Shown: in pieces, positions 1 through 64,000 of the stretch
Position numbering within the stretch: the stretch's first letter is position 1
Layout of the letters: each line of letters begins with the position of its first letter
Assembly: GCA_963971425.1 (NCBI GenBank)
Contig: OZ020521.1
Coordinates: forward strand, 3,040,501-3,104,500
DNA from: Bryoerythrophyllum caledonicum
Lineage: Eukaryota > Streptophyta > Bryopsida > Pottiales > Pottiaceae
Reading direction: 5' to 3'
Length of the DNA stretch: 64,000 nt
Notes under the pieces: model-generated
What the model was told of the DNA's origin: nothing
The model's database searches: none
The model's input: the letters and a program-made list of their open reading frames with translations, nothing else
Program-made: the position numbers and the translations under genes

Positions 1-623
1 CCCAGTGTTCTCAACTTGTTCTTAGCGTTCACAACATGTTTCCAATGCACTTATTTCCTCTGTATTATGATAAAGTGGGGGTCTCAAAGTTTCACAATAT
101 CAAGTGTCATAGTCAAATTACAGAGGGAGTTTAAGACTACTAAGTTTGGTCACGCAAAAATGTGTCATATAATCAAGGTTGTTGTGTGATGGAGTGTTGT
201 AAAAAAGAGGTTAGACTATACAAGGATTAGGTTTAGGTAATGGAGGGTTGATTTTGGTGCTTTAGATGTTGTAACTTTTGCCACGGTTGGCCGTTGCCCT
301 CATGGGCTTCATAATGCACTTCGAGCTCCAAGAGAGCTTTCCAATGCATCTCTCCAATCTCCAATCGATGCAAGCATTGGTGAACTACAAAGATTTCCAT
401 GAAGCGGGGTTGCAATGAAAGGTACCCGTTGTATAGATGTTGTTATGCATAATAATCACTGTTTCTTTTTACACTACATCCCTTCTCTGCTTGCGTTCTT
501 GATTTTAGCTAAAGATGACTAAGAGTCAAAATTACACTATCGTATACAAATGAGGTTTTTTTTTATACTCCACATTTGACATTTACTAATTAAATGCTGG
601 AAATAAATGTCAAGAAAAGTGTC
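1..623. other. AT-rich intergenic DNA
   Basis: No convincing gene is visible. A short minus-strand open frame at 233-415 has no recognisable motif and no splice context. The stretch ends where the first TTAACCC repeat begins at 624. Confidence 0.5.
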
Positions 624-1665
624 TTAACCCCTAAAGGACCAAGTGTCAAAAATGGGCTTTTGAAAGTTTGGTCAGGTTCCTATGGTGTCAATTTCCAACA
701 TTCCACTTTGAAATTTTTAAGACCTTAATGAAAGAATATTTTTTTCCTAAATCCTCCATATAATGAAAAAGTGATAGGGTTTTGAATTTCACATGGGGAG
801 AGCGGGCACTTCAAGCACCTCCAAGAAGTTTTAATAGGACACTCTATTAAATGTGAGATTTTCAATACTAGCAAGTCGTATTTTTTCCCTTCATATTGTC
901 AAAAAAAAAGTTCTTGTCTTTTAGTGAAAAATAGCATATTAACCCAAGTCAAACATTTTCACACATTGTCACACATTGTCGGTCAAGGTACCAAAAAAAC
1001 TTCTTCTTTTCCACATAAAACTTAGAGATCTTCATATTTTTACTTTTTTTTGGTTCCACAGCAATGTGTAGTGTAAACCTACTCATTGACCATTTGGATT
1101 GTCAATCTAAAACAAATTAATTTCACAAAAAATTAAAACGAAAATTGGCAATTTTTGAACCTCCACTTGGTGCACAGTTGTTTTGAATATGTTGCACCCG
1201 TCCTCTACCTCTGCAATTTGGTGTGTAAGGAACTAACATCATGCTCAACACGGTGGTAATGGATTTAGACCTTGTGTAGTGAAAAAATTTGGCACCAAGT
1301 GAAGTCAAAGTCTGCTGATCCATTGAATGTAGGGAACAAAATGAACCATTTGTTTGACTTCAAACACTGTAATCTTTCAATCCGTGCGGTCAAAGTTTAT
1401 GAAATTTTGTGAGTATGTTACTTAATAGGTCATATTTGAGATCCTACGGTCAAAACCAGAAATTGAAGTTTTTATTCCATTCTTTATTCATTGCACTAGA
1501 ATCCAACAATTTTGAAGTGTTTTTGGTGTGAAACTCCCACGCCAGGGGGAGATATAGGTGTGGGCCAAGGGAGACGGGGGAGAGTTATCCTCCCCTCCCC
1601 GCACCCGCAACCATCTGCAGTTGGCCGGCAGCTAGCCGACAACTTCAAGATTTGTTAATTTAAAA

Positions 1666-1702
<37 letters not shown>

Positions 1703-2030
1703 TATATATTTTTTTTGTCCCTATGTTTTCTTTTGTTTTTTTTTTCAAGAAAAAAATTGGAATCATTTTTTAATTTTTTTTTTAAAACTCAAAAAAAATT
1801 CCGACCGCTCCACTCCCGGCATGCCACGTAGCGTGCGGGGAGTGGGGGGGCCGAAACTGCAAACCCTGGAGAGCTGGGTGCTGAATCCTAGTTCCACGTA
1901 CGAGGGCCCGGAGAACGGCAGTTTCCCACACCAATGCCCCATTTTGGGGCATGCGATGTGGGCACTCCACCTACCCCGCACCGCCAATTTGGCGGTTTGC
2001 GGTGCGGGGTGGAGATGCTCTTAGGGGTTA
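624..2030 (-). mobile_element. ~950 bp TTAACCC-ended repeat, copy L1, with an internal insertion
   Basis: The outer end reads TTAACCCCTAAAGGACC at 624. The sequence to about 1541 is the reverse complement of the repeat at 11039-11985, with many matching blocks, for example the TGCACTAGAATCCAACAATT stretch near 1490. Near its inner end it is interrupted at about 1542-2020 by unrelated GC-rich DNA with an AAT microsatellite. The terminal TTAGGGGTTA then resumes at 2021-2030. No coding frame is recognisable inside. It is either a free-standing non-autonomous element or the long inverted terminus of a larger transposon carrying the transposase at 7630-10859. Confidence 0.7.
1542..2020. mobile_element. 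GC-rich insertion inside repeat L1
   Basis: This block interrupts the L1 repeat and contrasts strongly with it: GC-rich flanks surround an AT-rich core with about ten AAT units (about 1665-1700). Its right part folds on itself through a CCCCGCACCGCC / GGCGGT...GGTGCGGGG inverted pair around 1973-2012. The right end, read outward on the minus strand, starts with GAGCATCTCCACCCC. Clear terminal repeats and target-site duplications could not be settled by eye. Confidence 0.4.
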
Positions 2031-2531
2031 GACTTGTGCATAGTGTAAAAGTTTTGAATTTAGGGAAAGCAACCCTATTTGTACTGGTGTGAAAATTTGG
2101 GACCAAGTCACTTGTACCTTAAATGTATATCAAATGACTGGATACCACTTAGATATAAACGAATACTCACGTATAATATGAAATAAAAATTCCAATATAT
2201 AGTGATAAATCTAGAAGTAATCTCCACCGATTACGGAACTACGTAGGACTGATACTTTCACCCTTAGGGATTGCAATTTGAAATTTACTCAAAAACAGAT
2301 CCTACTGTACCGCTACTGTAGTGCAACATGTTTTCTTGAGAGGTTTTGTTACAAGAAAACATGAATTTGTGTCACATGCTTTCCACATGTGCAGTTTTAA
2401 GGCCTAAAAGTGTGGCTAGGCCTGGGAGAATCTATGCATGTAATAATCATGTAAAACATCATCTACACAATGCTTACATTTCATTGTGAAAATTTCATTC
2501 AATGCTTAATTTGTGCATCAGACTCCAACGC

Positions 2532-2783
2532 ACGAAGGAGAAGAACGCAAGAACGCAACGTGATAATAGTGTTTGTTCATTCTCTTTCTAAAGCCCATGA
2601 CCACGAAATATAGGATAGTATAATAGAACTACTCCTTATCGAGGATAAAGACTTTTCTACACTAAGTGCTTCCATACACTAGGTGCCTAAGAAACAACCG
2701 ACCCCAAGGGCTTATGGATACCCATACAAGATCCCCCAACCGACCCCATGACTTAAACCACTACAACAAGGCCATGGTGCCTT
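2532..2783 (-). mobile_element. tRNA-derived SINE, diverged copy
   Basis: This copy is homologous to the SINE at 2841-3170, sharing the CACTAAGTGC block, the CCCAAGGGCTT block and the 5' tRNA-like start. The B-box part is deleted. The purine-rich tail lies at the low-coordinate end. The flanks GACTCCAACGC (2521-2531) and GACTCTAGCGC (2784-2794) look like an 11 bp target-site duplication with two mismatches, so this is an older insertion. Confidence 0.65.
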
Positions 2784-2840
2784 GACTCTAGCGCGTATTC
2801 TCACCGCATTTGTTGAAAGTGCAAGGATCCTCAAAACTTA

Positions 2841-3170
2841 AGAAGAAGAAGAACTCCGGCTCCCGAAGGGACCGGCATGAATATAGTGTTTGTTCATTCT
2901 ATTCGCTAATCCAATGGCCATTGGATAGTGAATCTAGAGCTACTTCCCCCTTTCGAAGGTAAACACTTTTCTACACTAAGTGCCTTAAAGACAAGCGACA
3001 TGTCATCCCCCCAAGGGCTTTTTAGGTACCCATACAACAAGGTCTCAAGACCCCCCACCATAGTTGGGTGAACTATGGTGGTAGGCACCATGCCGGCATG
3101 GGGATTTGAACTCACAACCACCTCACCGGTGTGCCATGACTCAAACCACTACACCAAAGCCGTGGTGCCT
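2841..3170 (-). mobile_element. tRNA-derived SINE, full length, TTC tail
   Basis: Read on the minus strand, the element starts with a tRNA-like head. An A-box-like GGTGTAGTGG sits near 3142-3160 and a B box GAGTTCAAATCC near 3105-3116, which together form an internal RNA polymerase III promoter. The 3' end is GCCGGAG followed by four TTC units. A perfect 13 bp target-site duplication, TCCTCAAAACTTA, lies at 2828-2840 and 3171-3183, fixing both ends. Length is 330 bp with no coding capacity. Other copies are at 2532-2783, 5808-6376 and 45412-45545. Mobilisation by a LINE partner is known for SINEs, but no partner is visible here. Confidence 0.88.
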
Positions 3171-3183
3171 TCCTCAAAACTTA

Positions 3184-4260
3184 CCTTAGGCCACGGATCA
3201 AACAATGATGAAGTATTAGTCCACCAAATTTGCAAATTACTCCAAAAAAGACTCCCTGTAGGCCTCTAGTCCTTTAAAGGTTAAGGTCTTGGATGATTTG
3301 TGACAAAAGTAAATTGTACCAATTACTTGGATGATGTTGTGCATAAACTATTATGCTAGTAGATTACACTCTCCAAAAATCAGATCATGATTTGGAATTA
3401 TTGAACTAATGGAAAAGCTTGAATACATTGCAAAATCTATTAAATACTCTAAACTACAATGAATATCATTCCACATACTATGTTGTATTATATACACATG
3501 CAAAATGATTTTGGTCTTAAATTTTGATTGAAATTTGTTCTCAAGAGACTCTTCATTGTTTTGTGATTGTCAATTTTTCTCATCGCATTCAAAACTTCCT
3601 ATTAATTCATATAAGTTTGGAACATTTTGTATACAATTAAGTAGACAAAAGTAAACAAAATCACCAATAATCATGTATAATTGTTTACTTCAAATATGAT
3701 ATGTCAATGTGAAGCTATCAACCTAGTGCACAACTAAACCTCTTTCATTCAAAGTACACATTTTCTTGCAAGAATCTATCAATGGATAAAGTAGTATACC
3801 CTTCAAAATCCACAATTGTCACTCCCAATATACAATAATTTTGATCACTATAATCTATTCCATCAATTGTTGAATGTTGTGCAAATTTTTCCCAAAGTTT
3901 AGGTCAATGTTTGAGTTTGATTTTTGTAAGGTTCGATACTAAAAAAAGGCATTATATTCCCATCAAAGTTAGTTCAAAGAAAAAAATCATCACATATCTT
4001 GGTATTGCATAAGCATGTACTGAGTACCAAACTGTAATCCAGAGAATTAGCGGCATGGTAAATGTTGAAGTAGGGAAGTATTATTTGATCTGGTAGAGGT
4101 TGGATGAAATGGAGCAACAAATGAAATTGGAGCTACGGATGAATTCCTCTCTCTCTCTTATGTGGTGTGTGTGTGGAGGGTAGTAGAAGTGTGGTTAGAG
4201 GCGATTTTGTGTATTAGAGAGTGTTTTGTGGTGAATTTTGGCTCGGTTAAGGCTAGATTG
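3184..4260. other. AT-rich intergenic DNA
   Basis: Nothing recognisable was found on either strand: no long frame, no RNA gene and no clear repeat termini. Confidence 0.4.
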
Positions 4261-4318
4261 TGCAGTGGAATGACACCCAAATTGGTGCCTTGTGCAATTC
4301 CACGGATAGTGTCCACAC

Positions 4319-4860
4319 TACTGCAAACTTTGACACCCTCCCGTGGGCTAAAAAATTGTTATTCTATCATGAAGTCTTAGACATAGAATCACCTTTATGT
4401 TGAGAACATGTGTACCAAATTTCAAGGCCTAGAGATCTATACAAAAAAAATATTCAAGCTTTACCAACAAGGGGTAGCTGTGAGAAGAGTTTCACACTTG
4501 CCAACTTTGAGACCCTCCCAAGGATTGAAGAATTTTTTTTCCCATGAAATATTAGGAGTGGAAACATCTTTATGTTAATTACACGGTGAAAAATTCAATT
4601 CCAGAAGACCCACCAAAAAATGATATTCCAAATCTACCAACAAGTGTAGTTGTGAGAAACAAAGGGGAAAATTGTTCCTCAACTTCCAACTTTGACAGCC
4701 TCCCTAGGGCTGAGAATTTGTTGTTTCAACATGAAATTTTTTCACAAGATCATTGTAATATTGATGACATGTGTGAAAATTTTCAAGGCCAAAAGATGCA
4801 CACAAAAATAGTTATTCAAAATCTACCAACGATTATGTCTTCCATTAGCATCAATCACTG
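4319..4860. repeat. three degenerate tandem units of ~185 bp
   Basis: Three diverged copies follow each other, marked by CAAACTTTGACACCCTCCC near 4323, CAACTTTGAGACCCTCCC near 4502 and CAACTTTGACAGCCTCCC near 4688. Each is followed by a GGGCTGA-like segment, an ATGAAAT-like segment and a CTACCAACAA-like segment. The array abuts the Tc1/mariner relic at its 3' side and may be the subterminal repeat of that element. Confidence 0.6.
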
Positions 4861-4864
4861 CTTC

Positions 4865-5595
4865 TAACTTAAAGGGCATAAAATGACATAATTGAAGGAG
4901 CTTTGTATCACTAACTTACTTCCACTCTCTTTCAAGAACTATCTTTAATGCATCTATGTTTCTAGGACATGCCTTGTCACGTTGTACTGCATCTTTTAGA
5001 ATCTTCCACAGGTTCTCAATTGGAATGAGATTGGGAGAGTTTGTAGGCCAATAAACTTCTCAAGAAGGTGTGTTTGTCTCCATTCTCCACATATTTTGCT
5101 ACGATGGACATGTGCGCCATCTTCCACGAGCACTGCACGTAGAACTTTATCCATGAAATGCGATAATTCTCCTTCGTAAACCACTTCCACAAAATCCATT
5201 GCAGAACGTCAATTTTTAAGCATAAAAACAAGTTTTGACTTCTGCCCTCCGGAAATGCGGCCAAAATCATCAAGGAAGTTCGTCCACTTTTAAAAGTAGG
5301 GACTATACAATTTAATGAATAATGCTCATATGCAATTCTCCAAATAAGAACTTGTCTCAAATTTTTCCAATTTCAAAGGTAGATTTATCTATCCAAACTA
5401 TACGCTTCCAATCTTTTGCGCTTGATCTAAGATACTTTTGAGCTAAAGCCAACCTTTGATATATGTGATAAGATTTCAAAAAAGGTTTTTTTGACTGCAA
5501 TTCAACCAAAAATGCCATTTCTATGGAAGAGCCTTTAATACGTATCACTAAGTTTTGTAGTGTGTCGATTTGCATATCTACAACTTGCAAATGAG
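4865..5595 (-). pseudogene. Tc1/mariner transposase relic
   Basis: Minus-strand frames give Tc1/mariner-like pieces in the expected order. First comes RIVWIDKSTFEIGK (nt ~5360-5400), corresponding to the W-DES/T-F block with the first catalytic Asp. It is followed by PTFKSGRTS (~5280), then LVEDGAHVHRSK (~5110-5150) with the second Asp region, then LLEKFIGL (~5050), and finally AVIDANGRH (~4850) at the C-terminus. The pieces lie in several frames with stops between them, so the gene is dead. Such transposases normally are ~340 aa with a DD34-type triad. The upstream DNA-binding half is largely lost where it meets the Gypsy gag relic near 5600. Confidence 0.75.
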
Positions 5596-5599
5596 AACT

Positions 5600-5805
5600 T
5601 GGACTGCTCGCTCACATAGATGACGTCTGTTGGATCGTCTGCTCCCTTGATAGAGCCCATGAGCTCTGGTCATGGCGACGTTGGCTGAGTCGATTGTCGC
5701 ACTTCACCACTTAACTAAATTTTGCCTCATTGAGCATTTGCGGGTCAGAAAGTGACAACAACAAATCCTTCACAATATCCTTTAAGCCGGAATAAATTGA
5801 CTAAT
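5600..5805 (-). pseudogene. Ty3/Gypsy gag relic, distal part
   Basis: The minus strand reads GLKDIVKDLLLSLSDPQML followed by NEAKFS and KCDNRLSQRR, typical of the C-terminal half of Ty3/Gypsy Gag. It continues the gag fragment at 6385-6960, from which it is separated by a SINE insertion. In-frame stops show it is not functional. Confidence 0.6.
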
Positions 5806-5807
5806 AA

Positions 5808-6376
5808 GTGTTGCTTCATCATTCCATCCTACTAAACTTTTGCCCAGTGGGCATCGCCTTAGTAGTGGAACGAACAGACACTTTATTCACGCCGGCCTCT
5901 TCTAGAGACCGGAGTTCTTCTTCTTCTTCTTCTTCTTCTTCTTCTTCTTCTTCTTCTTCTTCTTCTTCTTCTTCTTCTTCTTCTTCTTCTTCTTCTTCTT
6001 CTTCTTCTTCTTCTTCTTCTTCTTCTTCTTCTTCTTCTTCTTCTTCTTCTTCTTCTTCTTCTTCTTCTTCTTCTTCTTCTTCTTCTTCTTCTTCTTCTTC
6101 TTCTTCTTCTTCTTCTTCTTCTTCTTCTTCTTCTTCTTCTTCTTCTTCTTCTTCTTCTTCTTCTTCTTCTTCTTCTTCTTCTTCTTCTTCTTCTTCTTCT
6201 TCTTCTTCTTCTTCTTCTTCTTCTTCTTCTTCTTCTTCTTCTTCTTCTTCTTCTTCTTCTTCTTCTTCTTCTTCTTCTTCTTCTTCTTCTTCTTCTTCTT
6301 CTTCTTCTTCTTCTTCTTCTTCTTCTTCTTCTTCTTCTTCTTCTTCTTCTTCTTCTTCTTCTTCTTCTTCTTCTTC
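5808..6376 (+). mobile_element. 5'-truncated SINE with expanded TTC tail
   Basis: Positions ~5808-5914 match the 3' end of the SINE family (compare the reverse complement of 45428-45540), including ACACTTTATTCACGCCGGCC and a closing ACCGGAG. The tail that normally has a few TTC units here runs for 154 perfect units (5915-6376). The element sits inside a Gypsy gag relic, with gag sequence resuming on both sides. No clear target-site duplication was found. Confidence 0.75.
5915..6376 (+). repeat. (TTC)154 perfect microsatellite
   Basis: 462 bp of uninterrupted TTC on the plus strand (GAA on the minus strand), starting directly after the SINE body and ending at ATCCTACGC. Poly-Ser and poly-Lys frames across it are artefacts. 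Long GAA/TTC tracts are known to form triplex DNA and to affect transcription and replication. Whether the length is exact depends on the assembly. Confidence 0.97.
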
Positions 6377-6379
6377 ATC

Positions 6380-6960
6380 CTACGCAAATTGTCTAAAATT
6401 CGAGGCGTAAGCCGATGCACTATGTGCCCCTTGTCATAGGCACCGAATCTTTGTTGTTGCCCAACAAGCCTTGTCATGTTCTCCAAATGCTTCGGCAAAG
6501 GCATCCAACACAGTATAAAAGTTGTTCAAGATGGATGATCCTTTCTCAAACAAAGGAGTTAACTATGATAAAGTTTGTTCCATAAGCAACGTCCCAATCA
6601 ATCTCACTTGTGATTCTTCTATTGGGTAGCGCTCTGACTGGAAGGAAATTATCAATCAAATTTGATTGACTAACCCTCAAAATTTAGAGTTTGTGCCATC
6701 TAATTTCTTAGGCAGGCTTACACGAGGTTCCTTCCGTTGTAGTGGTGGATCTTGTCGAATCACAGGTAGAGCTTTTTCCTCTAGGTTGGCGTGAGATTGA
6801 TGTTATTAAAGGCCACCAATGACTCGTTCAATTGTTGTGGTCCGGACCAATAATGTGTTGGTAGCATTAAGGATAGCCTCTAACTTAGCCTCGGCGGATT
6901 TAGGCACAATAAAGTCTTGAGCCCCAACATACTAAAAGACGAGAAAAACCAAAAATAAAA
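6380..6960 (-). pseudogene. Ty3/Gypsy gag relic, proximal part
   Basis: The minus strand contains VSLPKKLDGTNSKF (~6700), SERYPIEESQVRLIGTLL (~6600) and LNNFYTVLDAFAEAFGEHDK (~6490-6530). After a frame change come QGAHSASAYASNFRQFA (~6390-6430). This order and spacing match the capsid-like region of plant Ty3/Gypsy Gag. Stops and frameshifts make it non-functional. The SINE at 5808-6376 split it from its distal part at 5600-5805. Confidence 0.75.
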
Positions 6961-7625
6961 TCTTGGCTTAGTAGAGGATAAATTGCAACCTTTGAACCTT
7001 CAAACCTTTAGGGAGAGGGGTTGTCCGCTGCTCTCATAAGAAGTACAAAACTCGAATAACACGCAATTAAGCAATTATGCACTTGGGCATATAAAAGTGC
7101 ACTTGGGTACAACGGCGGCCATTGCGAACAAAAGTGGCAAAATTGCAAAAAATTAAAAAAAATCAAAGAAAAAAAAAGATTTTCAAAGAAAAAAAATTGA
7201 GCTACTACAACAATATTACGTACAATCATGGTTGTTAATATTGGAAGCAATTTTTAGGCATTTTCAACTAATTTGTGGTGGCCCCTCTTTAATATTAGAT
7301 AAATGTGTATTTAATATAGTTTCAAAATATTTCAAAGATAGATTTGAAGGATTGTAATATACAAACAGGCGTAATCACAGAAAAACATACTTTATGCAAG
7401 GGTTGGCAGTTGATTAAAAGATATTCAACGTAGTATATAATGCATACAATGGTGGAAACTAAATATAGATTCTTCTACAAATGGACTTAGCACCAATAGT
7501 AAAATTACCTTTACTCTATAGGATTAATGACATAACGTCTTACATCACCCTTAGAATATACTACTCTTACACATACACTATATATCTATTAATATACACA
7601 ACTAGTATACTCTCATAAAGGCACA
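6961..7625. other. AT-rich DNA, probable LTR-retroelement remnant
   Basis: The segment near 7055-7090 containing ACGCAATTAAGCAATTATGC recurs in inverse orientation near 19175-19215. The adjacent GAGGATAAATTGCAACC near 6973 resembles 19247-19265. This suggests fragments of one LTR-type family next to the gag relic. No intact LTR can be delimited. Confidence 0.4.
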
Positions 7626-7629
7626 CTAT

Positions 7630-10600
7630 CTACTCCACAGAATTTAGGGCTGCTTGCAAACGGTCGTCATCGATAGCTTCGGTTTGCATTGCAATATATT
7701 GTAGGATGTGAGCCTTTGCCGATTGAAGAATGCGAATCCTGCTTTCAACATGCACTCCAAATACATTGCGCTTTCTGCACCTGCTGGCCCCGGACATGGT
7801 TCTTTCCGGTGTGTCTACCCATGAAAAAATGCATGCATCTTTCTCTACCCAACTATGGCACTCCCCAGATGGCTCCCACAATGAATCCATGCAATTTGCA
7901 TACCGTTGTGCAGAAGACCCATGTCCATCAGCAACCCCCCTTTGGATGATGGGCCAATACCAACAAACCTTAGTCTTAAGTCTCCATCGGTTTTTTCCTT
8001 CCTCAATCACTTTCCCCACATAGAATGGTACACCGCCTTCTATCTCTGCTCGATCAACACTCAAGGCTACAAACTGTCCACAACGGATATCTGATTGTGG
8101 ATTAAATGGTGGAAATGGGTCGTGATTACCTTCATACATTGCTCCTTCTTCGGCGCGTTCCTCAACATAGTTGCGCTCTGTTTGTTGTGCCCTACGCACT
8201 GCTTGATTAGAGGGTCTTCCTCTACGAGGACCAAAGTATCCTCGAGACTCGGCATTTGGAAGCATGGCCACTACCTGCTCTACGACATTTATCTCGCGAT
8301 TTTCTTCACTTCCACCATCCATTACATCCAAAGATGCGCTCCCTACAGGTCCAATGTTGGAGAACTCTGAAGGCCAAAACGGTGACGTACGATGCTCATT
8401 GCTACGATCTTTGTGTGGAAATTGAGCTAAATAGAGTTTCAATCTTTCAGCCTCTACTTTTGCCTCACGATTCTTGTCCTCATGCTGCAACCTTTGAATG
8501 CACCTTTGTTTATATGCAATGAAGTCATCCAACGCCTTCAACTCCCGTTCGTCCGCTGCAAATACTTCCGCAAACGATGGTCGCTCATCCCTATTTGGCA
8601 ACGACCTCAAAGTTTTCGTCCTTGCCTCCGGTCCCCATGGATCCTTGCAATAATGTTTGTGTTGTACTCGAACCTCACGAGTCCCTTCTCGATTGTCCAT
8701 ATAGAATCGCATGTGGTGCGGAAATGTTATGCCCACCAATGAATCCTGACCTGTCAGTAAGTGAGGAGTTATGAACACTTTCCAATCCCATACATTCTCT
8801 AGCAGCCGGGCACTAACAAATGCCTCCGTAGGAGATGTTCCTCGTTCTATAAGACCAATCATTTCCTTCAACGAGTCCACGTCCGACCTCTTCAACGTAT
8901 TTGATATACAGGTGAAACGTTGATCAATATCTTCGTGTGTATGGCCCACTATAAGAAAAGATAGTTCCACCTCCTGAAAAAACCCCAATCCCACCAATGT
9001 AGCACATAGAGCAAACATGTAAATGTTTTTGTTCTCACGCGTGCAGTTGTCGGCCTGAATTCGCAGTGTTGGTGGCAAAAAGCCCCTCCTCCGTAGCACA
9101 TCTCCAATCACGTACAACAATGTACTCACGACTTGATTGCTATCGTGTTTGTGGTGAGCCCCAAACCACACGTCGCAATATAAACCAATCCCATGTACAA
9201 GAGCACCACACAGATGGGTCTTCACAAACCGATGTTCAATGTCTTCACAGTCTGACGCATCCTCGGTACCATGGTCGTGTTTTGGTCCATGCCATCCACT
9301 ATGATGCACATGTACAACTCAGGGCTAATATAACACGACCTCTTGAATATCCAATAATGCCTACGTTCTTCCATCTGATTGCGCAGATGCAACATAAACA
9401 ACTCCTTTATCTTTATCCTTGCATCCGCATTGGTGGTTCCCTCCATGGCACATTTATACTCCCAACAATGATAACACTTTGAGAATCTCGAGAATGGAGG
9501 TACCTGAACGTGGGGATACTTGATGCGCCACATCCTCCGGAACGAACTCATAGAAATGGTTTCTCCATTACAAATTCTCTTGACCTCCTCGTTCACGTAA
9601 TTGAATACATCAAATTTGGCTGTATTCATAGGAAGGAGAATGAGAGGCACCACTTCGTTGTCACTCTTACGGCGAATACAACGATGAGGTTGAGGACAAC
9701 CAGCTTCATCAACAAACGATTTAAAGCAAGCCTCTGCTACAGACATTCTAGTACTCTCTCTTATCGGATCTGAAAGGGTATTGCCGTGAATCGATGTCAC
9801 TCTTCCATATATTAGACAGTCCTTCTTCAATTGCTTAAAGCGCCTCTGTGAATATCCAACCCCAAGAGCATAGCAAGCATTGCAAACTTCTTTCCCATCT
9901 AACTTTGTAACAAACTTGTCTCGACGAGTTCCTTCCGTCCTTGTGTAAAAAGAAACCAGCATCTGTCTCATCCACGTACTTCGAACTGAAAACTCACTAC
10001 CCCATGCATTATATCGCATGTCCAATAGATACCTTGCTGGAACATCCATCAAACAATTGCGTTTGCATCCTCCTTGTGCCATTGCAATTTGCACGCTTCT
10101 AAGCGATACCTTAGATGGTGCAGCTTCTGTCAATGATGGCTCCCTTGAATCTCTCCTTCTCCTATTTTGCATAGAATATGGACGACGTGTTGGTCTAACA
10201 CAAGCAAATCCATCTACATGGGGCAAATCTTGGATATTTGAGGAAGTAGATTGGGAAAACGGTGAATTTTCATCTATGGCGTTTGAAGCATGACTACTGC
10301 GTCGAGACCTCTGGGTGGATCCTGGTGTGTTGATGAACTCAGGAAAATCAAATTCTGGGGCCATCACTTCTGCAGGCGCTATCTCTGATCCAATGTCACC
10401 ATGGACACCTGTGATATCAGGTTCTTCAGCCACTACACGTAGCAAAGATCGATGCCAACGAATGATCAAGCCCACACACATGCCAAGGCGTTCTCCTACA
10501 ATCTCTCCGGTCCAATGCAATGCATCATCTACCCTAGTGATACGCACCGCCACCTCGAATGGGAACAACTTTGATCCATTCAATTCCATGCCACTTTTGA

Positions 10601-10859
10601 ATGCATGCTCGCTGGTTGCTAAGCCCACCACATCTCCTCTTTCTGAAAGCAATTCTACTGCCCTTTCCAATTCAGAAGTCATGATCCCAACAGATCTCTG
10701 TTGAATTTGCCTTGCACGTGCTGCTCGTACTAATCGGGCCCCCACAGAGCTATTAGAAGGCATATTGTCGCTTTCGATGTGTGGCCGTATCAAAGGAGTC
10801 TGAATCGTGCGGCTCTCCATTATCACTATTGAAAAAATAGGAACATTATGGCTGCACAT
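7630..10859 (-). pseudogene. DUF7869-type putative DDE transposase, one frameshift
   Basis: Two overlapping minus-strand frames (10859-9222 and 9309-7630) together encode about 1080 residues. Start choices are 10859, a Met 13 residues downstream, or a Met near 10762. The first half has Cys pairs (VCNACYALGVG near 9890; SKCYHCWEYK near 9470) and ends with IIVDGMDQNTT (~9300). The second half continues with GALVHGIGLY, QADNCTRENKN (~9045) and VGHTHEDIDQRF (~8935). These Asp-bearing blocks are the hallmark of DUF7869 proteins and suggest a DDE/D-like nuclease fold. A C-terminal segment (8090-7950: GQFVALSVDR, VPFYVGKVIEE) resembles a small Tudor/BAH-type module. The frames join if one base is missing in the AAA run at 9236-9238. 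No intron of workable size would fix it. It is flanked by inverted TTAACCC repeats at 624-2030 and 11039-11985. Confidence 0.75.
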
Positions 10860-11038
10860 TAGTCAAAATACATGTACTAATTGTTAACCTTCAAAGCACC
10901 ATTCATCTGATAAAAGGTATGTTTCTAAACACATATTTACTGTCCAAAATATGATGATGATATTGTACCTTTTGATAAAACTGCTTTGACATGAGAAAAT
11001 TAAGAATTTTTAGAACATGAACTCCTTGCACGGAGTCT
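10860..11038. other. upstream region of the putative transposase
   Basis: Short AT-rich spacer between the transposase start and the inverted repeat R1. It presumably holds the promoter, but no element can be named. Confidence 0.4.
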
Positions 11039-11985
11039 TTAACCCTGAAGGTACAATGATAGTGTTACACCAAAAACACTTCTAAATTGTTGGATTCCAG
11101 TGCAACAAACAAAAAATGAAACAAAAACTTTTATTTCTAGTTTTGACCTTAGTTTCTCAATTACGACTTATTAATTAATAATTTAAAAACATTCATAAAC
11201 TTTGACCGCACGGATTGAAAGATTATAGTGTTTGAAGTGAAGCTTATGATTCATTTACTTCCCTGCGTGTACTGGATCAGCAGACTTTGACTTCACTTCG
11301 TGTCAATTTTTTTTTTACAGAAGGTCTAAATCCTTAACCATCTTGTTAAGCATGATGTTAGTTCCTTGTACACCAATTTTTAGAGGGAGAAAAAAGGTGT
11401 AGCATATTCAGAACAACTGTGCAAAGAGTCGAAGTTCGGAATTTGTTAATTCACACTGTATTTTTTTGTGAACTTAATATGTTTTAGATTGGTAATTGAA
11501 ATGGTCAATAAGAAGGTTTACACCACATATTGTAGTGGAAGAAAAAAGTGAAAAATAAAAAGATATCTAGGTTTTATTTGGAAATCAAGAAGTTTTTTTG
11601 GTACCTTGCCCATCACTGACTGACAATGTGTGAAAATGTTTGATTTGGGTTGGTATGCTATTTTTCAATAAAGACAAGAACTTATTTTGACAACATCAAG
11701 GGAAATAATTTTACTTTTGAGTACAAAAAATCTCACAATCAACAGAGTGTCCTAGCAAAAGTTTTTGGAGGTGCCCAACTTGTTTGCTCTCTCCATTTTA
11801 AATTTATAACCCTATAACTTTTTGATCAAATGTCCAATTTACGTAAAAATTATTTTCCCACTAAGGTTTTGGTAATGCCTTTCTATAGTAAAATTTACAA
11901 AGAGGAATGTTGGACATTGACACCATAGAAACCTGACCAAACATTCAACAAGCCAATTTTGGACACTTGATCCTTTAGGGGTTAA
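11039..11985 (+). mobile_element. ~950 bp TTAACCC-ended repeat, copy R1, intact
   Basis: The left end reads TTAACCCTGAAGGTAC and the right end CCTTTAGGGGTTAA, so both termini are TTAACCC-like inverted ends beginning with TTAA. The body matches L1 (624-1541) in inverse orientation and R2 (12276 on) in direct orientation. It has no coding frame. Its intact double-ended structure argues that the ~950 bp unit can move by itself. Confidence 0.75.
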
Positions 11986-12275
11986 ATATGCTACACCTCT
12001 TTTGCATTCCTAAACATTGGTGAATAATGGAACTAATCAATCTTCACATGATGATTATGAACCTAGATCATGTGTGATGCAATCTTTTGAATCCAAGTGA
12101 ACTAAAACGAAGGGAATTCACTGAACCTAGGGAAGAAAATGAACCATGTTGTCTACTTGCTATTATTGACACCATTGGAACTTGTTACAATCGCAAATTA
12201 AATAATGGATTTGTACGTCCACATAAAGGTTATTCTACAAACAACATAGTACAAAAGATCAATCAAGAATCAATC
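11986..12275. other. spacer between repeats R1 and R2
   Basis: AT-rich sequence with a 69-codon frame (12087-12296) that has no recognisable motif and runs into the next repeat. It is not regarded as a gene. Confidence 0.4.
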
Positions 12276-12818
12276 TTAACCCCTAAGGTATCGTGACAGT
12301 TTTACACCAAAAACACTTCAAACTAAATGGATTCTAGTGCAACGAATAAAGAAGGAAACAAAAACTTTGATTTTTAGTTCTGACCGTAGGATCTCAATAA
12401 AGGCTTATTAAGTAATACATGTACAAAATTTCAAAAACTTTGTTCTCACGGATTAAAAGATTATAGTGTTTGAAGTCAACCAAATGGTTCATTTTCTTCC
12501 CTGCGTTTAGTAGATCAATAGACGTTGACTTCAGTTGGTGTCAAAAAATTTCACTACAAAAGGTCTAAATCTATTACCATCTTGTTAAGCATAATGTGAG
12601 CTCCTTACATTTTATTTTTTAGAGGTAGAAACCGGGTGTAGCATATTCAAAACAAGTGTGCAAGGAGTGGAGGCTTGAAATTTGTTAATTCACAGTTTAA
12701 TTTCTTTTTAACTTAATATGTTTTTGATTGACAATCCGAATGGTTAATATGAAGGTTTACATTACATATTGATGTGGAAAAAATAAAAAGTGAAAAATAT
12801 GAAGATTATTTGGAAAAC
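12276..12818 (+). mobile_element. TTAACCC-ended repeat, copy R2, cut by the gap
   Basis: It starts TTAACCCCTAAGGTATC and follows R1 closely through the ACACCAAAAACACTTC, ACGGATTAAAAGATTATAGT and GTGTAGCATATTC blocks. It ends at the run of N at 12819. Confidence 0.75.
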
Positions 12819-13018
12819 NNNNNNNNNNNNNNNNNNNNNNNNNNNNNNNNNNNNNNNNNNNNNNNNNNNNNNNNNNNNNNNNNNNNNNNNNNNNNNNNNN
12901 NNNNNNNNNNNNNNNNNNNNNNNNNNNNNNNNNNNNNNNNNNNNNNNNNNNNNNNNNNNNNNNNNNNNNNNNNNNNNNNNNNNNNNNNNNNNNNNNNNNN
13001 NNNNNNNNNNNNNNNNNN
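12819..13018. other. assembly gap (200 N)
   Basis: Exactly 200 undetermined bases, the size of a conventional placeholder, so the true gap length is unknown. Frames spanning it are meaningless. Confidence 0.99.
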
Positions 13019-13330
13019 TTTTTTCTTTCTTCCCCCCACTCACCCACACACAATTTCCCTCACCCACTCTCTCCTTCTCTCTCCTAAACCCTTGCCGCCC
13101 ACAACTTCACTCACACCTCTCACAACTTCCTTCACACCTCCCACAACTTCCACACATCTCCCACACATTTCTCACACATCTCTCCCACACATCTCCCACA
13201 CATCTCCTCACACCTCCCACACATTGTCTCTCTCCTCCTAACCCTACCCTCTCACTCACAGCCTCATCACAACTTCTACCAGGGGTGTGCGCTCGCACAC
13301 CCCTCCTAGGACTACCCACTTGAGCAAAGG
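13019..13330. repeat. CT/CA-rich low-complexity stretch
   Basis: Pyrimidine-rich strand with irregular repeats of CACACATCTCCC and CTCACACCTCCC (about 13100-13240). Short AAACCCTAA telomere-like motifs follow at 13362-13383. No gene is visible. It is unrelated to the flanking TTAACCC repeats and may belong to an element whose remainder lies in the gap. Confidence 0.5.
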
Positions 13331-13559
13331 ATTGATATCCTTATTGATACCCGGAAATCCAAACCCTAATCCAAACCCTAATATGGTACACCGGTTGATA
13401 ACCGGTCGTGATACCAAGGAGATCATACCCTGGTCGTGATACCCTGGATATTGATACCCGTAGTACCTTGGTCCATAAATATTGTAGAGAATATCTAACC
13501 CAAATATCGTTAAAATTGCTTGTTTTTGTGCAATTAGAAAGCCTCTACAATTAATGTTT

Positions 13560-14590
13560 TTTTAAATTTTTAACCGTAGGATCTGAATGATGACTTATTA
13601 AGTAATATGCTCAAAAAAAATTCATAAAGTTTCACCGCACGGATTGAAAGATTATAATGTTTGAAGTAGTGAAAATGCTCATTTTCTTCCCTGCGTTTTC
13701 TGGATCAGCAGTCTTTGATTTCAATTGGTGTCACATTTTTGCACTATAAAAGGTTTCAATTAATTACCACAATGTTAAGCATGATGTTAATTTGCTACAT
13801 ACCGATTTTTAGAGTTAGAAAAGGGGTGTAGCATATTCAAAAAAATTGTGCAATGAGTGGGGGTTCAAAAATTCACCATTCACGTTATGTTTTTTGTGAA
13901 CTTGGTATCGTTTGAAATGAGAATCCAAATGGTCAATACGAAGGTTTACATCACATAATGCCGTAGAAAAAATAAAAAGTGAATCATACAAAGATCTCAA
14001 AGGTTTATGTGGAAAGGTAGAAGTTTTTTCGTACTCTCCTCGAAACTGTGTGACAATGTGTGAAAATAATTGACTTGGATTACTATGCTTTTTCACCAAA
14101 GAACTAACAACATGGTTAACACGATGGTATTGGATTTAGATCTCGTGTAGTGCAACAGTTTTTAGGGGTAGACAAGGGGTGTAGCATATTTTTTTTAAAT
14201 GTGCAATGAGTGGAGGTTCAAAAATTCACAATTCACGTTATGTTTTTTTGTGAACTCGATATTGTTTTAAATGAGAATCCAAATGGTAAATAAGAAGTTT
14301 TACATCGCATAATGCTGTAGGCAAAATCAAAAGTGAATCGTACGAAGTTCTTGTAGTTATATGTGGAAAGGTAGAAGTTTTGTTGTATTCTCCCCGAAAA
14401 TGTGTGACAATGTGTGAAAATAATTGACTTGGATGAATATGCTATTTCACCAAAGAACTAACAACATGGTTAACACGATGGTATTGGATTTAGATCTTGT
14501 GTAGTGCAAAAGTTTTTAGAGCTAGACAAGGGGTGTTGCATGTTCAAAAATATTGTGCAATGAGTGGTGGTTCAAAAATTCTTATTCCAT
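13560..14590 (+). mobile_element. TTAACCC-family repeat, copy R3, with internal tandem duplication
   Basis: From about 13560 the sequence matches the R1/R2 body (TAGGATCTGAATGATGACTT, GCACGGATTGAAAGATTATA, CTGGATCAGCAG and following). The distal part is then repeated with a period of ~354 bp: the block CACCAAAGAACTAACAACAT occurs at 14094 and again at 14448, each followed by a re-start of the GGGTGTAGCATATT segment. A third partial unit runs into the start of the plus-strand gene at 14645, so these repeats form its immediate upstream region. Confidence 0.7.
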
Positions 14591-14644
14591 ACTAATAGTG
14601 ACTATTGTTTTGTAATGATATACAGGTTTTTTGAGTGTTGCGTT

Positions 14645-17600
14645 ATGGCACCACCAAATATTGATAGAATCTGGGAGAGCCACGGCTGGTGGATTGCAGA
14701 AGTGGATGAGTCGAGCGCCTTCTTATGGGTGACGGATTATCCCTTTGAGCTGGGAAAGCGTACATCGGCGTTGGGGAAGAGTTTTGGCAAAATCCAAGCA
14801 ATCACTCTTCGACGTGATGATATGGTATACGTTACTTGCGCAGTGGGTCCAGGTCAATCGGAGGTGAAGACTTCTCTTTCGAAGAAATTGCTTTTGGCAC
14901 CTGTACCTTTGAATCTTCTTCAAAATCCAGGTCAGGTGAAATTCCTCAAATCATTGCAGACGTTTTGGTTAAACATCTCTCTTGCGGTACGTACTACTAG
15001 ACACAACAACGTCTTAGCCTGTTTAGCGTTATGACCGGAGATGGTGCTGAAGGCTAAGAAGATTATGGAGGAACATATTAGATATGAAGCATTTCGGGAG
15101 AGGGACCCATCACGTGCGACAACTCAAGCCCCACCAGCGGAACCAGAAGAAACAGAAGTTTATCGAGTTCTTGCTGAGCCGTTGCAACTGGATTGGCGAC
15201 CACTGGAGGGGGGGAGGGGAAGTGGAGGCCAACATCCCAGCACAACTTCTGAGGTACAGACATTACCGAATCCTCCATTAACGAGTAGACGTCCTACGAA
15301 GAGGCCACGGCGTGTTGACAGTGATGAAGCTTCTGGTTCAAGAGAAAGCCCATCAAGTTTGGATCCAAGTGGGAGGAGGTTGATTGGGAGAAGTGCAAGA
15401 TCGGGTGGCAGGATTCCTAGGTCGGGGCTCAGGACGTCTGATGGTCATCGTAGGGCCCCTACATCTACACCAGGAGATGTAGCTGATTTGTCAGCCGTGG
15501 CGCCGGAGGAAGAAGATTTTCACAACCTTCCAGACAGTATACCAGAGGATTTCGAAGACAATGCGGAGATACCACAGGATCTTCCAACTTCAATGTATTT
15601 AAAAGCACCAGTGCCTACAACGGAGGAGATTGCGAAAGGATCAGTGTGGGGGAATTTTGTGTTTAAGGCACACATAGACCGCATTGTCTGTCTGGAGAAC
15701 CCGGAAACGAACCACCGGGTTTTATCACAGAAGAGGGTCAGAGAAGTATTTAACCGCTTAAGAGACCCAGAATCTGCGAGTCGGGTGAGTAGATTGGTAC
15801 TTCGACCGATCAGATACATCGTACATACTACCACCGATAATGGTGTCATTGAGAAGGAGGAGCTGCCATTTCCGTTGGTAGGAACTGCACGAGAGTTTGA
15901 GCGCATGTTCATTGCACACGGGAGTGCTTCTGCACAGGGTGCGATGGGATCCCAGTATTCTTGGCTTCAAGATCATATCATTTGGGAACCGGTGGATGGC
16001 CAACACATAGTAGCAGCTTGTAAGTTTGCACAGCAGCAGTGGAGAGATGGTACTATGCCTTTAAATGAGTACCTGGACACGTTCGAGCGGCGGGAGGCCT
16101 CTTTTGTGGTGTATGATGATCGTCGCTTTTACATTGAGAAGTCTGCGCGGATCAACGTGGCGGAGTTCCAGAGACATTCATATTCTACCATCGAGGAGGA
16201 TTTGAGGAAGATCCGTCAGATTTGGGATCTATACGGAAGGCCTGATAGCACACTACGTGCGGACGATGCACGCAGGGTTGTTGCTTTGGTGAGTGCGGCA
16301 AGTGCAGTACATAAGTTGCCCAAGGGGGATGGAGTTGTCACGGTGAAGAGGTTGGCCAAAAACATGGAGGATCTGACCAATCATGCATGGAATCTGAGCA
16401 ATGACTGCTTCGAAGCTATCATTCAAGTATGCAAGGACTACGAAGACGGCATTCTCTTTTACAGCAAGGAGGAAGAAGACAAGTGGAAGGACATGGCGAG
16501 GAAGAATGAGCTGGATCCAAATGTGGACGTACGACCAACAAGAAAGGAGATGACGCAAAATTGGTTGAGGCCGTTAGGTAGGGTTCCAAATCCATATTAT
16601 CTTCGGTTGGCTAAGTCTGCTGTAGCGAAGCCGGTGGGGGATGATGGAGTAAGACCACGTCAAGCATATTACTTCGACGGTGTAAAAGACAAGAATCCAC
16701 ATCCTCGTACGATTGCCGGTGTGGTTGACCGATATCAGAGACGAGAAGCTGTGATGAATTCCATCCGTTGGTTGATGGTGGAGAACAAGGAAAGTACACC
16801 TGATTCCATGGAGGATTTCTTTCGTATCCGTGTAGGGAAGTATTTTCCGAGGAGTAACGCACAACTTGATACGTTTGGGAAGCTTTTGAATGCTGCCACG
16901 AAAAAAGCTTGGACTGCTCCTGTGCGGGGGAAGGTGTCTAAACTAGAAGACATAGGCTACCTCATCCCCCCTTCCATCAGGTTTCACTATAGTGACATTG
17001 CAGCAGGGGGGCGTGGATACATTGGACTGTCCGTGGATGTGGGAGGACATGCTACTGCTAATTAGGAATGGCAGATGGAAGTCAAGAGGCCAGGCCAGAG
17101 CGACACTGAGAATCTTCTTCCGGTTCGGTGTAGAAGAGGGTTATTCCGCACCAACTACATAGAGTTGGGGAAACCATGTTTGTGGGTGATTGATTGTCGA
17201 CGTGGCGGTGGGAGGCATGGAGATGGTCATTGGGGAGACGCCCAGTTATCCGCAGTTTTTGCACAGTTGGCATTATGGATGGCAAATATTGAACGATGGA
17301 ACGTCATCTTCTTGTTACCAGCGGCCGTATATGCCAACGAAGACTTTTTCACGAAGGTGAAGCTTCCAGAGGGATGTACTATGCGACGTGGATGCTGGGC
17401 ATTTGATCCAAACTCGGTTAATCCCTATGCTCTCGATTTTACAGAGAATGGGCGTTTGGAGCAAGTAGTACAACCGATTGGCGATATTGTGATTTGTATG
17501 CAGCACCCTGTGGGTACATCTCCTGGCCCGAACTATGTTTCTGGAGACGTTCCACTTCCACTTGTTTTCTTGGATCACTGGAGTGAGGCACGCCAACCCT

Positions 17601-18610
17601 CTGAAGTTGATTCACTTGAGAGATCTCCATTAGAGCTGGCAAGACTAGTGGGCTCATACTTGCCCCGTGGTTGGGGTTTAGTGGCGTGTAACATATCTAC
17701 GGCCATTCCCACGATCCTTGAAGGAGATTTCCACGGATCTGAGGTTTTCATCATTGACGATTGTACAGACAGAGTTTGCTTTTTGTACAATGAGTTGTCC
17801 GACAATTTCCAAGGACAACTGTTGGTCAGGACTGGTGGAACAAGTACTGGTTGGAACATTGTACCTGAGACCGAAGAGGCGGTTGGTGGAGTGAGGAATG
17901 AAGATGACAATGAGGATGGAGGTGGTTTAAATGAGAGATTGCCACGTTCAGGTACTACTGAAGATTTCTCATCTCGCAGTGGTTCAGACGCCGATGAAGA
18001 TGGAGTGAACCAGTCTCCTCCAAGAGACAGGATTCCATCAACGCAGCGGGCGGTGGGAGATACTTCAGGGCAGACATCTGCAACACCTACAGAGAGGATG
18101 CAAGATACTGGTGTAGTGGATGTTGGTTTGGCGGCAGAGGCAGGAGGGGGGCGTACATTTGATGGTCCTAGGTTGGAGATGGAGGAAGAAGAATTGGATT
18201 CATTGGAATTTTTTTCGGTGCAAAGGAGGATTCGACAGCCTTTGATGCCTTCTCAATCAGAGCCTGTATCGGAGACACAAGAGACGTTCGGAGGTACTCA
18301 GAGTGATACCGGACTAGGTTTGCCTTCCGTTCCAAGATCTAGCGTATCCGAGGACATCATTGCATTCCAGGGGGCCTTCTCGTCAGAGCGAGAGATGTCC
18401 TTCAATCCTGAAGATGGCTTTTTCTACAATGATGATCGCGTAAGGCATACGCGGGAGGGTGTACCTGGCAATTACCGATTTGTTGAGTGTGCGTCCATTG
18501 GTATCGAAGATGTGGGAGATCGTCCAGTGCAGGATCATGAACTGTCCGCTATGGTAGGTAGCGCCATTGGACACGTGGAGGGAGTCGTTCCGCCAGAAGA
18601 TGAGCTCTGA
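14645..18610 (+). CDS. transposon-associated ParB-like / degenerate DNA methyltransferase-like protein
   Basis: Three long open segments, 14645-15034, 15041-17065 and 17075-18610, lie in the same frame and are separated by single stops near intron-like signals. They probably form one gene of roughly 1250-1330 residues. Segment 1 (MAPPNIDRIW start) is a small Trp-rich domain, perhaps Tudor/BAH-like. Segment 2 has a disordered Arg/Ser-rich stretch, then a region with VDGQHIVAACKFAQQQW (nt ~15990-16040), resembling the DGQHR/ParB nuclease motif. Segment 3 has VIDCRRGGGRHGDGHWGD (17182-17238) and RSPLELARLVGSYLPRGWGL (~17620-17680). In position these resemble the catalytic DPPY motif and the KP-L...G-VLD-F-GSG motif of N4/N6 DNA methyltransferases, with catalytic residues replaced. 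An acidic, disordered tail follows. The domain calls are pattern-based and have not been searched. Confidence 0.6.
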
Positions 18611-19700
18611 GCCTTGGAGCTATATACTATAGTAGAGCATGCACGTAGTTTAGGTGGCAAGTACGTTAGTATAATGTAGTTTGAGATGTGTCTATCGTTT
18701 GGTGGGTGCTATATATTTATATATTGGATGGTCCATATGATATGTTTGATTTTAGAATTCCTCAGTGATAGTGTGGAATTGCTTGATTATGTATGTTTTT
18801 GCATTATAAAATACATTTTCAACTACTTTACACTGTCTTAGGAAATTGCATATATATTTTTGTATCTCTTACACATTGTATTTGTAGTGTAGTACTCTAA
18901 AATCCTATAATAACTCATAACAAATTTTTAATCTCTTTGGGCACATGATTATAATTTTGTAGCAGGATTTGTAAACTAGATTAGATATCATATATTTTCT
19001 AAAAAAAGGTAGAAAATGTTAAAAATATATTACTGATATGAACATGAAGAAGCCAAGGTATGACACGACAAACACCAAAAAAATTTGACAAAAAACATAC
19101 TAAACTTTTGCCAAATTTTGATTTAAAAAAAAGTTATGAGCAAACAACTTGCGGCTTTCTACCAGCAACCAGTGCACTTGGCCAAGTGCATAATTGCTTA
19201 ATTGCGTGTTTGAATGTTGTGACAAAATGAGATACCAGATTAGAAAGGATAAACCGCAACCTCTAAAATTGCTAGTACACCTTCAAAAAAGAGGGGGAAG
19301 AACGGCAACCTCTAGAAGGACCCTAACTCTGATACTCAAGTGAGTTCAATCTCAACAAACTGTCAAGAAAATAGGATACAAGAATACTTGACAAGAACTA
19401 GAACCCACAAGAACTAAAAGAGGGAAAATTGATATGAACTTGGATCAACAAGATGAGCACACGAACAACAAGAGTAGTGAGCGATAGCTCCAAGAGATGC
19501 GTTGTCGAGATTGAAGAACTCTTTAACCTTGACTCCTATATATAACCTAATCTAAAGTGAAAGGATTTCTTAAGTAAAAGAAAGTTCTAATTTAGTAAAA
19601 GCAAAAAAATAGGATTTCTAAAGTAAAAGCCCAATTTAAAGTAAAAAGAACTAGAAGGTTGCAGAGGTCATGTCCCTAACACCAATGTCATTTGCAAGGA
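18611..19700. other. AT-rich downstream region with LTR-like fragments
   Basis: No gene is visible. The part at ~19150-19350 shares, in inverse orientation, the ACGCAATTAAGCAATTATGC segment and GATAAACCGCAACC-like sequence with 6970-7090. It is probably a remnant of the same LTR-type family. Confidence 0.4.
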
Positions 19701-19739
19701 TCTAAGCATTGTACACTATTTTAATATTTTCTTATATAC

Positions 19740-20505
19740 AAATGATGTTATTTCCTTTGAGATCTTTAAAAATTAATAAACTCTTGTCTTCAATGTAAAA
19801 ATCCCAATTTAGTACAAGTCAAAATTTTCACACCATGCTAGACAAGGCACCAATTTTTTTAATTAAAAAAAGAGATTTCAATAGTTTTTAGTTTAAATGT
19901 TTCAAACTAGAAGACATGGTATAAGGCTTCTACTTGGCCATTTAGATTTTCATTCTAAAACATATTAAGCCTACAAAAGATTAAAATGTGTACTAGATGT
20001 TTTGAGATATTTTCTGCAAATGCTTGGACAATTATCTTCCATATTCTTCATCCTTTTTTTACCTTTAAAAATTGGTGTACAAGGAATCAACATCATACAC
20101 GGAATCAACATCATACACAAGATGATGGCATAATATAAAGACCTTGTGTAATGCAAGGTCAATATGAAGTCAAATGAAGTCAAAGTTTACTTCAAAATCA
20201 CACCATATGATGTCCAAGTCTACTGATTCTCTTCACCAAGGGAAGTTACTCAAAGAACCTTTTTCTTTAATTCAAACACTATAATCTTTCTAGATTGTGC
20301 AGTCAAATTTTATGCATTTCTATGATCATGTTATAATAATAGTCTAGATCTAGACTATTATTATAACATGATCATAGAAATGCATAAAATTTGACTGCTA
20401 TGAAGATCTATGAAGATCTATGAAGATCCTATAACCAAAAATTGATGTAATTATATTTCTTTTTTTACTCTTTACAAAAGAAGGGAACTTTTTGAGTATT
20501 TTTAT
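19740..20505 (-). mobile_element. TTAACCC-family repeat, copy L2, diverged
   Basis: It matches L1 in direct orientation and R1-R3 in inverse orientation: AATTGGTGTACAAGGAAT (~20069), CAACATCATAC, CAAACACTATAATCTTTCT (~20273) and the following gCAGTCAAATTTTATG segment. It is more diverged than the other copies, contains an 18 bp direct duplication (~20084-20119), and carries a 100 bp palindrome. Its outer end near 20505 is not clear. Confidence 0.6.
20299..20398. repeat. 100 bp perfect palindrome
   Basis: Two 50 bp arms meet without a spacer at 20348/20349 (centre AGATCT). The left arm corresponds to the ancestral sequence of the TTAACCC-family repeat, while the right arm is an inverted copy of it. 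The palindrome is followed directly by three near-perfect TATGAAGATC units (20399-20430). Confidence 0.95.
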
Positions 20506-21285
20506 GGAAATTTTCATTGTCCTCTCGGCAGAGAGGATAGTTTCCATTCTATTTTGTTCTATTCAATTCTATTCAGTTGAACCAATTAATAGTTGGCAAC
20601 AAAACCACCATAAAATCGATGCCATGTCACCATTTTGGACCACAATGTCCATTGTTGTTGGCATTAAGTATAAAGGCCAATCAATCATTTTTACTCTCCA
20701 TCAATCATACTGCTAAAATCCTTCGTTTGCTTGACTTTGGCCATAGTGTGGAGTGACCCTCAGTTCTTTATAAGTAAACACAAAATTACTATGACAACTT
20801 GGAAAATGAGTCAATGTTTTCACACTAGGGTTATTTGCAAAGTTCGTCCAAAAGAAGAAAAAAAGTTAGAAATTTGTAAAACTTGGTTTTGAAGTGGTTA
20901 GATTGATTTTAATTTTTTTTTTAAGTTTTAAAATTTGTAAAACTTGGTTCAAAAGTGGTTAGATTGATTTTATACTACATTGAAGAATCAGCTAATAAAG
21001 GTATTGTCATGTCATAGAATATTAATCTCATGGTTAGCCCATAGATTTTTTCAAAAAATCCTTCCAAAAGAAGAAAGAAAGAAGGCAGAGTCAGATTTAA
21101 ATTTGAAAAGAACTAGAGCATATAGAATCACATGCTCTCATTTTCTACACCAATGAAATACATGACTAGTACTCACTCTCAATGTTCTTGGGGTCCTATC
21201 CAATGCAAGCCAATGAATTTTGAGGTGGAGATCTCAGTCTTTTGTGTGGGCATTCAGAGGTGAATATAGGACTAGATCCGTGTCA
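20506..21285. other. intergenic DNA with a fragment of a dispersed repeat
   Basis: No gene is visible. A 30 bp-scale direct repeat (TTTGTAAAACTTGGTT...AGTGGTTAGATTGATTT) occurs at about 20873 and 20935. The 21140-21205 stretch (CAATGTTCTTGGGGTCCTA) belongs to the dispersed family also found at 22880-23600, 38560-39720 and 46930-47135. Confidence 0.45.
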
Positions 21286-22288
21286 TCAACGCTTGTTTCC
21301 AGGAACCCTCTCCATGGCATCCGGGCATGGTGTACTGTCTTTACCTCCCTCCTTTGAACCGCCGGTGAAGAACTTGTACCCACTGTAGAAAAGCGCTCCC
21401 CATCCTGCCAATGACACAAACACAAACTGAAGAGATGCACTGTCAATTGCGATTACACATAGCATTTCTAGCTAAGTGAAACTATACGACAACATTGCAA
21501 TCAATAGTTTGAACCAAAGACTCTCAAGCTCGGGTAAGAACAATTGCATCCTCAAATACTTCCAGGATCATCAGTAGCCCTGCATCTCAAACTATCCCAT
21601 GACTTTCAACATGAATCTATCCCATCATCCATGGCTTTTAACATGAATCTATTCCCATGGCTTTCACTCGGGCACCTACTTATTGCAGGAGCCACATGGT
21701 CCTTGTTGCCATTAATTTCTGATGTGGAGATGGCAAGATAAAGGCACACGCTGATTTCATCCTCTCATGTCATTCTTTAAGAGACAAAAGAGCCCCAATA
21801 TTTCAAAGTGCTCTTTTGACATCACAATGGAAATGGCACTCATACTCATGGGGCACAAACTCCGGTTTTACTGCTAGCACAGGATACTGGAAGGTCAGAA
21901 AGCAAGCGTACGTGTTCTTCCTTCCAGGTGGACGGGCTCCCGGGGGCATTCCACATTGGCACCTTGGCAGGTCTATGAGCATCAGCTGCCCCATGACAAC
22001 CACCACCAGTGCAAGGTGTTAAATTAAGCACACCACTACCAACCCCACCAGTACTTCCACAAACATGACTGCTCCTTTCCAACATTCACAGTGCCACCCA
22101 GCGCAGGAATTAGGGCTGGTTCCTACATTATTTCATCCTGTTCGCCCAGGCGCCATTCTAAACCCATACCAATTTGCACACAGGAAAGGGATTCACAGCA
22201 AATGACCAGCAAAACCCTGTGACATTGTCAGCTGAAATGGGGAACAGCGCAGCCTGCTTGACGCAACCAGCTTCTGCATGAGCGCCAT
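21286..22288 (-). CDS. 98-residue one-span protein, probably mitochondrial
   Basis: Three exons, 22288-22207, 21985-21912 and 21426-21286, join in frame through GT-AG introns to 98 codons plus stop. The N-terminus (MALMQKLVASSRLRCSPFQL) is Arg/Ser-rich, free of acidic residues and amphipathic, like a mitochondrial presequence. The middle (VPMWNAPGSPSTWKEEH) leads into one hydrophobic span, FVFVSLAGWGALFYSGYKFF, followed by a Gly/Lys-rich soluble tail. The layout fits a small accessory subunit of an inner-membrane respiratory complex, but I do not recognise the family with certainty. Exon 1 could instead end four codons earlier at another GT with the same phase. The next gene upstream on the same strand, the proline transporter, is ~3 kb away. 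Confidence 0.65.
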
Positions 22289-22870
22289 TCTTGCTCGGAG
22301 TTGCTCCAGTAAGACCTATCAGCTGCCCTGACCGCCACAACAAACAAGCACCACGTCAGAACCAATAAAAAACCCATGATGCTGCTGCTCGTGTTTGATT
22401 CAACAGTGAGTCACAAGCGCTGATCTCCAGCATATTGAAGAAAACCTGACGCACGAGAGCAAGTTTGCCAAGATGAGTTAACGGGTAGGAGACTCCTGGA
22501 GCCACCGAGGACGCTTCCAAGTTACGCAATCAGACCAAGAGAATGACAACATGAGAACCTCCCTCATGAAAAAGACTTCAGGCAAAGGCACAAAAGGAGA
22601 AAAACACACCAACAAAACTTCAACCAGGTCTCGAATATCTCGAATACAACAGACAACCACTCTTCTACACAACCTCCTCCTCTCAAACCCGCGTCCGACG
22701 CAATGCTCGCCCGACCGATCCGCAGAAATGACCACGACTACGTCGCCCTCCGGCGAAATCCCCAACTACCGTAACCACCACCACCACTTCCAAACTTCAA
22801 GAAAATTCACAGCATCAGAGTTTTCGTGAAAGGAAAGAGAAGAGGAAGAGAGGGTGAGATTCATGTACTC
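22289..22870. promoter_or_regulatory. upstream region of the 98-residue gene
   Basis: About 580 bp with no convincing gene, presumably 5' UTR and promoter of the minus-strand gene. The frames here (plus 22551-22829; minus 22478-22765) have low-complexity composition. No defined promoter motif could be assigned. Confidence 0.35.
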
Positions 22871-22879
22871 GGCATGAAA

Positions 22880-23600
22880 TAGAGCATGAGAGATGCTGCA
22901 CCTATGGAATGCATGAGTAGTAGTGGCAATCAATGTTCTTGGGCCCTACCCAACGTAAGTTCAAGCTCCCCCTCGTGCCCCAAGTTCTTGACGAGTTGAT
23001 TGGTACACCAATCTTGTAATATAGTAAGGATGATGGGGTTTTTCTGAAAGTAAAGGATCTTTCTCCCGGAATCTTAGGGTTTTATGTTAGTAAGGGCCAA
23101 ACTACACGAGAGGAAAGGCAGTGAGTTGGATGACTCACATTGGTTCAAATTAGCAAGTGGTTGCCACATGAGAGGAAGTAGGGGGAGTGGCAAGAATGAC
23201 ATGGAGCGACTTTGTAGCTTTGGAATTTGCATTGGATGTTGCTTTGGAATCTACATGGCAATGACTTGGCACAATAATTGCCGTTGAAAACTACTAGGCA
23301 CTAGTGCCTGAAAGTCCACAGGCACTAGTGCCATGTTGGAGGAAAAGAATATTTTTCGTGCCACTAGTGCCATCTTGGAGGAAGTTGTGAAACTTCCTCC
23401 CCCTCCCGTGTGGTAAGGCCCTAACTGGGACGACATGCACATGGTGACTTGGCTTGGGAAAGGTATGGGGGAACCATTGGTCAACTTTTTAGGAACTTGG
23501 GGTACTACGGGAGAGCTTTAGCATGCATGGAGTAGTGCCCAAGAGCATCGATTGCCATGCATCTCATTGGTGCATAAAAAGGGAGCATGAGATTTTTGGA
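22880..23600. repeat. dispersed repeat with inverted ends
   Basis: The left part (CAATCAATGTTCTTGGGCCC near 22928) and the right part (inverted: AAGAGCATCGATTGCCATGC near 23540) are inverted copies of one sequence. The right part also matches 46930-47110 in inverse orientation, including the TTCTTAGGAACTTGGGGTAC-like block. The inverted ends suggest a ~700 bp non-autonomous DNA transposon, but exact termini are unclear. Confidence 0.55.
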
Positions 23601-23932
23601 AGTCTATTCTTGTGCATTAACAAAGTTAGTAAAAATATTCATCAAGAGTAAAAACTCATAGCATTTAAAATTCATTTACTGTGTTCAACACTAAATTTCA
23701 ATTTCAGTGTACTATTCCATATGTATGTTCTTCTTGAATATAACAACAACAAATGATGTCATCACAGTACTAAGTTCTACAAAAACATGCTTCATAACTC
23801 TCAGTTTTAGTGTAAAGAATAAAACTATGTTTGGATTCATTCTTCATTTTTTTTCCGGCACAAATTACATCGGAATTCAATTGCAAGAAAGAAGCTTGAA
23901 GTTGGTTTTTTTTCTTTCAACCCAAAGATCTT

Positions 23933-24557
23933 AGGGGCGGTTTACACTATAGACCAAGGGCCATGACCAAGGAAAATGGATTAAATCCATGGTCACACTT
24001 CATGGTCACACTTCCATGGTCACACTTTAAAAAAATGTCATTTTTAAAGCCCTTGGGCCTCTCACTAAGTGTAAACCGAACTTGGACCGGGAGGAATGAC
24101 CATGTACTAAAAAGTGGGCGTGTTGATTTTTTAATGAATGCCTAAAAGGGAAGTATTGCCTAAAATAACAAAGAAAATAAAACAAGCCAAAAGGACAAAA
24201 AGGGTGGCGGCCATTGTATCTACAGTAACGTTGGGGCCCCTGAACCCTCCCAACCCAGAAAAAACACCAAAAAAAAAAACAATTTAAAAATAATAAAATA
24301 GCATTTCAAGCCCAGGGTCCCCTTATTTCAGCAATGAGGGAACCCTTTTAACCTCTCTCACCGCAAAATCCGGAGGACCCTCCAACATTATCCATTAGGC
24401 CTACTTCTAGGCTTTTTGAGGACCTCAAATCCTTTGGTCACTTTTCTTTTTTCCTCGTAGTGTAAACCCAAGTCATCCCGGGACGAGTTGATGGAGCCAA
24501 TCACAGATTTTAGAGGGTCATGGGACGAGTTCTTGGTCCATAGTGTAAACCGCCCCT
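23933..24557. mobile_element. 625 bp TIR element (GGTTTACA type)
   Basis: Termini AGGGGCGGTTTACACTAT (23933) and its inverse ATAGTGTAAACCGCCCCT (ending 24557) are perfect over 18 bp. The match extends with GACCAAG on both sides. It is non-coding. The related end sequence of the element at 38657-39583 suggests one superfamily. No clear target-site duplication is visible (flanks GATCTT / TCAAAT). Confidence 0.8.
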
Positions 24558-25525
24558 TCAAATAGACTGATAAATAATCATGTCAAATCAATTTTAGAAG
24601 AATGGTTACAAGACAAAGATGTTGTAGCCAATTTGGCACTTAAAAGATGGTGTCTCAGGGCACCTCTTGAGACAGTGAATACAGTTAATATTAAGGTGTG
24701 TTCCAATTCCATATTATTTATAGCAGATAACATCAACAATAAAGATAACAATAATATTGTTTTCCAGTGATAGTACTTAGTATTATGATTTTAGTTCAAG
24801 TGATTTTATATTCTTCGGATAAGATGTGAAGTAGTTATGAATTTTTAAAGTAGTCTACCATGTTCAGCCTATTTCTATTGCTAGGTACACCCGACAAGCA
24901 ACAACGAAAGTAAGGGGTCATGACCAATTGCAAACCTTATTTTGGAGCTATGAATGCATGAATGGGGTGGAAATGTTGCGGACTTGGAACAATTTATAAA
25001 GTGATGGTAATAGGATATAGTTACTAATGGATTGGATTACCTTATCTATAACATCAATACATTTGTATAAACTAGAAGTAAATTGAAAAGGAATGAGGAT
25101 CCAAGGAGGGATCCATGTAATTGTAATGCCTTTAACCTAAGGATCCAAGTCCATCAACCTTGGATTAGGAAGATAGAAGTACTTCTCTTCTATCAAGGAA
25201 TAGACCTTGGCCTACCCACCTTCAAAGAAGATCAAATGTATAAGCTGATATTTTATAGACAAATGTGATCCAAACAAAACATGTCATTGTTTCTAGGATA
25301 GGCTCTTGGTAGCTCTATTGTGTTCAAAATTATACAATTCATCTAGTGTTACAAAAGAGAAAGAGTAACGCTAGTCTCATTGATTAGCCTGTATAAAGAG
25401 TTTATTGGAGGCAGCGCTACTACTTAGATCACCAAGACATTGTCATCTAGTATTACATGGGGTTGAGTTTTTCTCTAGTACCATTAAAAAAATTCCCGGT
25501 CATTCTTCTTTCAACAACAACCGAT
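24558..25525. other. intergenic DNA downstream of the proline transporter
   Basis: AT-rich, with no gene or repeat recognised. The last part presumably contains the 3' UTR of the minus-strand transporter ending at 25526. Confidence 0.4.
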
Positions 25526-27754
25526 TCAAACATTGGCAAAAGCATGGTAGTTGATAGAATCAACAATGATGAATCGAAGCCCGGCAATGCCGGTTCCCAT
25601 TGTCAACATTGCGGAGACTACCACTATTATCCAATGCCATGCCAACCGCTGCTTTCCAAAGCTCTTTCCTTTAATCTGCAAACAAAATTGTATTAAATTC
25701 AAAGGATTATGATTAACAAGGAAGAAAAAATGGAAGGCAAGCTTTACTTACCAATGTAACTAAAGATTGTATTGAGGGTAATGCTACTACTTAAGCCACC
25801 ATGACCTAAATAGATCATATCATTCTTAATGCATCCTCTCAAAGATTAAGAGGCCTTCAATTGACACTAGTGTTAAGAATAGAACCAATTGCACCTAGCC
25901 CCTGCATAGGCCCATACTTATCTAGGAGACCTTGACATTGTACCTTTGATTCTTATTTTGCATACACTCAAAACCAAACACCATAATCATTGGAAATATT
26001 TTAATTTTTTTTGGATCAATTTTACGTATTGAAATAAATACAACTTAGTGATCGGCAAGCTTTGTATTTTTGTGTACAATCCTGCTGTTAGACATAGTCT
26101 ACTTTTAAGAGGAGGTAAAAATGGTAGTGCATGTTATCTATGTCATGGTGACCTAAATAATAGTGTTATCCCCAACAAACTCTTACAAATTATAGTTTTA
26201 GCCTTCTCTTCTTCTATTTCTTTCTTCTTTCTTCTTCATTATCATCCCACTTAGAAGTGAAATTCTAGATTAGAGGATTGATGAGGAGAGGTGGGCTACA
26301 TTACCTTGATGTACATGTGATGCACCAATCCAGCCTCCAGAGGAAACGCAGCCAGGGCACCAGTGATGGCAACAAAATCTCCAAAGAAAGGGAGCAGAGA
26401 GCCGAGGAAGGTGCTGAGCGCAACGTACGTGGTGCGCGTGATGAGGCGCACCAAGACGTTGTGAGCTGACCACTCATGGCTGCCTTTCCGGAGAAAATAC
26501 GTGTCCATGAGCTCGTATATGGGAGAAGCATATATCTACATGACCACAACGTTGCAGAATCAAACCATGTAAATGACGAGTAAATGTCGGAGAATCATGC
26601 ATATGTAGTTTGAGCTTACGTGGATTGCGACAAGTGTTTGCAAGAAGGCGGCGGCGTTGGCGACTATGAGAGCAGCCTTGGGACCAGACGCGGAGTTGAG
26701 CAAGTAGGGTGCTACAGCGTTTCCATATGCCCAATATCCCACAAAGGTGATCATCAAGATTGGAAATGTCCCCACTGTGAATTGCAGCACAAGAGCCTTC
26801 TTCATGTTCCGTGTTGAAGGCTCTTTCACCATTGCCTGTCATGAAGTACACACAGAACACGGTTTCAGATTACTTTCCATGAGAACAAGTGTGTACGTAT
26901 TAGGTAACCGGCTAGAACAGGCCGGGGAAGTACAAGTGACAAATTGCGGGTGCGACGAGTCCTTTCTTGATATAGGGCCTCCTCCAACCGGTTACCTCTC
27001 AGCTAACCGTGATGACACATTTGCAAGATTAAAACCTCATTGACTGCTTACTAGCATTTGAACAAGGCTATATTTGTTACATTGGCACATTCATGCAAGA
27101 CTTTTTTATTTAGGTTACAAGTGGAATTCAAACATGCTCAATTTTGTTATGTCATTGTCGTATTCCAAACATCCTCTATTAGGCATGTCAAATTTTTGAG
27201 ATGAGATGAGAATTTTTCTTACATAATCTTCTAAAAGGAATAGCAAAATGGGAAATAACCGAGTTAACGAGCATACTAGTCTTAACCCTCAAACGTCATA
27301 AGGTGCCACTGGATGCCACAACATTCTACACGTACAATGTCATATTTGAACATGATAAGGTTGAGATATTTAAATGACCTCCAAATGAAAGATGTTAGTT
27401 GAAGAATTTCCAATCCAAAGGTGTTAGTCTTCGCTATACTATAGTACATTTTTGGTATCCTACATAGTAAAATACGTCCATGTATATACGGTTCCCGACC
27501 GACGTGTAAGGGTAAAACTTGGAAGCTATACACATACCTGCATTTCAGGGAGGATCCCAGTGTTGAATGCAAATGCAACGGTTGCCAAGGCTCCCAGGGC
27601 ATTGAAAGCCTTGGCAATGCGACTGCCCTTGAGGGAGTAATCTCTAGGTTCGTCATCCCTCACACCTGCACGCCAACGCGTATTTATTCAGCCCCAAGGC
27701 TAACCTGCAACAAGCGGAACCTAAACCCAGGCTCATATTCAAATGTAATTACAA

Positions 27755-27785
<31 letters not shown>

Positions 27786-29194
27786 CAATACATCACACAC
27801 ATTTAATACAGGTGTGTGTTGAGAGGAACACTTATAGAGATCTAGAAAGTTATGTCTATTGAGTATGACTATTATAAATTAAGATGATAAACTAATAATT
27901 CATCTACACTCTAACAACTCACCATCCCGAAGCGCGACGACGATGGCGATGAACGTGAAGATGCAGCTCAGGAGCAAGGTGCAAATGGAAAAGGATCGCA
28001 GCGTATGGAGAGTGGGAACCAAGCATGCAAAAATGCAGATCACCGCACCCGCCACGCCCACCCATCCGGGCAAGGTCACGTCTGGAGCCACCGTAAGAGC
28101 TGTAGCAATGGCCTGCACATCATATTCAGGGAGGACTCTCTCAGACCACTTAGAACATCATGTTTGCAAATGGAAAAAGTGTATACGTCTCCCCTTTTTA
28201 CTGCAGTGATTTTCACACCTTGAGGGATTCACCGGCGAGGATGATGCAGCCAATAATGCCGATGAACAGGTACAAGTACTGGACTAACCAGGTTGCCATG
28301 TACATGTGCCAACCTGCACAGGAACACGCACATGTGGTGGGGATATGATGGACTGGGGACAAGGAGGGCCAGGGCTCCAGGGAAAACGCAAGCTGGTACC
28401 GTATATGTGGCCTGCGAGGTCCCGGTAGCGCACATGACGCTTGCCTCCGGTGTCATGAAGCTCCCCCAGCAGGCAGTTGTTGTAGAACGAAATGGCCGCC
28501 CCTCCCACCACGCAGAGCACGCCCCCCGTCCACCCCAGGTACACCATGATCAGGCCCGGGTAGCCCAAGATGAAGGCCGTGTTGAGAGCCGTCACCATGT
28601 GGATTCCTACTGTGTACCACTCATCTGCCAAACACTCCACAAACAGTTCACAAGTCAGAAATCGAAAGGTGGAGCTTGCAGTTTCTTAACAACTCTGTGT
28701 TTGCAGTCTTTTGTAACTTGGAGGAAGCGCTTTCTAAACATAAATGTGTAATTTCTGAACTCAGGAACTCAGGATCCAGTTTAGTAATGATATCACCACA
28801 TTTAAGCCTCTATTTTGACAGACCAAGTGCTCTCCTTGGAAGTAGACAAGAGATATCATTTAAGCATCCATGGAAATGGAGATATCTTTGTTTCATGGGT
28901 GCGAAAACGAGACTTTGAGTTACACATTCATGTTCGAAGAGGGCTCTCTTAACTGCCGAAGTTAGGAGACACTGCTATAATTGTTACATCACAGTGGTTT
29001 TCAACGGATCCGAAGTTTGGTGTGAGATGAGGAAGTGGTGTTGCAGAGGAATGGAAGTTCTTACCTTCTCCGACTCGGTGAGATGTTTCCTTGGACACCA
29101 CGACATCTCTAGCTTTTCCACCTTCGCAATCGCTCACTTTTCCTTCCAGTTTGCGCGTTGGTTCGGGACCTCCACCTGCGACATGAGCCGCCAT
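25526..29194 (-). CDS. proline/compatible-solute transporter, ProT family
   Basis: Eight exons: 29194-29065, 28624-28400, 28313-28219, 28112-27923, 27665-27538, 26835-26620, 26535-26305 and 25675-25526. They join in frame to 454 residues, close to the ~440 of plant ProT proteins in the amino acid/auxin permease family. Markers include LNTAFILGYPGLIMV, GGKRHVRYRDLAGHIYG, FNTGILPEMQA, TVGTFPILMITFVGYWAYG, YASPIYELMDT and GSLLPFFGDFVAITGALAAF. About eleven hydrophobic spans follow a 43-residue hydrophilic N-terminus, so this is a proton-coupled plasma-membrane importer of proline, glycine betaine or GABA by family. The short last exon ends FANV, matching the family's terminal segment. Intron 5 carries a 235 bp TTAACCC MITE right beside the exon 5 donor. 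Confidence 0.92.
27282..27516 (+). mobile_element. TTAACCC MITE, copy 1 (intron 5 of the proline transporter)
   Basis: It starts TTAACCCTCAAACGTCA and ends GACGTGTAAGGGTAAA, an imperfect inverted end pair. The body (CATAAGGTGCCACTGG, AACATGATAAGGTTGAGATA, TGACCTCCAAATGAAAGATG, CAATCCAAAGGTGT) is shared with the copies at 32358, 37932, 40833 and 44096. Length is 235 bp. It lies within an intron, ending about 20 bp from the exon 5 donor. Confidence 0.85.
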
Positions 29195-29864
29195 CTTTTG
29201 CTGGAATTCGAAGATTCAGCAGGTCAGTGAGACCTCTGGTCTGTAGAAACTTGTGCCCCGCCTGACGCAACAGTCTTTCCTGATGGTACCCACATGTTCA
29301 GCTTCAACTACCAGCTACCCGACTCGACGATGGAGTGCTGTATTTATCCTCCTTGCGATTGAATTTGAGGAGAATAACCAACTCAGGCTGCTACAGTCCA
29401 GCGCTCCTTCCTGTCTAGAATGAGACTTGCGAACTGTTGATTCCACCCTCAGACGAACACTGCTCTCAAACTAGGAAAAACCAGCCATAGTTAAAAAGAA
29501 TGTCAACCTCGTAACGACAGAAATGGTCAGCTGCTACCTCTCAATCCACCTACAAATTCTCGTCACCTAAGTTACTGATGCGTGCACCACAACACACAAA
29601 CAGAGTTCAACATCAATCCCGGGCGCTGCAGAATCTATAATCGCACTCACCATCACCAAAAAGCGAACATGGTGCACACAAACACCGTGTGAGGCATGTT
29701 CGAGATGAGACAAGCGAGAGATCAGGCCAATATGTAATGTGAGCTTCATGAGGAGGGGATAGCTGTTGGAGTTCCCAAGAGGAGGAGGAGGAGGAGGTGC
29801 CTGGCCTTGAAGTGAGGTGAGCGCATCCCGATCTGCAGAGGAGGTTTTATGGTGATATTGTCGC

Positions 29865-29897
<33 letters not shown>

Positions 29898-30020
29898 TCC
29901 ACAGGCCGACCCAGGACCGGGCAGCAGGCCGAGATTTTCATGTACTCGTGCACTTACTATCTCAGGTTTTACTTCCTATTCTGAGGTTTTGGTATGAAGT
30001 TGTCACAAGAGACATAAATA
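29195..30020. promoter_or_regulatory. upstream region of the proline transporter with CTG and GAG microsatellites
   Basis: It contains a (CTG)8-9 tract near 29868-29894 and a (GAG)5 tract near 29781-29795. On the minus strand a 128-codon frame (29953-29567) would encode poly-Gln and poly-Pro runs. Its distal part has no family resemblance. It may be 5' UTR or promoter, or less likely an upstream exon. Confidence 0.4.
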
Positions 30021-32357
30021 TCGTATGCAGTGGTCACTTTCCACACCTACCTGCCAAAGTATTTATTTTTCCAAATTGCACTGGTTTGAGCACAAAGGGT
30101 ATCACCTAGGTATCACACGGTTATCACCTTGGTATCATCTAGGCACTCACCTTGAATTTTCCAAATTTTTTTGGACATTCTCCACTGGGATTGAGAGTAG
30201 ATCAGTCCAAGCTGAAGTAAAATTATTACATTCTTAGCGAATTTTGAAGTACCATGTGCATTGGTTTTGAAGTTGGAAGAACTTCATGGTACATCTGGTT
30301 AGGAACATTTTGAGCCACTTTGGGCTTGTTTAGAGTGTAACCAAACCGCTTGTACTGAAACGGAGAAGTTGTAACTTTAACTCATTCTGTAAAAAATGAG
30401 TCCAAGGTGGGCATGGACTTCATGTGCCTGAGCTTCTTTTCAGTCCTTGAGCGGCCACTGTATGTACTCTCCTATATCATCTGTGTACTACCCGTAGCAA
30501 CAATCTCAACTTGGGCGCCCTCCCAAACCTAACAATTAAAACACAGGCGTTACTCCTGATTGCATTCAAATCCTGCATGAAATCATGTGCATCAAGAGCC
30601 CATGAATTCTGGTGGAAATCAAATCATCTCAGCAAGCTTCATCTAGGAAACAGTATCATGTCAGGTAAAGCATTCGCTTAGCTGTGGTTTCCAAGGACGA
30701 AATCGTATACATACTTTCAATTCTACGGATGCTAGCTCTTAGATTGTAGAATTCTTACAGATCCTTCAGTTACATTCTTAAAAGAAATTCTTCTAAAATG
30801 TCTTAGTCCTTTAGATGTAAAACCAATTTAACCGTGAGATGACCACTTGTCTTGGTCCATCGTAGGATCCACATTTTCAGAATGTAACCAAATTATGTAA
30901 CTCCCATTTGTAGGAGATAATGCAAAATGCCTCGTTGCGTCCAATTTGGTATAGCTCATCGTGAAAGGGTTTACCCAGTTGGAGTTACACTGGTTTTACA
31001 TCATGGAATGATTAAATTGAGAGCTGGCGAGCTTTTCATGAAGTACTGTGTTGACCGAATTGTTCTGCTTGAGAAGAGGGTGGCATGCAGATCAATTGTC
31101 AACAGTAAGTTACAAAACATCAGTTGACAAGCAAGCTGCAATACCACATTCGTTAATAAAAAGTGGTTTTCAACACGACTACGATTTGGTCATGTCAGTA
31201 CGTAGTACGATTTCAGTACCTTTCCGAAAAAAAAATTATATTTGGCACAAGAAAAGCATACTTTACATGCAGAGGATGAACTAGAAACTACACGAAGAGC
31301 TCGCCAGGGCAACCTTTCAAATCGCCCAGACCAAGAGTTTAGTCCCAATCTAACACAACAACAATTTGAGAGATGTGGGCTCAGAAAACTAAAGGTTTCA
31401 GTAGAATGGCACTGTACTCATGATGATGGGCTCGAATGGTGCAACATCAGTCAAATATTATCATTCCAAAACAGCAAAACAAGAGTAGTATTTGCAACTT
31501 ACACATGACTGTTAGGCTTTTTCAGCGCTGTGTTCATTGCTACTCCCTCACATTCATTTGGTGATTGCAATCATCAAAAGTTTGTGGACCAAGCAGAGGT
31601 GTTTCCCATGGACATTACATGGCTACTGGTACCGTACCCAAGCTTCAGATTCCGCCAAAAATATTTTAGCTGCCGAACAATTTGGAATTTTTTTTCCAAA
31701 TGATTTTATTTTTCCAGTGAAAACAGAAATTTCAAAGAATATTTTTTCTGCCAACCATCTATTTTTAGAAATAATTATTCAGCACTTGACCCTCAGGTAT
31801 GGTAATTATCTCCACGTGCATCTAAGTTACCAGTTTGCATTCCCTAGGTCAAGTGGGGTTGTTTAGACACTCTAAATCTGATTATGTTCTTTCAAGTACT
31901 TGTGCTTCACGTAAAAGTGTCAAACTTAGCATCAAACTTAGGATGTTGAAAGGAGCCACACACCCATCACATTTACATGTGACATTTTGTTTTTGAGACC
32001 AATCAATTACCAGGTTCACTACGTCACTCAACTGTGCTACTATTCCTTAAACAATGTCATATTTCCTTCACATTGTCACTATTCAATTACTATATTGCCA
32101 CAATCCTCTCATGGGCTATCATCTTTCTTTCAAGATTGTATTGAATGGTTTTGAAACACTTTTAGAAGCTTTTCAACCATCCAACTTGCCTATGAATAGG
32201 TCCATGAAGGCCAACTCAAGTTGGCAAGGTTTGAGTTCATATGAAAATTTCACAAATGTAGTGTTTATATGAGAAACAATAATTAGATGATACCAATCTT
32301 CAGTCAAGGGAATCCTTACTCTAGTTTATGACAAGAAATGTAAAATAATGATAAAGA
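30021..32357. other. intergenic DNA
   Basis: Only short unrelated frames occur on either strand, with no family motif. A small inverted match (GAGCTGGCGAGCTTTTC near 31020 and GAAGAGCTCGCCAG near 31294) is the only structure noticed. No gene is supported. Confidence 0.45.
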
Positions 32358-32588
32358 TTAACCCTTAAATATTATAAGGTGCCACTGGCCACAATATTCT
32401 GCATACACAGTATTGTGTTTGAACATGATAAGATTCAGATATTGAAATGACCTCCAGATGAAAGATGTTAGTTGAACAAACTTCAATCCAAAGGTGTAAG
32501 TCTTTCTAAACTTTAAAACATTTTATGTATTTTGAAGAGTAAAATAAGTGCCTATATATCCGGTTCCTGATTAACGTTTAAAGATTAA
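32358..32588 (+). mobile_element. TTAACCC MITE, copy 2
   Basis: It is a 231 bp copy of the family. It starts TTAACCCTTAAATATTATA and ends AACGTTTAAAGATTAA, with TTAA at both edges. The body matches copy 1 (AAGGTGCCACTGG, AACATGATAAGATTCAGATA, CAATCCAAAGGTGTAAGTCT). Intergenic. Confidence 0.85.
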
Positions 32589-33157
32589 ATAAATCCAAAA
32601 GTAAGTTAGGCTTGCAGTACCACAGGTCCACAACACCAATCCCGGGATCAATGTTTGAAAATTAGTAGAAATGCTACAACCTACACTTTGAAGTTGTTAC
32701 GTAAGCTATTCAAGCACATAATATGTGGAGATACCTAGGCCATACCTTGTAATATCCATGATATACCTATATGATACACATGCTATACCTATACAATGCC
32801 CATGGACATCATCTCAAAAGGTGGCTAGATATTTATTATGATGGTCAGCATTCTTCCTAAATTTCATTTTTTATCAAATGTTGACAATATATTATTAGCA
32901 TTCCAATTTTTCTTGTAAATGTTTAGCTAGTTTTAGCCAGTTTAGGAATCATTGGTCCACAGCCATGACTTCAATCATAAATATTTAGGTTGGTCGGCAA
33001 TAACTTAGAAGTCAACCTAGGAGCATTGCGGTAGGAACTCAATACCCGTTGAATAATATAGCAAATTGCCCTCCCTCCCACCTACAAAATTTTAAATCTT
33101 TGTAGTATTGTAGGATGCTACCAGTAGAATTATCAATTTCTAATCATAGGAGGCTCC
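32589..33157. other. intergenic DNA
   Basis: AT-rich, with no gene, RNA or repeat structure recognised. Confidence 0.4.
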
Positions 33158-33371
33158 TTAACCCTGTTGGACCATGTGTCCGTTTAGGGGACAAATTTTT
33201 CAGTTTGACTGCAATTATCTTTCAATCTGTATAATCAAAATTTACAAAAAATTAACCACATCATCTCATACAAGTATAGAAGAAGATCCTACAATTCCAT
33301 TCTCAAAAAACCCATTTCAGCCGTAGAAAATTAGAAATTCCTCTAAAATGCATTGGTGCTTTACGGGTTAA
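33158..33371. mobile_element. 214 bp TTAA-flanked MITE-like element
   Basis: Ends TTAACCCTGTTGGACC and GGTGCTTTACGGGTTAA are imperfect inverted termini, with TTAA at both edges. The inner AATTTTTCAG and CTTTCAATCTGTATAATCAA segments recall the ~950 bp TTAACCC family. It is probably a deletion derivative of that family rather than of the ~233 bp MITE. Confidence 0.55.
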
Positions 33372-33623
33372 ATTCTCATGCACCTTAGGATAATGGCTCT
33401 TCTGAGGAAAGTCAGGCAAGTTTACCTCTGTAATGTAATTATCCATCTGAAATCAGTTAGAGTAACAAACTATGAATGACAGCATGATTGCACAAAGATA
33501 ATCACAGGTTTTTGGAGCATAATGATCATGTTGTAATGTACTGTACAGTTCAATTTACCAGTATTTTGTCGTTAAGTCATGCCTGCCACAATGATTAACC
33601 CTTTAACTAAGAGCCGGCCAGAA

Positions 33624-33912
33624 CTATGGTTGAGACACCTATAACCGACAACTTAAGCATTTCAGCATATCAAAGCTTGGGTTATCGATAAGGAGATAAT
33701 TTTGGTTCGTAGGAAAATAAGGTTCATGAAGAATGAGCATTTTTCCATGAATTATCTCCCAATATTGAAATCTGTACAATTTTTCAAAGTGAAAAGTGCT
33801 TCAGAACCCATAACCGATATATACAAATGAGGTACATCTGTTCTTTCACAATCTAGGAATTAGGATATATCGGTTATTGGTCACATGTCGGTCATGGGTG
33901 TCTCTACCATAG
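33624..33912. mobile_element. 289 bp element with ~27 bp inverted ends
   Basis: The left terminus CTATGGTTGAGACACC continues with TATAACCGACA. The right terminus is its inverse with three mismatches (TGTCGGTCATGGGTGTCTC...ACCATAG). It is non-coding. A second internal pair related to ACCGATATA also occurs. No target-site duplication was identified. The ends are unlike those of the TTAACCC families. Confidence 0.6.
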
Positions 33913-36180
33913 ACGCAGGAGCTATTTTTTTTTTAAAAAATTCTGAGAAGTGAAGAGTTTGCCTTGCCACTAGGCCACTTGACCACAACAACCGGATCCC
34001 TTTATTTCATGTAGATGGATGTCGTGGAGGGTGGACATGGGCAGGTCTCTATTTGTTGGCTTTTTTTCCCATGGTCCATAAGTTTTTTTTGGAATTTTTT
34101 TGGTCAAATTTGGGGCCTACGGCTTGAATTTATCCTTGAAGGACACACCTTGCTCCAAATAGCCCCCCCTCCAACATGAAAATAGGGGCCATGTTCTGTC
34201 CACACCCCCTTCCCATACCATCCGTCTACATGGTTTAGAGAGAGCCACAACATCCTTCATGCATTCATCTTCATCTGTCCACATTCGCCCGCCACCTAGT
34301 CGTTGATTGCACTTTCCGGATTTACTTTTGGCCAGCTGAATTGAATCTCGCCGTGTTCGAACAGCCATGTAACCAAACCCGGTCGCCCCGTCATCCTTAA
34401 AGGATCAACCAAGTGACTTCTATCATGACAAAGCAAGTTAAGTTTGTACATTCATGTATTCAAGCACTGCAATTTGTAGCACCGGCATGTTAAATCCAGC
34501 TAGGGACAAGGGACTGTTTCACACAAATAGCTTAAATTATCAGCATGATTTGTGCATGGAAGAGGACATTACTGTGTTTATAAGCAAAGTAATCATTTAA
34601 TCTGAAATGGACTTTAGGCAGGAAAGATGTACCGTACCGCAAGGTGCCAAATAATTATTTATTTATTAAAATAGAACACAAAGCTTGTCAAAGTCCTACA
34701 GTAGACTATTCTTCACATCCTGTTTTTCACCAAGTTTAAAAAGTGATGTTTTAAAATAAATAAAAAAGAAATGTGTAGCTATTTTTACAAATATTTTCCG
34801 CCAAATCAGACCCTTGGGGTATGGGTACTCACACCATGCCCATCAGACCGACAAGAAGTTGCTATCAGACCTGTGGCTTAAAGATGGAATTCACCTGCAT
34901 CAGAATATGGTTGCACTTGTAGAAGTGGGGCTGCTTTTGACACTCTAAATCTGACACCTTCGGGTGAAGTGTTGAAAACTTGAGAATAGTATAAAGTTGT
35001 CAAATTTAGAGTGCTAAAAATAGACCCATTTGTACCATGATTGAACGGGTGATTGAATGGCTACATTTGTAGTTTCACATTGCCAATTATACTATCTCAA
35101 TTTTTCTCTAGTCATATCATAAACTGAACATGTCCTATTGCATCAACATTATAGAATTTGCTTCAAATACAAAAGTGATATGAACTCCACAAAATCCATA
35201 TCTATGATATAACATGAAAAAAAAAGGTTATCATTTCATGAATTGGATAAGTTTTTCATATCATAAATCTATAGATTTGAAACTGTTTCAATTGCAGGTT
35301 GAATTTCCATTTACAATTTTTTTAACGCAAAGTGCCAATTGAACGGTGATGCTTTTCCATAGAGTTGGATGGCATGGCATGTTCTTGTTTGCTTGCTCTA
35401 CACAGCATCGTAATTGGAAGAGTGGGCCTTTGGATGTGAGAATGGGCAGCAAACAGAGCTTTTGACTGTTTCGTTTGGGATCTGAAAATAACGCAGGGGG
35501 GCATGATGTGGATAGTGTGCCCCACACCTTAAATCACAGTCAGGATGAGGACTGCTTGTCCGCTCTTGATTATAAAAACATGATGCCTTTGGTTGTGGAA
35601 TGCGGGAGAGGACTTCACATCATGATGAGTGTTGTACGCATCCTAGAAGTTGGAGCAAAATTTTGGGTACTGCTTGCATGTCGTTGTACATTCTCGGAAA
35701 GTTCTACGTGAAATACCGTATCGAGGGTGAGGACACATACATCCACAAGTTTTAGCTAAAATTATGATTGTGAAGTTGTGAACTTAAGATATGGATCAAA
35801 GTTATACAAGTGAAATTGCAGAAAAGAAAAGTACTCTAGGTAACAAGTTGGTCAAATTTATTGGCACTAGTAAAATGCCAATACACATCTGCAATGAGCC
35901 CACATACAAGGTTCAAAATTAGAGTTGTTCTTTCAAAATTATAGCTTCTTGTCTCCCTACCAGTCCCGGAACCGATACCCGCACCGGACTGATACCCGGA
36001 GAGAAGACCTCAAGATTGATATCGTTACTGAAGACCGCAAGATTAATACCCGCGAACCCCCGGTGAAACCAAAAGCCGACACTGAACGCAAAACCGACAG
36101 TTATCTCCCCATCTCGTAGATTGACACACCGACTGTTGCTTTTAGGCATAGTGACGGAATTTGGTGGGAATCCAGTATAG
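33913..36180. other. intergenic DNA
   Basis: Frames such as minus 34368-34117 and plus 35475-35711 have no recognisable motif or exon context. No gene is supported. The last 250 bp, with GATACCCG-type short repeats, lead into the promoter of the next gene. Confidence 0.45.
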
Positions 36181-36501
36181 GTTTAGGGTTTAAGGTTTCA
36201 GGCTCAAGAAACTCGAGACTGCAACAACGTCTGCTCTCACACACACTTTCGCACTATTTCGAAGGTGGTGCCATTCTACTTCGCCATCTCCACCAGGTGC
36301 AAACCTCTTCTGCTTATGCTGCACTTCTCCTTATTATTTTCTCCCTGGGTTGGGGTTTCTGGTTTATCGAGCGGGGGTTTTGGTCATGTGGAGTTTTTAG
36401 GGTTTTCTTTTGCTGCGATCTGAGGTTTGGTTTTTTGGTGGAGGGGGAGATCCTGAGTGAATATCTGAGTTTGTTGTAGGTGTGAGTAGCCGTGGGAGGC
36501 A
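36181..36501 (+). promoter_or_regulatory. 5' region of the coiled-coil gene, with telo-box and possible 5' UTR intron
   Basis: GTTTAGGGTTTAAGG at about 36181 contains an inverse AAACCCTAA telo-box. In plants this is frequent near transcription starts of growth-related genes. A GT-AG pair, CACCAG/GTGCAAACC at ~36296 to TTGTTGTAG/GTGTGAG at ~36480, could be a 5' UTR intron ending just before the ATG. Confidence 0.4.
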
Positions 36502-37329
36502 ATGGGTGGCAGCAAGGATATTGCCAGTCTTCTGCAGCCCTTTGAGGAGCGTGCACAGCTTGCGGAGGTAAAATTCTTACACTTTTGACCATCATGAAAT
36601 ATTTTCCTTCAAAAAAATCTTGTGGAAGTGATTGCAGGAAGTTCTCCAGAGGATTACTTGATTCTCTTTTGTTCAAATTGTTGGAGTTCTGTCCTAAGAC
36701 GATCAGATTTGTGTTCTCAGTGCAACCATTTAAAATTCCAATCATTCAATTGTTAAATTATTCTATCCTATATTGGTTTTTATGCATCATACGTCGTGCA
36801 TTTCTTTGAAGTAGAGAGAGTACTCACTTTTGTGCGTGTGTTGCTTTTGCAGGAGCGGCTTGCAAAGCTGGAGTCTGGAGCTCAACTTCCGCAAGGTGTG
36901 TTCAACCTCTAGATCTGGTTGTTTATTTCTCCGCTTTATTTGTTTTGTCACTGATTTTTAAAATTATTTTTATATGTTTGATTATTTTACATGTTTCTAT
37001 TATGTTTTTATATGTTCTAAATATGTTTGTATTATATCTTTATATGTTTTGTCACTGATGTTTTATCGCTTTTTATGCTTTGTCTCTGACAGATTTTTTT
37101 GTTTATTTTTCCTGCAGGTTCATCTGGACAAGACGAGCTTTTGCAGTCTCTGACCGAGTTGCGGAAGAAGTTGGTGGCAGCGAAAGCCGAGCAGGATGCC
37201 GAGAAGAAGAAGCTTATAGATGAGAACAAGAAGTTGCAGTACCAGAATCTTCATTTGAAAAGAGCGGTCAAGGAAGCAGACGACAAGTGCGCTGCAGCTG
37301 AAGCCAAGTCGTTGGCGAAAGCGTCTTGA
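36502..37329 (+). CDS. 106-residue coiled-coil protein, unknown
   Basis: Three exons (36502-36567, 36853-36895, 37118-37329) join in frame to 106 residues. The start is MGGSKDIASLLQPFEERAQL. From about residue 12 to the end the sequence is one charged heptad-like helix rich in Glu, Lys, Leu and Ala (ELRKKLVAAKAEQDAEKKKL; QNLHLKRAVKEADDKCAAAE), ending SLAKAS. No signal peptide, membrane span or enzymatic motif is visible. Good splice signals and an upstream telo-box support a real, expressed small gene. The family is not recognised. A role as a structural or adaptor subunit in a larger complex would be a guess. Confidence 0.75.
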
Positions 37330-37931
37330 ATTCTTTTTTTTCATTTTAACCTCCCTACTTTCTTTCTTTCTAGATGTTCCTCGATCTACATGTTTGTGGG
37401 GAGGTTCATAGAAAATTCATTCTTTATGACGTTGGTACATAGTATAACATTACTCAGTTCAGAAGTTGTAATCTAATGACCAATATCTCTCTTGTCTATC
37501 TCGATTGTTTGACATGTGATACTCATCTCTCTCTCACTTGACCTTTGATCATCTCTGGTTTCCAGCTGCTATTGTATTTTGTAATTTATTTCCTGGACCC
37601 CAAGATTAATTTGATACGTATTATGTTGTTAACCTATGGAGTTTTGCTGCATATTTTACATAATGCATTCGGGTTCTTCATTCAGATCAGCGCTTGCCAC
37701 CCTCTTGGTTGGTATTCTATTTGGTAAGTACATCGACCGGCATATTTACAGTATGTTTGCTGCAGATCTCATCCTTGGACAAGTAGCCCTAAACCCTATA
37801 TCTTTTTCAACGTGGGATTGAACACCACAGAATTTTTGCAGGGCCCACCAGTCTTTTCCTGTGGCAAGGCGCGCATTCTGTGTCTGATTGGACGTGCTCT
37901 TTGAGCATGGCCAACAATCCACTGAAACGCC
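37330..37931. other. 3' UTR and intergenic DNA
   Basis: Presumably the 3' UTR of the coiled-coil gene followed by spacer. No further gene or repeat was recognised. Confidence 0.4.
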
Positions 37932-38165
37932 TTAACCCTTAAATGTCATAAAGTGCCATTGGTGGCCGTAGTATTCTACATGTATAGCGTTGTATTTGAA
38001 CATGATAAGGTTGAGATACTGAAATGACCTCCATATGGAAGATGTGAGTTGAAGAATCTTCAATCCAAAGGTGTAAGTCTTGCTTAACTTTGATACATTT
38101 CATGTATTCTACATAGTAAAATATGTGCCTGTGTACATGGTACCTGACTAACGTTCAAGGGTTAG
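37932..38165 (+). mobile_element. TTAACCC MITE, copy 3
   Basis: A 234 bp copy starts TTAACCCTTAAATGTCATA and ends TAACGTTCAAGGGTTAG. Body blocks are as in copies 1 and 2. It lies ~600 bp downstream of the coiled-coil gene. Confidence 0.85.
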
Positions 38166-38655
38166 ACCACTGTAGTGAGACAGAGAACACTCTACATGTC
38201 CCCCACAAACGCCCTCAAACACTTTTTATAAGTCCCTCCAAACATAGAGATCCACTTTATAAGGAGGCTTTCATAGAGTGTCCTCTTTCTTGCCCTCAGT
38301 GTAACTGTTCACTTGTTCTTGTCTTTCATTGAACTAAAGAGAAGTTGAGAATGGGATTTCAAGGATTAGTGGAGCAAGCACCTGCAACTACCTACGACGG
38401 CCCAAAACTAGCCCCTCTAAAAGCCAAATTTAGGGTCCTCGGATCTGCAACTATTAGGCATGTTCTCCCCCTTTCCAAGTCTCTCATCTTCAATAGAGTT
38501 TTTTGTGAAAGTGCTTCCCGAAGAGGAAAGAGAGGAGATAGAGAGGGTGAAATTTTTTTATGCACCAAAATGGATTGTTAAGAAATATCATACCTCTTTT
38601 TTTTGCACCAAAATAGATTGTTAAGAAATCTCATACTCTCTTCTTCTGCACCAAT
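38166..38655. other. intergenic DNA, start of a dispersed repeat
   Basis: From about 38500 the sequence (GAAGAGGAAAGAGAGGAG, then two ATTGTTAAGAAAT units and CTGCACCAATG) belongs to the dispersed family at 22830-23600 and 46880-47135. The family is interrupted at 38656 by the element that follows. Confidence 0.45.
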
Positions 38656-38656
38656 G

Positions 38657-39583
38657 AGGGCCGGTTTACATTAGGCCTGGGGTCGGATGGAAGGCTGGCC
38701 GGATTTGCCTTCAATCCGGCCTTCAATCCGGCCCCAATTCTTCCATCCGGCCCCAAGTAATGTAAAGCATCGAGGCCGGATTCTAGGGCCGGATTTCAAA
38801 TTCATCATCTTGGCCCAGGTCAATGTAAAGTATTGGGGTCGGATTCTAGGGCTAAATTTCCAATTTTTAAGTGTCTTAGATTTTCATAAGGCTCAACTAA
38901 AAATTATAGAAGCACATGTGTCAAGCTTTTGTCTTTGTTTCTTTCCCAATTTAAAGAAAAATAGGTTTCATATATTTACTTTATATGTTTTCTTTCCTTA
39001 CTACATTTAAAATAAATTAAAAAATAAGAGTGTTTTTTTCTATTTTCATAATTTTTTTCCCTTTTCTCTTATTTTTGATAGGTCTAAAATGAAAGAGAGT
39101 TTTTTTTTCTGTATATATGCAACTTCTAATTCCTTTTCCTATTTTGACTATTGGAAAAAAAGAGTTTTATTTACTTTCTTTGACCAAATCCCTTTTTCGG
39201 GTGCATATCCAAAAGGAAGGAATATTTTTACTTTTTCAAATAAAAAATAAAAATAAAAATAAAAATAATTTTTTTTTCAAAATAAAAAATAAAAAATATA
39301 TTAATCGACGGTAGAGATTTGAAGGATCCAACGGAGGAACCAAATCCGGCCCTAGATGGGAGTTTGGGCCACCCCAAACCTCGTCCCGATTACTTCCTTG
39401 GGGCCGGAAGGTTTGGGGCCAAAACCATGCCACCTAAGACAACACGTAGGATGAAATGTAGTTCGGGCCGGCCCCAAGTATAAAGCTCTTGGGTTGGATT
39501 TTGAGAGATTGAGAGACCCTATTGGTTGAAACTTGGAGAGTTCCGGCCGACCCTCAATCCAACCCCAAGTATAAACTGGCCCT
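38657..39583. mobile_element. 927 bp TIR element (GGTTTACA type), nested insertion
   Basis: The left end is AGGGCCGGTTTACATTAGG and the right end is its imperfect inverse (...TATAAACTGGCCCT). The flanking CAATG at 38652-38656 and 39584-39588 is a perfect 5 bp duplication. Outside it, a dispersed repeat continues seamlessly (compare 46965-46995), confirming insertion. The interior is non-coding, with AT-rich AAATAAA repeats and repeated GGCCGGA words. The right ~280 bp also occurs at 56865-57141. Confidence 0.85.
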
Positions 39584-39720
39584 CAATGTATGGCAATCAA
39601 TGCTCTTGGGCCCTACCCTTTGCAAGCTAAAGTTCCCTGTAGTACCCCAAGTTCCCAAAAACTGACCGGTGGTTCCCCGCACCTATCCCAAGCCAAATCA
39701 TAACATAAGAGCATGCAGGG
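39584..39720. repeat. dispersed repeat, remainder after nested insertion
   Basis: CAATCAATGCTCTTGGGCCC, TACCCCAAGTTCCCAAAAAC and GGTGGTTCCCC blocks align with 46980-47080 and, inverted, with 23410-23560. Confidence 0.6.
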
Positions 39721-40371
39721 TCACCTCCCTTTACTTTCAGGAAAACTTTAATATAACAATAAACTTATTTCTCTCCTCATGAACGAAGAAAGATTGAGAC
39801 AAAGATATTTTCATTCGTTCTCGAATCTCTGGGAACATGTTCCCGAAGGACGTTCCCATCCGCGGATAGCGTTGCAGGGTCGGAGGAGCTCACACACTCA
39901 CTCCGCCCGCGCACCGACTGCAGATTCCGCCCTCGCCTCGGCAATCGCAAGCTCGCATTCGGCGCAGGAGCCTCGCATTCCGCTCGCCACGCTTCCGCTC
40001 CACTCAGCGAGCCAAGCCTCGCCCCATTTGACCACCAATTGAGGTGGGCACGACTCGTCTCCTCAAATAATCTCTTGTTGGGTAAGAAAGCTCTTGTTGT
40101 TGTCACAGAATCATCTGCTTCAGTATCATGCCCTTTTCAATCGATTTTGATGCCAGACTGAGGAGACATGCTTTGGTTTGGGATGTTGTGTGTTGTGGGA
40201 TTCTTTGGAGAATTGAACGCTCTTTGTGTAAAGTTCTGGAGAGTGGGAAGTTCAAGAACCCTAATTTTGGTCGCGCGTGATACTTTGTGAGTGAGAATTT
40301 GTGATGAGGTTAAGGGACTTATCTGTTGTTTTGGTTTTTGTTGTGGGATAAGCCTGAGAGGTGCTGCTACG
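39721..40371 (+). promoter_or_regulatory. upstream region of plastid RRF
   Basis: No separate gene is visible. The frame entering the RRF first exon is open from an ATG at 40291, giving an alternative start 27 codons upstream of the chosen one at 40372. The extra segment is hydrophobic and Cys-rich, unlike a plastid transit peptide. Confidence 0.4.
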
Positions 40372-42910
40372 ATGTCGCTGTGCGCGACTGTGGCCGTTGG
40401 GCCATGCATGGCGAGGATGAAAGACGCCATGGCTCCCCCCGTGCAATGCAGTTCGTCTACGTGTAAGATGCTTTTTTTTTTTGGTCCTCCATTGTTTGGT
40501 TGCCTCCAGTGCAAATGGCACGGTGTTGATACCAAATTTCATGGTACTTTAGATCTGTGTAGGGCGAAGGCTGTTGGAGGAGGTGTCGCATTGGGCCAGG
40601 TTGCACTCCGGAAGTGTGGAGTTTCGTCTCTCAAAAGCTTGGGCAGGCCGATCAGGTGAACAATCTTTGAGGACATCATCAAGCTCCCTCTTTAGAACAG
40701 GAGTTTTTCATCTACAAGCATCGGACTAAGAGTTTGGTTTGGTGAATCAGGTCACCTATCATCAGGGGAGCTACAACTGAAGATGTGGAGGCAGAGAAGG
40801 AGATCATTGAGATGGATGCTGTACGTTCAAGCTTAACCCTTAAACGTCAGTCGGGAACCGTATTCACAGGCACATATTTTACTCTGTAGAATAATAATAA
40901 AAATGTATTAAAGTTTAGCAAGCACCTCACGCCTTTGGATTGAAGATTTGTCAACTAACATCTTTCATTTGGAGGTCATTTCAATCAATCGCAACCTTCT
41001 CATGCTCACATACGACACCATACATGTAGAATACCGTGGGCACCTTCTGACGTTTGAGGGGTAAATGTTGCAAGATGGTCTTGTTGCCTGTTAAAAAGAT
41101 GGAAAGGCTGAGAAATCGTTTCAAGCTTCATGTGATTGACCCTGCAGATGGAGAGGATGGAGAAAGCTTTGGAAGCCACCAAGTCAACCTTCAACACCGT
41201 GCGAACCGGTCGAGCTAGTCCTAATTTGTTAGACCGTGTGCAGGTGAGTTTTTTCGGAACATTGGGAGTATCTAGGGGTTGTGGAGTGCGCTCCTTCTCA
41301 TATGTGTGCTTCTCTGGATGTCAAGGTGGAGTACTACGGCACCAACGTTATCCTCAAGAGTATTGCGCAAATTAGCACTCCAGATGGTAGCACGATCCTC
41401 ATCACGCCTTTTGACAAGTCGAGGTGAGTTTGCAAACACTTTCCACTTGTTGTTTGCTTTAGTTTTTCTCTGATGGTGCTGATCCTGTGTGTTGATTCAG
41501 TTTAACCTCAGTAGAGAAAGCCCTTGTGAAGTCGGATGTTGGTATCACGCCAAACAACGACGGAAACGTTATTCGCCTTAATGTTCCTCAGCTCACGGCT
41601 GATAGAAGAAAGGTACATTGTATTGATTATCCATAAATAAGTTGAGTGGATTCAATGACATTGTTATGGAGGATGTAACCCTGGTGGCTGTTTGCATACC
41701 AGGAACTTCTGAAGTTGGTATCTAAGCTCACTGAAGATGGCAAGGTATTGATTTTCTTTACCATATAGAGGGATGTCAGCTTCGGGTATGTCAAGAGATT
41801 ATATTAGTGAACGTTCCATTGATTTTCTGATCATGGTTAGAATCGTTGTGTATCAGGTGGCCATCCGGAACGTGAGGAGAGATGCTATCAAGTCATATGA
41901 AAAACTTGAAAAGGTCACTGCTGCTTCTTCTCCCGACCTTGAAGCTTGTTTATGAAAGCATCCAGCTAATTCATTTGAAGGAATCGTCCTTGAAATTTTG
42001 TGATTCTGATTACTAGCTCTTTGAGTATCGGCATCAATCTAAAACCTGCTGGACTCTACTGAGAATCTTCGTTTACATGACAGGAGAAAAAGCTCTCAGA
42101 GGACAATGTGAAGGATTTATCTAATGATATTCAGGTGAGTCTAGCATCTATTTCTCCTGTATGAATCTAAAGATTCTCGAATGTCAGTAGACTCTGTAAA
42201 GTCAATAAGATACCGGCCTTTCGATTTACGGTACTCCTCTTTCCTCATTCTTAATAGCTATTAGATGTGGAAGAGCTTGGTGGTCTCGAAAGTCAAGTTA
42301 GAATCAGTTATAGCCACCTTTGAGAAGGAAGGAGAGGTCATGAGTCTTAGCCGCCTATTTTCCTCTTTGAGCTGGCTAGAGATATCTGGAGCTACACAGG
42401 GCTGCTTTTAACCATCTAAAATGAGAAAAGAGGCCAAAACTCTTGGTATCGTCGCCTGACTCTACAATCGATTCTAATATATCTGACGCTTCCGGTGAGC
42501 TCACATATTGTCGTGACTTGTGCTGTGCAGAAAATGACTGATGACTACATTAAGAAGATCGACACTCTCTTCAAGCAGAAAGAGAAGGTGAGCTTGTGCT
42601 TTTCAGTCATCAAATGAAACCATGAGCAGAAACCAACTCAAACAATGAGCAGAGGAATATTGATTTAACGTCACTAAAAACAATTAAAATCTAAACTTAA
42701 TAGGAAATTAATGGCTTCAATAATAAACACTTTGGTGTCGGAATTTGATGCCCATGTCGTAGTTCTTCTTTTAAAGATTTGGTTATAACATTCACGTGGA
42801 TATGATCATGACTAATTTGATCATAGGCTTTCGTTGAGAGAAAGCGGACAAAGTATCATTCATATATTGGTACATGTTTTGCTTATTTACAGGAGCTGCA
42901 GACGGTCTGA
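40372..42910 (+). CDS. ribosome recycling factor, plastid-targeted
   Basis: Ten exons: 40372-40655, 40751-40820, 41148-41243, 41326-41423, 41501-41612, 41703-41744, 41857-41913, 42084-42134, 42531-42587 and 42893-42910. They join in frame to 294 residues. The first ~95 residues are Ser/Ala/Cys/Lys-rich without homology, as for an organellar transit peptide. From ~residue 115 the bacterial-type RRF domain runs to the end: [78 protein letters not shown] and [21 protein letters not shown] splits post-termination ribosomes with EF-G. A plastid rather than mitochondrial location is inferred from the presequence. Intron 2 contains a 233 bp TTAACCC MITE, and intron 8 a fragment repeated at 46103-46215. 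The start could be 40291. Confidence 0.93.
40833..41065 (-). mobile_element. TTAACCC MITE, copy 4 (RRF intron 2)
   Basis: A 233 bp copy in inverse orientation. The low-coordinate end is TTAACCCTTAAACGTCAG and the high-coordinate end is TGACGTTTGAGGGGTAAA, an almost perfect inverted pair of ~17 bp. It lies between exons 2 and 3 of RRF, 13 bp after the donor. Confidence 0.88.
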
Positions 42911-44095
42911 GCGCAAAATTGGGGGCGTGGGTGTAATTCTTCTCTTCCAGGCTTTGGAGTCACATTTTGATGTAGAAAAGATTTAACTGGAGGTGCTTGG
43001 TCATGTACACCATCTTGTAGTAATTTGAACTTAGGATGAGTATCTGTTATCTTGGAAGGGTTGTAAGAGTGACTTGTTGATGCCACCTTTAATAGGTGGT
43101 AAAAAGACTTTGTATCTGAGGCACATCAGTCAAATTTTCTTTGGCAAAGCATGTTTTCTGAGTGGGCAAGATTGATGATATTGCATCTGTCATGGACGAT
43201 GTGAGGGAAATCCCACCTCAATCAATGTGTTGTGAAAAAAGTGATGAAAAAAGTGATGAAAAAAGTGCACTTTATTCACAACACACAAGCACCTTTTTCA
43301 TCACTGTTATCTTGGAAGGGTTGTTAGAGTAACTGTGTTGGGGTAAACCTAATAAAGTGATGGAAAAAGTGAACTACAACTTGTGAACTACAACTTCTAA
43401 ATATTAGTATTGAATGTTTAAAAATAGTACGCTTTCATTTTATATCTCAATTCTTAGCTTTTGAGTACAATTGATGTGCATGAAATAGTGTTGAGCATAT
43501 TCCTCCCTTTCCCACATAATTTCACATTGTTTGAAGTCAAAAACCATTTTTTTAATTCCTTGCCCGACAATGTTTGGCAAATTGTGAAAATCTTTGACCT
43601 AGGATAAAATGCATTTTTTTAATAATGACAAGACATGTTTTTTTGACGATATGAAAGGAAATATTATTACTTGCTAGTGTTGAAAATCTAGAATTCACTA
43701 GAGTGACCTAGAAATTTTTGAGTTGCTCACACTCAACAATTTTTTTTAAGATGGCATAACTTTTTTTCTTTAAGTCCAATGAGAGAAAAAAATAATACTC
43801 CCACGTACCTCTTGTTTTCTTGCATCTCTATACAAAATTTCAAAAACTGCAAATTTGAATTCCAACCATGGGAACCTGCCCGAGATTTGCAAAAGCCCAC
43901 ATCGAGACTTTTTCCATTTTGGGGTTAAAAGGTCTGAGAAGCCACACTTGGGTTGCAACATGATGTTTTCTATGTATTTGACATACAAGGTGTAAGAATT
44001 GATGTATACAATAATTATAAGAGTTTGTATCTGTGTTGAGCCCAATCCAATGACACACAACAATTCTAATTTAGATCAATATTGCACCTACTACA
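42911..44095. other. RRF 3' region with a local duplication, and a TTAACCC-family fragment
   Basis: GTTATCTTGGAAGGGTTGT recurs at ~43048 and ~43307. Between them lie GTGATGAAAAAA tandem units and an inverted pair (TGTGTTGTGAA...TTCACAACACACA) that can form a hairpin. From ~43490 to 43760 the sequence aligns with the right half of the ~950 bp repeat (R1 ~11590-11790; GACAATGTTTGGCAAATTG), a truncated copy. No gene is visible. Confidence 0.5.
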
Positions 44096-44316
44096 TGCTT
44101 GAGAAGTTGCAAAATGGTCATGTATTCCACATGTATGGTGCCTTATTTGAGCATGCTAAGGTTCAAATATTGAAATGACCACAAAATAAATGATGTTAGT
44201 TGAAGAATCTTGAATTGAAAGGTGCATGTCTTGCTAAATTTTAATACATTTTTTGTATGTTAAGAGTAAAATATGTGACTTTTATATATGGTCCTCTACT
44301 GACGTGGAAGGGCTAA
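44096..44316 (+). mobile_element. TTAACCC MITE, copy 5, diverged
   Basis: The body is recognisable (GCATGCTAAGGTTCAAATAT, TGAAATGACCACAAAATAAA, CTTGAATTGAAAGGTGCATG) with a good right end, CTGACGTGGAAGGGCTAAA. The left end is decayed. It is the oldest of the five copies in the window. Confidence 0.7.
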
Positions 44317-45411
44317 AGTAGGCCCACAAGTCTCATTGAATTCAGCGACAGAAGAAGTCTTTTTTGGATCGTGTACACCAAGACAACATTAATCTTATCC
44401 CTTGCAAAGTGAAACTTGATAACATGCACTTTTCTTTTCTATTTTACTGCACAACCATTATAGTAAGATCATTTAAGGAACTTGTAGAAATTTGTCTAAA
44501 CAATAAGCACAAAGAAAAATTAGTCAGACTTGGTGCCTATAATTTTGTCGAAGAAATTAATATAGCCAAAGGACTGCAATATTATTGAATTCTATAACAT
44601 TCTAAAAGCGGGAGTGGTGGCCATATATAAAATTCTAAAACTATACCAAGAGATTACACACATGAACATGAACACATATTTACTTATTGTCTCTCTACAT
44701 TATACCTACTGAACCCACAAATAAAACATCCAATAGTACATCATAGTCACCCAAACAATGCCATCCTATCCTCGATTGTAAAGATGCTATTAAAATAAAG
44801 ACATACCACCACTTGATACAAAATTAAAACAAATGTCAACATTAAAGGAAATGAACAAGGAGATAACTAGCAAAGAAAAAAGAAACCATGCTCACAAAAT
44901 ATAATCCATCCCACGAACATGCACATGCCATGCCATACCACTTTCAAAAAGAGTGGCCATACCAAACTTTTCATTGACTTTTGGAGCAACTTTACAATTA
45001 TGTAAAAGTTTTTAAAAAAATACATTTTATTCCTTCCAAGATAATATATGCAAAAAAATATTTTTTGGAAATGAATGTTATTCACTTATCACATGCCTTA
45101 TCTATCACCCTTTACAACACGACACATTGCTACATGTACTCTTAAATGTAGACAACACCATATACACAACTCAATCATCCATCAACATTATTAACCAATG
45201 TGGAAAATGTACAAATTATCATTCTCCTTGAACAACTCCGGATGTTATACCCTCATGAATGTATAAACGTTTTTTGATAATTCACAAGAAAACACACCAA
45301 ATGGGCTACTATTATAGCCTAGGATCACCTTTGGCACCTCCATGGTTATAGTTTAGATGGAAGTCTTTCCCTTGCTCCATCCCCTTCTGCTCAATTTGGG
45401 ATCTCAACTAC
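44317..45411. other. intergenic DNA
   Basis: AT-rich. The frame at 44364-44588 has no recognisable motif. No gene is supported. Confidence 0.4.
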
Positions 45412-45545
45412 AAAGAAGAAGAAAAACTCCGGTCCTCAAAGGGGGCCGGAGTGAATAAAGTGTCTAATTGTTCCACCACTAAATCCATGTCCACTAGACA
45501 TAGGTTTAGTAGTATGGAACTACTTCCCCCTCTTGACGATAGACT
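45412..45545 (-). mobile_element. SINE 3' fragment with GAA/TTC tail
   Basis: The minus strand reads the family 3' end: ACACTTTATTCACTCCGGCC, GAGGACCGGAG, then a short TTC-type tail. The upstream part also matches 5808-5900 (TAGTGGTGGAAC). The tRNA-like head is missing, so the copy is truncated. Confidence 0.7.
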
Positions 45546-46929
45546 TTATGTAACGTGAAAGCACTGTGGGGCGTGTGCTCCTTGTGCTTCAAATTGTATA
45601 GTGGCTTGTTGCCAGTGTTGTGGATCTTGATATGTGGAGAGTTCTTGTTGTTTTGGAATCGCGTTGGTCTCGTCTTTCCTATAGTAATGTAAGATAAATC
45701 TGTGGGTCGGGGGGGTGTGGTGACTAATAAAGAAGCCTGTAGATATGGTATCCAGCCTTGCGATCTGGGGCAGATCTTGTGGCGTGAGACTTAGCTAGAT
45801 CTATGTGCCAACACTTGTTTCCAAACTTTTCAGTAAAGGCACATCATAGATCTAACACAAGTTTTACGTTCACTCCTCTATCCCCAAATCTGATGCTTGA
45901 GAGCCTCTTCCAATATGGTCTGCTTCCCGAGCCTCTCCTTCCTCTCAAATCTAAGATGTGTGGGGGCTCTCACCAATGCTAGCCACCTTTGGGTGCCCAC
46001 AATCTTGTTTATGAGACTAAGACCCACTTCCCCAAATAAAAATTTTTGGAGCTCACTCAACCATCTTTTTCCTTGTCGGCTCTCATCTACAATCCTTATT
46101 AAATATGGAAGAGCTTGGTGGTGTATAAAAAAAAATCTCACTAAGCGTGCAAGAGCTTTATAGTCTCTAAACCCAAATTAGAAGTAGTTGTCTTTGAGAA
46201 GGAAGGACGAGGAATCATGTTGTACCCAAAGGTTGGTTGTTTCCTTCATGTAAAGATTTCAAAGATTTGTTCTTTTAAGAACGTAATAGCTGTTCCTTGT
46301 AAGTCCAGTTTTGGATTAGATAATCGAGATTGTGCTTGCATAATTCAATCAAGTGTGTAGTGTATAGAAATTTAGAGACTGATGGCAATAGTTAGGGTTA
46401 GGGTTTTATCTACATTTCTTGTGATTTTAATGAGACTTGCTTGTATTGTATTTGTATGCTTAAATGAGGATTTGTATGCATTTAAGTGTGGGATTTGAGG
46501 ATTAAAAGATCTCGCCTTCAAGCACATTTTAATTTGTGCTTCTACATAGAATTTAAAATTTGTTAGTTGTCAATGTAATCTTTGTCTAATTTGATAAGTG
46601 TAAGCTTTAAGATTTAGATTAAAGTATGGAGGAAGATGGTAAACTTTTAGATGAGAGTGAGCCTTGAACATAAGAGATTTTTGAGGATGCCTATAGATTT
46701 TTGAGTTAAATCAATTTGTGAGACACACCTTTTCATTGTTAAATTATGAATCCAAATACGAATTTAGTGCTAAAAAAAATATTGATTTGATATTGAAAAG
46801 TTGAAATCCCACTATTAGAAGGTGAGAAGGACTTCACAACAATAGAATTTTCTTAAAAGTGCTACCCGAAGGTGAAAAACCAGTTTGACAATGGTGCTAT
46901 AAACGACAAAACTTTTTTATGCACGTGAA
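45546..46929. other. intergenic DNA with a fragment shared with RRF intron 8
   Basis: Positions 46103-46215 (TATGGAAGAGCTTGGTGGT ... TTTGAGAAGGAAGGA) match 42258-42350 in RRF intron 8. A minus-strand frame at 46141-45878 is open for 87 codons but has no assignable family. No gene is supported. Confidence 0.4.
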
Positions 46930-47135
46930 TAGACTTCCAAAAATCTCATACTCCCTTTCTTTGCACCAATTAGATGCACAACAATCAATGCTCTTAGGCC
47001 CTACCCCATGCAAACTAAAGCTCCCCCGTAGTACCCCAAGTTCCCAAAAAGTTGCCCGGTGGTTCCCCTACACCTTTTCCAAGCCAAGTCACCACGTGCA
47101 TGTGGTCCGAGTTACTAACATAAGACCCTAAGATT
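46930..47135. repeat. dispersed repeat, uninterrupted copy
   Basis: CTTCCAAAAATCTCATACTC, TTGCACCAATTAGATGCAC, CAATCAATGCTCTTAGGCCC and GTACCCCAAGTTCCCAAAAA run without interruption. This copy serves as the empty-site comparison for the nested element at 38657-39583. Confidence 0.6.
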
Positions 47136-47710
47136 TGGGGTGACATGCGGGGTCACACTCCTTTATTTATGGAAAACTCTTATGCATTCAATTTTTCAAA
47201 GGATACCATTAGAAATTCGACATATGGCCCTTCCCTTTCCTGTTCTGAAATTGTTTCAAAAGTATGATCGTTATAGAGTAGGAAGTGAAAAACACAACAT
47301 CGTGACACAGTCCTAGAAGTCTCATTTCCAAATTCAGCCACCATCATCCTCCGGCGTTGGTCCAACCTGCCCCCCTACTTTGCCGGTACGCCCACAAATC
47401 CCACTCAGCGTGCAACCGCGCTAATCTCCGACGCACGCTCTCAGCTAATCACACGAGCTCCATTGCACTCAGACAATCCGGTGCGTTGTTCGCCGCAGCC
47501 AGGCTCCCAGGAATCCAAAGCCATGAGGCAGCCGTGATGCCTCAGTGGCAACAACTACTCACAGGCGCCGAACCTAGTTACCTCGTCCAATGTGGATTCT
47601 GCACTAACATGGTGTGGGGGGAGGCAGGGTGAAGTGGGCGAACCAGGTGTTGTGGGCGGAGAGGGCGCAGCGGGGCGCAGTACAGCAGCGGTTGGGGAAT
47701 TCGGGATCTG
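47136..47710 (+). promoter_or_regulatory. PDV2 upstream region
   Basis: The interval becomes GC-rich toward the PDV2 start. Short frames here show no motif. It presumably holds promoter and 5' UTR. No specific element could be assigned. Confidence 0.4.
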
Positions 47711-49129
47711 ATGGAGCCGGATGATATTGGGGTGGTGATGAGCCGTGCCAGTGAGCTGCACGGCAGCATATGCGATGCCATCGACAGAGTGACGCAGTCG
47801 CGGTTCTTAGGGAACGGGTCGTTGCATGTGTTCGACGACGATGACGACGAGTTGCCCGGGAGCTCCACGGAGGAGGAGGTGCGCAGCCTGGAGGGCATTC
47901 GGGATGCGCTTGAGGTGCTGGAGACGCAGCTGGTGTCGCTCCAGGTGGGACACCAATCGCTCGGGTTTCTGGGTTTCTAGGGTTTGCAACTTGGTGTTTC
48001 GATTTCGGAGGAGTTTCGAAGCTGGGGTTTCATTTTCTGGGTGCATCTTCTAGTCAGTTCGTCATCCAATTCAACGCCTGCCATTTTGGTTTTCCGACAT
48101 TTGAAGCCCTCTCCCTTTCTGTTTGTCTGTTTTTTTTTTTCTCACTCTGGATTCCGCAATCTTCAAAGAGCCATTGGTAGATCTCTCGACGATGTAGTGG
48201 TTTGCAATTGAGAACGAGGCTGTCATTGGAATTAGAGGCTGTCATTGGAATTAGCCCGCTCGAGGTCTTCATTTTAGGAGCCTCACTCCAATATGACCAT
48301 CATAGCGGGATGATGATTTTGTTTGCAAGGTCAAATTCCGCATGCTGACTGACGGTGGATATTTGCTGGCCCCCAGAATGTGCAGCAGCAGCAGCGGATT
48401 CGGAAGGACGCAGCGCTGGCAGAGCTGGAAGAGAGCAGAAGAGTGCTCCTGCTGCGGCTGAAGGAGCACGACGGGCGGGAGATGCAGGTGGTGGAGGAGG
48501 CCATGACGTTCGCAGGGGAGCCGGTGAAGAAGACGGACGACCTGCCGCTCCCGCCCTACCTGCACCCGGTGTCCCCGTCGCCCTACAGCGAGTCACCCGT
48601 CTTCCGGACGTCCAAAGCCCACGAGAAGCCGAACCTCGCCCGGCAGCTGGATGAGCACCGGCGCTCCTTCAACAGCAGCCTCTTCCTGGTGGACGAGCCT
48701 CCGTCCTCCACCGACCCCGCACCACCCAAGCCCCTCCTGGGCCGCACCGAGTCCATACACCTGGAGCACGAGCCCGCTCCCCCTTCGAACCGCCTCACCA
48801 GGGTCGTCACAGGCCTGCTCAGTTTCACAGGAAAGACGCTGCTCGTTGCTGTGTCGGTGGTTGCATTCGTGGCCGTGTCAGAGTTCAATCTCAACCGCAG
48901 GAAGCCTCAGAAGGGCCCAACCGTGGAGGAGGTGAAGCCGAAACCGAAAGCAGCAGTAGTGCCAGAGCTGGAGTCGAAGCCGAGGGTAGTAGCGTCCATT
49001 CTGGAGTGCCCTGCAGGGTACAAGCGGATAGAAGACGATGGGATAGTCAAGTGCATAGTGAAGGAGCGCGTGGAGCTGCCGTTTCCTCGCAGCCTTAGCA
49101 TTCCAGATGTCTTGCATGGCCGTGGGTGA
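47711..49129 (+). CDS. PDV2: plastid division protein PDV2
   Basis: Two exons (47711-47944 and 48377-49129) join at CTCCAG/AATGTG to 328 residues, against ~307 in Arabidopsis. Features in order are an N-terminal region with a run of Asp, a coiled coil (GIRDALEVLETQLVSLQ, then a Gln/Arg-rich helix ~residues 62-110), the TFAGEPV / LPLPPYLHPVSPSPY motif, and a Pro/Ser-rich linker. One membrane span follows (LLVAVSVVAFVAVSEF, ~residues 230-247), then a C-terminal segment with ECPAGYKRIEDDGIVKCIV and KERVELPF. It ends in Gly, as PDV2 does. In Arabidopsis, PDV2 in the outer envelope binds ARC6 through this C-terminal tail and recruits the dynamin ARC5. The second exon is strongly GC-rich. The gene is convergent with Ku70. 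Confidence 0.9.
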
Positions 49130-49834
49130 CATTTTTGATGAGCAGCGACTACTGTAGTATATTAACTCCACTTACCACCATTCTTGAATATAAAATAGAT
49201 ATGGGAGCGCATGATGAGTTTTGGTAGATTACGGTGGCCGCGTTTTGAGCTGCCGTTTGATGACATGACACTCCCCGGTTGTATTGCTGTTGGAGCGAAC
49301 TTGTTGTGTTGATTGACCTGTAATTATATAAACACGTTCAGGATTAATTTTCCAAGATTTATAACCGATGCTATGCATAATAAGATGGTTAGTTTATATT
49401 ACATTAGCGACACAGGGAAAATTTGTAAGCTAGCAGCTCAAGTTGGAGGCATCTTCGGGAATGAGACTTACAGTGAAGATCTTTCAGAAAATCCTTACCA
49501 CGGGCTAGTGCAAGTGATAGTGCTCGAACAATGCCCATCGTAGATTGCGGCATTAGAAGACTTCGGTTTCCAACCTATGAGAACGGGCTTGCAAATTCCA
49601 CCTTAGACGTGAGATCATTAGTATGATGAACATAAGTCCATTCTGAGGGTTGTGATACGATAACTTGGATAAAATTTTCAAATAAAATGGCCCTTATCTA
49701 AACAGATCATAAGGGGATGGCAGCATGTTTTTTACATCGTTCACATACCAATGCATCAATGCCATATGATGTAAAACATTCTCTGAAAAGCATTCTATGT
49801 ACAATATCCACCTCCAAACAAGTGGAAACGGACC
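49130..49834. other. convergent 3' spacer between PDV2 and Ku70
   Basis: About 700 bp with no gene or repeat, presumably holding both 3' UTRs. Confidence 0.45.
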
Positions 49835-52800
49835 TCACTTGCCCAGGTGCGTGAGTATTCGGTTTATTAGGATATCCTTTTTGCCTGCCAAGGGCAGTTT
49901 ATTTGCTCTCAAGTAAATTTTGAGTTGCTCCGTGGTGAGATCCTTCAACTGCAATACAAACCAAAAGCCACCGTTTAGTTTAAGTAACAAACATAACAAA
50001 TATTCGATGTCCAGGTTGAATGCGACTCCAACTAAAAAGTATGCTCGTCCGTTTGCTTTCATGGAGATACTAGGTAAAGTTCAGAATGGCAGCAATTTGG
50101 AACCAACGTCACTCAGATTGAAGGTGAACATCATTCGCACCTTTCCAGTGTCAGCAAGCTGTGCCCAGTTATACTCCTGAGATTCTGTGGAAGCCAGGTC
50201 AGCAGCTGCTTTGCGCTTCTGTGAAGCTGCACTACCCCTCTCTTTTGCAGCCGCAGCTTCTCTTTCCTCCTCATCGTGATTTTCCCCAAAAACCCCGTTC
50301 TTGAAAATCTTCACGAAAAATTCGGCACTGCGGTTTCAAGGAAACAGATATCAGAGATAGTGATCATAATTTTAATGGTGAAGGTAAACCAAACATCTTA
50401 CAAAACGAAAACAGACGTCACAATATTGGGAAGTTTGAAGGAGGAAATAAAGATGAATTCAGACTAGCAAAAAGCTATTGCGAATATAGTCTACAGAATA
50501 GAACACATGCCGTTCTGCGAGCTTAGGATCGGGTAAGGTGAAATCCTCCGTTGTTGGTAGGTTATCTTCATCCTGTTCAAGTGCCACTGTCTGGAGAGTT
50601 GCGTACTGTTTCTGCAAAGCTGCCATGCACGAAAATACACGAGTATGGTATCAATATTTTCTATCACCGTTCCCCCCACAACACAAAATGTTTCAAAGTA
50701 CCTTTGAATGCGGTTAATGGTTCTCTTTCTAAGCCTGACTTGGTATCAGACCAATCGTTAATGATAAACAGATATGTGACCAGATCAAAAGACACGATAC
50801 TCTCAAACCGAACCCAAAAGAAAATGTCCTCTTCCGACACTAAGATAGGTAGTTGTCACACTAAAAAGGAAAAGTCAAAATATTCTCCGAGGTTCTGATA
50901 TACCAGATATAACAAGGAATTATTGACATAACAGTTTTGCTGTACCTGGATCTGGACAGTAACCAACTGAATAGTTTTTCAAGTGTAACTTCCTTATCAT
51001 ATCCGTCGCCATAACTATTTGCTCGCTAGAAGCACTCGGAACTGAAGAGATGCTTGCGTGATACTGCACAGCCATGACACTGTCGAGATTAGAACAATAC
51101 GGCAGTACTTTCTTTCAAGCAGGAGAGAATAAACGCAATTCTTTCTTTCAAGGACGAAAATAATCAAACTCATACAAATTGGAATAATGACAGAGCAACA
51201 TACAACATGCATGCCACCGTGCGCTTAAATTAAGAGACTAAAAAGCAACTAGTATCAAATAACTTCATAAAAACCCCATTCTAAATATATGAACTCTGCT
51301 AAGGAGGTGGTCACTACTCGACAATGAGACAAAATCACCAATGCATTATGTCAGACCTTCTCTGCGGGGCGAATATCATCCGAATAAGGCAAATGAATCA
51401 TATTCATGCCGTTTGGAAAATCTTGATTGTCACTTTCTTCCTACACAAAAAACAACCCAATCATTTCACATGTGATTGCTTCGATACCATCATATCACTT
51501 CATTATCCAGCCGCCGAAATAGTTTGATCAGACATAATATGAAACCTCCAGCAATAGAAAAAGACATTGCCATCTGGTTGATGGGAGAAAGTGCAACACA
51601 ATTGAAAGCTTATTCAGCCTACCTGTGCGACTAGTGCGACCAATTGAGATGTTGCTCGTCCTGACAGGAAAGCGACGGCATATCTGCATAGTAGAAAATT
51701 TCAGAATATGTTATTGATAGCATGAATACCTTAGCACTTGAAACCCAAGTTATCTCATACTCGAAAAGAGCATTAAATCTCAACGTAGCATAGTGACATA
51801 GGATAGTAAGAACCTACTTCTTCAGACGCACCATAGCTCTGTGTAAGGCGATAAAAGCGCATGTGCTTCCCTTCACAGCCTGCAATGACAATATTGAATG
51901 ATCCTTTTTTTTATATTGTGCTTGCATAATCAGAAGTTAGGGTGAGTGAATAGATGACTTTGTGGTCAGTTAGTCCTCAATCAAAGATGGTCATTAGTCC
52001 AACATGATATTGTCAATCGTGATACTAACGCCAGCCATACGAACAAGCCACCAAAATCAAGAACTAATACCTCTTCATCAGGATATATGAAAGTTGGGGG
52101 CCGCAAATTGTGGTACGGTTGTAGACATGCCAAAGACTTAAATCCCAACAGTCGAAGTTGAACATCTGATATTTTCTTGATTTCAGAGACCTCGTCCACA
52201 GAAAATACGACCTTCTCCCTGCAATAGACAAGATTCAAGAGAAATGGTACAGGTTTATCTTGCGAACAACTTTAAAACTGTCCATCACTCATTCACAACC
52301 AAATCTGCTGTGACCAATGACGATCAGCATTATAAAATGCAGATTTGTACTCACCCTTGATATTCTTCAAATCTCTTCAGAGGTTCGTTCATTAATGAGC
52401 CGGTGTCAGAACATATAAAAGTCCTTTCGGTCTGCACGTCAAATAATTCACAAGCTTAACACCACAGTTTTAAATCAGCTCTGTGTGAAGGCGGTAGATT
52501 TTAGAGCCCAACTATCAGTAATCAAGTTGAATACAAGGCAAAATAATGGAGGACACACCTTGAGGGGTTGATTGGTGAGCGAATCCACAAAAATGTGGGA
52601 AGCTGCACAAAAAAAATTTCAAAATCATTGTTTACGTAGTTTATATGATTTTCAAACTACAAACAACTAACTCAGATGTCGTTAGAAGATTTCCCTAATT
52701 AAAACGCTGTACATTGTATATCCGAAGACTAGCATGTCAACTCATTTAAGATGTCAGAATCTGAAAGGAGTAAGCAAACCCTACATCTCCAGATAATTGA

Positions 52801-55623
52801 GCCTGAACCACGTAGTTGGAATTGAAAGCAAAAACGTATCTCCTATGTCTGGTTACCGTCAATTTGATACACCTCAACAAAAATGGAAAATAATTTACAT
52901 GACACTGAGCTGGTCGAGATCGTTACGTGGTACTGAGGGGCGTATCATAGCATATGTCCTTAGTGCAATCTCGGTACCACTTGCAACTGTCAAGAGCATC
53001 TTGCGTACAACACGTTTCTTGTACATCCTTTTCTTCAACGTAGACTGGAGGTCTTCAAGCCTACGCAATCATGAAAATATTAAGCATTACATGGTTTATC
53101 AGAAGTTTCTAAGATATATCAACTGCGACTTACATGGAAGCTGGGTCCGCGTTTTCAAATGCATCCACATCCGCCTCATGCAAAATTTGCTGTCAGGCCA
53201 CATCACCAGAAGAACGGCTTAATCAATACATTGTGCAGAGAACTGACCAAGTATATGCCGTAAAACGATAAGATGCCGGAAACATGAAAAATACCTAGAT
53301 TTTTAAACATCTGGCCTACATATGTACATGCATAAAAACAGCCGAGGAGTTGCATCTCACATTATAGAAGATGTGCACGTCAAATAATTTATCGGGAGTG
53401 TTCAAGGGCAGCAAGTCCAAGCTTATGCCCAAATCTGTGGCATCCTGTCAAGTAAACACATCAAACGAATATTCAGACCCATGTCAGGCCCGAAAGAACA
53501 CAAACTGATACTTTAAGGGAGGTGGATGCTGCATTTTCAAGTTCTTAAAAACAGAAGTAACCAAACATCCGTCTGATCAAGGTTCCCAACGTCTACAATG
53601 GAGAAATCAAACGACTTGGGACGATGCCATCACGAAAGTGGTCCTAGCAATGTTACAGGAAAAAATGACCAGAAATTGTGATTTGTGACAAGGTTCTAAA
53701 GCCAAATTGGTTACGCCAAACTCTAAGACGTTAGACTTGAGACCTTACTTGGGCTTTTTGGATGATTAAGCGCTTCCATTCCTTTTCTAAGAAAGAATCA
53801 TTGACTTCACTGAATGGATCGTCGTTGTTCGTGATGAGCCGCACAATCTTTGCCACATTCTTTGCACTGTTGTTCACAAAATCTCTGGTAAGAGCAAAAC
53901 CAATGTGCCCTTCTATATACAAAACTATACAGGTCATTTACAAAGAAGCAAGGTCCAGCTGACGACATATCCCAAAAAAAGACCAAAACAGAGGAAAATG
54001 AGGAGCATCTAATCCTGATGTTCTACTTTAAAGTCGTTGGTTCTAACTTCATGCGCTCACGATACTCAACGAATAAGAAGATAAGAAGAGTACCCTGAGC
54101 GGAGCATAGCCGTAACCACCCAAATCGCATCGTACAAAGGAAGCTGCTTCGCATTTGCTGCTAATGTGGCTTGACTCCCAATGTCCTTCTGAAAGTTTTC
54201 TGCAAAATAACTTCAGATTTAGACAATCTATACATGACAAGATTAACTTCAGAAAATGGGCGTAGTGCTAAACTGATGTAAACCATTGTCATCAAAGCAT
54301 TTCGCTTTTTCAGAAATACAGTCTCCGACTGTTTGATGAATGCCTCGCCATGTAATAGCAGAGATGAAAAAGTTTTACTACAGCTACCAGTTTGCTGACT
54401 ATCGAACTTGCATGTAAGCTAATATGATCAAGTGCTTCAATGCATAAAAATAGGAACCGTGAATACCATGGAGTGAACGAAAATTTCTGATAAGCTCCGC
54501 TGATAAGTCATCAACCTCCGACCACACGTACACACCGTCTGCCTCCTGGATATTCTTTTTTTTCAACTGTTGGCATCAAAACAAGTCACTTTTAGACACA
54601 AAGTGAATGAGTTACGATAAAGCAGAAGAACTGGCTCGTATTTGAGCTGGCCATAAGAGCTTCAATATGCTGAATTTCTCTCTTGTTCACTCTAATTTTG
54701 GGTACATATTCAGCAAGCTATTAAATTTGAAATCTAGAGAACGAAAAGTGGACTATTGTAAATTAAAAGGAGGTTCTGACCGTGTTGAAAAAGCAAATTC
54801 CAACTTTGTCATCGCGTGCAAGAATTCTTCTTTTCAAGTCCTCCTCGACAGCCTTCATCACCACTTTCAAGCATGTGTCCTGAAAAAACAAACAAGGCAA
54901 TTTAAAACTCACTAGACAGAAGTAGAATAAAGAAGATGGCACACTCCAAAAACTGTGATCCAAACAGGAGGCTTATAAGCTAAATTCTAGTTGCCAAGAC
55001 ACAAAATCTGTTTCTCATCTTCACATCATGGGCAAAGCTTCTAACCCCTTTCTCAAACGGCATCATCATGTCGCAACCGGCATCAATAAGGTATACCACA
55101 TGCTCCTTGTTCGCCAGACCATCCTGCACGTAAATAAGAAAAGCTTCAGTTGAAATGCAATTATAGACATCACTTTCCTCTGAAAGGACTGCATCGATTT
55201 TGCACTAGAAGTTTCCGAAGTGAGAAGGTTCTCAACAAAGACTTTACAAGAATCCTGCAAAAGTGTGCAGATTATCCTGAAGATGGACAAGACGAAAATC
55301 ACATAATACGGCACCATGGAAATTTTACAAAAGCTTCCCACATAGCAATCGCACGGTGTTGCAACTAGAAGACTACTTGTGTCAAAAACATTTCATACGA
55401 TTATGAAAATAACTCGATTCATGGACACTGGATTTTGCAATAGGTTAGAAGCAGAAAATCAACTTGGAAATAGTAAATTGAAGGTTTCTTCCAAATCCTT
55501 GAGATCTCATTCTTAAATTCAAAATTACTGCATGGACAAGAAGAGGTAACATACCGCATCGTAGTTAAGCTCTTCCTCTTCCTCATCGTCCTCGAACAAC
55601 CGACTTCGAGTTCCCAAATCCAT
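49835..55623 (-). CDS. KU70: Ku70 (XRCC6) DNA end-binding subunit
   Basis: Nineteen exons close in frame to 623 residues (Arabidopsis KU70 ~621). The approximate exon starts on the minus strand are 55623, 55123, 54879, 54566, 54199, 53884, 53444, 53189, 53060, 52602, 52431, 52218, 51879, 51683, 51440, 51063, 50619, 50327 and 49948. The N-terminal vWA-like domain has HVVYLIDAGCDMMMP, DDKVGICFFNT and LITNNDDPF. The Ku core/beta-barrel has RTYAMIRPSVP, TERTFICSDTG, RLLGFKSL, HNLRPPTFIYPDEE and MNMIHLPYSDDIRP. The C-terminal SAP domain is LTTEQLKIYLRANKLPLAGK (exon 19). With Ku80 it forms the ring that binds DNA ends for non-homologous end joining and telomere protection. The exon 17/18 junction uses a less typical donor, GTTCTA near 50504, and is the least certain. 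Confidence 0.93.
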
Positions 55624-56565
55624 GGGCTACAAAGAAAGGTGGCCCTCGATTAGCCCTAAGCACTTGGAAGTCGAAACAAGAGGCAGCTCCTAAACAGAGC
55701 AACACTAGACTTAGTAGAATAAGCAAGAGGACAGGTTCACTTCTAGGAAAACAAATCGCGAAGGGGAGAGATAAACATGCCTACTCATTCACAAAACACG
55801 AAAGGTTCCAATGCTTCAAATATTAGGGACGCAAGTAAACCTAATTATCCAGATCAACCTAATCAAGAATGTAGCAAGCACATCCGTTGCAACAGATTTC
55901 CCGACAGAATCCACTATTCAGTAGAGCATCTAAAAACAAACCAGACTAACGACTTTAATCCTTCAGAAATCACGACAGAACCGAAATTCAATAACAGGCA
56001 AACATCAAGAAACCACATCATTGCACCAAAACAGAAGCGCTACTTCATGATCCGAACCTCAAGAAAGTAACTCAGCTACAACAAAACTGAAAACAAGCAC
56101 CGTCAAGCTACGCTTCAGAAAAGAAAAACATATCACACAATTGCACACTGCTTCAACGCACAGGTAAGATACTTAAAACAGGAAAAGAAACAGAAAAAAA
56201 AAAAAACCTCAAAGCAGTGCCGATGGTCCTCAAACACGATCGCCGACCGCTCTACAAGCGTTGCGGATTCCAGGCCCCGTACGCCGTTCCTTGCAGCGCT
56301 TCACACGCGGAATCCAGGCTCCACGATACGGCCTCCAATGGCACGTTCTGAAGCTCCACAAAATCGCCGCAAGCGCTCAAAACAAGTGAGAAGAGGCTGG
56401 TTGAGAAGCGAAAAGAAGGGGGAAGGTGAAGAGCGGTGGTGCAGGGTAATAGTGGCGATCGGACACCATAGCTTGCAGCTGCAAAATGAAGAGGAAACGA
56501 AGTGGAGCTTGAAGATGAAGCTTGAAACTCTCTCTTGAGTCCAGTTTTCGCAGAGACGACCTAAA
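55624..56565. promoter_or_regulatory. Ku70 upstream region
   Basis: No gene is supported. The plus frame 55777-56070 and the minus frame 56720-56301 lack motifs. The region from 56200 is GC-richer and may contain the Ku70 transcription start. A purine-rich A-run lies at ~56192-56206. Confidence 0.4.
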
Positions 56566-56685
56566 TCCGTCACTCCAAAGTCCGCCACTCCAAAGTCCGT
56601 CACTCCAAAGTCCGTCACTCCAAAGTCCGTCACTCCAAAGTTCGTCACTCCAAAGTCCGTCACTCCAAAGTCCGTCACTCCAAAG
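56566..56685. repeat. 15 bp minisatellite, 8 units
   Basis: Eight tandem units of TCCGTCACTCCAAAG with only two substitutions (units 2 and 6). Because 15 is a multiple of 3, the minus strand stays open and reads a repeated Asp-Phe-Gly-Val-Thr. I see no evidence that it is translated. Confidence 0.95.
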
Positions 56686-56749
56686 GTTCCTATACTGTCA
56701 GCTCCCTTTAGAACAGCCATGTTTGTTCTGCTTGTTATCGAAAAAATAT

Positions 56750-57141
56750 TTTTTTTTCCAAAAAAGAAAAGAAAAATAATAATAATAAAACATTTGTTCG
56801 AAATTTAAAAAAAAATTGAAATAATAAATAATAAATAAAATAAATAATAAAATTTTAATTAATTGACAATAGAGATTTGAAGGATCCAACGGAGGAATCG
56901 AATCCGGCCCTAGATGGGAGTTTGGGCCAATCCAAACCTCGTCCCGATTGCTCCTTTGGGGCCGGAAGATTTGGCGCCAAAACCATGCCACCTAAGGCGA
57001 CACGTAGGATGAAATGTAGTTCCGGCTGGCCCCAAGTATAAAGCTCTTGGGTTGGATTTTGAGAGATTGAGAGACCCTATTGGTTGAAACTTGGAGAGTT
57101 CTGGCCGGCCCTCAATCCGGCCCCAAGTATAAACCGGCCCT
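56750..57141. mobile_element. truncated copy of the GGTTTACA-type TIR element
   Basis: The right ~280 bp match 39310-39583 closely (GGATCCAACGGAGGAA, CCTAGATGGGAGTTTGGGCC, CGACACGTAGGATGAAATG, TATAAACCGGCCCT at the end). The left terminus is absent. The AT-rich part before 56865 resembles 39240-39300. Confidence 0.75.
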
Positions 57142-58541
57142 AAGAGAGGCTCTTATATTGAAGGGAAACTCAGTCTGGAAATGTGCAAATGTAGAATACT
57201 CCTGTGCAAATGTAGAATACTCCATTCATACATTGACCAGATAAGGGTTAACCTTTTAAGGACAATAGGCCTACAGGTGGTCACTTCAAATTGGAAGTAA
57301 TCTACAAATAGCTTTATCGATAGTTCATCACGGTTTGATCCGCAAACTCTTGGGTGGATCTACGTACTTCCGATGAATGTAGTTAGACAATGCATCGCAA
57401 TCCAATAGATTTGCTAGAAAGGAAATTCAGTGGGAGCGGAGTAGAATTTACATGGTATTTCGGCATATGAAATGCTCTCTCAATTTGTGATTGTTGAGTT
57501 TTGCAGGTGGGCCATCCGCATGGGGTAAGTGCTGCACAAGTTTTTGCGATCCACTGGAAGGATTCCGCATTGGACCATGATCCCGCATTGGACCATCAAC
57601 TCTTTCAGGAAAAGGTATATACGCCACGTACGAATACATTGTTGGCGTTAACGGGTTAAGAAAAGTGGGCAATCTAGGAATTTGATGTTTTCAATAAATC
57701 CTCATCAGTCATCTCTCGAGGAGAAGTCGATGTTCATTAGTGGGTGTGCACTACATTCGAGACGGGTTTTCAAAGATTGACCCCTGAAGGACCACGACCA
57801 ATTCCACTCCAAAACGAGTCCAAAACTGCCACTGCACAAAGAGGCATGAAGATCACATCTGAAAGTAAAATTTTGGACTTTTAAGCATAAGATCTTTAAA
57901 TAGACTTTTGTATTGTTTTGCTTGTAGTGCACCGCATGGATATGGAGGTTATAGCATTTGAAATGGAAGAAAAAGGGTTTTTTCCCCCTTACCCAACAAT
58001 GTGTGAAAATATTTGACTTGGATTAAAATGATTTTTTACACTAAAGATGAGAAGTCATTGTTGACATCTTTAAAGAAGGTAATATTCTTTTACATGTATG
58101 AAAAATCTTAACCCTTCAAGGCCAATCAACCTGATTCCAGTGTCAATATCTACCCGCCGGCTACATCCCAGAAATGCTAGAGACGACAAGAATCGGGTCG
58201 CTCTGTGTTAAAGGGTCTTGTCAATAGAAACTTCTAGCTAAAATAATGGAGCTGTCCGGAGGCCCCAGTGTTGCACTTAGAATAGCACTTCCTTCTTAAG
58301 GTCCAGAGTGAAAAAAATGGATCTTAGGGTTTAAGGGTTCTCTTGGCTTTCGCAGGAGAGACAGAAGAAGGTTGTCAAAATGAATGGAGGACGGCAATCT
58401 CGCTGTGGTGTGTGTTCTCTTTGCTCTCACATCATTGAAAGGAAAATGGTGTGCAGCTTATCGAGACATTGAGGGAGAACACATGATAACAGACATCTCT
58501 TTTGGTGGAACAGATCAAGAGACTGGTGAATCTTCACACTC
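57142..58541. other. intergenic DNA with TTAACCC-family fragments
   Basis: A tandem pair of TGTGCAAATGTAGAATACTCC lies at ~57180-57222. The segment ~57775-58110 starts like the ~950 bp family (GACCCCTGAAGGACCAC) and contains ACCCAACAATGTGTGAAAAT, a truncated copy. The last ~200 bp are probably promoter and 5' UTR of the pseudouridine synthase. Confidence 0.45.
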
Positions 58542-60027
58542 ATGTATCAGGCGTCGCGTCTGGCACGCGCTTGCACATCTCCCAAGATTGTGAATGGACC
58601 ACCAAGGATGAATTTCTCTCAGGCAGCGATGGTTGCGAAGGAGAGCGATGGGGAGGTGGAGAGGGAGGATTACCCGGTGCCCCTGTCGCCGTTCGCAGGA
58701 GAGCTCTCTAAGGAGGTGGAGCTTCAGAGAGCTCTCGTGGCAGAGGCTGCCATGAAAGCGGGCCCGGCCATCGGCAGGGAGAATGTGCTCTTCGAGGACG
58801 ACTGGCTCATGGTGGTGAACAAGCCCCGGGGATTGTATTGCGAGCATGTGTTCGCAACAGCGGCAAATCTGTGTAGCTCAAGCGGTTCGTCTCTCTCACT
58901 TTATCTTTTGTTATCCTGCAAGCATTAGGGTTTAAGGCTAGGGTTTAAGGTTAGGGTTCAAGGTTTAGATATCCTTCGCTTTCCTGATTGGATTTGAAAA
59001 TATGTACATGTTCGATTTTCAAAGGATGGATGTATAAGTTTAGTCTACCAGTCATCTAATGTTATCCTTGTACACACACGTTAGGGTTTGGAAACATGCA
59101 GCGGTTTGATTTTCAGAGGATGCATATATGAGCTTTAGGCCAGGTCTTTAGTCCACGAGCCATTTATCGTTCTCCTTATGCGCATCTGTAAAGACTGCAC
59201 TACCTTGGGGTTTAGGGTTTGGGTGTCTGTTCCTGAAAACAAGCACAGGTTCGATTTTCAGAAGATGTATGTACGAGCTACAACAAGTCTTTAGAACATT
59301 GCTGACGGCTCTCTATGCAGGTGGAACACAACCGCATCTGCACATGGCGAACCGCCTGGACCGCGACACAAGCGGAATCATGGTGGTGACGAAATGCAGG
59401 GAATCCGCTGCGAAGCTTACGCGCGCCTTCACGAACCGGGAGGTGCAGAAGACGTACCTAGCGCAATGTGCCAGGGGACCTCCGACGTGGAGAGAGGTGA
59501 GGATCGAGTCCGGGCACGGCAGGTCCCGATACGGAGCGTGGCGCGTCTACGCCAAGCGCGACGTCGGCAGGCATCTGCCCGGCGGCTCTGCCGTCCGTGA
59601 CATGGTCACCAGAGTAGAAATCCTTACAGGCTCCTCCGCGCAGGACTCTCCTCTGCATGTCCTTGTTGGAAGCGAAGGCGAGGTTAGGCCTGTCGAGGGG
59701 AGCGATGAGGGAGTGACGGTGGTGCGCGCGTTTCCGGAGACGGGGAGAACGCACCAGATCCGGTTGCACTGCCAGTACCTCGGTTTGCCGTTGTGCGGCG
59801 ACATCAAGTATGGAGGGCCTCTTGTCTGGCAAGGCGTGAGCTATGACTCCCATGCGTTGCACGCCGAGAGCCTCGCCTTTGCACATCCCATTACAAAAGA
59901 ACCGCTTCAAGTCGTTGCTTCGTATCCGAACTGGGCTGCCGACCTCGGTGTGCAGCCCTTCCAGTTCATCACCTCACAAGAACACCTCTCCGTCAACGAC
60001 CTCCATCGAACTGAGTTGTCTCAGTAG
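58542..60027 (+). CDS. RNA pseudouridine synthase, RluA family
   Basis: Two exons (58542-58884 and 59321-60027) join in frame to 349 residues. The catalytic block ANRLDRDTSGIMVVTK lies at ~residues 125-140, with the invariant Asp that attacks uridine C1'. It is preceded by ENVLFEDDWLMVVNKPRGLY (~80-100), the strand that opens the RluA fold, and followed by FPETGRTHQIRLHCQYLGLP (~251-270) and the GDIKYGG motif. The architecture resembles plant RNA pseudouridine synthase 1-type proteins. Most RluA enzymes have His before Arg-Leu-Asp, whereas here it is Asn. The N-terminus (ASRLARACTSPK) could be an organellar presequence; a start at 58608 (MNFSQAA) would remove it. The intron contains several TTTAGGG-like motifs. 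DAWDLE follows in tandem ~570 bp downstream. Confidence 0.88.
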
Positions 60028-60597
60028 CAAGCCTTGTATTATTGAATGGTTCAATCCTACTCTGTTTGAGCCATACTCCTATCTCTCCATTAATCCTTGC
60101 ACTTGCTAATGTGGCGCTTTAGAAACATGTAGCAAAACTAGATCAATACATTGGTTACAGCTTCAATCAGCTGCAGCAATTTTGCACTTTCAGATACAGT
60201 GTCTTCAAAAAATCACTTCGGAGTACAAAAAGTCCAGAACGACCAAGATTGTTGCAGATTCATATCACACATTCCGGTATTCCACCTCAAAAAGCACACC
60301 GACAAAACCCACCGGGTATCACAGATATACCCGGACATGTTTGCCCTAAACCTTAACTTGAAGGAGCGAGAGAGAAGAAGAGATGTTGTTTTCCTGTTTC
60401 AAGTTCAGTTGAGTCTGATATTCTGAGATAGAATAACATTTCTCTATCATTTCCCTATCACAACCCTCTCTTTTCTCTCTTCGAAATTTCATTTGCGGCG
60501 TTGATTACAACAAGGCTGTGCGCATTACGGTTTCATTTTTTTCCTTTTTCTTGTCTTCCGTGTTTTTTTTTTCCCAGCATTGGAGGATAGGGTTTCG
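60028..60597 (+). promoter_or_regulatory. spacer and upstream region of DAWDLE
   Basis: 3' UTR of the pseudouridine synthase followed by a pyrimidine-rich 5' region (CTTTTCTCTCTTCG near 60470). An in-frame ATG at 60580 would add six residues to DAWDLE. Confidence 0.4.
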
Positions 60598-63500
60598 ATG
60601 TCGCGAAGCAGACACGAGAGGGAGTACGAGCGAGGCGGGAGAGGCCGGGAGTATGACGTCGACAGAGAGCGGGAGCGGGAGAAGGACAGAGATAGGTATA
60701 GGCACCGGGAGCGGGAGAGGAGCCGTGAGAGAGGAGGCCGCGAGGAGAGAAGCGGGGGACGAGAGAAGGAGCGGGCTCGAGGAGGAAGCAGGGACCGAAG
60801 CCGGAGAGGAGGGAGCAGGGAGAGGAACAGGGGCGAGAGCGAGAGAGGTCTGAGCAGAGACAGGAGCAGGGGCGAGAAGGAGCGAGGAGTGGGCAGGGAT
60901 GAGAAGGAGAGGGATGGAGACGGAGGGCGGCACCACCAGCACCAGCACCAGCACCATCACAGGGATCGACATGACGAGGATGCGAAGCCCGTGAAGCGCT
61001 TGTGGTCCAAGTCGCCGAGGCCTGAGACCACGAACGAGGAGAGCGGCAGTCGGCCTGCGAGGGATGTGGATTCCGTCCGCGAGTCCACCCGCAGCCCGCG
61101 CCAAGCAGCTGCTGCTGCAGACGCTGCTGCGAATGAGGTGTCTGGTGAAATCCACTCCTTATGCTTTGGTTTTCTTATGCTTTTGTTTGAAAGAAACCTA
61201 CTCTCCAAGCTGGTTCTAGATCGCCCTGGTTTTTTTTGTTTAAGACTGCAACCCTAAATGTGTCCTTGGAACTGTTACTTTTCGATTTCCATGAAAATCA
61301 AATGCATATATATCCAGTTTGGCATATCTGTATGGTGCTCTCACTAAACATAATCTTTAAGCTGGTTTTGTACATGTGGTGAATAGTAAATAGAGTGATT
61401 TTTTTGGACTGTTACTTTTACATGTATCCTTGGAGCTGATACATCTATGTATGATTGATGTCCATGAGCCTTTAAGAGAATCAAATGCAGTGGCATACCC
61501 GAATAGCTATGTGGTTTGAGATAGATAGTGGTCTTGGCTTTTTGAATTCAGCTGTTTAGGCTATTTTCTGACAGTGTTTTGTTTGTGGGTTTGTGTAGGA
61601 CGTTCCGGCTGTGACAGGAAATCAGCCGCCAAGGTATGTCCATCTTGACGGCACCATTCTTCTTGTCTTTTCACTTGGTTTCAGTTTATTGCGGATGTTT
61701 GCGAGGTGGACTGAACCACGGGTGTTGGTGACAGTGAGGATGACGCTGTGAGCAGAATGGAAGCTGCGAAGGCTGCTTTGGAAGCCAAGGAGAAAGAGAA
61801 GGTACTGTACTGGAAACTTTGAGATACTGTTTTGAGGATTTTGCAGTGCATACTGTCCAGGTTGGTCCTATGTAAATATTTATGCTATCCCTCAGGACGA
61901 GAGACTAGGGTGCTAATGCCATAAGACAGATGCTGTTTTATGTTTTGAAATATGTGAGAGATGTTTGGAGTATCGTAAAATGGTGCCTCTGGTTAATTCG
62001 GTGCAGGTTCAACCTACTTTTGAGTACTCGGGAAAGCTTGCTGCAGAGACAAACAAAGTGCGAGGTGAGATCCCGAGTTTTTGTCCTTGAGAAGGTCTTA
62101 GCTCTTTAGGGCGATTATGGTGCAAGTGAGGGTTTTTTTTTTTTTTTTTTCCTGTTCGGTGATAGGACAGATTGTTAATTGTGGCATACTTTCGGTTTGG
62201 CAGGTGTAACGATTGCCTTTGTGGAGCCTCCGGAGTCACGCAAGCCCACGACAAGGTGGCGTTTGTACGTTTTCAAGGATGGTGAACCTTTAAATGGTAT
62301 GTCTTAAAATCATGGCATTCCTCACTATTGCATGCAACTCTGTGGATGAATTTTATTTTCTTTCGCGGCTATAAGGTGTTATTTCTTTAAATGGAATACT
62401 TAATTGTTGACTTGAATATCTTGTAGAGCCTCTGTACATCCATCGTCAAACCTGCTACTTGTTTGGACGAGAGCGCAAAGTAGCAGATGTACCCACTGAC
62501 CACCCTTCCTGCAGCAAGCAGCATGCCGTGATCCAGTACCGGTATGATCCTCTACATGGTTTCAAGTTTGTGAATTCTCTAACTTCTATCCAAACATGGA
62601 AAGAATGAATATCCTGAATGTTTATCTCATTATGATCGCGGCTTGTAATGTTCATCTCATTACAAGTTTGCAAACTTGCTTCGGTGGCTTCTTCCTAATT
62701 TTTATCTGCTTAATGAAATTGTGCTTTGTTTTCTTTAGATTAGTCTGGTGCCAGCAGTGCACAAAAGTACATGATGACTTTCTGCTACAAAGATAATGTC
62801 CAGAGTTGTTGCATGGTCTCAAGTGATTAAATAATGTAGTAGTATATACAGTGACGCTGCAGAGGCACAGTCGGTTATCTTTATATGCTAGATGTGTATT
62901 GCAATAATTGCTGAGCTCGTCTTGTTTGTGAATTTCAGAGATGAAGATATCCCCTGATTATTTGGTTTCTTGGGCTTGGATATAGGTTGACCGAGTTAGA
63001 GGGCCCCGACGGTATGATGGAGAACAAAGTGAGGTAAGGCATTCCGAAGTTCGATACTTACTGGTTGTTGAAATCAGTAAGTTGAAAGCTCTGTTCCATG
63101 TGCTTCTTGCTTTTAATATTTTCTCAAAAGCATTCGTGCATGTCCAACTTCTTACATTGTATGTGCACAGTTTTTGATCTCAGCTAGTTATTGGTCCAGT
63201 TGATGTAAGGATTATTGTACTTGTGCCCGAAGGGACAAGCTCTTTTCAAGTTTAGGATGGTCGAGGTCAAAATAGAACATAATTGACAATGTCCTTTCAG
63301 TTATCTTTGCTGTGATTTGTATTGAGTGTAATCATGAAAATGAGTGAAATTATCTTCCTTTCTTATTCGGTGGTTGTTAGAGAATTCCCATTTGTTATAA
63401 ATAAAAATATGTTGCTATGCCGTCAGCTCTCTCTTCAGAAGCTGACTATGGTTCGTTTCATGTGTTGGTAGGCCTTATATCATGGATCTGGGAAGCACAA

Positions 63501-63928
63501 ATGGAACCTTCTTGAATGTAAGTTCTCACTTTGCAGTGTGCTTCTCTGCTCTCCTTCCGGATGCTTGTGGGCTATGCGATTGTTGCATTTCTAGACCCTT
63601 AGCAGATTTTACATCTATATCGAAGTATTAGTTGTAAAGCATATAACAAATTTGGGTGTTCGCAGAATACTCGCATTGAAGCTCAACGATATCATGAACT
63701 CAGGGAAAAGGATACCTTAAAATTTGGAAACAGCAGGTTAGTTTAACTCAAAGCTTTGGTAATGTATCACTTTTATCTTTGTTCTACCTTCTTTTCGGGT
63801 CCGTTTGTTTCGTCTGAAATCGTTATGTGGCTGAAATGTGTTCATTCGCTAACACTGATCCTTTGGTGCGAATTTGCAGCCGAGAGTATGTTCTACTACA
63901 TGAAAACTCCGCTGGTGCTGCTTCCTAG
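60598..63928 (+). CDS. DDL: DAWDLE/SNIP1-like FHA-domain protein
   Basis: Ten exons: 60598-61137, 61599-61633, 61735-61801, 62007-62064, 62204-62296, 62427-62541, 62986-63033, 63472-63517, 63666-63736 and 63880-63928. They join in frame to 373 residues. Residues 1-180 are almost entirely Arg/Glu/Asp/Gly/Ser in RE/RD/RS-type dipeptides with a His-Gln run, as in the nuclear Arg-rich N-terminus of DAWDLE. The FHA domain occupies about 265-360: LFGRERKVADVPTDHPSCSK, QHAVIQYR, YIMDLGSTNGTFLN and DTLKFGNSSREYVLLHEN. In Arabidopsis, DDL binds Dicer-like 1 and the MAC/NTC machinery and promotes microRNA and siRNA accumulation; its human counterpart is SNIP1. The conserved Gly-Arg, Ser-x-x-His and Asn-Gly-Thr positions needed for phosphothreonine binding are present. 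The start at 60580 is an alternative. Confidence 0.93.
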
Positions 63929-64000
63929 AATGCTCAAGAGGCTGATTGGCGTTGAAGAGCACATCATGTTGTTAGAAGAGGCAATCAAGCCAAGTTGTTT
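63929..64000 (+). other. DAWDLE 3' region to the window edge
   Basis: Sequence after the TAG stop, presumably 3' UTR. Nothing else is visible. Confidence 0.4.

Follow-up and report, generated by a model that had tools for sequence, protein, structure and literature searches.

A single element of 12,153 bp (12.15 kb) lies within the window, by which we mean the whole 64,000-nucleotide (64-kb) stretch of DNA analysed here. It is bounded by one pair of terminal inverted repeats that encloses two genes: a ParB/methyltransferase-like gene on the forward strand and, divergent in orientation, a gene encoding a DUF7869 protein. The copy of the ParB/methyltransferase-like gene in the window is a broken member of a protein family whose intact members were found elsewhere by sequence comparison. 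Throughout this family the signatures expected of the two predicted folds are replaced. With a probability of roughly 0.5 for the reading as a whole, we interpret the product as an accessory DNA-binding protein of the DUF7869 transposon that would act on its own element and would not methylate DNA. The features on which this reading draws are listed in Table 1.

Table 1. Positions of the features in the window, in order of their first nucleotide.
Feature	Position	Strand	Remark
Candidate target-site duplication GAAT, left	7054..7057	.	flank reading
Left terminal inverted repeat	7058..7089	+	32 nt; 31/32 complementary to 19179-19210
Two direct copies of TGCACTTGG, 20 bp apart	7078..7106	+	left end
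DUF7869 gene	7630..10862	-	two overlapping frames, 9222-10862 and 7630-9318
ParB/methyltransferase-like gene, copy broken by two in-frame stops	14645..18610	+	from the frame and intact homologues
In-frame stop TGA	15032..15034	+	homologues have S, P or T at this position
Predicted ParB/sulfiredoxin-like fold	15644..16177	+	model residues 17-194
ParB Box II position, DGQHI	15995..16009	+	GxxR arginine is I or V
Helical stretch downstream of the ParB fold, perhaps HTH-like (tentative)	16184..16501	+	
In-frame stop TAG	17063..17065	+	homologues have W at this position
Predicted N4/N6 DNA-methyltransferase fold	17078..17809	+	model residues 495-738
DCRR where motif IV would read DPPY	17192..17203	+	after strand LWVID
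VACNISTAI where motif I would have its FxGxG loop	17681..17707	+	
Palindrome TGCACTTGGCCAAGTGCA, two inverted TGCACTTGG copies	19173..19190	.	right end
Right terminal inverted repeat	19179..19210	-	partner of 7058-7089
Candidate target-site duplication GAAT, right	19212..19215	.	flank reading

The element extends from 7058 to 19210. The first 29 bases of its left inverted repeat occur as two exact copies in the 64-kb window, against an expectation of 0. The candidate 4-bp duplication GAAT matches exactly only when the right end is set one base beyond the repeat, and the alternative 5-bp flanks (CGAAT and TGAAT) differ by one mismatch. The initial annotation had linked the ParB/methyltransferase-like gene to a transposon, and the single inverted-repeat pair around this gene and the DUF7869 gene bears that out; the whole is a large DNA transposon, probably of a plant genome, the word 'plant' coming from the initial annotation. 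Its true length and the make-up of its centre are uncertain because of a run of 200 N (an assembly gap) at 12819-13018. The inverted-repeat pattern had no matches in the genome contig collection, and a search against Rfam likewise gave none.

The DUF7869 gene appears broken, its two overlapping frames reflecting either a frameshift or an unrecognised intron. A Pfam profile search matched PF25273 (DUF7869) to the frame 7633-9318 (E = 1.9e-49), and the protein is probably the transposase of the element. Acidic residues picked by eye in DGMDQ, QADN and THEDID are candidates for a possible DDE/D triad. A search of PDB sequences returned a single weak match (E 0.56), and no mention of DUF7869 was found in the literature searched. 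Sola elements are described as having a DDD transposase and 4-bp duplications and as being present in Physcomitrella (PMC10741241); for these reasons Sola, as known from its published descriptions, is a tentative lead for DUF7869. With the DUF7869 gene, an unnamed Pfam domain is sited within a bounded transposon.

Both ends of the element carry a short repeat. Exact copies of TGCACTTGG number four in the 64 kb, two per element end and none elsewhere. When up to one mismatch is allowed there are 33 matches versus 16.9 expected, scattered across the window. Perfect palindromes of at least 18 bp number five in the window (TGCACTTGGCCAAGTGCA and four others), so the right-end palindrome taken alone says little. 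These end repeats could equally be transposase sites. A narrower role than the one we favour would be that of a transposition cofactor, a protein that would attach to the end repeats and aid the DUF7869 transposase in synapsis or cutting, with no part in silencing. The restriction of exact TGCACTTGG copies to the two ends speaks for such a role, as does the palindrome at the right end, but the binding is putative, palindromes of this size recur in the window and the transposase itself may be the end-repeat binder. We consider a cofactor role of this kind rather unlikely.

Between its genes the element is A+T-rich at the centre (GC 0.325) and carries direct repeats; all five exact copies of GGTGTAGCATATT are in the centre. 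One repeat family has direct copies at 11039-14581, in units of 232-354 bp with a spacing of ~1.24 kb, and diverged inverted copies outside the element at 19906-20290. A 16-mer of the same family is also present at 955-980, again outside. The central repeats were considered as the element's own control region, and this idea was dropped because of the diverged copies and the shared 16-mer beyond its borders. Near the right end, on the outside, there is a perfect 100-bp palindrome at 20299-20398 (two 50-nt arms, no spacer).

Three long ORFs (14564-15034, 15035-17065 and 17066-18610) share one common frame and cover the ParB/methyltransferase-like gene. Two stops interrupt its 1321 codons. By comparison, 200 base shuffles gave 72 stops on average and never fewer than 51, and each of the remaining five frames of the same interval contains 34-80. 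In an alignment of nine homologues the proteins stay in frame across both stop positions. The position of the TGA is covered by seven of the nine, with S in five, P in P0006 and T in P0010, and that of the TAG by all nine, every one of which has W. These stop counts and the in-frame homologues point to past coding selection; a chance open frame is ruled out, and introns as the source of the stops were thought unlikely given the continuity of the homologues. The long open frames noted at the outset are therefore real, but the copy in the window is interrupted by two nonsense codons, which the initial annotation had not mentioned. There are no frameshifts, which suggests that the break is not old.

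Three protein searches, each limited to scoring about 8000 candidates, found at least 16 relatives (P0002-P0017), 11 of them longer than 1000 aa; the nine from the first search are 1125-1488 aa long. The relatives, which come from contigs of 2.9-8.7 kb, were compared as proteins. Identity to the window protein ranges from 33 to 65% in a 10-row alignment (the window protein and the nine relatives), and is 26% and 28% for P0013 and P0014 in a second, larger alignment. Conservation in the 9-homologue alignment includes an N-terminal segment (HGWWI..., 14645-15031) and a C-terminal one (DGFYYNxDGxRHTRHG, ~18380-18500), neither of which matched a known domain. The 676-aa ORF gave no match in a tblastn search of phage, and prokaryote or phage relatives were not confirmed among either 19 pattern stretches in the viral contig collection or 2 in the genome contig collection.

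The initial annotation had proposed a combination of ParB-like and methyltransferase-like domains, and both folds are recovered by structure prediction; for neither domain did sequence profiles or sequences from Pfam, NCBIfam, PHROGs and the PDB give a convincing match. The DGQH motif is present at 15995-16006, and its surroundings do appear ParB-like, as had been supposed: in a second look with VIA-align, the predicted structure of this part matches ParB, Noc, KorB and sulfiredoxin structures, although Foldseek listed nothing for it at E <= 0.001. The model thus places this part in the ParB/sulfiredoxin fold. Box II of ParB is described as GxxR, and its R-to-A mutants lost nucleotide binding (PMC12704722). 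When placed by the DGQH motif, the arginine position is occupied by I or V in all 17 proteins, so that the GxxR phosphate motif of the ParB-CTPase fold is missing from these sequences and the usual nucleotide switching is unlikely. Beyond the ParB fold, a few chains align in VIA-align through to model residue 302, with modest Z and at 4.4-5.8 A.

The second domain is predicted to have the fold of N4/N6 DNA methyltransferases. Two blocks in it, VIDCRRGG (17186-17209) and GLVACNISTA (17675-17704), had been likened to methyltransferase motifs with replaced catalytic residues. Both are present, strand order in the predicted model puts them at motifs IV and I, and the replacement extends across the family. 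Where motif IV would read (D/N/S)PP(Y/F/W), DCRR is found in each of the 13 proteins long enough to include this position (P0014-P0017 stop short of it), and the FxGxG SAM loop, as placed from the model, is absent from 12 of the 12 rows that reach motif I. The full rows (10/10) keep T-A in this loop where glycines would be expected. Methyl transfer is unlikely because DPPY and FxGxG are both replaced. Among the 255 eight-residue windows of the domain, LWVIDCRR is the second most conserved in the 10-row alignment, tied with WVIDCRRG, and the most conserved in the 13-row alignment, whereas VACNISTA at motif I comes no higher than 61st and 91st. An altered site that is itself conserved is less easily explained by decay than by a binding function that was kept or an activity that changed. 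An alignment with a viral protein spans the two domains (688 columns, E 8.3e-8), but its rmsd is 32.5, so the ParB and methyltransferase domains do not superpose as one body.

A changed activity would mean that the domain is still an enzyme, with DCRR a re-shaped active site that marks the transposon's own DNA on another base, by another chemistry or in dependence on a partner. The pseudo-site shows some of the strongest conservation in the domain, which is consistent with this view, as are the algal ParB-methyltransferase proteins, which are predicted to make 4mC or 6mA (PMC12477816). Nevertheless, every protein long enough to cover the DPPY position or the FxGxG loop has a replacement there, and T-A stands for the loop glycines in each full row; we judge a surviving enzyme improbable.

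The closest precedent is the 21.5-kb element Sola1-1_Ec32 of Ectocarpus, in which a gene opposite the transposase encodes a 1104-aa protein with ParB-like and N4/N6 methyltransferase domains (Dinatale et al. 2025, PMC12477816). Its arrangement is the same as that described here: both folds in one protein, carried by a DNA transposon, on the strand opposite the transposase, here the probable one. The two differ in that the algal domain is predicted to methylate, whereas the signatures are replaced in the present family, a comparison made from the published description. The same source cites cases from green and red algae as a possible class of accessory proteins and proposes that they bind and modify their own element. 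Hence the make-up first taken to be unfamiliar is in print for algal transposons, and the gene kind has been reported in algae. Within the literature searched, the apparent novelty lies in a protein family whose members have lost both signatures without exception.

Fusions of the ParB-CTPase fold with N6/N4 methyltransferases are reported mainly from phages and prophages (PMC12704722); they too join both folds in one protein, but their nucleotide binding needs the GxxR that is absent here. The methyltransferase-like domain shares its fold with beta-class N6/N4 enzymes (M.BceJIV, CcrM, M.RsrI and the bdelloid N4CMT) but differs in its replaced DPPY and FxGxG, and identity in the VIA-align rows is 4-9%. 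Another parallel is one of role only. VANC, the product of a second gene in VANDAL elements of Arabidopsis, binds the non-coding regions of its element and undoes silencing (PMC5735166, PMC10398659); like the present gene it is the second gene of a DNA transposon, probably a plant one in our case as well, but its action is experimentally established, whereas that of our protein is proposed. Sola and other elements are described as capturing accessory genes, and a few viral Mariner elements as carrying methyltransferases (PMC3627910). Capture of a passenger without a role in the element, which would fit the finding of both genes together in one element only and the extra genes that giant transposons often bear (PMC12477816), is the least probable of the alternatives, since even relatives down to 26% identity have retained long open frames and share the family's replacements, and a similarly arranged gene is found in the algal Sola1 element.

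Returning to an accessory DNA-binding protein that does not methylate, the gene may have originated as a phage-type fusion, its product uniting ParB and N4/N6 methyltransferase folds and a helical region in the manner of proteins from phages and algal transposons. Its ancestral role may have been enzymatic, by analogy with the algal proteins that are predicted to methylate. With the nucleotide-binding, catalytic and SAM-loop signatures replaced, the protein would have ceased to methylate DNA and would instead be a sequence-specific binder on its own element. It might help transposition by assembling on the end repeats, or else counter host silencing. Support comes from the exact TGCACTTGG copies at the two ends, from the opposite-strand precedent of Sola1-1_Ec32 and from VANC. 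On the other side, there is one element (n=1), TGCACTTGG is scattered at one mismatch, and neither domain has a profile match.

A more detailed and more tentative possibility, which we would not yet favour, is that a phage-type ParB-methyltransferase has become a doubly inactivated reader. In such a protein the ParB part would work without nucleotide switching and the DCRR pocket would be kept for recognition of a base or ligand, and the element would use it to locate its ends or repeats or to escape silencing. A eukaryotic mobile element would then encode a pseudo-enzyme that serves in DNA recognition. The invariant replacement of both signatures suggests that recognition, and not catalysis, may be under selection. 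Moreover, as intact members of the family exist, DNA binding, SAM binding and methylation can be assayed directly.

Elsewhere in the window, 154 perfect copies of the trinucleotide TTC form an array (5915-6376) that gives rise to long but spurious open frames in both orientations. An ORF at 59152-60027 matches PF00849 (RNA pseudouridylate synthase; E 1.1e-22) and is probably a host gene.
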